NCBI GenBank assembly: GCA_016342455.1
Contig: JAEIOE010000014.1
Span: 1 to 44,989 of the forward strand
Origin: Mycoplasmatota bacterium
GTDB lineage: Bacteria; Bacillota_I; Bacilli_A; Izemoplasmatales; Hujiaoplasmataceae
DNA: 44,989 nucleotides
Direction: 5' to 3'
Every line of letters begins with the position of its first letter. Positions within the stretch are counted from its first letter, which is position 1. Both the position numbers and the translations under genes were made by a program. A model generated the notes under the pieces. It saw only the letters and a program-made list of their open reading frames with translations. It did not search any database and was not told the origin of the DNA. Below are positions 1-44,989 of the stretch, one piece after another.

Positions 1-105
1 TAAGTGTTTTTGGCCGATATATCAGTTCTTAGCTTGAAGTTATCACATAACAACTGCGTAAGTCAGGTTATATCATATCGTAATTTTTTGTAAAGACGAT
101 ACTTG

Positions 106-1056
106 TTATCTAAATAAAGTAGATACTCCTTGATCATCAATAATATTAATTATTCCTTGACCAAGTAAGTTAGCAATTGAAAGTTGTGTAATTTTAGGTG
201 ACTTCTTATTTTCAGGCAATTCAACTGTATTTGTACAAATTAATTCCTCTATTGGAGACTCATCAATTCTCTTTACTGCATCTCCTGATAATAGTGGATG
301 AGTACAACAAACATAGATTTTTTTAGCTCCAGCTTTTTTTAAAGCAACAGAAGCAGCAGAAATAGAACCTGCAGTATCAACCATATCGTCTATAATAATA
401 CAATTCTTTCCTTCAACTTCACCAATAATATTCATAACTTCAGCAACATTAGGTTTTGGTCTCATTTTATCAATAATAGCAATTCTAGAACCTAATACAT
501 CAGCTAATTTTCTAGCTCTTCCGGCTCCACCGTGGTCCGGAGAAACTACACATATATCTTTAAGTTTCTTTTTTTGTAGGTATTTAGCAATTGTTGGTAA
601 TGCTCTAAAATTATCAATAGGAATATTAAAAAACCCTTGGATTTGAGCCGCATGTAAATCCATAGAAATTACTCTAGCAGCGCCAGCAGTTTGTAATAAA
701 TCAGCTACCAATTTAGCCGAAATAGGTTCTCTTGCTTTTGCTTTTCTATCTTGACGTGAATACCCATAATAAGGTATCACTACATTTACTTCTCTAGCAG
801 AAGCTCTTTTAAGAGCATCTATCATAATTAGAAGTTCCATTATTTTTTCATTTACAGGGAAATTTGTTGATTGTATTACAAATACTTTATGTCCCCTTAC
901 GGTTTCTGGGATATCAACATTTAATTCTCCATCCGCAAATCTCATTACTTCACATTTACTGACTGGTATTCCTATATAATCAGCAATATCACTTGTCAAT
1001 TTTTGGCTTGAACTTAGAGCAAAAATTTTAACTTTCGAACCATGAAAAACTGCCAT
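106..1056 (-). CDS. prs: Ribose-phosphate pyrophosphokinase (PRPP synthetase)
   Basis: This cytosolic enzyme transfers pyrophosphate from ATP to ribose 5-phosphate, making PRPP for purine, pyrimidine and NAD synthesis. The 316-residue length is normal for class I bacterial PRPP synthetases. Visible signatures are the ATP/substrate region around YGYSRQDRKA, the DLHAAQIQGFF motif, the flexible-loop segment SPDHGGAGRARK, and the PRPP-binding loop IIDDMVDTAGS near residues 222-232. It is the last gene of the leftward ispE-spoVG-prs series. A terminator lies between spoVG and prs, so prs probably has its own promoter, but none with a good -35 element was found in the 95 bases upstream. Only a weak hairpin follows the stop (76-101). 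The first 105 bases of the window show no other gene. Identification is secure. Confidence 0.97.
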   Translation of the reverse strand: MAVFHGSKVKIFALSSSQKLTSDIADYIGIPVSKCEVMRFADGELNVDIPETVRGHKVFVIQSTNFPVNEKIMELLIMIDALKRASAREVNVVIPYYGYSRQDRKAKAREPISAKLVADLLQTAGAARVISMDLHAAQIQGFFNIPIDNFRALPTIAKYLQKKKLKDICVVSPDHGGAGRARKLADVLGSRIAIIDKMRPKPNVAEVMNIIGEVEGKNCIIIDDMVDTAGSISAASVALKKAGAKKIYVCCTHPLLSGDAVKRIDESPIEELICTNTVELPENKKSPKITQLSIANLLGQGIINIIDDQGVSTLFR

Positions 1057-1150
1057 CTTTATACCTTATATAATAAAATATATTTATTATACCCTCTCTT
1101 CAATTATCTAAGTTATCTACATAATTATTATACACTAAAAAGTGCAAATT

Positions 1151-1178
1151 AAAAGCACTAACTTTTGTTAGTGCTTTT
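1151..1178 (-). terminator. Intrinsic terminator after spoVG
   Basis: A 12-bp perfect stem (arms 1151-1162 and 1167-1178) has a four-base loop and ends in a T tract on the minus strand. It starts 7 bases beyond the spoVG stop codon and separates spoVG from prs. Confidence 0.85.
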
Positions 1179-1185
1179 TAAATTT

Positions 1186-1458
1186 CTATTCCTCTTTGTG
1201 GATTTCAGGGAGTTGATTAAATGTTTCAAGCACAGCTTGTTCAATCATAGCTCTTGTTTCGCTATTAATTGGGTGTGCTACATCTTTATATTCACCGTTT
1301 GGCATTTTTCTACTAGGCATGGCAACAAAAAGTCCATTTTTTCCCTCAATAATACGCAATTCGTGCACAACGAAGCAGTTATCTATAGTAATGGCGGCAA
1401 TCCCCACTAAACGATTATCTCCGTCAATTCTCTTTGCTCGTACTTCTGTAATATTCAC
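1186..1458 (-). CDS. spoVG: SpoVG family regulator
   Basis: SpoVG is a small, highly conserved Firmicutes protein first known from spore cortex formation. It is now regarded as a nucleic-acid-binding global regulator, and it occurs in many non-sporulating species. The 90-residue product begins MNITEVRAKRI and carries the family's RMR-like core with NCFVVHELRIIEGKNG and AMPSRKMPNGEYKDVAHPI. It starts with GTG, preceded at good spacing by an AGAGGTGG ribosome-binding site. It sits between ispE and prs; ispE, spoVG and prs are also close together in Bacillus, so the neighbourhood is ancestral. No other sporulation gene is visible, so a sporulation role here is not implied. Confidence 0.95.
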   Translation of the reverse strand: MNITEVRAKRIDGDNRLVGIAAITIDNCFVVHELRIIEGKNGLFVAMPSRKMPNGEYKDVAHPINSETRAMIEQAVLETFNQLPEIHKEE

Positions 1459-1477
1459 ACTACCACCTCTTTAGGTG

Positions 1478-1507
1478 ATTATATCACGGATAAATTTAAT
1501 TTTTCAA
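1478..1507 (-). promoter_or_regulatory. Predicted spoVG promoter
   Basis: On the minus strand a TTGAAA -35 box (1502-1507) is followed after 18 bases by TGA-TATAAT, an extended -10 (hexamer 1478-1483). The -10 lies in a small palindrome (GTGAT/ATCAC). It ends about 20 bases before the GTG start. Confidence 0.6.
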
Positions 1508-1534
1508 TGGGTTATAAGAAATTAGCCCTAAATT

Positions 1535-2386
1535 CTACAAAAAACTGTATATATTCGTAAAATATTGGGTTTTATTAGCATCCACGAATTTTTTTACCGC
1601 TGCATCATCGCCCTTAAATACCTTAATTAAAGTAGATCCGGAACCGGTCATAGTTAATCCTTCATCACCAAGTTCATCTTTAATGCGGTTATATGCTTCC
1701 TGGACTTTGTTATTATTCTTCATAGCTATTTTTTCTAAAGAATTATGCATATTAGCTATGAAATCAGAAACATTCTTTTTTTGAATTGCTTTTCTTATTT
1801 TCTTCATACTTATATTGTCAAAACCAAAACGATCTCCTAATGTAAATATATCTTGAGTTGATATATATTCTCTTGGGTTTACTAACAAAACTTTGTAATC
1901 GGAAAAATCCATATCAATTTTTGTTACTTTTTCACCAATACCCTCTACAATTGCAGGATAATCGACTAAACAATATGGAATATCAGCTCCAAATTTGACT
2001 CCAAGTTTTTGCATTTCTTCCATAGATATATTTAAATTAAATAATTTGTTTATTCCTCTAATTATAGCGGCAGCGTCTACAGAGTTTCCTGCTAATCCTG
2101 CGCCGAACGGAATCACTTTATCTATTGTTACAGTTACTCCTTTATCCGGAGCATATTCTTTTATCATATATCTAGCTGATTCAATTACCAAATTGTTTTG
2201 ATTTGATAGAAATAAATCATTCGATTTAACAATAACTAATCCCGGAGAATTTAATTCTTCTATTTTGACTGTATCATAAAGATCTATTTTTGTATTAATC
2301 ATTTCTAAATCATGATATCCATCTCTTCTCGCTCCAATAACGTTAATAAATAGATTAACTTTTGCGTAAGCTTTTTCTATTACCAT
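1535..2386 (-). CDS. ispE: 4-diphosphocytidyl-2-C-methyl-D-erythritol kinase
   Basis: This GHMP-family kinase phosphorylates CDP-methylerythritol in the non-mevalonate (MEP) pathway to isopentenyl diphosphate. The N-terminal AYAKVNLFINVIGARRDGYH segment is the classic IspE start. The GHMP ATP-binding glycine loop appears as PFGAGLAGNSVDAAA (canonical PxGAGLGGGSSDAA). The C-terminal LTMTGSGSTLI matches the third GHMP motif. The preferred start is the ATG at 2386, nine bases after AAGGAG; an in-frame TTG lies immediately before it. The glycine loop reads GLAGNSVD instead of the common GLGGGSSD, a mild deviation worth noting but not obviously inactivating. Its presence shows isoprenoids are made by the MEP route. 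Confidence 0.93.
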   Translation of the reverse strand: MVIEKAYAKVNLFINVIGARRDGYHDLEMINTKIDLYDTVKIEELNSPGLVIVKSNDLFLSNQNNLVIESARYMIKEYAPDKGVTVTIDKVIPFGAGLAGNSVDAAAIIRGINKLFNLNISMEEMQKLGVKFGADIPYCLVDYPAIVEGIGEKVTKIDMDFSDYKVLLVNPREYISTQDIFTLGDRFGFDNISMKKIRKAIQKKNVSDFIANMHNSLEKIAMKNNNKVQEAYNRIKDELGDEGLTMTGSGSTLIKVFKGDDAAVKKFVDANKTQYFTNIYSFL

Positions 2387-2441
2387 CAAATCACACTCCT
2401 TCTTGACAGTATTATTTTACCATATTAAGGTGTTTTTTTCA

Positions 2442-2771
2442 CTAAATTACCTGGATACTTAAAATATCAAAGGCATTTATTTTTTCTGTTGTTGATAAGG
2501 TAATAATTTTAGTATTGTAATCAAGTTTTTTAACATATCCAAAGGTTATCTTAGAATATCCCGCTTCAAAATATGTTATCGCAATTTCTTTTTCATCCAA
2601 AATTGCTTCTTGAAGGGCAAAATTCATATTTGTAAAATCATCTTCACTAAGTATTGGCTTTTTTGTTTTATTTAATCGATGTTTCATCTCTCTTAACATC
2701 GGATTAAACCCACTTAATGCATCAAATGCGGCCCATTTAATAATCCCTCTATCTCGATAGGTATTAAGCAT
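2442..2771 (-). CDS. YolD-like protein
   Basis: This is a 109-residue protein of the YolD-like family, typically encoded directly downstream of UvrX/YqjW-type Y-family polymerases in Firmicutes. It begins with the usual MLNTYRDRGIIKWAAFDAL stretch, including the family's RDRG and W-x-AF pattern. The C-terminal half is predicted to be mostly beta. Its start overlaps the end of the polymerase gene by 8 bases, indicating translational coupling. The molecular function of the family is not established; the fixed pairing suggests an accessory role in mutagenic DNA repair, which is inference. Confidence 0.85.
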   Translation of the reverse strand: MLNTYRDRGIIKWAAFDALSGFNPMLREMKHRLNKTKKPILSEDDFTNMNFALQEAILDEKEIAITYFEAGYSKITFGYVKKLDYNTKIITLSTTEKINAFDILSIQVI

Positions 2772-4029
2772 TATGCCCTCCTATCATATCATTTCTAGCC
2801 TTAACAGTAGAAGATTTTAATTCACTAGAGGCTCTATTAACACTATTTTTTCCATATCTTTCTTTTATTTCATCAATAGCGTTAAAAACATCTCTTTCTC
2901 TCAAAACCTCGTTCACATCTTCAAATAAGCTAATTTGATATCCGTTTTTTTCTACTAAATTAGTAACAGCCACTCTAACTACCCTAACTGGGGAGTTATC
3001 ATAAAATTTATCCATCAATTCTAAACAAGCTCTATATACATGTGATTCATTTTGCGTTGGTTGAGGTAATTTTTTTTGTCTTGCAAATCCACCACCAACT
3101 TCTTTACTGTAAGCAAACCCAAAATGAACTGTATTTGCCATTTTCTTACCTAACCTTAACCTTCTACATACATCATCTACCATCTCTCTAATGATTTGGT
3201 ATATTTCAGGTCTGTAATAATCATGAAATAACGTTTGGCCAATTCCATAAGATTTATTCGCAGGCTTTATGTTCATTTTTTGTTGTATTAAACTCATGTC
3301 TATTCCGTGAGTATGGTAGTATAATTCTTCGCCAATTACTCCAAATTTTTTCTTTAATTTCTTAACATCGTATTTTGCTAAATCTCCTATTTTGTAAATA
3401 CCTAAGTTGTTTAGATTTCGTTCCATATTTCTGCCGATACCCCACATTTCTGATAATGGAGTGACAGGCCAAAGCCTTGTAGGTAAATCTTCATAATCCC
3501 ATTTGGCTATAAATTCTGGAGAGTGCTTTGATTCAATATCCAAAGCTAATTTAGCCATTAACATATTAGGTCCTATACCACATGTTGCAAATATTTTAGT
3601 TTGATCATAGATTGCTTTCAAAATCATCTTAGCTAATTTATAATCTGTCGTTTTATAGTACTTTAAATATTCAGTTGCATCTATAAAGACCTCATCTACA
3701 GAGTATACATATACATCATCTTCTGAAACAAACTGAAGATAGATTTCAACAATCCTAGTTGAGTACTCCAAATACCTTTCCATTTTAGGTTTTCTATATA
3801 TAATATTAATATTTTTAGGTAATTCATATATTCTACATCTATTTGGCACACCAAAGGTTTTTAAATATGGAGAAACGGCTAAAACAATGGATCCTCCACC
3901 CCTCGATTTATCCGCTACAACTAAAGGGGTTTTAAATGGATCTAATCCAGAAATAGCACATTCAACTGATGCATAAAAACTTTTCAAGTCAACACACAGA
4001 ATATTTCTGTGTAATCTATATTCTTCCAT
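2764..4029 (-). CDS. Y-family DNA polymerase (UvrX/YqjW-like, UmuC family)
   Basis: This is an error-prone translesion polymerase of 421 residues. The catalytic carboxylates are visible: D14 in ILCVDLKSFYASVE and D112-E113 in YSVDEVFID. The thumb helix-hairpin-helix region contains MWGIGRNMERNLNNLGI. A probable sliding-clamp-binding motif, QISLF, lies near residue 367, so it should dock on the beta clamp (dnaN in this window). The long C-terminus and the overlapping YolD gene mark it as the UvrX/YqjW type rather than classical DinB. Such genes are often SOS-controlled, but no clear GAAC-N4-GTTC LexA box was seen in the 280-base upstream gap. Confidence 0.92.
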   Translation of the reverse strand: MEEYRLHRNILCVDLKSFYASVECAISGLDPFKTPLVVADKSRGGGSIVLAVSPYLKTFGVPNRCRIYELPKNINIIYRKPKMERYLEYSTRIVEIYLQFVSEDDVYVYSVDEVFIDATEYLKYYKTTDYKLAKMILKAIYDQTKIFATCGIGPNMLMAKLALDIESKHSPEFIAKWDYEDLPTRLWPVTPLSEMWGIGRNMERNLNNLGIYKIGDLAKYDVKKLKKKFGVIGEELYYHTHGIDMSLIQQKMNIKPANKSYGIGQTLFHDYYRPEIYQIIREMVDDVCRRLRLGKKMANTVHFGFAYSKEVGGGFARQKKLPQPTQNESHVYRACLELMDKFYDNSPVRVVRVAVTNLVEKNGYQISLFEDVNEVLRERDVFNAIDEIKERYGKNSVNRASSELKSSTVKARNDMIGGHNA

Positions 4030-4269
4030 AGCAAACCTCCTTTCAAATATTATACCTTTGTTGAAGAAAAAAAACTACAAATATTTGATAATTTTTCTAT
4101 AAAAAAATATCAAATTATAAATTTAGGAAACAACATTTGAAAATGAACAGTTTAAAATATGTATATATATGAAAGAAGATAATTTAAGTATATTTTTTAC
4201 AACTAAAATGACCATTTATAGGTGTAATATATGATTTCCAATTTTTAGATTTTTAGAGTAAAATTAAAA

Positions 4270-4297
4270 AAACACACTATGTAAAAATAGTGAGTTT
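4270..4297 (-). terminator. Intrinsic terminator of the pst-pho operon
   Basis: Eleven-base arms (4270-4280 and 4287-4297, one mismatch) enclose a six-base loop and are followed by a T tract on the minus strand. It lies 15 bases past the phoR stop and closes the phosphate operon before the polymerase gene. The rest of the 4030-4312 gap is AT-rich and shows no gene. Confidence 0.8.
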
Positions 4298-4312
4298 AAT
4301 GTCAAATGCTTA

Positions 4313-6016
4313 CTAAGAATGTGAATTTAGTGGAAGATATACTTTTACTGTTGTACCCTTTCCTTCTATACTATCTAATTCTATATGTCCATCATAATTT
4401 AGTACTATATGCTTTACAATTGATAAACCTAGCCCTGTACCACCCGTAATCTTACTTCTTGCTTTATCAACACGGAAGAATCTTTCAAAAATCCGTGATT
4501 GGTCTGCTTTTGGTATACCAATTCCATTATCTTGTATTTCTATTACTAAATTCAAGTTGTTTCTATATATCTTAGCTTTAATAATCCCTGCTTCCTTACC
4601 ATACTTAACAGAATTTTCTATTAGGTTTTTTATTACCTGAAATAGTTCTTCATAGTTAGCAATTAGATAGATATCTTCCTTCTCTAATTCGAGTTGCATA
4701 TTTTTCGCTTCAATCGATCTTTTGAGTGAATTTGCTACTTCATCTAATACTGTTTTTACATTTATATCACGTCTAAGCACTAACGGTTGTTGGTTTTCAT
4801 ATTTTGATAAAGTTAGCATATCCATTACAAGATTATTCATCCTCTTTGCTTCTTCAGATATTCTTCTAGACAAATCAATTATAGTTTTTTGATCTTTAGC
4901 CATTCCTTCTATAATAATATCGGATGATCCAATAATTGAAGTCAATGGCGATTTCAATTCATGCGATGCGTTATCAAAAAAGTCTTTTTTCAATATTTCT
5001 ATATTTTTAATTACAGTTACATCCGTGAATAATAAAATTACACTGGGTTGATTTAACCAATTCTTTTCTAAATAATTGATTGAGACTGAATAATACTCTT
5101 CTTTAATTTTTATAACTGAATTTGTATTTATACCTTTTTCGAATGCTTTTTCAATATATTTTTGTATATCATCATTTCTAAATAAAAACCTATAATTTTT
5201 GTTCAGATTAATATCTATATTAAATCTGTAGAGTCTTCTTAAAAATTGATTGAGCATTACAATTAATCCGTCTTTATCAAGAACGCATATCCCTTGGTTC
5301 ATATGATTTAATAGGAAGTCTGTTTTTTCAGTTTCTGATTTTAAAGAAGATATGTTAGTAGCTATCAATTTGTTAATATCATTTATTTCAGTAATTAGGT
5401 CATTTATTTCATCTTGTTTTCTTACTGGAACAATTTTTTCATATTCTCCGTTATTAACTCTTCTAAGTATAGCTTTGATTTCTTTAAGCGGTCTAAGTGC
5501 ATCCCTTATTAAAGCAGAACTCAATAAAACAGTTATGAATATAATAATAACTCCAACAACTATTGATAATCCTACAAAATCATTTAAGAAAGGTGCAATC
5601 GAACTTATTGGAATTGCCAATCTTATAATATTGCCGTCCCCAAGCGGTTCTGCAATGTACATCATTTTAAAGCCCAATGTATCAGATTGACGTATGTATG
5701 CATCTCCTAAGTTTATAAATTCCGGTCTATTAGAATGGTTTTCCAAATTTTCTGCTAAAGAATCTACAATTACTGTTCCATCCGAACTGATAAAAGTAAT
5801 TCTAATATATGATTCAATACTTTCATATTTATCAACAATTCTGTTTACATCAGGGTCGGTTTCATATTCAATTGTAAGTATTTCTATATAATTCCTTAAA
5901 TTTAATTCAGTTATATCGTTGATATTATTCCTTGCAATAAGATACGCACCTATAACAAATAAAAGTATCGCTATCAGTGTTGCCGAAATAAACTCTAATG
6001 TAATTTTTCTTTTCAT
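4313..6016 (-). CDS. phoR: Phosphate-sensing histidine kinase PhoR
   Basis: This is a membrane sensor kinase of 567 residues. Order of parts: TM1 about residues 9-28, an extracytoplasmic sensing domain about 30-145 (PAS/Cache-like size), TM2 about 147-169, HAMP about 170-222, a cytoplasmic PAS domain about 228-340, a HisKA dimerisation helix with phospho-acceptor H352 in FFDNASHELKSPLTS, then the HATPase domain with N box NLIENSVKYG (464-473), G1 DNGIGIP (496-502) and G2 GGTGLGLS (525-532). This is the PhoR/WalK-like layout. Its ATG overlaps the phoP TGA stop (ATGA), so the two are translationally coupled. Position at the end of the pst operon, behind phoU and phoP, makes phosphate the likely signal, passed on through PstB/PhoU. 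Confidence 0.93.
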   Translation of the reverse strand: MKRKITLEFISATLIAILLFVIGAYLIARNNINDITELNLRNYIEILTIEYETDPDVNRIVDKYESIESYIRITFISSDGTVIVDSLAENLENHSNRPEFINLGDAYIRQSDTLGFKMMYIAEPLGDGNIIRLAIPISSIAPFLNDFVGLSIVVGVIIIFITVLLSSALIRDALRPLKEIKAILRRVNNGEYEKIVPVRKQDEINDLITEINDINKLIATNISSLKSETEKTDFLLNHMNQGICVLDKDGLIVMLNQFLRRLYRFNIDINLNKNYRFLFRNDDIQKYIEKAFEKGINTNSVIKIKEEYYSVSINYLEKNWLNQPSVILLFTDVTVIKNIEILKKDFFDNASHELKSPLTSIIGSSDIIIEGMAKDQKTIIDLSRRISEEAKRMNNLVMDMLTLSKYENQQPLVLRRDINVKTVLDEVANSLKRSIEAKNMQLELEKEDIYLIANYEELFQVIKNLIENSVKYGKEAGIIKAKIYRNNLNLVIEIQDNGIGIPKADQSRIFERFFRVDKARSKITGGTGLGLSIVKHIVLNYDGHIELDSIEGKGTTVKVYLPLNSHS

Positions 6017-6696
6017 AATACAAACTTATATCCTATTCCTCTAATGTTTTCTATCGTTTGTTCTTCAATGCCCGCCTCTTTCAGCTTTCTTCGTATTTCT
6101 TTTATATGAACATCTACAGTTCTTGTCTCTCCAATATATTCAAATCCCCATACTAAATTGAATATATCATCTCGAGAAACAATTACGTTATAATTTTCCA
6201 TCAATAATTTAAGTAAACTAAACTGTTTCTTTGTGAATACAACCGGTACTTTCTTATATAAACACTCGTGTCTCTTAGAATCTAATTCCAAATTCCCTAA
6301 GACAATAATATTTGATTTATCTTCTCTGTACCTTCTTAACAAAGCTTTTACTCTACTGACAAGTTCTAAAACTCCAAAAGGTTTTATTAAATAATCATCC
6401 GCTCCTGAATCTAGTCCAATAACTTTATCAACTTCGCTGATTTTTGCAGAAATAATCATAACCGGAATATCCTGAAACTGTGGATTTGATTTTAGGTGCT
6501 TGAGAATTTCAAGGCCATCTAAATCCGGTAACATAATGTCTAGTAAAAATAAATCAGGCTTTTCATTTTCTAGCCTTTTGTATAAAGATTTTGCATCATC
6601 AAAAGAAGAAATCTCATAATTTGAATTTCTCAAAGCTATCTGTATAACGTTTTGTATATTTTGGTCATCTTCTACCGAAAAAATTAATGGTTTCAT
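6013..6696 (-). CDS. phoP: Response regulator PhoP/PhoB (OmpR family)
   Basis: This is a 227-residue two-domain transcription factor. The receiver has the acidic cluster E9-D10-D11, phospho-acceptor D53 in LLDIMLPDLDG, switch residue S83 and K105 in LIKPFG. The C-terminal winged helix contains RDDIFNLVWG and RTVDVHIKEIRRKL, typical of the OmpR/PhoB class. The start ATG follows AAGGGG at good spacing. The stop codon is TGA, which helps prove standard code usage. It presumably binds the repeated TTTACA elements upstream of pstS. The PhoP/PhoB assignment over other OmpR regulators rests on its place between phoU and phoR. Confidence 0.93.
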   Translation of the reverse strand: MKPLIFSVEDDQNIQNVIQIALRNSNYEISSFDDAKSLYKRLENEKPDLFLLDIMLPDLDGLEILKHLKSNPQFQDIPVMIISAKISEVDKVIGLDSGADDYLIKPFGVLELVSRVKALLRRYREDKSNIIVLGNLELDSKRHECLYKKVPVVFTKKQFSLLKLLMENYNVIVSRDDIFNLVWGFEYIGETRTVDVHIKEIRRKLKEAGIEEQTIENIRGIGYKFVL

Positions 6697-6708
6697 ATTT
6701 TTTACCCC

Positions 6709-7356
6709 TTATTGGTGTTCACCTGTAATAGAAAAAATTACCCATTCTGCTAAATTTACTGCATGGTCCCCGATTCTTTCAAGATATTTCGCTGCCATCA
6801 TTAAATATATTGAATAATCAGCACTAATGTTATTTTCTTTAATTGCCTTTACAACTAATTGTTTAATTTCTTCAAAATAATCATCTACTAAATCATCTTT
6901 ATCAATTACTTCTTTTGCCATATTTATATCTTTATTAACAAATGAATCAAGAGCCAATCTAATCATCTCTTCACAAACATCTATCATTAACTTGATTTGA
7001 GGCAGATTAAAGTTACCTTCCGATTTTTCCATAAATACTGTCAATCGCGATAAATCCACTGCGTGATCACCGATTCTTTCCAAATCCGTTATCATTTTTA
7101 GTACCGAAGTAATCAACCTTAAGTCTTTGGCAACCGGTTGCTCCCTCAATATTATTCTCATACATTCTTTTTCTATTGAATATTCAAAGTCATTTACTAA
7201 TTTGTCTTCTTTTATTATTCTTTCTGCCAGTTCTGAATTCATATTAATAAAAGAATGTAATGCATCTGTAATGTTTCTAATAACTAAGTCACTCATCCTA
7301 ATTAGATTAAGTTTCAAATTATCTAATTCGGAATCAAATTGAGTTCTGTAAGTCAT
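6709..7356 (-). CDS. phoU: Phosphate signalling protein PhoU
   Basis: PhoU is a cytosolic metal-binding protein that links the Pst transporter to PhoR and damps the Pho response when phosphate is plentiful. The 215-residue sequence shows the expected tandem three-helix repeats, each with the metal-cluster motif: DLERIGDHAVDLSRL in the first half and YLERIGDHAVNLAEW in the second. It lies between pstB and phoP with short gaps, the usual order. Confidence 0.96.
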   Translation of the reverse strand: MTYRTQFDSELDNLKLNLIRMSDLVIRNITDALHSFINMNSELAERIIKEDKLVNDFEYSIEKECMRIILREQPVAKDLRLITSVLKMITDLERIGDHAVDLSRLTVFMEKSEGNFNLPQIKLMIDVCEEMIRLALDSFVNKDINMAKEVIDKDDLVDDYFEEIKQLVVKAIKENNISADYSIYLMMAAKYLERIGDHAVNLAEWVIFSITGEHQ

Positions 7357-7409
7357 ATATTCCCTCCATCTTTTTAATTATAACTTTTCTTATACACATT
7401 TTCAATCTC

Positions 7410-8165
7410 TCAACCAAAACGCCCCGTAATATATTCTTCAGTCTTAGCTTTTGCTGGATTTGAAAATATCTTATCAGTTTTATCATACTCTATCAATTCT
7501 CCCATTAATAGAAAAGCGGTATTATCTGATATACGAGCAGCTTGTTGCATATTATGAGTCACAATAACTATTGTATATTTTTGTTTTAACTCTAGTATTA
7601 AATCTTCTATTTTAGCGGTTGCAATAGGATCTAACGCACTTGTAGGCTCATCCATTAATATAACGTCAGGGCGCATTGCTATCGCTCTCGCAATACACAG
7701 TCGTTGTTGTTGGCCGCCAGATAATTCTTTTGCACTTTCCTTTAACCTGTCTCTTACTTCATCATAAAGTGCGGCGTTTTTTAGTGCTTGTATTACCGTT
7801 TCTTGCAGTATTTTTTTATCTTTTACCCCTTGACATCTTGGACCATAAGCAACATTATCAAATATAGACATAGGAAATGGATTTGGTTTTTGAAAAACCA
7901 TTCCTACATTTGTTCTTAAGTCTATAACATCAAAGTCTTTAGAAAAAATATCGTTTCCTTCGTATTTAATATCACCCTTTACATGACAGTTTTCAATTAA
8001 ATCATTCATTCTGTTTAATGTCCTTAACAATGTTGATTTTCCACAACCTGATGGTCCTATTAAGGCGGTTATCTCATTTTTTGGGATATCCATATTTATA
8101 TCTAAAAGAGCGGTTTTCTCTCCATATTTTAGATTTAGTTTCTTTATTGTGAATACTTTTTCCAT
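7410..8165 (-). CDS. pstB: Phosphate ABC transporter ATPase PstB
   Basis: This is the 251-residue ATPase subunit of the high-affinity phosphate importer. Walker A is GPSGCGKST; the following [10 protein letters not shown] is characteristic of PstB. The ABC signature is LSGGQQQR, Walker B is [13 protein letters not shown], and the switch His is in [10 protein letters not shown]. It sits directly downstream of pstA (10-base gap) on the same transcript and would power transport through PstC/PstA. Confidence 0.97.
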
Positions 8166-8175
8166 TTTTTTACTC

Positions 8176-9369
8176 CTAGTAAGCGATTTTTCTAACTATA
8201 AACTTAACTGATAGGTTTAATACAAGCACTACGATTAAGATTATGATTGAAATAGCACAAGCTAATTCAAAATTAGGTACTTCTCCAGACATAACACTCC
8301 ATATATGAACTGCTAAACTAGTTGATCTTTCCGTTATTATAATTTCATCTTTAATAGATGTTCCTATCGCATAGATTAACGCTGCTGACTCACCTATAAT
8401 TCTTCCTACACTTAGTAATACCGCAGATAATATTCCAGGTATGGCTGATTTTAGAATAATCTTAAATGTTGTTTGATTTCGATTAGCTCCTAAAGCTAAT
8501 GATGCTTGTCTATATTCATCAGGTATTGTTTTTAATGTTTCTTCAGTTGAAGAAATAATTACCGGTAGAATAATAACTGCCAAGGTTAAACTTCCTGATA
8601 TTAGATTTCCTGTGTCCGCCCCTGTTAAAGAAGAAACTATTGGTATAAACACAGCCGCTCCCAACAGGCCGAAAATAATAGAAGGAACACCAGTTAACAT
8701 TTCGATAAGTCTTCTCAATACATTTACAAATTTATTCTTTTTCGGGGCAAATTCGTGAAGATAAATGGCTGTGAAAACACCTATTGGTAAAGCAATCACC
8801 AGAGTCATTATTACTAAATATAAGGTTGTAATTAAAGACCCTCTAATTCCTTTTCCTGAAGTGGAAACCATGATATCTGCTATGCTTGTTTTAGTATCAA
8901 ATAATTGATTCGCTTTTTCAGCTCCGTTAGAGGGTAAAAGCATCGTATTATCTGAAAATCGAACTGTCATTAATTTTTGTCCACTAGAAATTGATATCGT
9001 TGCAGTTTCGTCATTTTTATCTGGAATGTTTGCGAGTGGAGAATCGATATCAACATATGTAATCATTATAATATGATGACCCTCTGTATCTTCATCATCC
9101 ATAAAAGATATTCCCCACCTTGTAGAAAAATATTCCTCATCAGATAAACTTGAAGGAGCAGCAAAATCATTAGTAGTAATTTCTGTTGAATAATATCCAT
9201 TGAATACATTTGAGTTATAGTCTCCTGTAATTAAATTCCAACTTAACAACGAACTTCCATTGCTAAATACATAGAAAAATACGGCAACTAAGATAATTAA
9301 CCCAACTAATGATACAAGTGAAATAAGTAATTGAGTCAGTTTATCTTTTACATATCTTTTGCTTTTCAT
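8176..9369 (-). CDS. pstA: Phosphate ABC transporter permease PstA with extracytoplasmic insert
   Basis: This is one of the two phosphate channel subunits. After TM1 (about residues 12-35) there is a large soluble insert, about residues 45-172, before the second TM (about 178-202). The remainder is a normal type-I ABC permease core with the EAA loop ([21 protein letters not shown]). At 397 residues it is about 100 longer than typical PstA (around 280-300), entirely because of the insert. The insert's core (about 83-140) has a PDZ-like rhythm: [19 protein letters not shown], then [12 protein letters not shown]. It should face outwards, where the binding protein docks. pstC overlaps it by one base (TAATG). 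Confidence 0.93.
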
Positions 9370-10304
9370 TATGAAAACCTCCCTATTTTTTTCTTAGCGA
9401 AGTTTAATAGTAAATTTATAACTATAATAAGAACAACTAATATAATACCTACTGAAAACCTGATATCATAATCTAATCCAGTTGTTTCTTTTATTCCAAG
9501 TAACATAGTAGAAGTCAATGTTCTAGTAGTTCCAAATAAATTGAAATTTGGTCCTGTTCCTGCATTCCCAGCAACCATAGAAACGGCTGTAGCTTCTCCT
9601 AGTGATCGCCCTACACCAAGTATAATACCTGCAAATATTCCAGATTTAGCATCTACAAGAGTTATTTTAAATAAAGTCTGCATTTTTGTAGCTCCTAATG
9701 CTAATGAGTTTTGTTCTAAGTCTTTTCTCACCGCTTTAATAGCTGTGATAGAAAGAAGAGTAATCGTAGGCATTATCATGATTGCTAATACAAATATTGT
9801 TGTTAAAGTAGATATTCCTCCCGCAGTCTGCATTTGAAATAATGCGGCTATTTTTTTGACCACGTTTGTTATTACACCTAATCCAAAAACACCAAACACT
9901 ATAGATGGTATTGCAGCTAATAATTCGATTACTATCTGAAAGAAGTTACTAATTGTTTTGGAAGTCATTTTTGCTATAAACAAAGCGGTGAGTATTGAAA
10001 TGGGAATTGCAATTACCGCAGAAAGAAACACTACATATAAAGTATTAATTATAATGAAAAATACTCCATATACATTGGGAGAAATATACCACTCATTTCC
10101 CAACAAAAATCTTATTAAATCTACACTTAAATCACCATATTGTGATTCTAAAAAAGGAGCAACGCCTCTTTCAGATATAAAAATTATTATTAACAAAACA
10201 AATGAAGCAGCCAAAATTGTAGGCATTAACAAAGCTATTTGAGTTATTTTATCAACAATTTTATTTCTCTGTTTTATTTTTTTAGTTGTTACAGTTAATC
10301 CCAT
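9369..10304 (-). CDS. pstC: Phosphate ABC transporter permease PstC
   Basis: This 311-residue membrane protein has about six TM segments and is the partner permease of PstA. The cytoplasmic EAA coupling loop is ALGATKMQTLFKITLVDAKS, followed by GRSLGEATAV, a pattern conserved in PstC. It has no large insert, in contrast to PstA. Its start has a clear AAGGAG site 5' of the ATG. A stable intercistronic hairpin separates it from pstS. Confidence 0.95.
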   Translation of the reverse strand: MGLTVTTKKIKQRNKIVDKITQIALLMPTILAASFVLLIIIFISERGVAPFLESQYGDLSVDLIRFLLGNEWYISPNVYGVFFIIINTLYVVFLSAVIAIPISILTALFIAKMTSKTISNFFQIVIELLAAIPSIVFGVFGLGVITNVVKKIAALFQMQTAGGISTLTTIFVLAIMIMPTITLLSITAIKAVRKDLEQNSLALGATKMQTLFKITLVDAKSGIFAGIILGVGRSLGEATAVSMVAGNAGTGPNFNLFGTTRTLTSTMLLGIKETTGLDYDIRFSVGIILVVLIIVINLLLNFAKKKIGRFS

Positions 10305-10329
10305 ATATATATCTCCTTTGACACAAGAA

Positions 10330-10354
10330 ATAGTAGACTGATGTAGTCTACTAT
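10330..10354 (-). promoter_or_regulatory. pstS-pstC intercistronic hairpin
   Basis: Perfect 10-base arms (10330-10339 and 10345-10354) flank a five-base loop between the pstS stop and the pstC start. No strong T tract follows on the minus strand, so it looks more like an mRNA-stabilising or partial-termination element than a full terminator. Pst operons need far more binding protein than permease, and a stem-loop in this position is known in Bacillus subtilis. Confidence 0.65.
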
Positions 10355-10380
10355 CCCATAAAAGGTTATTCTAATTAATC

Positions 10381-11340
10381 TTATGCAGATATTTCATTCC
10401 ATGTTGTAACATCGCCAGCGTATATCTTTTTGATTTGTTCAGCTGTAATATTTATCAAAGAATTATTTACAGGATTCACTACAACTACGACAGCGTCCCA
10501 ACAGATTTGACCAAAAGTATCTGTAGCTCCTGGTTCTGAATCTTTAAAATCTCTTGATGCAAAGCCTATATGTAATTTATTTGCTCCATCAGCTTCGGTA
10601 CCTTGAACTCTTTTGTACGCATCTCCCGAACCTGTATGATTGTGGTCTGCTATAAAATTTCCGCACTTAACTGAAAATGCTTCAGATAAACCTTTAGCGA
10701 CTTTTTCAACTGATGTTGATCCACCAAATCTAATAGTTATTTCTGAGTTATCCAAATCACATACTGAATAGTTGGCTTTTATATCGTCCCATGATACATC
10801 AGTAGAAGAACTTTCTATTATGCCCCCTTTATCTGCAATGATAGCTTTTCCTTCTACTGTAAACATGAATGCTAGAAACGCTTCTACTATAGCTTCCTCT
10901 GTTTCCATTCCTGTCCAATCTATTCTAGTCATATACATGAAAGGTCTTTTTAAACCATATGTGTTGTTTAATACGTTGTCTATCGTCGCTTCTACACCTT
11001 CAAAATTTAATCCTGTTAACCCAGAATCATCTAAAGAAGATAAAGATACATATCCAATACCGTATTCATCACCACTAATGCTTGAAATCATCGATCCATT
11101 TCCATCTACTTCAAGATATCCAGATACAAGTTCCGCATTATCCTCTACAGCATCATCAAAATCAATGCCTTTAAAGAACGCTTCTCTTGTTCCTGATGTT
11201 GTATCTCTTGTATATACTTTTATAGCACTTGCTTGATCAAAGCTATAAGTTGTTGTTGTTTCTTGAATTGTTGTCTCGTTATCACAAGCTGCTAATCCAA
11301 ATACTATAAATAAACTTGCTAACAATACTAATTTTTTCAT
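10381..11340 (-). CDS. pstS: Phosphate-binding lipoprotein PstS, apparently circularly permuted
   Basis: This is the extracellular phosphate-binding subunit of the Pst importer. The ATG at 11340 is chosen because GGAG lies just upstream and it begins a lipoprotein signal (MKKLVLLASLF, lipobox LAAC, Cys19); an upstream in-frame start would add 14 residues. Residues about 39-176 match what is normally the C-terminal half of PstS: IKVYTRDTTSGTREAFF, then IGYVSL, then the ending FLAFMFTVEGKAII. Residues about 199-319 match the normal N-terminal half: ITIRFGGSTSVEKVAKGL, HTGSGDAYKRV, IGFASRDFKDSE, WDAVVVVVNPVN, and IYAGDVTTWNEI, where the protein ends. The two halves are therefore in swapped order. 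It is the first gene of the pst-pho operon, behind PhoP-like repeats. Confidence 0.93.
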   Translation of the reverse strand: MKKLVLLASLFIVFGLAACDNETTIQETTTTYSFDQASAIKVYTRDTTSGTREAFFKGIDFDDAVEDNAELVSGYLEVDGNGSMISSISGDEYGIGYVSLSSLDDSGLTGLNFEGVEATIDNVLNNTYGLKRPFMYMTRIDWTGMETEEAIVEAFLAFMFTVEGKAIIADKGGIIESSSTDVSWDDIKANYSVCDLDNSEITIRFGGSTSVEKVAKGLSEAFSVKCGNFIADHNHTGSGDAYKRVQGTEADGANKLHIGFASRDFKDSEPGATDTFGQICWDAVVVVVNPVNNSLINITAEQIKKIYAGDVTTWNEISA

Positions 11341-11409
11341 TTTTTTCTCCTTTAATTTTAACTTCACCAATATCATAAACAATTTATTTCATTTAAAATA
11401 TCAATGAAA

Positions 11410-11436
11410 GGTAAAGTATTGTAAAGTAAATGTAAA
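11410..11436 (-). promoter_or_regulatory. PhoP-box-like direct repeats upstream of pstS
   Basis: Read on the minus strand, TTTACA (11431-11436), TTTACA (11420-11425) and TTTACC (11410-11415) recur with 11- and 10-base steps, one per helical turn. PhoP boxes in Bacillus are TTAACA-like direct repeats with 11-base periodicity. Possible -10 elements lie downstream (TATGAT at 11372-11377, or an AT-rich TATTTT at 11395-11400); the start site is not certain. Confidence 0.65.
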
Positions 11437-11463
11437 AAAAACCACTAAATTAGAGGTTTTTTT
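11434..11463 (-). terminator. Terminator after the pspC gene
   Basis: Arms AAAAACC (11437-11443) and GGTTTTT (11455-11461), with a few further inner pairs, form a hairpin with a T tract on the minus strand. It ends the flavin reductase-to-pspC operon and abuts the Pho-box repeats of pstS. Confidence 0.65.
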
Positions 11464-11485
11464 CTTTAAATTTGTATTTTATTTT

Positions 11486-11761
11486 TTATTTATCATATTT
11501 TGCAAATGGGTCATCGTCATCTGGATCTTGTTTGATTGTGTTATCTTCTTTTTTTGCTCTAGCCAATACAATATTTTTTGGATCAACAACTATAGCCATA
11601 ATTATATAAGCTAAAAGTCCTGTCCCCGCACATAATAATAAAATTAACCAAATTACTCTAATTAAAGTGACATCTAGATCAAAATAATCAGAAAGGCCAG
11701 CACATACTCCTGAAATTTTTCCGTTTTCTGTGTCTCTGTAAAGTCTCTTTTGTGTTGTCAT
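11486..11761 (-). CDS. PspC domain membrane protein
   Basis: This is a 91-residue PspC-family protein. The N-terminal KRLYRDTENGKISGVCAGLSDYF is the hallmark of the domain, followed by one hydrophobic segment (about residues 34-58, LIRVIWLILLLCAGTGLLAYIIMAI) and an acidic tail ending DDDDPFAKYDK. In proteobacteria PspC belongs to the phage-shock envelope response; in Firmicutes and Mollicutes small PspC proteins are usually standalone and their role is unclear. It lies 16 bases behind the surface-protein gene and is probably its co-transcribed last cistron. Confidence 0.9.
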   Translation of the reverse strand: MTTQKRLYRDTENGKISGVCAGLSDYFDLDVTLIRVIWLILLLCAGTGLLAYIIMAIVVDPKNIVLARAKKEDNTIKQDPDDDDPFAKYDK

Positions 11762-11777
11762 TTGTTTTCTCCCCTTT

Positions 11778-13952
11778 TTATTTTTTCTTTTTAAAAATAC
11801 TTTTTATATTTGTTAATAATTTTATCCACACTTCTTTTTTACCAAATAATATAACTGAGCCTAATCCAACTGCAACTACAGGGATTGAAAAAGTCATTAT
11901 GTATACGGGTAATTTAACTCTCGCTATCACATTCACTTCAATTATTTCAATCGCTCCGTTACTAAGTATAATAGATATATTTGTTTTACCATAACTTAAT
12001 CCCTTAATTACTCCCGTATAATTTACGGATAAAACATTTGAATCCTCAATATCATAACTTACTATGGTAGATGTTCCTAAAGTCAAATATTGTGTTATAT
12101 CTAACGTAGCGTTTTCTCTTATAAAAATAGGTTCAATTGTCTGTTTAAGTGAATTAACAGAATTATTTAATAAAACAATGGTTGCATCTATTTCTTCCTG
12201 TGAAGCATTTAGGTTTGCCAGCATATTTTCTGCATAAATAAGAGCTGAACTAAATATTGAATAAGAAGAAACTGAATAATCTTCTTCTCGATAAACACTC
12301 ATAGAATCGTATTCGAACTGTAATTGGGTATAATCTGGTAATTCAACCAATAAACCATCCAATTCAGATAAACTAAGTAACACTTCTTCGAAAGTATCTG
12401 AATCCAATTCATTCCCTATCGTTATTTGATACAATCTATTTAATTCATCAATATAATCATTTTGTGAATTTGTAGTATAGATCGATAAATCTGCATCACG
12501 AAGTTCGTAGTATACTAACAAGATACTTGAATTATCTACTAAAGGTACCAATAAATCTAAAGCGCTTTGTATTGATGCTTCTAAACTATCTACTACAGCT
12601 TGTGTTGAATTATCATCATTTATTACTGTATTAATATACAAATACGACCCAAAGTCATTACAGGCCGTTTGAAAAGCCGTATGGGTTGATGCGGTATATA
12701 ATTGTCTTTCTTCATAATACACTTTAATTAACAATTGATTTAATATTTCTAAATTGGTACGATTTGATTGTAAAACAAGCAAATCACTTACTGCTTGTAT
12801 ATCAATAACTGCTTGATCAGCTAATAATTGATCTGTATCATCGGATAAAAGAATAGTATTTATTCTATCTAATTCATTTTGATATAACGTTTGTGAGTTT
12901 GGTGTATAAATAGATAAATCTTGACTTAATGCATCGTTATATAATGTTTGAGCAGCAGTTACATCACCTTTTAAAACTAATACTGAATATAAGTTACCTA
13001 AATCAGTAATTGCTTGTGTAACATCTGAAGTTGTTGCTTCTACGTTATCTAATACTGCTTTTGTTATTACTAAGCCGCTAGTAAACAACGAGAAAGAAGA
13101 AGATGTATATACAGTTGAATCAACAGTTAATGCTGTATCATAATCCGATTGTAACTGTGTTTTATCAGGTCTTAAAACCAATATAAGTAATGAATTATTC
13201 AAACTTAATTCCGCAGCTTGAACTTCACTTACAGTTGAATTGATATCATCAACTATTTCTTGTAATGTTTTTCCGGTATCAGCAACTAATGAAATATCTA
13301 CATTATCATAACTTGTTTTGAAATTCGTAAAAGTACTTGGTATATATTCAACGCCAACTGACGCATATATTGTTTCCACTTGAATAATCAAAGTATTTAA
13401 ATTCGTTTTATCTCCACGTAAAACTAACAAATTTTCTGCATTATCAATATCCACATTTAATCCTTGGATAACTAGTTCTCCAGCTGTTGGATTATTAAGA
13501 ATCAGTTCGATTCTATCTAATTCAGCGTTGTACAAAGCTTGTGAGTCACTAGTGTAGGGTGTTAAGAGAATAGAATTAGCTGTAAAATAATTACCTAATG
13601 TTGAAGAGTGCGTTGCGTCTGTTATTAAAGCTGCTAAAGCGTCATTAATATCAGACGTTAGAGCGTCGACATCCACTTGTAAAGATGTTGGTTCATCAAT
13701 TACTGCTTGAATACCCGCTAGACCGCCTAAAGTAGTTATTGTGTCACTAAATGCTTGATAAGAGTCTACTTGGTAGAATGGATCTCCTAAAGCAACAGTT
13801 GATGTTTGCGTATTCATTGCGTTCTCAGCGTTATCGTAAGCATCTTGCAACTGAGTTACATCATCAGCCGCAAATACGCTATAACAAAAAACACTGCTTG
13901 ATAAAGCAAAAATTAAAGTTATTAATATCATTAGTTTCTTTAATTTTTTCAT
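11778..13952 (-). CDS. Repeat-containing surface protein, FIVAR-like, C-terminally anchored
   Basis: This 724-residue secreted protein has a signal peptide (about 1-29, ending near VFAAD). About eight helical repeats of roughly 60-80 residues follow, in two alternating types. One type contains YT.(N/D)SQ..Y..EL.R(I/L); the other contains Y..S.F..F or a close variant. Each repeat ends near LLVL..(D/N).T.L. The pattern resembles FIVAR-type modules of Firmicutes adhesins and glycan-binding proteins. Next comes a Big2-like Ig domain (about 615-680, with VSYDIEDSNVLSVNYTGVIKGL), one TM segment (about 685-706) and a Lys-rich cytoplasmic tail ending KKKK. There is no LPXTG sortase signal; it is membrane-anchored. 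Ligand unknown. It follows purB by 11 bases with its own AAGGAG site. Confidence 0.8.
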   Translation of the reverse strand: MKKLKKLMILITLIFALSSSVFCYSVFAADDVTQLQDAYDNAENAMNTQTSTVALGDPFYQVDSYQAFSDTITTLGGLAGIQAVIDEPTSLQVDVDALTSDINDALAALITDATHSSTLGNYFTANSILLTPYTSDSQALYNAELDRIELILNNPTAGELVIQGLNVDIDNAENLLVLRGDKTNLNTLIIQVETIYASVGVEYIPSTFTNFKTSYDNVDISLVADTGKTLQEIVDDINSTVSEVQAAELSLNNSLLILVLRPDKTQLQSDYDTALTVDSTVYTSSSFSLFTSGLVITKAVLDNVEATTSDVTQAITDLGNLYSVLVLKGDVTAAQTLYNDALSQDLSIYTPNSQTLYQNELDRINTILLSDDTDQLLADQAVIDIQAVSDLLVLQSNRTNLEILNQLLIKVYYEERQLYTASTHTAFQTACNDFGSYLYINTVINDDNSTQAVVDSLEASIQSALDLLVPLVDNSSILLVYYELRDADLSIYTTNSQNDYIDELNRLYQITIGNELDSDTFEEVLLSLSELDGLLVELPDYTQLQFEYDSMSVYREEDYSVSSYSIFSSALIYAENMLANLNASQEEIDATIVLLNNSVNSLKQTIEPIFIRENATLDITQYLTLGTSTIVSYDIEDSNVLSVNYTGVIKGLSYGKTNISIILSNGAIEIIEVNVIARVKLPVYIMTFSIPVVAVGLGSVILFGKKEVWIKLLTNIKSIFKKKK

Positions 13953-13963
13953 AGGTCTCCTTA

Positions 13964-15256
13964 TTAATTAAATACGTTATGATAAATCAAATCAATATTC
14001 TTCTTATAATAATTAATATCAAATAATGATTCTAATTCATCTTCCTTATATATTTTTTTCATTTCTAAGTTCGTTATTACTAATTCTTTAAAGTCTTTTT
14101 GGTTTTCATAAGCATAACTAGCTAATGGTTGTATTAAATCATATGCTTCTTCTCGAGAAATGCCTTTATCAATTAATGATGTAAGTATTCTCTGAGAATA
14201 AATAATTCCTTTAGTTTTATTAATGTTTTCCAACATATTCTCAGGATATACTTGTAAGCCATCAATGATTTTATAATATCTATTATACATATAATCTATC
14301 AACATTGTTGCATCAGGAATAATAACTCTTTCAACAGATGAATGAGATATATCTCTTTCGTGCCATAAAGCAATGTCTTCAAAAGCAGGAATTAAATATC
14401 CTCTTAATATTCTAGTGATTCCACACATGTTTTCACTTACAATAGGATTTTTCTTATGTGGCATAGCCGATGAGCCTTTTTGATTTTTTGAAAAAGGTTC
14501 TCTTACTTCATTCACTTCTGTTCTTTGTAAATTTCTAACCTCTAAAGCTATTTTTTCAATAGTTGAAGATAACAATACAATAGAACTAATGTAATGCGCT
14601 TGTCTATCTCTTTGTAAAGTTTGTGTTGATATTTTTGCTTTATTAATTTCTAATTTATTACAAACATATTCTTCTATTTCAGGGTTCACGAATGCGTAAT
14701 TCCCTACTGCACCACTAATTTTTCCTATTTCGACTTGACTTGCAGCACTTAAGAATCTTTCGTAATTTCTTTTTAATTCATCATAGTATAAACAAAATTT
14801 TAACCCAAAAATTGTTATATCTGCATGAATACCATGTGTTCTTCCTATACAAAAAGTATCTTTGTATTCATAAGCTTTCCTTTTTAGCAATTCCAAGAAA
14901 TCTATAATATCTTTCTTAATTATTGCATTCGCTTGTTTATATAAATATCCATAGGCTGTATCTACAACATCAGTAGAAGTTAATCCGTAATGGATAAATC
15001 TTTTTTCCTCTCCCAAAGATAATGATACCGCTCTGGTAAAAGCTATAACATCATGTTTAAGTTCTTTTTCTAGTTTGTATACTGTATTAATATCATAATT
15101 TGCATTCTTTCTAAGTAATTCTAAGTCACTGTCTGGTACAATTCCTAATTTATTTAAAGCTTCTGCATTTAATAGTTCTATTTTTAAGAAGGCATCAAAT
15201 TTAGATTCATCCGACCATACTTTTCTCATTTCTTCACGAGAATATCTATTAATCAT
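13964..15256 (-). CDS. purB: Adenylosuccinate lyase
   Basis: This enzyme cleaves SAICAR and adenylosuccinate, serving both IMP synthesis and the final step to AMP. The 430-residue length is normal. The fumarase-superfamily signature GSSAMPHKKNP is present, as are IHYGLTSTDVVDTA (substrate binding) and GRTHGIHADI with the conserved His. It starts 2 bases after the folD stop, indicating co-transcription. Together with purA elsewhere in the window it completes IMP-to-AMP conversion. Confidence 0.97.
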   Translation of the reverse strand: MINRYSREEMRKVWSDESKFDAFLKIELLNAEALNKLGIVPDSDLELLRKNANYDINTVYKLEKELKHDVIAFTRAVSLSLGEEKRFIHYGLTSTDVVDTAYGYLYKQANAIIKKDIIDFLELLKRKAYEYKDTFCIGRTHGIHADITIFGLKFCLYYDELKRNYERFLSAASQVEIGKISGAVGNYAFVNPEIEEYVCNKLEINKAKISTQTLQRDRQAHYISSIVLLSSTIEKIALEVRNLQRTEVNEVREPFSKNQKGSSAMPHKKNPIVSENMCGITRILRGYLIPAFEDIALWHERDISHSSVERVIIPDATMLIDYMYNRYYKIIDGLQVYPENMLENINKTKGIIYSQRILTSLIDKGISREEAYDLIQPLASYAYENQKDFKELVITNLEMKKIYKEDELESLFDINYYKKNIDLIYHNVFN

Positions 15257-15258
15257 AT

Positions 15259-16110
15259 TTAATTCCTCTCAATTTTTTTAAAACATGTTAAGGTGTTATC
15301 TAATAAACAAGCTATTGTCATAGGTCCAACACCACCAGGTACTGGAGTTATGTAAGCTGCGATATCTTTTGCAGATTCAAAATCAACATCTCCAGTCAAT
15401 TTTCCATCGACTCTATTAATTCCAACATCAATAACTACAGCTCCGGGTTTAATATACGTTGAATCAACCATATTAGCTCTCCCAATAGCCACAATTAATA
15501 TATCTGCTTGTTTTGTCATTTCGCGAATATTCTTTGTTTTTGAATGACATATTGTTATAGTTGAATTTCTTTTTAGCATTAAAGAAGCCATTGGTTTTCC
15601 AACTATTTGGCTTCTACCAATAATTACACAGTGCTTTCCAGTAGGGTCGATATTATATTCTTCTAAGATTTTTGTGATTCCTAAAGGCGTACAAGGCACT
15701 AATGCCGATTGCCCCTTATTTAATCTAGCTACATTTTCATTACAAAATCCATCAACATCCTTTAAAGGAGTTATCAAATTAAGTACTTTATCTTCATCTA
15801 TATGCTTTGGTATTGGTAATTGTAATAAAATTCCATGAACTGTATCATCATTGTTAAGAGATAATATTAAATCTATTAATTCAGATTCTAAAACTGTTGA
15901 TTCTTTTATTATAACTGTCGATTTTATCCCCGCTTTAATACAAGCTCTTTCTTTTGATCGCACGTAAGATTGGCTAGCTGGGTTTTCTCCAACTAAAATA
16001 ACAACTAAATGTGGTTGTTTATTAAATTCTTCCGTTAGTTTCTTAGTGTCAGCTTTAATATTTTCTCTTAATTTTAAAGCTAAAGCTTTTCCATCTAATA
16101 TAGTAGCCAT
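15259..16110 (-). CDS. folD: Methylenetetrahydrofolate dehydrogenase/cyclohydrolase
   Basis: FolD is a bifunctional cytosolic enzyme interconverting 5,10-methylene-THF and 10-formyl-THF. The 283-residue protein shows the substrate-binding YVRSKERACIKAGI (catalytic Lys in SYVRSK), GILLQLPIPKHID, PCTPLGI, the cofactor-binding GRSQIVGKPMA and the C-terminal TPVPGGVGPMT. It lies between the flavin reductase gene (5-base gap) and purB (2-base gap). 10-formyl-THF feeds purine synthesis, so pairing with purB is functionally coherent. Confidence 0.97.
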   Translation of the reverse strand: MATILDGKALALKLRENIKADTKKLTEEFNKQPHLVVILVGENPASQSYVRSKERACIKAGIKSTVIIKESTVLESELIDLILSLNNDDTVHGILLQLPIPKHIDEDKVLNLITPLKDVDGFCNENVARLNKGQSALVPCTPLGITKILEEYNIDPTGKHCVIIGRSQIVGKPMASLMLKRNSTITICHSKTKNIREMTKQADILIVAIGRANMVDSTYIKPGAVVIDVGINRVDGKLTGDVDFESAKDIAAYITPVPGGVGPMTIACLLDNTLTCFKKIERN

Positions 16111-16115
16111 CTTAA

Positions 16116-16640
16116 TTACTCCTTTTCATATATATATTGATCAATTATTTCTCCATAATAAACTGTATGATAAAAATCATTACTTGTATTTGGGTTATAA
16201 TATCTTGTTTTTATCGCTTCTGGAATTGCAGATTTTTCTAATTTTTGTTTATACACCACTTTACATTCATAATGCAATTCAGCTTCTCCAATTATTGGTG
16301 TATCAATTTTTCTTCCTTTAACTGGTGTTAAATTGCAATATTCAAATTTATTAATATCTCTAAGTGATTTCGTTCCACATACTCTTATAGCTTCTATTAA
16401 ATCATTTTCTAATGGAACACTTACTGTGAATTCATTACTAGCTTCGATTAGGTCAAATGTAGCTCTACAATCTCTAACTAGTACAATAAAAATTGGTTTT
16501 CCCCATTCAATAGAGACTCCACCCCAGCCAATAATCATTGTGTTGATGGTATCTCCGTTTTTTGTAGTTAAAAAGTTCCCTGGATGCATTTTCTCTAACA
16601 CCTTATTACTATAATCAAAAACGCCTATTTCTTTATACAT
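16116..16640 (-). CDS. Flavin reductase family protein
   Basis: This 174-residue protein belongs to the FMN-binding split-barrel/flavin reductase-like family. Visible features are the early KMHPGNFLTTKNGDTINTMIIGWGG (flavin-binding strand-loop typical of the family) and FTVSVPLENDLIEAIRVCGTKSLRDINKF. Members reduce flavins or bind FMN as standalone oxidoreductases; the substrate cannot be predicted. It is the first gene of the leftward operon with folD and purB, behind an extended -10 promoter and an AGAGGTGG ribosome-binding site. Confidence 0.88.
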   Translation of the reverse strand: MYKEIGVFDYSNKVLEKMHPGNFLTTKNGDTINTMIIGWGGVSIEWGKPIFIVLVRDCRATFDLIEASNEFTVSVPLENDLIEAIRVCGTKSLRDINKFEYCNLTPVKGRKIDTPIIGEAELHYECKVVYKQKLEKSAIPEAIKTRYYNPNTSNDFYHTVYYGEIIDQYIYEKE

Positions 16641-16662
16641 AAGTTCAAACCACCTCTTGTTA

Positions 16663-16671
16663 ATTATATCA
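16663..16671 (-). promoter_or_regulatory. Extended -10 promoter of the flavin reductase-folD-purB operon
   Basis: On the minus strand TGA-TATAAT forms an extended -10 about 22 bases before the ATG. No good -35 is visible 16-18 bases upstream, as is common for extended -10 promoters. Confidence 0.55.
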
Positions 16672-16707
16672 CATTCTAATCAAACTATGAAGACCTTATA
16701 TAGTATA

Positions 16708-16736
16708 TATATAGCTATTTATAAAATAGTTATATA
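16708..16736. repeat. Inverted repeat in the divergent folD-operon/aro-operon intergenic region
   Basis: Thirteen-base arms (16708-16720 and 16724-16736) match with one mismatch around a three-base centre. The right arm ends 8 bases before the -35 of the aro promoter and the left arm is about 36 bases upstream of the opposing -10. It could be an operator for a dimeric repressor or activator; no candidate regulator is in the window. Confidence 0.5.
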
Positions 16737-16744
16737 GTAACAAA

Positions 16745-16772
16745 TTTACGTTGTTTTATGTTACAATATACT
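16745..16772 (+). promoter_or_regulatory. Predicted promoter of the aromatic operon
   Basis: TTTACG (16745-16750) is followed after 16 bases by TATACT (16767-16772), 19 bases before the tyrA ATG. The leader is too short for a T-box or attenuator. Confidence 0.5.
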
Positions 16773-16791
16773 AAACATTGAGAGGTAAATT

Positions 16792-17652
16792 ATGAAAATA
16801 GGTATAATTGGTTTAGGATTAATTGGCGGAACCATCGCTAAATCACTTAAAAATAAGCATTATATTTCAGCTTATGACTTGTCTGAAAACACTTTAAAAT
16901 TCGCAAAGGAAAATGACATTATTAACGAAGCATATAATGACATAGAAAATTTCATTTCCGATAATGAAGTTTTTTATATTTGCTTATATCCTAAAGCAAT
17001 TATAGATTTCATTTCAAAGTATAAAAATCTCTTTAAAAAGAATAGTATAATTATTGAAATATCGGGAGTTAAAACGTATATGGTTCAAGAAATTTCTAAG
17101 TTAAATTTAGAAAATATTGAAGTAGTATTTACTCACCCAGTTGCTGGTAGCGAAAAAGTAGGAGTATTCCATTCGAAGGCAGAAATATTCAAAAATGCAA
17201 ATTATGTAATAACACCAGTCAAAAACAACAAAAAAAGCAGCTTAGATCTAGTAAAATCTCTTGCTAAAGAAATGCGATTTAAGAACATTTCTTGTGTTAC
17301 TCCAGAGGTACATGATAGCATGATAGCTTATACATCTCAACTCACACATGTTTTGAGTTTATCGCTAGTTAACTCGGTTTACGCTATATCAACCGAACTT
17401 GAAACAAATAGGTTTATTGGCGACTCTTATAGGGACTTAACAAGGATTTCCAAGATCAACGAAAAGTTGTGGCCTGACTTATTTATTACTAACAAGCAAG
17501 AACTACTTAAAAAGATAGAATTGTTCGAAATTGAACTAAGAAAATTCAAGGACGCACTAATAATGAACGATGTAAAAAAATTGGAAAATTTAATGATTAA
17601 CTCCACATCTCTTAGAGAAAACATGGATAGAGGTAACAAAAATGATAGTTGA
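16792..17652 (+). CDS. tyrA: Prephenate dehydrogenase
   Basis: This enzyme oxidatively decarboxylates prephenate to 4-hydroxyphenylpyruvate, the tyrosine precursor. The N-terminal Rossmann loop MKIGIIGLGLIGGTIAKSL binds NAD(P). The catalytic-region THPVAGSEKVG carries the conserved His, and the later HDSMIAYTSQLTHVLSLSL is typical. At 286 residues it is a single-domain form without an ACT regulatory domain or a fused chorismate mutase. It is the first gene of the plus-strand aromatic operon. The start is supported by GAGAGG six bases upstream; the stop is TGA and overlaps aroA by 11 bases. Confidence 0.94.
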   Translation: MKIGIIGLGLIGGTIAKSLKNKHYISAYDLSENTLKFAKENDIINEAYNDIENFISDNEVFYICLYPKAIIDFISKYKNLFKKNSIIIEISGVKTYMVQEISKLNLENIEVVFTHPVAGSEKVGVFHSKAEIFKNANYVITPVKNNKKSSLDLVKSLAKEMRFKNISCVTPEVHDSMIAYTSQLTHVLSLSLVNSVYAISTELETNRFIGDSYRDLTRISKINEKLWPDLFITNKQELLKKIELFEIELRKFKDALIMNDVKKLENLMINSTSLRENMDRGNKNDS

Positions 17653-18898
17653 AGTATATAAATCGAAAGTCTCAGGATCAATAAAACCACCTCCATCGAA
17701 GTCCTACTTGCATAGAAGTATCATATGTGCAGCTCTATCAAAAGGTACTAGCGTAATAAAAAACATCATTTATAGTAGCGACATCAATGCGTCGCTATCA
17801 GCGTTCGAAAATCTTGGCGTTTCCATCAAAAGAACAGATAATTCAGTTGAGATTACATCTAAAGGATTACTGCATTTAGAGCAAGATAAGGTAGTAAATT
17901 GCAACGAATCAGGCTCGACTATAAGATTTTTGATTCCAATTTTCTCTAATTCATACAATACCTATTTTAAGGGAAAATCAGGTTTAATGAGAAGACCATT
18001 TACCATATATGAAGATATTTTTAGAGCCCAAAACCTAACATTTGAGCAAAATGATGATACGATACTAACTAAGGGACAAATTAGCCCTGGCAATTATAAG
18101 GTAAAAGGGGATGTTAGTTCTCAATTTATTTCTGGACTTTTATTCGTTTTACCAACATTATCAGGTGATTCAACCATAGAAATTATTGGAAAACTAGAAT
18201 CTTCAATGTATGTAGATATAACCGTACAAATACTAAAAATGTTTGGTATAATAGTCGATTTTTCTGAAAATAAATTTACAGTCAAAGGAAACCAAAAGTA
18301 CATTTCTACTACTGTAACCACTGAAATAGACTACTCTCAATCAGCTTTTTATGCTGTTTTAGGTATCATAAACAATAATATACAGATTAGTGATTTTAGC
18401 TCATATTCGCTACAACCAGATAGAAATATCATAAATATTGTAAAATCCATGTCCGGGCTTGTTAAAACACAAAAAAATAGTGTTGAATTTTGCAAATCTA
18501 ATACCAAAGGTACCGTTATTGACGTAAGTCAATGTCCTGACATCGCTCCTATATTAGGTTTGCTCGCCGCTTGTTCAGCAGGCGAAACAAACATCATAAA
18601 TGCAAGACGATTAATTATCAAAGAATCAAACAGATTACTCTCTACTTACGAGACATTAAAGAGCCTTGGAGTAGAAGTTTATATGGCTGAAGATTCTCTA
18701 AGAATTATTGGAACAAAAACAATCAAAGGAAACTCTTGTAGTTCTTTCAATGATCATCGAATTGTTATGACCCTTGCTATAGCCGGTACCGTATGTGATT
18801 CAAAAGTAGTAATTAACAATGCTGAGGCTGTAAATAAATCTTACCCTCATTTTTTTAAAGATTTACAATCTTTAGGAGCTATTGTAAAATATAAGTAG
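17642..18898 (+). CDS. aroA: 3-phosphoshikimate 1-carboxyvinyltransferase (EPSP synthase)
   Basis: EPSP synthase adds enolpyruvyl from PEP to shikimate 3-phosphate, the sixth shikimate step. Of 418 residues, the visible signatures are SGSIKPPPSKSYLHR (shikimate-binding Lys and Ser), NESGSTIRFL, GKSGLMRRPF, SSQFISGLLF and DHRIVMTLAIAG near the C-terminus. The GKSGLMRRP stretch corresponds to the G.A.LR.RP loop of other EPSP synthases; a Ser replaces the usual Ala at the position linked to glyphosate tolerance (G-x-A-x-x-R-P), an observation not tested here. The gene overlaps tyrA by 11 bases and is followed by aroB after 9 bases. Confidence 0.95.
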   Translation: MIVEVYKSKVSGSIKPPPSKSYLHRSIICAALSKGTSVIKNIIYSSDINASLSAFENLGVSIKRTDNSVEITSKGLLHLEQDKVVNCNESGSTIRFLIPIFSNSYNTYFKGKSGLMRRPFTIYEDIFRAQNLTFEQNDDTILTKGQISPGNYKVKGDVSSQFISGLLFVLPTLSGDSTIEIIGKLESSMYVDITVQILKMFGIIVDFSENKFTVKGNQKYISTTVTTEIDYSQSAFYAVLGIINNNIQISDFSSYSLQPDRNIINIVKSMSGLVKTQKNSVEFCKSNTKGTVIDVSQCPDIAPILGLLAACSAGETNIINARRLIIKESNRLLSTYETLKSLGVEVYMAEDSLRIIGTKTIKGNSCSSFNDHRIVMTLAIAGTVCDSKVVINNAEAVNKSYPHFFKDLQSLGAIVKYK

Positions 18899-18907
18899 AG
18901 GTATTAT

Positions 18908-19888
18908 ATGAAAACTATACAAATTACATCTATACAAAAGAACTACAAAATAGTTATTAAAAACAATCTCTTAAACCATTTAAGTGATTATTTAGATGTA
19001 AATAAGTTATATGTAATTATATCTGATGACAAAATCCCTTTTGAATATATAGAAAGAGTTCAAAAGGCTTGTCCAAATAATTTGATTATTACTTTTCCCG
19101 AAGGAGAAAAATCAAAGTCATTTGAGCAATATGAAAGAATTATATCAATATTACAAGATAATAACGTCACAAGAGACGCATGTATAATAGCTCTTGGTGG
19201 TGGAGTGACTGGAGATCTTTCTGGATTTATAGCATCCACATACCTTAGAGGCCTTGATTTAATTCAAATTCCAACCTCTCTACTAGCCCAAATTGATTCC
19301 TCTGTCGGAGGAAAAGTAGCTATTAATACTGAAAAAGCGAAAAATTCTGTTGGCAGTTTCTATCCGCCTTCATTAGTTTTAATAGACCCTTTAACTTTAA
19401 AAACTTTATCATTAAGACATTTTAATAATGGCATGGCGGAAATGATTAAATATGGAATGATCTATTCAAAAGACTTATTTGATAAAATTCTCAATGATGA
19501 AGTTAAAGAAAACTTAGAATATTTTATCTACGAATCACTAATCATTAAAAAGTTTTTCGTTGAAAATGATGAATTTGATAAAGGTTTAAGACAAATACTT
19601 AATTTTGGACATACTTATGGCCACGCTTATGAAGCTTATTACAACTTCAAAAGATACTTCCATGGCGAAAGTATCGCTTTGGGGATGTTAGATGTTTGCG
19701 ATAACGAAATAGTAAAAGAAGAATTACTAAAAATATTACATAAATATAACCTGCCTACAAAAGATTCTGTAGATAAAGACTCTTTAGTTCCTTATATTAA
19801 GAATGATAAAAAACAAACAAAGGAATATTTGAATCTAATAGTAGTAGATGAAATTGGAAAAGCAAAAATTAAGAAAGTAAGATTGTAA
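18908..19888 (+). CDS. aroB: 3-dehydroquinate synthase
   Basis: AroB converts DAHP to 3-dehydroquinate (second shikimate step) using NAD and a divalent metal. The NAD-binding ALGGGVTGDLSGFIASTYLRG, QIPTSLLAQIDSSVGGKVAIN, GMAEMIKYG, the metal-binding LNFGHTYGHAYEA and HGESIALGM are all present. At 326 residues it is slightly shorter than the common 340-360, mainly at the C-terminus. It has an AGAGG site 5' of the ATG and is followed by aroC after 12 bases. Confidence 0.96.
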   Translation: MKTIQITSIQKNYKIVIKNNLLNHLSDYLDVNKLYVIISDDKIPFEYIERVQKACPNNLIITFPEGEKSKSFEQYERIISILQDNNVTRDACIIALGGGVTGDLSGFIASTYLRGLDLIQIPTSLLAQIDSSVGGKVAINTEKAKNSVGSFYPPSLVLIDPLTLKTLSLRHFNNGMAEMIKYGMIYSKDLFDKILNDEVKENLEYFIYESLIIKKFFVENDEFDKGLRQILNFGHTYGHAYEAYYNFKRYFHGESIALGMLDVCDNEIVKEELLKILHKYNLPTKDSVDKDSLVPYIKNDKKQTKEYLNLIVVDEIGKAKIKKVRL

Positions 19889-19900
19889 AGGAGATTCCTA

Positions 19901-20995
19901 ATGAACACAATTGGTAATAATATTAAAATTACTTTTTTCGGAGAATCACACGGACCATATATAGGTTTAGTAATTGATAACCTTCCAGCGGGATTACAAA
20001 TAGATGAAGATTTAATAAAATCTAACTTAACCAAAAGGAGACCGAAGAAAAATATCAGTACACCAAGAATTGAGGCAGATAATTATCAAATTATCTCTGG
20101 TTTTTATAATGGCTTTACAACCGGCGGAGCTTTTACAGTAATTATTGAAAACTCAAATACAAAAAGTAAGGATTATAAAAATCTAAATAATACTCCAAGA
20201 CCTTCTCATTCAGATTATCCTGCAAGTATTAAATATAAAGGTTACAATGATTATCGAGGCGGCGGTTTCTTTTCCGGAAGAATAACGGCATTATGGATGG
20301 TTGTTGGCGCTATTTCTGAACAAATACTTAAAAAACACAACGTGTACATTGGTTCTCACATATATTCACTTAAGAATATAGAAGATGACTCTTTTAATCT
20401 CAATTTAGAAGAAAAAGAACAATTAGTTAAACTAAACAACGAAGCTTTTCCAGTAATCAATGCTGAAAAAGAAACTAAAATGCGTGAATTAATTGAAGAT
20501 GCTAAAAACAATTCTGATGCAGTTGGTGGAATAGTGGAAACCAAAGCTATCAATCTGCCAGTTGGTTTAGGAGAACCATATTTCTTATCAGTAGAAAGTT
20601 ATTTATCCAACCTTTTATTCTCGGTCCCTGGTGTTAAAGGTGTTGAATTTGGGGAAGGATTTAATTTAACAAAACTATTTTCTTCAGAAGTTAAAGACGA
20701 ATATATTATCAAAAATGATAGAATAACAACAAAAAACAATAACAACGGTGGAATCTTAGGTGGTTTAACTACCGGAAGACCACTTATTGTTAAATGCGCC
20801 ATTAAGCCTACTTCTTCAATTGCCAAGACACAACAGACAATAGATTTAAAAAAATGTATTGAGACCCAGTTAAACGTCGAAGGAAGACATGATCCGCAAA
20901 TAGTTTCAAGGGCTGCTCATGTTATTAATTCAGTCATTTATTTTGGTATTTTAGATTTATTGATATTTAATTTTAAAAAGGACTCAATTATATAA
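19901..20995 (+). CDS. aroC: Chorismate synthase
   Basis: Chorismate synthase eliminates phosphate from EPSP to give chorismate and requires reduced FMN. The 364-residue protein contains GESHGPYIGLVIDNLPAG at the N-terminus, the RGGGFFSGRITA segment, GGILGGLTTGRPL and the C-terminal GRHDPQIVSRAAH signature with the conserved His and Asp. Reduced flavin must be supplied in trans; the divergently transcribed flavin reductase family gene is a possible but unproven source. Its start follows AAGGAG. The next gene begins one base after its stop. Confidence 0.97.
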   Translation: MNTIGNNIKITFFGESHGPYIGLVIDNLPAGLQIDEDLIKSNLTKRRPKKNISTPRIEADNYQIISGFYNGFTTGGAFTVIIENSNTKSKDYKNLNNTPRPSHSDYPASIKYKGYNDYRGGGFFSGRITALWMVVGAISEQILKKHNVYIGSHIYSLKNIEDDSFNLNLEEKEQLVKLNNEAFPVINAEKETKMRELIEDAKNNSDAVGGIVETKAINLPVGLGEPYFLSVESYLSNLLFSVPGVKGVEFGEGFNLTKLFSSEVKDEYIIKNDRITTKNNNNGGILGGLTTGRPLIVKCAIKPTSSIAKTQQTIDLKKCIETQLNVEGRHDPQIVSRAAHVINSVIYFGILDLLIFNFKKDSII

Positions 20996-20996
20996 T

Positions 20997-22247
20997 ATGT
21001 TTGGTTTAGTAGGAAAAAAATTAGAACATAGTTTTTCGGTAGAAATTCATAATTTATTTGGCAATGATAAATACAATCTCTATGAAACCGAAAACATTGA
21101 AGATTTCATTAGGTCTAACAATTTTAAAGGAATTAATGTAACGCTACCTTATAAAACAGAAATTATACCTTATTTAGATAAATTAGATGATTTAGCTAAA
21201 GAAACGATGTCTGTAAATACAATTATTAAGAAATCAGACAAGTTAATTGGATATAATACTGATTATTATGGTTTGAAGGAAACAATAGGTTACTATCGTA
21301 TAAAAGTAAAAAATAAAAATATACTAATTCTCGGTAACGGTTCTGTTTCTAGGACTGTATCAAAATTGATGAAAGATTTAGGCACTAAAAAAATAGTAAA
21401 ATTAGCTCGCAAAATAAAAAGTGATTCAGATGATTTACTAGCTAATTTTGAGAATTACTTAAATTATGAAATAATCATCAATACAACTCCGGTTGGAATG
21501 TATCCAAACAACAATGATGATTTGTTAATTGAACTAAATAAATTCGAAAAAGTTGAATGTTTAATCGATTTAATATATAATCCTATAAGAACTAAATTAA
21601 TTCTTGAAGCTGAAAAACTAAATATAAAAGCTGTAAATGGTTTATATATGTTAGTTATGCAAGCTAAAAAAGCTCATGAACTTTTCTTAAACAAAGAAAT
21701 CCCTCTGAATATGGCTAATAAAGTTTATAGAAAAATTTTTAGCCATCATCTGAATTATGTTTTTATTGGCTTACCTTTAAGTGGTAAAACAAAATACGCT
21801 AAAATCATTGGCGAAATATTACAAAAAACAACAAAAGATACCGATGACTTAATAGAAGCCAAGTACAACGCTTCCATCCCTGATATATTTATTGCTAATG
21901 GAGAAAAAGTCTTTAGAACATATGAATATTCTGTAGTTGAAGATATCTATAAAGAACATTCCTTAGCTATTTCTACAGGCGGTGGTTTAATAGAAAAACA
22001 AGCTAATATGGAGCTATTAAAACAAAATGGTATTATAATATACCTTAATAGAAATCCAGAAGTGATAGCTAAAAAGAAAATATATGGTAGGCCATTATTA
22101 AAACAACCTAGTGATATTTTAGATTTGGCAAAAAGAAGAGGCCCTATATACAGTAAATATGCAGACATAGTAATTGATATAAGCCAAGATACCAATACTC
22201 ATGTAAATGAGATCAAGGAGAAAGTAGATGAATATATTAGTCGTTAA
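20997..22247 (+). CDS. aroE-aroK: Shikimate dehydrogenase-shikimate kinase fusion (AroE-AroK)
   Basis: This single 416-residue polypeptide carries two consecutive pathway enzymes. Residues about 1-246 are an AroE-type dehydrogenase: FGLVGKKLEHSFS (shikimate-binding Ser pair region), INVTLPYKTEI with the catalytic Lys, IGYNTDYYG with the conserved Asp, and a Rossmann loop LGNGSVSRTV. Residues about 250-416 are a shikimate kinase: P-loop GLPLSGKT (258-265), DTDDLIE, FRTYE, STGGGL and YGRPLL. No stop or frameshift separates them. Dehydroshikimate would be reduced and then phosphorylated by one chain. The last 20 bases overlap aroQ, whose ribosome-binding site (AAGGAG) lies inside the fusion gene. 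Confidence 0.95.
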   Translation: MFGLVGKKLEHSFSVEIHNLFGNDKYNLYETENIEDFIRSNNFKGINVTLPYKTEIIPYLDKLDDLAKETMSVNTIIKKSDKLIGYNTDYYGLKETIGYYRIKVKNKNILILGNGSVSRTVSKLMKDLGTKKIVKLARKIKSDSDDLLANFENYLNYEIIINTTPVGMYPNNNDDLLIELNKFEKVECLIDLIYNPIRTKLILEAEKLNIKAVNGLYMLVMQAKKAHELFLNKEIPLNMANKVYRKIFSHHLNYVFIGLPLSGKTKYAKIIGEILQKTTKDTDDLIEAKYNASIPDIFIANGEKVFRTYEYSVVEDIYKEHSLAISTGGGLIEKQANMELLKQNGIIIYLNRNPEVIAKKKIYGRPLLKQPSDILDLAKRRGPIYSKYADIVIDISQDTNTHVNEIKEKVDEYISR

Positions 22248-22656
22248 TGGTCCTAACTTAAATTTTTTAGGACGAAGAGAACCAGAAGTTTATGGTAAAC
22301 AATCTTATCACGATTTAGTTAACTTTCTTTTGGCTTATGGTGAGATGAAAAAAATAGATATAGAGGTATATCAATCAAATTCAGAAGGTGAAATTATTGA
22401 TATTATCCAAAATAACTATCATCGATTCGATGCTTTAGTTATTAATCCGGCAGCCTATACACATTATTCCTACGCTATATATGATTGTATAAAATCAATA
22501 CCAATCCCAGCAGTAGAAGTACATTTATCAAATATTAATGAAAGAGAAGATTTTCGTAAAATATCAGTAACAGGCAAAGTTTGTGTAGCTACATTTTTAG
22601 GAAAAGGTTTCAATTCATACATAGATGCATTCAAATACTTGCAGAAAGAAGAATAA
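22228..22656 (+). CDS. aroQ: Type II 3-dehydroquinate dehydratase
   Basis: AroQ dehydrates 3-dehydroquinate to 3-dehydroshikimate (third shikimate step); the type II enzyme is a small dodecamer. The 142-residue protein shows NILVVNGPNLNFLGRREPEVYG with catalytic Tyr22, SNSEGEIID, the INPAAYTHYS loop, and EVHLSNINEREDFRK near the C-terminus. It should not be confused with AroQ-class chorismate mutase, which shares the name. The start is embedded in the end of the aroE-aroK gene. Confidence 0.97.
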   Translation: MNILVVNGPNLNFLGRREPEVYGKQSYHDLVNFLLAYGEMKKIDIEVYQSNSEGEIIDIIQNNYHRFDALVINPAAYTHYSYAIYDCIKSIPIPAVEVHLSNINEREDFRKISVTGKVCVATFLGKGFNSYIDAFKYLQKEE

Positions 22657-22659
22657 AAA

Positions 22660-23676
22660 ATGATTATTAAACTAAAAGACACGGCTACAGAAAAACAAAT
22701 AGCTAAACTAAAAAACAAATTCCTTAAAGAAGGTTTTGAATTACATGAAAGTCTTGGTACTTCTACACTACTTCTAGGTATAATAGGTGATACAACTGTT
22801 ATTGATATAAATAGTTTATATGCTTATGAATTTATTGACACTGTTTTAAGGGTTCAAGAACCTTTTAAAAAAGTGAATAGAAAATTCAAACCAGAAGATA
22901 CTATCGTAAATGTCTCAGGTATTGAAATCGGCGGAAAAAATGTCGTAATTATGGCTGGCCCTTGCGCTGTCGAAAGTGAAAAACAGATTAATGAAATTGC
23001 TCCAATCATAAAAGATGCTGGTGCTAAAATATTAAGAGGTGGTGCTTTCAAACCAAGAACAAGCCCTTATTCATTCCAAGGAATGGGTGTAGAAGGTTTA
23101 GAAATATTAGAGAACGCTAATAAAAAATACAACTTACCTGTTGTAAGTGAAATTATGAGTATTGATGATTTACCTTATTTTATTGAGAAAGTAGATTTAA
23201 TCCAAGTTGGGGCACGCAATATGCAAAATTTCGCTCTATTAAAAGAATTGGGTAAAATAGATAAACCTATCCTTTTAAAAAGAGGTATCGCTAGCACAAT
23301 TGAAGAATGGTTAATGTCAGCTGAATACATTTTAGCTGGTGGTAATTCGAATGTTATCTTGTGTGAAAGAGGAATTAGAACTTATGAAACTTCAACTAGA
23401 AACACTTTAGATATTTCTTCAATACCAGTTATTAAAAAACTAACTCATTTACCGATTGTAATCGATCCAAGTCACGCTTCAGGTAGATGGGAATATGTTG
23501 AATCTTTATCAAAAGCTGCAATAGCAGCTGGCGCGGATGGACTTATTATTGAAGTACATCAAACTCCAGAAACCGCTTTAAGCGATGGTCAACAATCTCT
23601 TAAACCTGCTAAATTTAGAGCTTTAGTAAAAAAATGCAGAAGAGTTGCTGAAGCTGTTGACCGTACTTTAAAATAA
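22660..23676 (+). CDS. aroF: 3-deoxy-7-phosphoheptulonate (DAHP) synthase, type I-beta
   Basis: DAHP synthase condenses PEP and erythrose 4-phosphate, the first committed shikimate step. An N-terminal ferredoxin-like regulatory domain (about residues 1-75) precedes the KDO8P/DAHP-type barrel with MAGPCAVES, RGGAFKPRTSPYSFQG, GARNMQNF, LCERGIRT, IDPSHASG and the C-terminal LSDGQQSL. This is the Thermotoga/Bacillus-like I-beta form, in which the N-terminal domain mediates feedback control by aromatic products. It carries no chorismate mutase domain. It is the last intact gene of the operon although it catalyses the first step. Confidence 0.96.
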   Translation: MIIKLKDTATEKQIAKLKNKFLKEGFELHESLGTSTLLLGIIGDTTVIDINSLYAYEFIDTVLRVQEPFKKVNRKFKPEDTIVNVSGIEIGGKNVVIMAGPCAVESEKQINEIAPIIKDAGAKILRGGAFKPRTSPYSFQGMGVEGLEILENANKKYNLPVVSEIMSIDDLPYFIEKVDLIQVGARNMQNFALLKELGKIDKPILLKRGIASTIEEWLMSAEYILAGGNSNVILCERGIRTYETSTRNTLDISSIPVIKKLTHLPIVIDPSHASGRWEYVESLSKAAIAAGADGLIIEVHQTPETALSDGQQSLKPAKFRALVKKCRRVAEAVDRTLK

Positions 23677-23677
23677 A

Positions 23678-23875
23678 TTTATTGATTCACTTCCATTTAT
23701 TGTAAAACTAATTTTTGCATTTCCTGTTTTAGATGGTTTATTCTATGGTATTTACAGAATTGCAAAAGGTAAAGTGATACTTGGAATTATTTGGATATTT
23801 GTTGGTGCTGCAATCCTTTGGATTATAGACATTTATAGTATTCTTGTTCATGGTAAAGTTAAGTATTTCGCATAA
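23678..23875 (+). pseudogene. Small two-helix membrane protein lacking a start codon
   Basis: An open frame starts one base after the aroF stop and encodes FIDSLPFIVKLIFAF, then VLDGLFYGIYRIAKGK, a second hydrophobic helix (about 20 residues, IIWIFVGAAILWIIDIY) and GKVKYFA before TAA. The layout, two hydrophobic segments around a short basic loop, is that of small Firmicutes/Tenericutes membrane proteins whose N-terminus is M-x(1-3)-FIDSLPF-like (from memory, not searched). No ATG, GTG or TTG exists near the expected start: the preceding in-frame codons are AAA, AAT and TAA. It may begin at the ATT at 23681 or be a recently decayed gene. No ribosome-binding site is seen. Confidence 0.5.
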
Positions 23876-23890
23876 TTAATTACTAAATAG

Positions 23891-23921
23891 AAAAAAACCA
23901 CTTCAATTTTGAAGTGGTTTT
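23891..23921. terminator. Bidirectional terminator between the aromatic operon and the aminotransferase
   Basis: Perfect 11-base arms (23895-23905 and 23910-23920) with a four-base loop are flanked by an A run on the left and a T run on the right. It can stop both the plus-strand aro transcript and the converging minus-strand purA-aminotransferase transcript. Confidence 0.85.
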
Positions 23922-23926
23922 CATTT

Positions 23927-25162
23927 CTATATGTGTTTTTTTATTCTTCTAACTAATTCAGTTACATCTTTTAATTTTAATGATGACAACGCTATTCTAA
24001 TTAAACCTTGCATTTGAATAATGTATACGTGATCTTTTCTTAAATCATTAAAAATATTTTCGTTTTTGGTAGGAATACTAATAAAGAATCCTCCACAATA
24101 TGGATAAGTTACTAAATTACTCTTTTTGGCTTCTTCAACAAATTTAGCAGCTCTTGCTTTCAATAATTTTCTTCCTTCTACTAATTCGTTTTCAAAAGCT
24201 TTTCTGTTTTCAGGATTAGAAAATATTTTTTCAATTATATTCATACCAGGTTGTGAAACGCTTGAAAATCTTCCTCTAACTGAATAATCTCCCACTCGTG
24301 AAAAACTATCAATTACTTCTTGAGATTTAGATAAACCAATTTGAGCACCTACTCTAAACCCGTATAAAGAAAATGTTTTTGATCCAGAAAAAATAACTAC
24401 AACTAATATTTCTTCATTTAAATCTAAATAATTCTTAAATATATCTCTAGATAATTCTGTAGGAATCATTTGATAGTCTATATATGCGATATCATGAACC
24501 AATACTACAGGTACCCCTGTGTTATCTATTTCGTTTAGCGTTTTTATTACTTCTACCCATGAATCGTTGGTCATACATAAACCTGATGGATTATTACAAG
24601 GGTCGTTTAATAACAAAGTTAATCTACCTTGTTCTTTAGCTAAAGCATATGCTTCTTTTTTAAAATCTTCTATGTTAAAGTTAAAATCTTCATCAAACAT
24701 TAAAAATGTTTTTAAATCAATATTCGCCTCTAGAGCAAAATTTTTATAAGGAGACCAATAAATATTAGGTAATAGTACTTTTTGGCTAAAGTCATTAAAA
24801 TTATAAAAAGTATTACTGACAGCACCAGAACCACCTGTAGTAGGAATTACACTATATTTAAACTCTTTTCTTAAAGTATCTGCTTGTCTACCGAAAACCC
24901 AATCAAATACTCCTTCACTAAACTTTTCTGTTCCTCTAACCGGGGCGTAATGATAAGTTTCCGAATCACTTAAATGATATAAAGAATCTTCTACTGTTTG
25001 AAACTTAAATACATTTCCTTCTTCATGATGAAGCATACCGACAGTTGCATCAATAATATCATCATATTTTAATTTCATCTCTTTTGCTTCTTGAGAAATT
25101 TGAAGAATGTTTGATCCAAGTTTTTTGTGTTGGGCATGTTTCCCGACAATTGATTTTTTCAT
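23927..25162 (-). CDS. PLP-dependent aminotransferase class I/II
   Basis: This 411-residue fold-type I aminotransferase shows the PLP lysine K262 in SGSKTFSLYGFRVG, the NNPSG motif (190-194), D224 and Y227 in VHDIAYIDY, and the phosphate/carboxylate-binding Arg in YGFRVG. Its general look is that of aromatic/aspartate aminotransferases. It converges on the aromatic operon, ending about 250 bases past aroF. It could therefore convert 4-hydroxyphenylpyruvate to tyrosine, although aspartate or another amino acid is equally possible. It is probably co-transcribed with purA upstream (18-base gap). Confidence 0.88.
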   Translation of the reverse strand: MKKSIVGKHAQHKKLGSNILQISQEAKEMKLKYDDIIDATVGMLHHEEGNVFKFQTVEDSLYHLSDSETYHYAPVRGTEKFSEGVFDWVFGRQADTLRKEFKYSVIPTTGGSGAVSNTFYNFNDFSQKVLLPNIYWSPYKNFALEANIDLKTFLMFDEDFNFNIEDFKKEAYALAKEQGRLTLLLNDPCNNPSGLCMTNDSWVEVIKTLNEIDNTGVPVVLVHDIAYIDYQMIPTELSRDIFKNYLDLNEEILVVVIFSGSKTFSLYGFRVGAQIGLSKSQEVIDSFSRVGDYSVRGRFSSVSQPGMNIIEKIFSNPENRKAFENELVEGRKLLKARAAKFVEEAKKSNLVTYPYCGGFFISIPTKNENIFNDLRKDHVYIIQMQGLIRIALSSLKLKDVTELVRRIKKHI

Positions 25163-25180
25163 TAATTACACCTTTACTTT

Positions 25181-26503
<1,323 letters not shown>

Positions 26504-26534
26504 TCATTAAACTATATTTAGTACTCATATATTT

Positions 26535-27962
26535 TTATAATTTGTTTGATGTTTTTAAAACGATATCTCTAGCTATCCAAATCCCATTAGCGTTCGCTTG
26601 AGCCAAACCTCTCGTAATTCCCGCTCCATCTCCACCAAAATATAATCCATTAATAGAGGATTCAAATTTGTTATTAACGTCCGGTCTTGCAGAATAAAAT
26701 TTCGCTTCAACCCCGTAAAGTAAAGTATGTTCCGATGCAACTCCTGGAGATATATGATCTAAAGCTTCAATCATTTCAATTAATGATCTCATAGTTTTAT
26801 ATGGTAAAACTAATCCTAAATCTCCTGGTACAGCTTCTTTTAAAGTTGGAGTAACAAATCCTTCGCTAATTCGCTTCACAGTTGATCTGCGGCCTTTTTG
26901 TAAATCGCCGTATCTTTGTACTATAATTGCTCCATTACTTAACATGTTAGCTAATTTGGACACTCCGTGAGCAAATTCATTAGGTTGATTGAATGGTTCT
27001 GTAAATCTGTGTGAAACTAACAAAGCAAAGTTAGTGTTTTTTGACCCTTTATTTGAATCTTTATATGCATGTCCGTTCGCTAACATTGTTCCACTATGGT
27101 TTTCAATAACAACATGTCCGCTTGGGTTTGAACAAAAAGTTCTTACTGTTGAACCCACTTGAGTTCTATATATAAATTTACCTTCATATAGATTTTCATT
27201 GATTTCTTCCATGATTTCGTTATTAGTTTCAACTCTAACACCAATATCAACAAAGTTTGATTTCATACCTAAATTATGTTCTATCGCTAAATTGCTTAAC
27301 CAATAAGATCCATCTCTTCCTGGTGTAATAACTACATAATCTGAATATATTTTTTTGTTTTCGTTTAAAATAACACCTTTAATGATGTTATCTTCAACAA
27401 TTATATTTTTTACTTCAGTTTTATAATACATATCTATTCTTGTATCTAAATTTTCATATATGTTTTTTAGTACTTTTAGATTTACTTCAGTACCTAGATG
27501 TCTAATTTTGCCTCTTAATAATTTTAACCCTACAGCTAAACCTCTTTTTTCTATTTCTTTTACTTTAGGTGTTGTTGTATCAGTAACTTCTTTTGGCGCG
27601 CCAAATTTTAAATTGATAGCATCCGCATAAGATATTAAATCTAAAATAGTGTCATCATCGAGATATTCATTCATCCAACCGCCGTATTCACTAGTAATAT
27701 TAAATTTTCCATCTGAATACGCTCCAGCTCCTCCAAACCCGTTTGTGATAGAGCAGTATGGTAAGCAGCCTGCTCTTCCATCTTTTTGAACTGGACATTT
27801 CTTTATTTTTTTATCTAAAATCGGACAATTTCGATGATAAATATCATTTCCTTTGTCCAAAAGTAATATTTTAAGATTCTTTTGTTTTTCAGCTAATTCA
27901 TAAGCGCACATTAATCCAGCCGGGCCTGCACCAACAATTATCACATCATATTTTTCTTTCAT
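26535..27962 (-). CDS. FAD-dependent dehydrogenase (COG2509-like)
   Basis: This 475-residue flavoprotein begins with the dinucleotide-binding fold DVIIVGAGPAGLMCAYEL. A Cys-containing stretch follows (NCPILDKKIKKCPVQ, then AGCLPYCS) and then NGFGGAGAYSDGKFN. The C-terminal FAD-contacting segment GLYFGGDGAGITRGLAQA closes the fold. The family is often annotated as NAD(FAD)-utilising dehydrogenase; no physiological substrate is established. It sits between dnaN and purA on the minus strand, separated from dnaN by a terminator. Confidence 0.87.
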   Translation of the reverse strand: MKEKYDVIIVGAGPAGLMCAYELAEKQKNLKILLLDKGNDIYHRNCPILDKKIKKCPVQKDGRAGCLPYCSITNGFGGAGAYSDGKFNITSEYGGWMNEYLDDDTILDLISYADAINLKFGAPKEVTDTTTPKVKEIEKRGLAVGLKLLRGKIRHLGTEVNLKVLKNIYENLDTRIDMYYKTEVKNIIVEDNIIKGVILNENKKIYSDYVVITPGRDGSYWLSNLAIEHNLGMKSNFVDIGVRVETNNEIMEEINENLYEGKFIYRTQVGSTVRTFCSNPSGHVVIENHSGTMLANGHAYKDSNKGSKNTNFALLVSHRFTEPFNQPNEFAHGVSKLANMLSNGAIIVQRYGDLQKGRRSTVKRISEGFVTPTLKEAVPGDLGLVLPYKTMRSLIEMIEALDHISPGVASEHTLLYGVEAKFYSARPDVNNKFESSINGLYFGGDGAGITRGLAQANANGIWIARDIVLKTSNKL

Positions 27963-28029
27963 TTAGTTGCTCCTTTTAAGACATAAAAATTTTAACATTT
28001 TATACAGTTAAAAGCAATTCAAAAAACCA

Positions 28030-28057
28030 AAAAAAAAGATGGAGATTACTCTCCATC
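28030..28057 (-). terminator. Intrinsic terminator of dnaN
   Basis: Eight-base perfect arms (28038-28045 and 28050-28057) with a TTAC loop are followed on the minus strand by a run of nine T. It starts 5 bases past the dnaN stop. Confidence 0.88.
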
Positions 28058-28061
28058 AATA

Positions 28062-29186
28062 TTATTCGGTTCTAACTGGTAATATTAATTGAACTAATCC
28101 TGAATCATCTGAATTTTGAATGATAAAAGGTCTAATTTCTCCAGTAAATTTAACAAAGATTTCTTCTGAATTAAACGTTTTTAATGCATCTAAAAAGTAT
28201 TTTGAACTAAAAGCTATTTTAATTGGAGTACCAATCGCTTTTTCTACAGGATATACTTCTTCAACAACTTTACCTATTTCTGGTGAATTCGATGTTATTT
28301 CAACTACGTTATCTGGTTTAAGATATAATTTAACAATACTATTCAAATTATCTTTTAATGATAATAAAGAAGCTCTTTCAATAGCTGTAGTCAAATCGTT
28401 TGTTTTAAACTTAATGATAATTGGAAAATCAACAGGTATTAATCTACTTGTCTCTGGAAAATTACCTTCTAATAATCTTGATTGAAATAAAATGTTACCA
28501 TATTCAAATAAAATAGATTTATGATTTAAGTGAATTAATATTTCTTCTAGATTTAATTCTAAAACTTTAAATAATTCATCTAAACTCTTACCTGGGATTA
28601 CTACATTCATATTTTCTAAGTTATCAGGTATTTTAATCATTTTTTGACTTAATCTAAAAGAGTCAGTAGCTATCGCTGTTAATTTATTATCTTCAACTTT
28701 AATATTAACACCTGTTAAAATAGGTCTGTTTTCAATATTAGATGTAGCGAATGTAGTTTGTTTAATAACAGATTTCATAATTTTTGATTCAAGTTTAATA
28801 GGTTGATCATTCATTACAAAAACAATATCCGGATAATCATCAACATTTTGAAGATTTAATGATAAATCTGTATTATGAGAATGAATTCTCAATACATTAT
28901 TATCTATTACAGATATCTCTACGATTCCTTTATCTAATTTTCTAATAAAATCAACAAAAACTTTTCCAGGTATTAAAGCTTCTCCAGTTTGCTCTACACT
29001 CAAACTGTCATCTTTGATTGAAATTTTAATAGCTATATCAGAATTACTAGTTATCAAAATTATTTCATTTTGAGATACTTCTAATTTTATCCCTTGTAAA
29101 TAAGGTGCAGGAGTTTTAGTTGATAATGCTTTTTGTGAAACCAATAAATTATTAAGTAAAACATCAGTGTTGATAGAAAAATTCAT
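28062..29186 (-). CDS. dnaN: DNA polymerase III beta subunit (sliding clamp)
   Basis: DnaN is the ring-shaped processivity clamp of the replicase. The 374-residue length and three-domain layout are standard: N-terminal MNFSINTDVLLNNLLVSQKAL, a central IENRPILTGVNIKVEDNKLTAIATDSFRLS, and the C-terminal PFIIQNSDDSGLVQLILPVRT, which forms part of the peptide-binding groove. It follows dnaA in the same direction, separated by a 165-base gap that holds the origin unwinding element and a separate promoter. The Y-family polymerase in the window carries a clamp-binding motif for it. Confidence 0.97.
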   Translation of the reverse strand: MNFSINTDVLLNNLLVSQKALSTKTPAPYLQGIKLEVSQNEIILITSNSDIAIKISIKDDSLSVEQTGEALIPGKVFVDFIRKLDKGIVEISVIDNNVLRIHSHNTDLSLNLQNVDDYPDIVFVMNDQPIKLESKIMKSVIKQTTFATSNIENRPILTGVNIKVEDNKLTAIATDSFRLSQKMIKIPDNLENMNVVIPGKSLDELFKVLELNLEEILIHLNHKSILFEYGNILFQSRLLEGNFPETSRLIPVDFPIIIKFKTNDLTTAIERASLLSLKDNLNSIVKLYLKPDNVVEITSNSPEIGKVVEEVYPVEKAIGTPIKIAFSSKYFLDALKTFNSEEIFVKFTGEIRPFIIQNSDDSGLVQLILPVRTE

Positions 29187-29229
29187 AAAAAACCTCCTAT
29201 GTTTTTATTTATATTAATTATTATTCTTT

Positions 29230-29269
29230 TTACTATTATTATTATTAGGGGCTGTTGATATGTGGACAA
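29230..29269 (-). other. oriC: Origin unwinding element: DnaA box, GC spacer, DnaA-trio array
   Basis: Read on the minus strand between dnaA and dnaN: a DnaA box TTGTCCACA (29261-29269, one mismatch), a short segment ending in GCCCC, then TAATAATAATAATAGTAA (29230-29247), six consecutive DnaA-trios, continuing into a very AT-rich run. This box/GC-rich/trio order matches the bacterial basal unwinding system described for Bacillus subtilis, and it is in the same dnaA-dnaN position. Strand opening is predicted to start here. Confidence 0.75.
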
Positions 29270-29290
29270 ACAACTATTAAATATACTACT

Positions 29291-29299
29291 ATTATACCA
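29291..29299 (-). promoter_or_regulatory. Extended -10 promoter of dnaN
   Basis: On the minus strand TGG-TATAAT lies about 105 bases upstream of the dnaN ATG. No strong -35 is present. Transcription from it would run through the DnaA-trio element. Confidence 0.5.
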
Positions 29300-29351
29300 T
29301 GTTTAGAGCAGAAAGTATATATAAAACAGTGTTAATAACCGCAAAGAAACG

Positions 29352-30725
29352 TTATTTTTTTCCACATTTTATCAACAATTTTTCAACATCATTTTTCTTG
29401 TCTTTATCAGTCTGAATATCGTTTGATATTTGTTCAATACTATAAATAACAGTTGAATGATCTCGGTCGTTAAAAATTTGTCCAATCTTCTTATAAGTTA
29501 AATCATAAATATCTTTAAATATATACATTGCTATTTGTCTTGGAAACACAAATTTTTTCTTTCTGTTTTTAGATAAAAGCTCAGTAGGAGTAATATTATA
29601 ATAATTACTAACTATATCTAATATATTAGTATAATTATTTCTATCTACTTTATGATTAGCAGCATGTTTAGAGTTTACTAAACTTTTTAAAGCTTCTTCC
29701 GTATTAGCTACAGTGAATTTATAATCAAATGCGGTACAATAGAATAAAACTCTTTTTAAAGCGCCTTCTAATTCTCTAACGTTATTATCAAAAACAGAAG
29801 CTATGTATTCTAATATGTCATCTGATATCAAATCAGGATCTTGAGTTTCGGCTTGCAATTTCTTTTTAAGAATCAAAATTCGATGTTCTAAATTAGGTTT
29901 ATTTATATCAACTGTTAACCCCCATTCAAACCTACTAGTTAACCTAGACATGATATCGTATAGTTCAGAAGCTTGTCTATCTGATGTTATAACGATTTGT
30001 TTGTTATTTTCTTTTAATTTTTCAAAGATTTTAAAAAATTCAAGTTGAGTTTGGTTTTTACCAGACAAAAATTGAATATCATCAACTAAAAGCACATCAA
30101 TTTTGTCATATTTTTTTGAAAAACCATCATAAGATTTGTGTTGTGCAGCTCTTCCGTAATCTTCGATAAATTGATCTGTTTTTACATAAAGAACTTTTTT
30201 ATTTATTTCATTTTCCAAAATGTAATTACCAACACATTGCATTAAGTGGGTTTTACCTAAACCAACATCACCAAAAATATATAAAGGATTAGCAAAAACC
30301 CCTGGTTGATCAGCTACTTTCATTGCTGAAGTATAAGCTAACCTATTACTAGTTCCTACAACAAGATTTTCAAAAGTATAAGAATTGTTTAATCCAGTCT
30401 TATATTTATCTTCTAAATCTTTTTCAGGAGTGTTAATTGCATAAGTTTCTGATTTTGCTAACTCTTCTGCAGCTTGATCTTTGGTAATAATTTTAAACAT
30501 GTGTTTTTCTTTTGTGTATTCATTTAGAAGTACATTTAGTCGATTCAAATAGAATGACTCAATCTTGTTTTTTACAAAGGAATTTGGAGCTATAAGATAG
30601 ACATAATTATTAACAACTTTAAAAATATTTGAAATATTAGAAAAGTGTTCGTTATATATGTCAGTCTCTAAATTAATTTGTAATCTAGATTTAATTTTAC
30701 TCCATATTTTTTCAAAATCTTCCAT
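29352..30725 (-). CDS. dnaA: Chromosomal replication initiator DnaA
   Basis: DnaA is the AAA+ protein that binds DnaA boxes and opens oriC. The ATG at 30725 (MEDFEKIWSKI) is chosen because GGAGG lies just upstream; the frame stays open 35 codons further 5' but that stretch overlaps the origin boxes. Domain I is about 1-90. The AAA+ module has Walker A GDVGLGKTH (about 153-161) and Walker B VLLVDDIQFL. The C-terminal helix-turn-helix contains the signature RDHSTVIYS near residue 415. The product has 457 residues, normal length. A TATAAT (30756-30761) and overlapping DnaA boxes just upstream suggest autoregulation. Confidence 0.97.
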   Translation of the reverse strand: MEDFEKIWSKIKSRLQINLETDIYNEHFSNISNIFKVVNNYVYLIAPNSFVKNKIESFYLNRLNVLLNEYTKEKHMFKIITKDQAAEELAKSETYAINTPEKDLEDKYKTGLNNSYTFENLVVGTSNRLAYTSAMKVADQPGVFANPLYIFGDVGLGKTHLMQCVGNYILENEINKKVLYVKTDQFIEDYGRAAQHKSYDGFSKKYDKIDVLLVDDIQFLSGKNQTQLEFFKIFEKLKENNKQIVITSDRQASELYDIMSRLTSRFEWGLTVDINKPNLEHRILILKKKLQAETQDPDLISDDILEYIASVFDNNVRELEGALKRVLFYCTAFDYKFTVANTEEALKSLVNSKHAANHKVDRNNYTNILDIVSNYYNITPTELLSKNRKKKFVFPRQIAMYIFKDIYDLTYKKIGQIFNDRDHSTVIYSIEQISNDIQTDKDKKNDVEKLLIKCGKK

Positions 30726-30766
30726 AAATTCCTCCGCGTAAGAATAATATAACATATTATATGAAT

Positions 30767-30884
30767 TGTGGATAAATAAATTTTCCACATAATTTGTGGA
30801 TAACTTTTTTAAAAAAGCAGGAGTCAACATAGTAATTGTGGAAAACTTATTCAGCTATATAGGGTTTAAAGTGACTTTTCCACA
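30767..30884. other. oriC: oriC DnaA-box cluster between dnaA and rpmH
   Basis: Two perfect DnaA boxes (TTATCCACA) occur on the minus strand at 30767-30775 and 30795-30803. One-mismatch boxes (TTTTCCACA) lie at 30781-30789 (+), 30837-30845 (-) and 30876-30884 (+). The first three are spaced about one helical turn apart. Gene orientation diverges here, with dnaA leftward and rpmH rightward. With the dnaA-dnaN element this makes a bipartite origin like that of Bacillus. Confidence 0.88.
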
Positions 30885-30954
30885 TATAAACAATATAACC
30901 TTTTCAACAGTAATGTTTATAAATAAGATAGCTAGAAATAGCATAAAATATTAG

Positions 30955-30983
30955 TTGACATACTATATAAAATTAAGTATAAT
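30955..30983 (+). promoter_or_regulatory. Consensus promoter of rpmH
   Basis: A perfect TTGACA (30955-30960) and a perfect TATAAT (30978-30983) are separated by exactly 17 bases, followed by a 42-base leader to the rpmH start with an AGGAGG site. This is the strongest sigma-A promoter seen in the window, as expected for a ribosomal protein gene. Confidence 0.9.
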
Positions 30984-31025
30984 TATATAGCATGGTTTTA
31001 GAAATAAAATGAGGAGGTGTTGATA

Positions 31026-31169
31026 ATGAGTAGAACGTATCAACCAAGTAGAACTAAAAGAATTAAAACTCATGGCTTCAGAGCTAGAATGGCAACAGCC
31101 AACGGACGTAAAGTTTTAGCAAGAAGAAGAGCTAGAGGAAGAAAGTCTTTAACAGTATCTGACCGTTAA
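31026..31169 (+). CDS. rpmH: 50S ribosomal protein L34
   Basis: This 47-residue, highly basic protein begins [18 protein letters not shown] and continues [20 protein letters not shown], an unmistakable L34. Bacterial L34 is 44-47 residues long. It opens the classic rpmH-rnpA-yidC-khpB series to the right of the origin, with an AGGAGG site eight bases before the ATG. Confidence 0.97.
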
Positions 31170-31210
31170 CAACTAAATAAAACAACACCAATAAAATATA
31201 TTTATACTTG

Positions 31211-31246
31211 AAATCACCTGAACAATATATTGTGGTGATTTTTTTG
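31211..31246 (+). terminator. Hairpin with T run between rpmH and rnpA
   Basis: Arms AAATCACC (31211-31218) and GGTGATTT (31234-31241) close a 15-base loop, with a run of T following. It resembles an intrinsic terminator or attenuator. Read-through would adjust the RnpA/YidC level relative to abundant L34. It lies just 5' of the rnpA ribosome-binding site. Confidence 0.65.
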
Positions 31247-31266
31247 TTTCTATAGGAGGGGATATC

Positions 31267-31602
31267 TTGAAAAAGGAATATCGTATCAAGAAAAGCAGCG
31301 AAATCCAAAAGTTAATAAGAAAAAGAAAAACTGTTGGAAATAGTTACTTTATATTGTATTACAATAAAAACCATGAGATAGATAATTTCAGATATGCTTT
31401 GAGTGTCCCTAAAAAATATGGAAATGCGGTACACAGAAATTTAATGAAAAGACGATTGCGCGAAATAATAAAGGTTAATAATATTGAAAAAACAAATGAT
31501 TTCTTTGTTGTAGTAAAACCTAAAGCAAAAGAATTAGGGTTTATTCAAATTAAAGACCTTGTTGAAAAACTATTCGCTAAGGCGAAAATACTAGGAGAGT
31601 AA
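31267..31602 (+). CDS. rnpA: Ribonuclease P protein component
   Basis: RnpA is the small basic protein subunit that assists RNase P RNA in maturing tRNA 5' ends. The 111-residue product has the family RNR motif as HRNLMKRRLREII and the N-terminal KKEYRIKKSSEIQKLI stretch. It uses a TTG start, supported by TAGGAGGGG six bases upstream. It follows rpmH and precedes yidC by 4 bases, the standard order. Confidence 0.96.
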   Translation: MKKEYRIKKSSEIQKLIRKRKTVGNSYFILYYNKNHEIDNFRYALSVPKKYGNAVHRNLMKRRLREIIKVNNIEKTNDFFVVVKPKAKELGFIQIKDLVEKLFAKAKILGE

Positions 31603-31606
31603 AAGT

Positions 31607-32725
31607 ATGAAATTAAGAAATAAAGTTTTAACTACTATCTTAATGTTAGTCTTATTATTTGGTGTTGCTTCTTGTGGAACTAAAACAGGAGAAATATCAT
31701 ATGGCAACTTTACGAACGTAGTTACCGTTACAGAGGCCACAGAAGGAACTGATCCATCAAGTTATAATGATGTATTAATTTTATTAGGCATTCCTACTAA
31801 TAATTCAAATTATGACACTGTTACAGGTGATGGATATTTAGAATGGGAAAATGCAGATGATGAATATATCAAATTAACATTAGAGGATGAACAAGTTACG
31901 GCAAAAGAATCAGAAAATTTATATGAAAATATTTATGCAACGCCTATTGGAGCAAAAGGTGGAGCTTGGAATTGGATAATTTTACAATTAGGTAAATTTA
32001 CATTCCTTGCATCAAGTTTATTTGGTTTATTAGGAAGCACTCATTTATATTGGTTAGGTTTATTGATAATGACTTTATTAGTTAGAACCATAGGTTGGCC
32101 AATATATGCAAAAACAAACGATATGACATTAAAAATGCAAGTTGCACAACCTGAACTAAACAAAGTTCAAGAAAAATATCGAAACAAGCAAGATCAAGCA
32201 TCTCAACAGAGAATGCAGATGGAAACGATGGAAATATATAAAAAATACAAAATTAATGTATTTGGTTGTTTATTACCATTATTACAAATGCCTATCTTTA
32301 TCGCAATGTACCAAGTTGTACAAAGATTCCCATTAACGGACTTAACAACTTTTACAAGTGATTCATCAGTAGTGATGAACATTCAGTTTTTATGGACAAC
32401 ACTAGGAAATACAGATTGGTTGCCTAACTTACCATTTGCTATTTTAGTTGGAGTATTAATGTTCTTGAGTCAATGGTTAACACAACATAGAACTAAAGTA
32501 TCTCAAAAACATAACAATACATATCAAAATCCAAAACAACAACAAAGTCAAAACACAATGAAATATATGATGTATTTCATGGTAATATTCATGGCTTATA
32601 TATCATTGCGAAATGCTGGTATCGCATTCTATTGGATTATCGGTACATCATATCAATTATTCCAAAGTTACTTAAGTTACAAGAATATGCATAAAAAACA
32701 AGAACAATTAAAAAGACAATTCTAG
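31607..32725 (+). CDS. yidC: Membrane protein insertase YidC, lipoprotein form with an added N-terminal domain
   Basis: YidC/OxaI inserts and folds membrane proteins. The signal peptide ends in lipobox VASC (Cys23), typical for Gram-positive YidC. The insertase core runs from about residue 120: TLLVRTIGWPIY contains the conserved groove Arg (R160), followed by a cytoplasmic coiled-coil loop (KMQVAQPELNKVQEKY), GCLLPLLQMPIFIAMYQVV and three further TM segments. At 372 residues it is about 90-100 longer than usual (260-290). The excess is residues about 24-118, containing a BamE/BLIP-like pattern: SYNDVLILLGIPT, GDGYLEW, EYIKLTLEDEQVTAK. The core call is certain; the extra domain is by eye. Confidence 0.95.
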   Translation: MKLRNKVLTTILMLVLLFGVASCGTKTGEISYGNFTNVVTVTEATEGTDPSSYNDVLILLGIPTNNSNYDTVTGDGYLEWENADDEYIKLTLEDEQVTAKESENLYENIYATPIGAKGGAWNWIILQLGKFTFLASSLFGLLGSTHLYWLGLLIMTLLVRTIGWPIYAKTNDMTLKMQVAQPELNKVQEKYRNKQDQASQQRMQMETMEIYKKYKINVFGCLLPLLQMPIFIAMYQVVQRFPLTDLTTFTSDSSVVMNIQFLWTTLGNTDWLPNLPFAILVGVLMFLSQWLTQHRTKVSQKHNNTYQNPKQQQSQNTMKYMMYFMVIFMAYISLRNAGIAFYWIIGTSYQLFQSYLSYKNMHKKQEQLKRQF

Positions 32726-32740
32726 GAGGATAGTTATTTA

Positions 32741-33361
32741 ATGAAAAGTATTAGATTTGAGACAAAAACATTAAATGATTCAGCTATTCAATACGCTGCG
32801 AAAGAGCTACGCGTAAACAAAGATTTTGTTGAGCTAAATGTTATAGAAGAAAAAAAATCATTATTAGGCTTAAACAAATCATATGTTGTAGAAGCGACTG
32901 TGGATTTTGATGTTATAAAAGATGGTATAGAATATCTAAAAACTTTGCTAGAAAACATGCAAATTGAAGCTGTTATTGAAGCAAAACAATTAGATGAAAG
33001 ACAAGTGTTATTTAGTGTAGAAGCTAAAGAAAACCCAATCTTAATTGGTAAGAACGGAAAGACTTTAGATGCTATACAAACACTATTAAAAAATTATATT
33101 AATCTATATATAGAAGAGTATCATGTAATCTTAGTAGATATAGGCGGGTACAAAGAACAAAGAAAAAAACAACTTGAAATATTAGCTACTAAGACAGCTA
33201 TGGAAGTTGTTAAAACTAAAGTTAAAACTCGTTTAGGCAGAATGAATGCATATGAAAGAAGAGTAGTCCATACTAAACTTTCTGATTGGAGAGACGTTAC
33301 TACAGAGTCTGAAGGCGATGAGCCAAACAGATTTGTTGTAATTAAACCGAATAAGAAATAA
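32741..33361 (+). CDS. khpB: KhpB/Jag RNA-binding protein
   Basis: This 206-residue protein has three parts: a Jag-N domain (about 1-55, with KSLLGLNKSYVVEATV), a KH domain (about 75-130, LIGKNGKTLDAIQTLL) and an R3H domain at the C-terminus (about 140-205, with RVVHTKLSDWRDVTTESEG). KhpB pairs with KhpA to bind small and messenger RNAs and influences cell division in streptococci. The gene directly follows yidC with a strong AGGAGG site, the conserved order in Firmicutes. Confidence 0.95.
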   Translation: MKSIRFETKTLNDSAIQYAAKELRVNKDFVELNVIEEKKSLLGLNKSYVVEATVDFDVIKDGIEYLKTLLENMQIEAVIEAKQLDERQVLFSVEAKENPILIGKNGKTLDAIQTLLKNYINLYIEEYHVILVDIGGYKEQRKKQLEILATKTAMEVVKTKVKTRLGRMNAYERRVVHTKLSDWRDVTTESEGDEPNRFVVIKPNKK

Positions 33362-33910
33362 ATGAAGTTGATTGTAGGTCTTGGTAATCCAGGAAAAAAA
33401 TACATTAATACAAAACATAATATTGGATTTATGTCTTTAAGCGAATATGCAAATACAAATAATATAAAATATAAAAAGTCAATAAAATTTATTTCTGAAA
33501 TAGCTAAAACAAATGAAGCTATCTTTATAAAACCAAAAACATTTATGAATAATTCAGGATTAGCTATTAGAAAAGTTATGGAATATTATAGTATAGAACC
33601 AAAAGATTTACTAGTAATCTTTGATGATCTAAACTTACCTTTCTTAAAAGTTAGATTAAGACCGTCTGGTAGTGCTGGTGGACATAATGGAATCAAATCT
33701 ATTATAGCTCATTTAGGGACTCAAGATTTTAATCGATTAAGAATAGGAATTGGTAGGGATTCTAATAAAGAAATGAAAATAGATGTGCTTAGTTCTTTTT
33801 CAAAAAGCGAATCGAAAGCATTAGCTGATTTAATGATAAGTACAGCAAATATTATTGACGATTTTATCGAAGGAAAAACCTTTGAAAATATCATGAGCAA
33901 ATATAATTAA
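33362..33910 (+). CDS. pth: Peptidyl-tRNA hydrolase
   Basis: Pth releases peptides from prematurely dropped peptidyl-tRNA. The 182-residue protein shows MKLIVGLGNPGKKY, the catalytic His in TKHNIGF, KPKTFMNNSG, the catalytic Asp in LVIFDDLNLPF, and GGHNGIKSI. It starts immediately after the khpB stop. In many Firmicutes pth lies directly upstream of mfd; here a gene-free stretch and an SDR gene lie between them. Confidence 0.97.
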   Translation: MKLIVGLGNPGKKYINTKHNIGFMSLSEYANTNNIKYKKSIKFISEIAKTNEAIFIKPKTFMNNSGLAIRKVMEYYSIEPKDLLVIFDDLNLPFLKVRLRPSGSAGGHNGIKSIIAHLGTQDFNRLRIGIGRDSNKEMKIDVLSSFSKSESKALADLMISTANIIDDFIEGKTFENIMSKYN

Positions 33911-33925
33911 AAATTATTATAAATT

Positions 33926-33958
33926 AAAACGACCTTTTATCTAAATTTGGTCGTTTTT
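33926..33958 (+). terminator. Intrinsic terminator after pth
   Basis: Nine-base perfect arms AAAACGACC (33926-33934) and GGTCGTTTT (33949-33957) with a T run end the rpmH-to-pth transcript. Confidence 0.85.
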
Positions 33959-34564
33959 ATATTATTCCAATTTTTCCATTTTTAGATAAAATCTTAATGA
34001 AAATATGCGAAAATTGTCAAAAAAAACAAGTGTTATTGATAAGAAAAACTTGATAATATTATTGAAAATAACAACCGGTAATTATTCAAAAAGCAATGGA
34101 TAATTTGATGGGTTTTTGTCTAAAAAAACTATAAAAACATGTAATAATGATTTAGCTAGAAACTACAACAAATATTTTCAAACAATTTTGATATGAAAAA
34201 AACACAATAAATATAACGAATAAAATCAAGAGATATAAACGTTTTTAACAAAAAAACTATTTGAACACTAAATTTATGGATAACCGCCAAAAATAGACGT
34301 ATTATATAATTTTTAAAATTACATAGAAAATGTGTTGTAAGTTATAATTATTTTTTTGTTCTATTTAAGCGTTATCGTAATAGGAATTCTATTTATAATA
34401 AATAAAACGCTTAATCTTTATAAATATATTTAGCAATATACTTATTTATGAATAACATATTTTTGTAAAGTAGTCATAAATGTTGTTATATTCTAAAAAC
34501 TCTATTTATTATGTTTTTTGTGGTATAATTTTATGTAGATGAATATAGATTGTAGGTGTTATAA
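33959..34564. other. Gene-free AT-rich stretch between pth and the SDR gene
   Basis: About 600 bases are AT-rich in all frames and broken by frequent stops, with no convincing coding frame, tRNA or known RNA. The only structure of note is a pair of 9-base inverted arms (34365-34373 and 34406-34414) 32 bases apart, enclosing a smaller AATAG/CTATT hairpin. The SDR promoter lies at the right end. Confidence 0.5.
34521..34529 (+). promoter_or_regulatory. Extended -10 promoter of the SDR gene
   Basis: TGG-TATAAT lies 35 bases before the ATG. No good -35 is visible. An AGGTG ribosome-binding site precedes the ATG. Confidence 0.55.
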
Positions 34565-35308
34565 ATGTATACACTAATTACCGGAGCTAGTTCAGGTTTA
34601 GGAAAAGAATTGGCATACATTTTTGCTGAAAATAATTTTAATTTAGTACTTGTTGCTAGAAGAAAAGAATTACTAGACAAACTTAAAGTTGATTTAGAAT
34701 TAAAAGGAATTCAAGTGAAAGTAGTAGTTGCTGATTTAACTGATGTTTTAAGTTGTTTTGAACTTTTTGATTCAGTCAAAGATTTAGACATCACATACCT
34801 AATTAATAATGCAGGTTTTGGAAACCTTGGATATTTCAATGATACTAATTTAAATATAGAATTAGAAATGATTGATCTAAATATTAAAACTGTTCATATT
34901 TTAACAAAGCTTTTTATCAATAATTTTGTTGAAGGAACAATTGTTAATATTGGTTCTCTAGCAGGCTACATTCCAACGCCGATTCACGCAACATATTCTT
35001 CTACAAAATCCTATGTTAATTTTTTCTCAAGAGCAGTTAATTATGAGTTAAAAAAACAAGGGAAAAATGTTAGAGTATTAACAGTAGCACCCGGACCTAT
35101 TAAAACTAATTTTAATCAGGTTGCTAAAGCTTCTAAAAGTCACGGAATGGAGACAAAAAAATGCGCAAGAATTATTTACAAAGGAATTAAAAAAAGAAAA
35201 GAATTTATCATACCTGGATTTTCTTTAAATTTAATTTATTTCATTAATAGGTTTATTCCAACCAGAATGCTTATGATGTTTTCTCATAAAATTCAAAGCA
35301 GAAAGTAA
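34565..35308 (+). CDS. Short-chain dehydrogenase/reductase
   Basis: This is a 247-residue classical SDR. The cofactor loop TGASSGLG is at residues 6-13, NNAG lies near residue 88, and the catalytic Y144-x-x-x-K148 is in YSSTK with an upstream Ser in NIGSLAG. An Arg-containing cofactor segment, LVARRKE, follows beta-2 and suggests NADP preference. The C-terminus (about 215-247) is hydrophobic then basic (LNLIYFINRFIPTRML), possibly membrane-associated, as in DltE-like/YqjQ-like SDRs. The substrate is unknown. It sits alone between pth and mfd, with its own promoter. Confidence 0.9.
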   Translation: MYTLITGASSGLGKELAYIFAENNFNLVLVARRKELLDKLKVDLELKGIQVKVVVADLTDVLSCFELFDSVKDLDITYLINNAGFGNLGYFNDTNLNIELEMIDLNIKTVHILTKLFINNFVEGTIVNIGSLAGYIPTPIHATYSSTKSYVNFFSRAVNYELKKQGKNVRVLTVAPGPIKTNFNQVAKASKSHGMETKKCARIIYKGIKKRKEFIIPGFSLNLIYFINRFIPTRMLMMFSHKIQSRK

Positions 35309-35341
35309 AAACTTTTAGTAGTTAATAATTATATATACCCC

Positions 35342-35361
35342 TGCGAGTATTTTTACTCGCA
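35342..35361 (+). promoter_or_regulatory. Hairpin in the mfd leader
   Basis: Perfect 8-base arms TGCGAGTA (35342-35349) and TACTCGCA (35354-35361) with a TTTT loop lie 10 bases before the GGAGG site of mfd. No T run follows on the plus strand, so it is not a normal terminator there; it may act on mRNA stability or translation. Confidence 0.5.
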
Positions 35362-35381
35362 AAAAGCACGTGGAGGAACTT

Positions 35382-38300
35382 ATGAAAAAAGTATTAGACT
35401 TTATAGCTAAAAACAATTTAATGAAAGAAATAAATGTAGCAATTCATTCCAATAATCAAGTGTATATCAATAATACAAACGAGGAAAATGCATTGCTTAT
35501 TTTGATGGAATATTTTCTTTCTCGCGAGGAAACTGTTTATGTTGTTACACCAAATCTATATAAAGCTCAATTGCTTTACGATAAACTTAGCCAGGTTTTA
35601 GATAAGGATGAAGTTTGTTTTTTCCCTCAAGATGAATTTATAACTAATGAATTATTAGTTTCTTCAATAGAGTTTAGAGTAGAAAGAATCAACACCATTA
35701 AAAAAATAATACAAAATCCTAAAAGAATTGTTGTAATAAACTTATTTGGACTTTTAAAACCAGAACTACCATTACAAAAATGGTTAGATTCTTTAGTTCG
35801 ATTAGAGCAGAATAAAGAATATCGTATCAGTCACTTAGCTGAAAAGCTTATTGATTACGGTTTTAAAAAAGAATATACAGTAGAAAAGATTGGTGATTTC
35901 TCCGTAAGAGGAGGAATATTAGATGTTTATCCTTTAGGTTCTAAAAACCCTTATAGACTAGATTTTTTTGGAGATACCTTGGAAGTTATTAAAGAATTTG
36001 ACGTAGAGACACAGAGATCTTTACAAAAAATATCTAAAATCGAAATACTGCCTATGGTTGAATTCTTTTATTCGGATGAAGAATATAGTAAGTTAGAAGA
36101 GATGGTTAATGACAAAATAGAAGAATTGAATTTTACCGAAGAAACAGTAAAAATGTTAAGAAAAGATTTAGATAACTTAAATAATCATAATGAGTTAGAT
36201 CGGTTAATTAGATATTTACCATTTTTAACAGATAAACATTATACTTTAGCTGATTTCAGTGATAAAAAAACGCTTTTCTTTATCGACTATCACAGAATGA
36301 TTGAACAAAACAAAATTCTTATTGAAGAAGTTAAAGATTGGTACTTGTCTTCTTCAGATTATCCTAAAATGGGATTCAGTGTATTATATGATTTTAATGA
36401 ATTATTAGTAAAAAAATCGGTTATGATCGATTATTTAGAATATCAATATAATCAGGATGCAAAGAATACATATGCTGTTTTTGGTAAAGAAATATTGGTG
36501 TATAGTCAAAATTTAGATATGTTATATAGAGATTTAGCAAATAATTTAGGCAAAAAGACACAATTAATTACATTTAAAAGTGAAAGTTCAAAATCTAAAT
36601 TTGTGGAAGTGCTTCAAGATAAAGAAATTAAATATAATATACTCAAAAAGAATCAAAATATGGTAAAAAATGAAATAAATATAGCAATAACAGAATCGGT
36701 TTTTGATTTCAACTCAGACAGTTTTGAATTTCAATTAATAACAGAGGAAGCAATTACTAAAAAATTTATATCTAGAAAAAGAGGAGATTATGTATCTGTC
36801 TATCGAAAATCTAATAGATTAAATAGCGTTAATGATTTAAAAAAAGGCGACTATGTTGTTCATTATGACTATGGTATTGGAAAATTCTTAGAAATCAAAA
36901 CAATGGAGTTTGGTAAAGCAGTTAATGATTATATACATCTTGAGTATCGTAATGGAGATAAATTATATGTTTCATTAGATGCGATCGATCAAATACATAA
37001 ATATTCCGGAAACGAAGGGTTTGCACCTAAATTATCTAAATTAGGCGGTAAAGATTGGTCTAAAGCTAAAACCAAAGTAAGAGACCAGGTTAAAGAAATA
37101 GCTGACCAATTAATAAAACTGTATGCTAATAGAGAAAGCGCCTCTGGATTCGCTTATGAAGAGTTTCCAAAAATGGAGGATGATTTTCAAGAAAACTTCC
37201 CTTATCAAGAAACAATTGATCAAGTTAAAACAATACAAGAAGTATATAATGATATGTCTAAAACGACGCCGATGGATAGGTTAATATGTGGCGATGTAGG
37301 TTTCGGAAAAACAGAAGTCGCTTTAAGAGCGGCCTTTAAAGCGGTTTTAAATGGAAAACAAGTAGCTTATTTGGCACCTACTACAGTTTTATCAAAACAA
37401 CATTTTAAAACATTTAAAGACAGAATGGAAGATTATGGTATTAATGTTGAGTTAATGAATAGGTTTGTTGCTAAGAAGAAACAAACCGAAATCCTTAAAG
37501 GTTTAATTAAAGGCACAGTAGATGTGCTTATTGGAACACATAGAATCTTAAGTAAAGACGTCAAATACAAAGATTTGGGGCTTTTAGTTATCGATGAAGA
37601 GCAAAGATTTGGTGTACTGCATAAAGAAAGAATCAAGGAAATAAAGATAAACATAGATGTTTTATCTTTATCAGCTACTCCTATTCCTAGGACCTTGCAT
37701 ATGGCGATAATGGGTGTGAAGAATATGTCCTTATTAGAAACTGCGCCTGAAAATAGATATCCTGTACAAACTTACGTATTAGAACGAAATGATGTAATTA
37801 TTAAAGATGCTATCGAAAGAGAATTAGCGAGAGACGGGCAAATATTTTATTTATATAACAAAGTAGAGGATATTGAGTTTATTGCTGAAAAATTAGAAAA
37901 GTTAGTACCTGAAGCTAGAATAGACATTGCTCATGGGAAAATGAAGAAACACAACCTAGAAAGAGTAGTGGAAAATTTTATAAATAAAGAAATAGATCTT
38001 TTAGTTTCAACAACAATAATAGAAACGGGTATAGACATACCAAACGCCAACACGTTAATTATCCATGATGCGGATAAATTAGGGCTATCCCAGTTATATC
38101 AAATCAGAGGTAGAGTCGGTAGAAGTGATAAAATCGCATATGCATATCTAATGTATAAGAAGCAAAAAATACTAACTGAAGATGCTGAAAAAAGACTACA
38201 AGTTATAAAAGAATTTACAGAACTTGGATCCGGTTTTAAAATCGCAATACGAGATTTATCTATACGTGGAGCTGGTGACGTTTTGGGTAGGGAACAATCT

Positions 38301-38843
38301 GGATTTATGGACTCTGTCGGTATCGATATGTACATGAAAATACTTGAAGAAGAGATTTCTAACGTCTCTGGAGAGGGCAAAGTAGAAAAACAGAAACAAG
38401 GAGTTAAAGCCCATGTATCGCGCTTTATAGATAAAAAATACATAGAAGATGACTATGTAAAAATTGAGATGCATAAACGTATCAAAGAAATTGAAAATAT
38501 TGATCAAGCAAATGACTTATTAGCTGAATTAATAGATAGGTTTGGAAAATTTGATCCACAATTAGAAATATATGCATATGAAAAGCTATTTGAGTATTTT
38601 ACAAGACAGTTAAATGTTGAAAAGATACAAGAAAACAAAGCAAGTGTAACATTGATCATTTCGATGGAAGGAAGTAAGAAGTTAGCTGGAGATACAATAT
38701 TTCAAAAAGGAATTGAAATATCCCAGTATATAAGATTTGCTTATAGAAGAGATAGAATCCATATTATATTAGATACAATCAAATTAGAGAGACATTGGCT
38801 GTTTACTATGGTAGACTTCTTACAAAAGGTTTTGCAAAGCTAG
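35382..38843 (+). CDS. mfd: Transcription-repair coupling factor Mfd
   Basis: Mfd is an ATP-dependent translocase that removes stalled RNA polymerase and recruits UvrA. The ATG at 35382 (MKKVLDFIAK) is preferred because GGAGG lies just upstream; an in-frame GTG four codons earlier overlaps that site. The roughly 1153-residue product has an N-terminal UvrB-like region (GDFSVRGGILDVYP), the RNA-polymerase-interacting domain (LKKGDYVVHYDYGIGKF, about 486 onward), then the RecG-like motor with Walker A GDVGFGKTE (about 636), DEEQRFG (about 738) and helicase motif VI QIRGRVGRS. A C-terminal TRCF domain follows. Length and domain order are normal. Confidence 0.97.
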   Translation: MKKVLDFIAKNNLMKEINVAIHSNNQVYINNTNEENALLILMEYFLSREETVYVVTPNLYKAQLLYDKLSQVLDKDEVCFFPQDEFITNELLVSSIEFRVERINTIKKIIQNPKRIVVINLFGLLKPELPLQKWLDSLVRLEQNKEYRISHLAEKLIDYGFKKEYTVEKIGDFSVRGGILDVYPLGSKNPYRLDFFGDTLEVIKEFDVETQRSLQKISKIEILPMVEFFYSDEEYSKLEEMVNDKIEELNFTEETVKMLRKDLDNLNNHNELDRLIRYLPFLTDKHYTLADFSDKKTLFFIDYHRMIEQNKILIEEVKDWYLSSSDYPKMGFSVLYDFNELLVKKSVMIDYLEYQYNQDAKNTYAVFGKEILVYSQNLDMLYRDLANNLGKKTQLITFKSESSKSKFVEVLQDKEIKYNILKKNQNMVKNEINIAITESVFDFNSDSFEFQLITEEAITKKFISRKRGDYVSVYRKSNRLNSVNDLKKGDYVVHYDYGIGKFLEIKTMEFGKAVNDYIHLEYRNGDKLYVSLDAIDQIHKYSGNEGFAPKLSKLGGKDWSKAKTKVRDQVKEIADQLIKLYANRESASGFAYEEFPKMEDDFQENFPYQETIDQVKTIQEVYNDMSKTTPMDRLICGDVGFGKTEVALRAAFKAVLNGKQVAYLAPTTVLSKQHFKTFKDRMEDYGINVELMNRFVAKKKQTEILKGLIKGTVDVLIGTHRILSKDVKYKDLGLLVIDEEQRFGVLHKERIKEIKINIDVLSLSATPIPRTLHMAIMGVKNMSLLETAPENRYPVQTYVLERNDVIIKDAIERELARDGQIFYLYNKVEDIEFIAEKLEKLVPEARIDIAHGKMKKHNLERVVENFINKEIDLLVSTTIIETGIDIPNANTLIIHDADKLGLSQLYQIRGRVGRSDKIAYAYLMYKKQKILTEDAEKRLQVIKEFTELGSGFKIAIRDLSIRGAGDVLGREQSGFMDSVGIDMYMKILEEEISNVSGEGKVEKQKQGVKAHVSRFIDKKYIEDDYVKIEMHKRIKEIENIDQANDLLAELIDRFGKFDPQLEIYAYEKLFEYFTRQLNVEKIQENKASVTLIISMEGSKKLAGDTIFQKGIEISQYIRFAYRRDRIHIILDTIKLERHWLFTMVDFLQKVLQS

Positions 38844-38855
38844 AAAACATAAAAC

Positions 38856-38890
38856 AAGGTGTTAAATTTCAAATTTTAACGCCTTTTTTT
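38856..38890 (+). terminator. Intrinsic terminator of mfd
   Basis: Arms 38856-38866 and 38875-38885 pair over 11 positions (one G-U pair), followed by a run of eight T. Confidence 0.85.
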
Positions 38891-38961
38891 TGTTTTCATA
38901 AGTAACTATACCAGTAAAGCAAAAAAATGTGTTAAAAATCAAATTTTATCAACTGAATATC

Positions 38962-38990
38962 TTGATAAATATTATATATTATATTATAAT
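38962..38990 (+). promoter_or_regulatory. Promoter of the yaaA-recF-gyrB-gyrA operon
   Basis: TTGATA (38962-38967) and a perfect TATAAT (38985-38990) are separated by 17 bases, 27 bases upstream of the yaaA ATG with an AAGGGG site. It is the only strong promoter seen before the four overlapping or close genes. Confidence 0.75.
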
Positions 38991-39017
38991 ATATATATAA
39001 TATAAGGGGTTGATTCT

Positions 39018-39236
39018 ATGAAAGATGTAATAATCAAAACTGACTATATAACTTTGGGACAATTATTAAAGTATCTAAGTTATGTCGGTTCAGGAGGGGA
39101 AGCAAAAATATTCTTAGAAGTTAAGAAAATTTTAGTTAATCACGAACCAGAAAATCGAAGAGGTAAAAAATTGTATCCTAAAGATATTGTTCAAATTGAA
39201 TCTGAGGAATTTTTAATAAAATCGAATGAAAATTAA
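39018..39236 (+). CDS. yaaA: S4 domain protein YaaA
   Basis: This 72-residue S4-domain RNA-binding protein contains ITLGQLLKYLSYVGSGGEAK and VNHEPENRRGKKLYPKD, the pattern of the small YaaA/RlbA family that precedes recF in Firmicutes. Its role is probably in ribosome or RNA binding, but is not established. It overlaps recF by 11 bases. Confidence 0.92.
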   Translation: MKDVIIKTDYITLGQLLKYLSYVGSGGEAKIFLEVKKILVNHEPENRRGKKLYPKDIVQIESEEFLIKSNEN

Positions 39237-40320
39237 TAATTTAGAATTATATAATTTTAGAAATTATAGCAAACAAGAAATTGTTTTTGGTAAAGGGGTT
39301 AATTTTTTAATTGGTGAGAATGGCAGCGGGAAAACCAATTTACTGGAAGCAATATATTTTTTGTCTTTAGCTAAATCTTATAAAACTAATGAAGTTAATC
39401 TAATTAAGTACAATAGTCGATTTTCAAGAATACAGTCAAACGTGACTGTAAATGATAAATTACAGAAACTTAAAGTAATAATTACTGAAAAAGGTAAAAA
39501 GACTTTAATAAATGATGTTGAAGTGAAGAAACTAAGTAATTATATCGGAGCCATTAATGTTATTTCGTTTTTACCAGAAGATTTAACGATTATTAAAGGC
39601 TCCCCAAAGGATAGAAGATATTTTATTGATTTGATGTATGGACAAATTGATAGACAGTATCTTAAAGAATTAACCAACTACAAAATATTGTTAAAACAAA
39701 GAAACGAATTACTAAAAAAATTATCTGATTCAAATATCCAAGATTTTACATTATTGGATGTTATAACAGAACAATTAGCAGATTCTGCGGATTTGATAGT
39801 TAACTTTAGAAGAAATTTTATTAGTAATGCCAATGGTTATCTCAAAAAAATGTATCGCTTTTTATCGGATAATAATAAAAGTTTTGTTTTTGAATATAAA
39901 CCATCCATAGAAAAGGATTTTGAAAGTCAATTTAAATCCAAATATAAAAACGATTTATATTTAAAAACAACTAGTTATGGACCACACAGAGATGATTATG
40001 ACTTTGTTATAGAAAACGTTTTGGCTAAGGATAATGCATCTCAAGGAGAGCAAAGGATTATGGTATTAGCTTTAATATTAGCTATAAGTGAAATCGTTTA
40101 TGAAAAATACAATGAAAGACCAATATTTCTGTTAGATGATGTTTTTAGCGAATTAGATTCGGTAAGACAAAATAAACTAATTAAATATTTAACAGAATTA
40201 GAAGCACAAACAATAATTACAACAACAGGATTAGAGAATATTGAAAAGACAATAATAACGCAATCTAAGGTTTTTAAAGTCCAGAACAATACTATAAGGG
40301 AGGAATCACAAAATGGATGA
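39226..40320 (+). CDS. recF: DNA replication and repair protein RecF
   Basis: RecF is an SMC-like ATPase that loads RecA at single-strand gaps through RecOR. The 364-residue protein begins [14 protein letters not shown] and has Walker A GENGSGKT (30-37), the SQGEQR signature and a Walker B-like [12 protein letters not shown]. It overlaps both neighbours (yaaA by 11 bases, gyrB by 8), so expression is tightly coupled. Confidence 0.96.
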
Positions 40321-42223
40321 TCATAATAACACATATGATGCCAGTAATATCCAAATTCTAGAAGGATTGGAAGCGGTTAAAAAAAGACCGGGTATGTATA
40401 TCGGTTCAACAAGTGCAAGAGGATTGCATCATTTAGTATGGGAGATAGTAGATAACGCAGTTGATGAAGCATTAGCTGGTTTTTGTGATACAATTAAAAT
40501 CGAAATTTTACCAGAAAATATAATTAGAGTAACTGATAACGGAAGAGGGATACCAGTAGATATTCATCCTAAAACAGGAAGACCTTCTGTAGAAACCGTA
40601 TATACAACACTACATGCAGGTGGAAAATTCGACCATAACTCATATAAAGTTTCTGGTGGTCTTCATGGTGTTGGGGCTTCTGTAGTAAATGCTTTAAGTA
40701 CTTACATGACAGTAGAAATCAATAAAGATGGTAAAAAATACATAATTGGATTTAATCACGGATTTGTTGAGAGAGAATTAGAGATGATTGGTGATTCAGA
40801 AGCATCTGGAACAATAGTTACATTTTTGCCAGACCCAGAGATTTTTAATGAAACACAACATTTTGAATTTGAAATACTACGTACTAGAATTCAACAATTA
40901 GCTTTTTTAAATAAAGGAATTAAATTCTCTATTCATGATTTACGTGCAGAAACTCGTTTAGTTCATAAAGATTATTGTTATGAAGGTGGAGTAAGAGAAT
41001 ATGTTAAGTTCTTAAACGAAGGAAAAGACGTTTTACATTCAGATGTTGCGTATTTCGAAGGAGAACAAGATTTCATTATCGTTGAAATTGCAATGCAATA
41101 TAATAATGGTTATGCACAAAGTATCTACCCGTTCACAAATAATATTACAAACGCTGAAGGCGGAACACACGAAGAAGGTTTCAAAAGAACATTAACTACT
41201 GTATTAAATAATTACGGTAAGAGTAGTGGAATCTTTAAAAAAGATGAAGCTCTTCAAGGTGATGACACTAGAGAAGGTTTAGTAGCTATTATTTCTATTA
41301 AACATCCAGACCCACAATTTGAGGGACAAACTAAGTCGAAATTAGGAAGTTCAGACGCTAGAACTGCTGTATCACAAATCATGAAAGAGGGTCTAGAACG
41401 CTTTTTATTAGAAACTCCTAATGCAGCTAAGATAATAATCGAAAAAGCTTTAATGGCTCAAAGAGCGCGTTTAGCGGCTAAAAAAGCTAGAGAAGCAACT
41501 AGACGAAAATCACCTTTAGATGCTTTAGGTTTTGCATCTAAATTAGCGGATTGTCGTTCTAAAGACGCTACTAAGTCTGAGATATATATTGTCGAAGGTG
41601 ACTCTGCCGGAGGTTCAGCAAAACAAGGTAGAGATTCGGAGTTTCAAGCAATATTACCTTTAAGAGGTAAAGTATTGAATGTAGAAAAATCAAGATTAGA
41701 TAAAGCGTTAATGAACAAAGAAATATTGTCAATGATTCAAGCATTTGGCGCTGGAATTGGTGATGAATATCAAGTAGATAAATTAAGATATCATAAGATT
41801 ATAATTATGACCGATGCCGATGTTGATGGTGCACATATTAGAACCTTACTATTAACATTCTTATTTAGATATCTTAAAAATTTAATAGAAAAAGGCTATG
41901 TATATATTGCTCAACCACCATTATTCAAAGTTCAATCAGGTAAGACAATCAGATATGCATATGAAGAATATGAATTAGAACCAATTTTAAATGAATTTAA
42001 AACAAAACCAACCATTCAAAGATATAAAGGGCTTGGTGAAATGAATCCAGAACAATTATGGGAAACAACGATGGATCCAGGATCAAGAACATTATTAAAA
42101 GTAACATTAGATGACGCCATAGAAGCAGATAGAATATTCTCAATGTTAATGGGTGATGATGTAGCGAGTAGACGAGACTTTATTCAAGAAAACGCTGAGT
42201 ATGTTAAGAATTTGGATATTTAG
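40313..42223 (+). CDS. gyrB: DNA gyrase subunit B
   Basis: GyrB is the ATPase subunit of gyrase, which introduces negative supercoils. The 636-residue length fits the short Gram-positive form. Visible motifs: GHKL ATPase residues in [19 protein letters not shown] and [19 protein letters not shown] motifs EGDSAGGS (about 426) and DADVDG (about 500); [11 protein letters not shown]; and the C-terminal [19 protein letters not shown]. It could in principle be ParE, but the recF-gyrB-gyrA context and the gyrA partner with GyrA boxes settle the call. It starts within recF, behind a GGGAGG site. Confidence 0.97.
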
Positions 42224-42232
42224 GAGGCAATT

Positions 42233-44875
42233 ATGGACGAAAATAATATAAAAGATAGTAATATCGTTGAAGAAAAAGACGATATTAACGAAAACAATGG
42301 AGTAATTGAAGAAAATACTGAAGGGGGAGGCAAAATAGTAGATATAGATATCGCACATGAGATGAAAAATTCTTTCTTATCATATGCGATGAGTGTTATC
42401 GTTGCTAGAGCCTTACCAGATGTAAGAGATGGATTAAAGCCAGTTCATAGAAGAATCCTATATGGAATGGAAGAATTAGGGGTTTATCCAGATAAACAAT
42501 TTAAAAAATCAGCACGTATCGTTGGGGACGTAATGGGTAAGTATCACCCACATGGTGATTCTGCAATATATGATTCAATGGTAAGAATGGCTCAAGACTT
42601 TAGTTATCGTTATCCATTAGTTAATGGACATGGTAACTTTGGTTCAATAGACGGAGACCCAGCTGCAGCTTCTCGTTATACAGAAGCTAAAATGCATAAA
42701 ATTGCATCAGAGATGCTTAGAGACTTAAAGAAAGATACAGTAGATTTTGTTGATAATTATGATGGTTCTGAACAAGAACCAAAAGTATTACCATCAAGAA
42801 TACCTAACCTTTTAGTTAATGGGGCTACAGGAATTGCGGTTGGTATGACTACAAATATACCTCCACATAACTTAAATGAAGTTATTGATGGGTATGTAGC
42901 GTATATTAATAATCACGATATCGAATTAGATGAAATGATGGACTATATTCAAGGCCCAGATTTTCCTACCGGAGGTATTATTCTAGGTAAATCAGGTATT
43001 TTATCAGCATATTCAACAGGAAAAGGTATTATTAGAGTAAAAGCTAGAACAGAAGTAAAAGAAATGAAAAATGGTAAAAAGCAAATTATCATTAAAGAAA
43101 TACCTTATCAAGTTAATAAATCAAATTTAATCGACAAAATCGCTGAATTAGCGAAAGATAAAAGAATTGAAGGTATCACTGATTTAAGGGACGAATCAAC
43201 ACTTAAAGGCATGAGAGTTGTAATGGAACTTAGAAAAGATGTAAATCCTGAGGTTTTGCTTAATAATTTATACAAAAACTCACAATTACAAGTGTCATTT
43301 GGGGCTAATATGTTAGCTTTAGTGGATGATAAACCGGTTGTTTTAGGCTTGATTGATATGATTAAATACTATTATGAACATCAAGTAGAAGTGCTTATAA
43401 GAAAAACAAATTTCGATTTAGAAAAAGCACAACAAAGACTGCATTTACTAGAAGGATTTATTATTGCCTTAGATAACATTGATGAAGTAATTAAAATAAT
43501 TAGAGCTTCATATGATGATACAGAAGCTGAATTGATTGAGAATTTCAATTTAAGCGTCATTCAAGCAAAAGCTATTTTAGCAATGCAACTAAGAAGACTT
43601 TCAGGTCTTGAAAGAGAAAAAATTGAAAATGAAGTACAAGATCTACATAGTCAAATTGAGGACTTAAACGAAACACTTCAAAGCCCAGAAAAACAAAATA
43701 ATATCTTAGTGGAAGATGCACTAGATATGAAAACTAAATTTGGCGATGAAAGAAGATCAGAAATAGACATATTTGGAGATTATGACATTGAAGATGAAGA
43801 TTTAATCCCTGTGGAAGATGTAATTATCGCAGTTACAACAAACGGTTATGTTAAGAGAATGAATGTGGATGTATATCGTTCTCAAAATCGTGGTGGTAGA
43901 GGAAAAACAGGTATGAATTTAAATGAAGATGACGTAATTGACTCGATTATCTTTACTCAAACGCATGATTATCTATTATTCTTTACAAATTTAGGTAGAG
44001 TTTATAAGATGAAAGGTTATAAAGTTCCTAATTACGGTAGAAACTCAAAAGGATTACCTATTGTAAATCTATTAAATCTAGTAAATGGGGAAGAATTAGC
44101 CGCTATTATGAGTATAAAAGACTTTGAAGAAGGATACATGTTCTTTACGACACTTAAAGGTATAGTAAAAAGAACTAAAGTAGCTGATTTCCAAAACATT
44201 AGAGTTAATGGGATTAGAGCTATAAATCTTAGAGAAAATGACTACTTACACTCTGTAAAACTAACGGATGGTTCAAGAGATATCATTATTGGGGCATCAA
44301 ACGGTAAAGCAATCAGGTTCCAAGAAAGTGACGTTCGCTCTATGGGTAGAACCGCATCTGGAGTCAAAGGCATTGATTTATCTGATAATGAAATAGTAGT
44401 AGGTGTAACCACAGTTACAGAAGACAAAACTCAAATTTTAGCTATTACTAAGTTCGGATACGGTAAACGTACAATAGTTGATGAATATCGCTGTCAAAAT
44501 CGTGGTGGTAAAGGAGTTAAAACTGTAAATATTACTGAAAAGAATGGTGAGTTGGCTAAATTGGTAAGTGTTGAAGGTACTGAGGACTTATTGGTTGTAT
44601 CTGACAAAGGAATAATTATTAGAACACCAATAGATCAAATTTCAACAACTAAAAGAGCAACACAAGGGGTTAAGATTATTAACCTAATGGACACTCATAT
44701 TGTTTCAACAATAGCTATCGTTGCTCAATCGGAAGATGATGAGAGTGATGATTTAGAAGGTGAAACAGTTAATATAGAGGAAAAACCTATTACTGAATTG
44801 GTTCAAGAAACAGAAATAAAACCAGAACCAGAAGAAGATAAAAATATAGATAATTTACTAAATGATAGTTTCTAA
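42233..44875 (+). CDS. gyrA: DNA gyrase subunit A
   Basis: GyrA is the DNA-cleaving subunit of gyrase. The 880-residue protein has catalytic Y149 in [10 protein letters not shown] and the quinolone-determining loop [11 protein letters not shown] with wild-type-like Ser110 and Asp114. The C-terminal beta-pinwheel includes [10 protein letters not shown] and the GyrA-box-like QNRGGKGVK, which distinguishes it from ParC. An acidic N-terminal extension of about 35 residues precedes the conserved [17 protein letters not shown]. The tail after about residue 830 is strongly acidic. It begins 9 bases after gyrB with an AGGAGG site. It is the last gene of the window. Confidence 0.97.
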
Positions 44876-44883
44876 ATAAAGAT

Positions 44884-44911
44884 AAAACGATACTTTTAAA
44901 GTATCGTTTTT
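44884..44911 (+). terminator. Intrinsic terminator of the gyrase operon
   Basis: Arms 44884-44896 and 44898-44910 are fully complementary (realistic loop TTTTAA), followed by a T run. It starts eight bases past the gyrA stop. Confidence 0.88.
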
Positions 44912-44921
44912 CTATTATAGA

Positions 44922-44989
44922 CGACCTCTGTGGTCGGCTACGAAAACCACCCGCTGTGCGGGTGAGCACATAAGAGCCGTGGCGATAAA
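44922..44989. repeat. GC-rich hairpin element at the right edge, REP-like or mobile-element end (partial)
   Basis: About 68 bases differ sharply in composition from the AT-rich genome. They hold a hairpin CGACC-TCTGT-GGTCG (44922-44936), a second perfect hairpin CACCCGC-TGT-GCGGGTG (44948-44964), and a longer-range pairing CGGCT (44935-44939) with AGCCG (44975-44979). No second copy is present in the window. Clustered GC-rich palindromes beyond a terminator resemble REP/RAYT or IS200/IS605-type ends, but the class is not proven. The element is cut by the window end. Confidence 0.45.

Follow-up and report, generated by a model that had tools for sequence, protein, structure and literature searches.

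What order do the two halves of the phosphate-binding protein PstS take in this locus, and how might that order have come about? The window, by which we mean the whole stretch of 44,989 nucleotides that was analysed, carries on its reverse strand a pstS gene (10381..11340, an open reading frame of 319 residues) encoding a circularly permuted phosphate-binding lipoprotein; all of the parts of the gene described here lie on that strand. A signal peptide with its lipobox (FGLAAC; residues 1–19, 11284..11340) is read directly from the sequence, and Cys19 is invariant in 19 relatives. Next comes the former C-terminal half (residues 38–178, 10807..11229), with YTRDTTSGTR, IGYVSL, RPF and FTVEGKAII. 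Its TRDTTSGTR phosphate loop (residues 44–52, 11185..11211) is invariant or near-invariant in our homologue alignments A2 and A4. As had been predicted, the old termini are joined by a linker of about 22 residues (179–200, 10741..10806); across the permuted relatives the median length is 23 residues (range 13–32). The former N-terminal half (residues 201–318, 10387..10740) is now second and extends up to the stop. Alignment of the relatives locates in it the GGSTSV phosphate-loop motif (residues 206–211, 10708..10725), HTGSGD (residues 235–240, 10621..10638) and the ASRD of FASRD (residues 261–264, 10549..10560), and YTRDTTSGTR, GGSTSV, HTGSGD and FASRD are all in place.

The original prediction held that the protein is a circular permutant of PstS, opened between W-N-E-I and V-Y-T-R-D, and two kinds of evidence bear it out. 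When PDB sequences were searched with phmmer, the canonical PstS chains 4Q8R, 4GD5, 1TWY and 4N13 matched in two swapped stretches, with query residues 40–170 corresponding to the second half of the canonical chain and residues 202–317 to the first (the best whole-sequence E value among the canonical chains is 9e-26). Against 4H1X there is one colinear stretch, 37–317 to 8–264, and the breakpoint is identical. The profiles TIGR02136 (7e-36) and PF12849 (5.9e-18, 66 bits, above the 27-bit cut-off) also match in two reversed segments, as foreseen. The curated cut-off of TIGR02136 is not reached (123.9 versus 206.6 bits) because the permutation splits the profile into two swapped stretches, and all of the permuted single-domain PstS proteins tested fall under the NCBIfam PstS cut-off. 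In a doubling test the window protein was compared with 30 canonical PstS sequences, both native and doubled. With the native sequences the top-scoring single alignment takes in one half of the query (median 40.8 bits, n = 30); once doubled, nearly all of them align along most of the mature query (median 72.4 bits, n = 30). Permuted homologues gain nothing from doubling in the same test. The window PstS is a true circular permutant opened at that junction, and a chance pattern is excluded.

An AlphaFold2 model calculated from an alignment of 19 orthologues (pLDDT 88.1, pTM 0.82) has the two-lobed fold of a periplasmic binding protein (PBP). Its top Foldseek match is 4H1X (E = 5.8e-24, TM 0.83 on the target, 286 columns), and the next-best fold matches are OpuAC entries. 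Superposition on a PstS without permutation had been named as an observation that would count against the idea. The model does superpose on a known PstS structure, 4H1X, but that structure is itself permuted; the canonical 4Q8R is aligned by this sequential method over one half only (143 columns, TM 0.40).

The gene stands at the head of an intact pstSCAB–phoU operon that continues into a two-component system, all on the reverse strand, in agreement with the full pst-pho operon that had been claimed. The permeases pstC (9369..10304; TIGR02138, 1.1e-61) and pstA (8176..9369, 397 residues; TIGR00974, 2.2e-63) both score over their cut-offs and are followed by the ATPase gene pstB (7410..8165; TIGR00972, 9e-126) and by phoU (6709..7356; TIGR02135, 8e-62). 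A PhoB-like response regulator (6013..6696; TIGR02154, 2.5e-60) and a PnpS/PhoR-like histidine kinase (4313..6016; NF046044, 1.3e-95) complete the set, each under the cut-off of its profile. PstS is the sole PBP_like_2 protein detected in this genome, which is 97.8% complete.

On these grounds the protein is very probably a working phosphate receptor, anchored in the membrane and serving a Pst ABC importer, and the permuted order of its chain most probably goes back to a tandem duplication in frame. The C-terminal half is made first and bears the lipid anchor, the linker of about 22 residues connects the old ends and the N-terminal half comes last and closes the chain, which is predicted to fold into the usual two-lobed clamp. 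The pocket would then be formed by TR..SGTR from the C-terminal half with GSTS, GSG and SR(D) from the N-terminal half. Phosphate, presumably bound in the cleft between the lobes, would be passed to PstC/PstA, on which the receptor may dock for transport, with PstB supplying the power. The conserved order, the operon and the confidently predicted fold together suggest, as had been proposed, that the protein is probably functional.

Could the gene instead encode a receptor of the same fold for another oxyanion? The score under the TIGR02136 cut-off might be taken in that sense, but a low score is just what a profile cut by the permutation is expected to give, and with pstC–pstA–pstB–phoU headed by the gene and the phosphate-type motifs conserved we consider this highly improbable. 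A different concern is that the gene is an artefact of assembly or reading, its halves belonging to a longer locus that was duplicated or rearranged, a refutation that had been anticipated and for which the source, a draft assembly of 108 contigs, gives some occasion. The flanks of the window gene are, however, without extra halves, and the same order is found in independent genomes that are closed or from cultured organisms, namely Acholeplasma laidlawii (L182), A. oculi (L187), A. granularum (L134) and Tenericutes MO-XQ (L158), and in a crystal structure (4H1X). Misassembly is rejected as an explanation by these homologues, and we return to the reading of the gene as a genuine permutant of the phosphate receptor.

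A search of related genomes for the same order had been proposed. Full-length colinear homologues occur in 19 of 41 near relatives, a count that includes the genome of the window, and an independently assembled MAG of the same genus has the same order at 74% identity. Class-wide, 91 of 247 genomes match; by hand count about 71 of these are permuted, 19 have the canonical form only and one is partial. The search profile was made from permuted proteins and canonical PstS is therefore undercounted in these figures. In one genome (G215) permuted and canonical genes occur together, on separate contigs (L072 and L073). The best 80 named loci are all permuted, one of them a triple form, and A. laidlawii, A. 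oculi, A. granularum and Paracholeplasma vituli are among the named permuted loci; the closest named records to the window protein are Izemoplasmatales/Bacillota MAGs. A search at the level of the phylum gave matches from the same class only. Beyond the class, permuted PstS is found in Monoglobus pectinilyticus (Clostridia) and on a plasmid of Treponema saccharophilum, where each heads pstCAB–phoU and is annotated merely as a 'substrate-binding domain-containing protein'. The permuted order is the rule in the order to which the window belongs and is common in Bacilli.

Permuted pstS is also present in four unannotated scaffolds recorded as faecal 'Bacteriophage sp.' (L195, L196, L234 and L235), three of which (L195, L196 and L235) have a pstA-like frame as well. 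These records are probably bacterial DNA. At another locus (L058, genome G087) two separate permuted pstS genes lie adjacent to each other as a tandem pair.

The original prediction had proposed a search for a duplicated intermediate. Four loci encode C-N-C-N proteins in one reading frame: L054 (593 residues; 1952-3730, reverse strand), L055 (622 residues; 1968-3833, forward strand), L056 (651 residues; 1856-3808, forward strand) and L057 (678 residues; 1740-3773, forward strand). An Acholeplasmataceae MAG has a triple, C-N-C-N-C-N (L135, 910 residues; 2147-4876, forward strand). Two further genomes, G389 (643 residues) and G531 (664 residues), likewise give two matches within one frame, and L201 is a frame-broken copy of a double. 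Repeats inside one protein are 79–92% identical and cluster together in the tree, with the exceptions of L135, the first repeat of which is placed beside a related single gene, and L055/L201, the repeats of which intermingle. Within genus g119 the double form occurs in three of the seven matching genomes and the single form in the other four. The doubles restore the canonical N-to-C junction with 8–9 residues and L135 with 15–20 (the canonical median is five). These proteins are recent, recurrent in-frame duplications of an already permuted gene and not the ancestral intermediate. Duplicated forms were found in relatives, but the original N-C-N-C form was not, all of the known doubles being secondary duplications of the permuted form. 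A frame of 670 residues (L217) was considered as a further fusion and set aside; by eye its first 360 or so residues resemble a CorA-like transporter that continues without a frame break into pstS, and the MAG contains ambiguous bases.

A second breakpoint is seen in locus L059, in a 238,812-base contig of a 99% complete Acholeplasmataceae genome (G212; a single assembly). Here the PstS gene (1846-2772, reverse strand) lies directly upstream of pstC, which starts about 12 bases after it. The protein begins with a signal and lipobox, continues with the last 40 or so residues of the C-terminal half (ELIVKAFVSFMETSEGK...), a linker and the whole N-terminal half, and ends with a five-residue N-to-C junction and the start of the C-terminal half, terminating at RPFMFVTRY-stop. 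It aligns colinearly with the central part of the double L054. In the tree it lies beside the C-N protein of A. granularum (support 100/98), and this position inside the C-N clade makes it a re-cut descendant of a permuted protein. Its AlphaFold2 model, for which the alignment consisted of internal windows of double proteins and trimmed canonical PstS, has pLDDT 92.3 and pTM 0.84, and Foldseek matches it sequentially to the canonical 1TWY, 4GD5 and 4N13 over 222–229 columns. No further re-permutation of this type was seen among 88 genomes of its family or in the class lists. Both cuts, that of the C-N form and that of L059, appear to adjoin strands that cross between the lobes.

Duplication followed by trimming is a standard model for circular permutants (PMC3320104), and for the window gene it would mean an in-frame tandem duplication and then the loss of the outer halves. 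The doubles and triples and the re-cut L059 both fit permutation by duplication. In the other of the two main models (PMC3320104) pstS would have broken into two half-genes that later fused again in the opposite order, with an identical end product. Half-gene pairs were not seen in the loci examined, though, and fused duplicates were seen repeatedly, together with a re-cut single-domain form, so this route seems unlikely to us. Whichever route was taken, did it happen once? That the permuted order is derived is judged from the occurrence of the canonical order across phyla (in PDB chains and in Vibrio, Nostoc and Ilyobacter plasmid copies), not from the rooting of trees. Trees of the reordered halves contain three permuted groups: A, to which the window belongs; f14; and B, the PstS2-like group with 4H1X, Monoglobus and Treponema. 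In free trees group B branches among canonical PstS, and the canonical and PstS2-like proteins are split from the rest with 99–100% bootstrap. At least two independent origins of the same permutation, one in the clade of the window and one in the clade of Streptococcus pneumoniae PstS2, Monoglobus and Treponema, are accordingly a serious possibility, though one that we doubt; an insert in PstA, present in the window and f14 clades and not seen in the PstS2-like group, points the same way. Against this, the breakpoint is shared, as expected from one event, and an AU test does not reject a single permuted/canonical split (p = 0.68), the constrained tree having the higher likelihood. Returning to duplication as the preferred route, we think it rather probable that PstS of Bacilli forms a permutation-by-duplication series comprising canonical N-C, permuted C-N, C-N-C-N, C-N-C-N-C-N and the re-permuted L059, born inside the C-N clade, with both cuts near the interlobe strands and the hinge perhaps the place where the clamp tolerates opening.

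The PstA insert is extracytoplasmic, follows the first membrane helix and comprises about 110 residues (approximately 8875..9207, reverse strand, in the window). It has this length in 96 of 99 group A loci and is longer in the remaining three. The f14 group also has it, and the insert is thereby present in most permuted loci (L060–L065, L114–L192). It is absent from the canonical loci with a readable PstA (L111 being left out as an apparent PstC–PstA fusion) and from all PstS2-like loci except L228, where a long reading frame upstream looks unrelated. With this distribution, in group A and f14 and not in most PstS2-like loci, the insert does not simply track the permutation. By eye it is PDZ-like, a lead at most, with Pfam PDZ_2 giving E values of 0.03–0.07, under the cut-off; a profile search of PDB sequences gave no match at E ≤ 1. 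The PstA proteins of L084 (3858-5369, forward strand) and L168 (504–507 residues) have a longer insert, apparently two tandem copies of the extra domain. At L111 (G129) a reading frame of at least 590 residues, apparently a fused PstC and PstA, adjoins the canonical pstS.

The permuted PstS is no isolated curiosity; the order is widespread in the class and already exists in a solved structure, 4H1X, and is to that extent less novel than first proposed. What is new here are the PstS proteins doubled or tripled in frame and the renewed permutation of L059 at a second breakpoint. It is uncommon for a natural permutant to occur among close relatives in single, double, triple and re-cut versions side by side; for permutation intermediates a 2012 review gives DNA methyltransferases as the documented case (PMC3320104). 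PstS, a small phosphate receptor that is easy to assay, makes the duplication model directly testable on existing genes. Phosphate biosensors and PstS phylogenies based on linear alignment should allow for the permuted form. We found no discussion of a permuted PstS in the literature searched: 'topolog' is absent from the text of a paper on the pneumococcal Pst2 system, which calls the two pneumococcal Pst systems evolutionarily distinct (PMC4913102), and 'permut' from that of a 2025 PstS structure paper with both pneumococcal PstS proteins in its tree.

Among known proteins, canonical PstS (4GD5/4Q8R of Clostridium perfringens, 1TWY of V. cholerae and that of E. coli) is homologous to the window protein in both halves and shares its motifs and operon position, but the half order is reversed; the canonical N-to-C junction is opened in the window protein and the old termini are joined. 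S. pneumoniae PstS 2 (SP_2084, 4H1X, of the Pst2 system) shares both half order and breakpoint, and Pfam likewise matches the 4H1X sequence in two segments; in the best of these, profile positions 3–124 fall on residues 142–255 of a 257-residue stretch. Its identity to the window protein is about 27–29%, and free trees put it in a different clade, although one origin is compatible with the AU test. A reported circular-permutation family with less than 24% identity relates the glycine-betaine-binding 2B4L (OpuAC) to molybdate-binding proteins (CPSARST; PMC2395249); these are very distant from the window protein in sequence and bind other ligands. Treponema pallidum TpMglB-2, a lipid-tethered binding protein of an ABC transporter, is likewise circularly permuted by nature and has been shown to bind its sugar (PMC4990184), and it differs from the window PstS in having a type I sugar-binding fold, another cut point and membership of an unrelated family.
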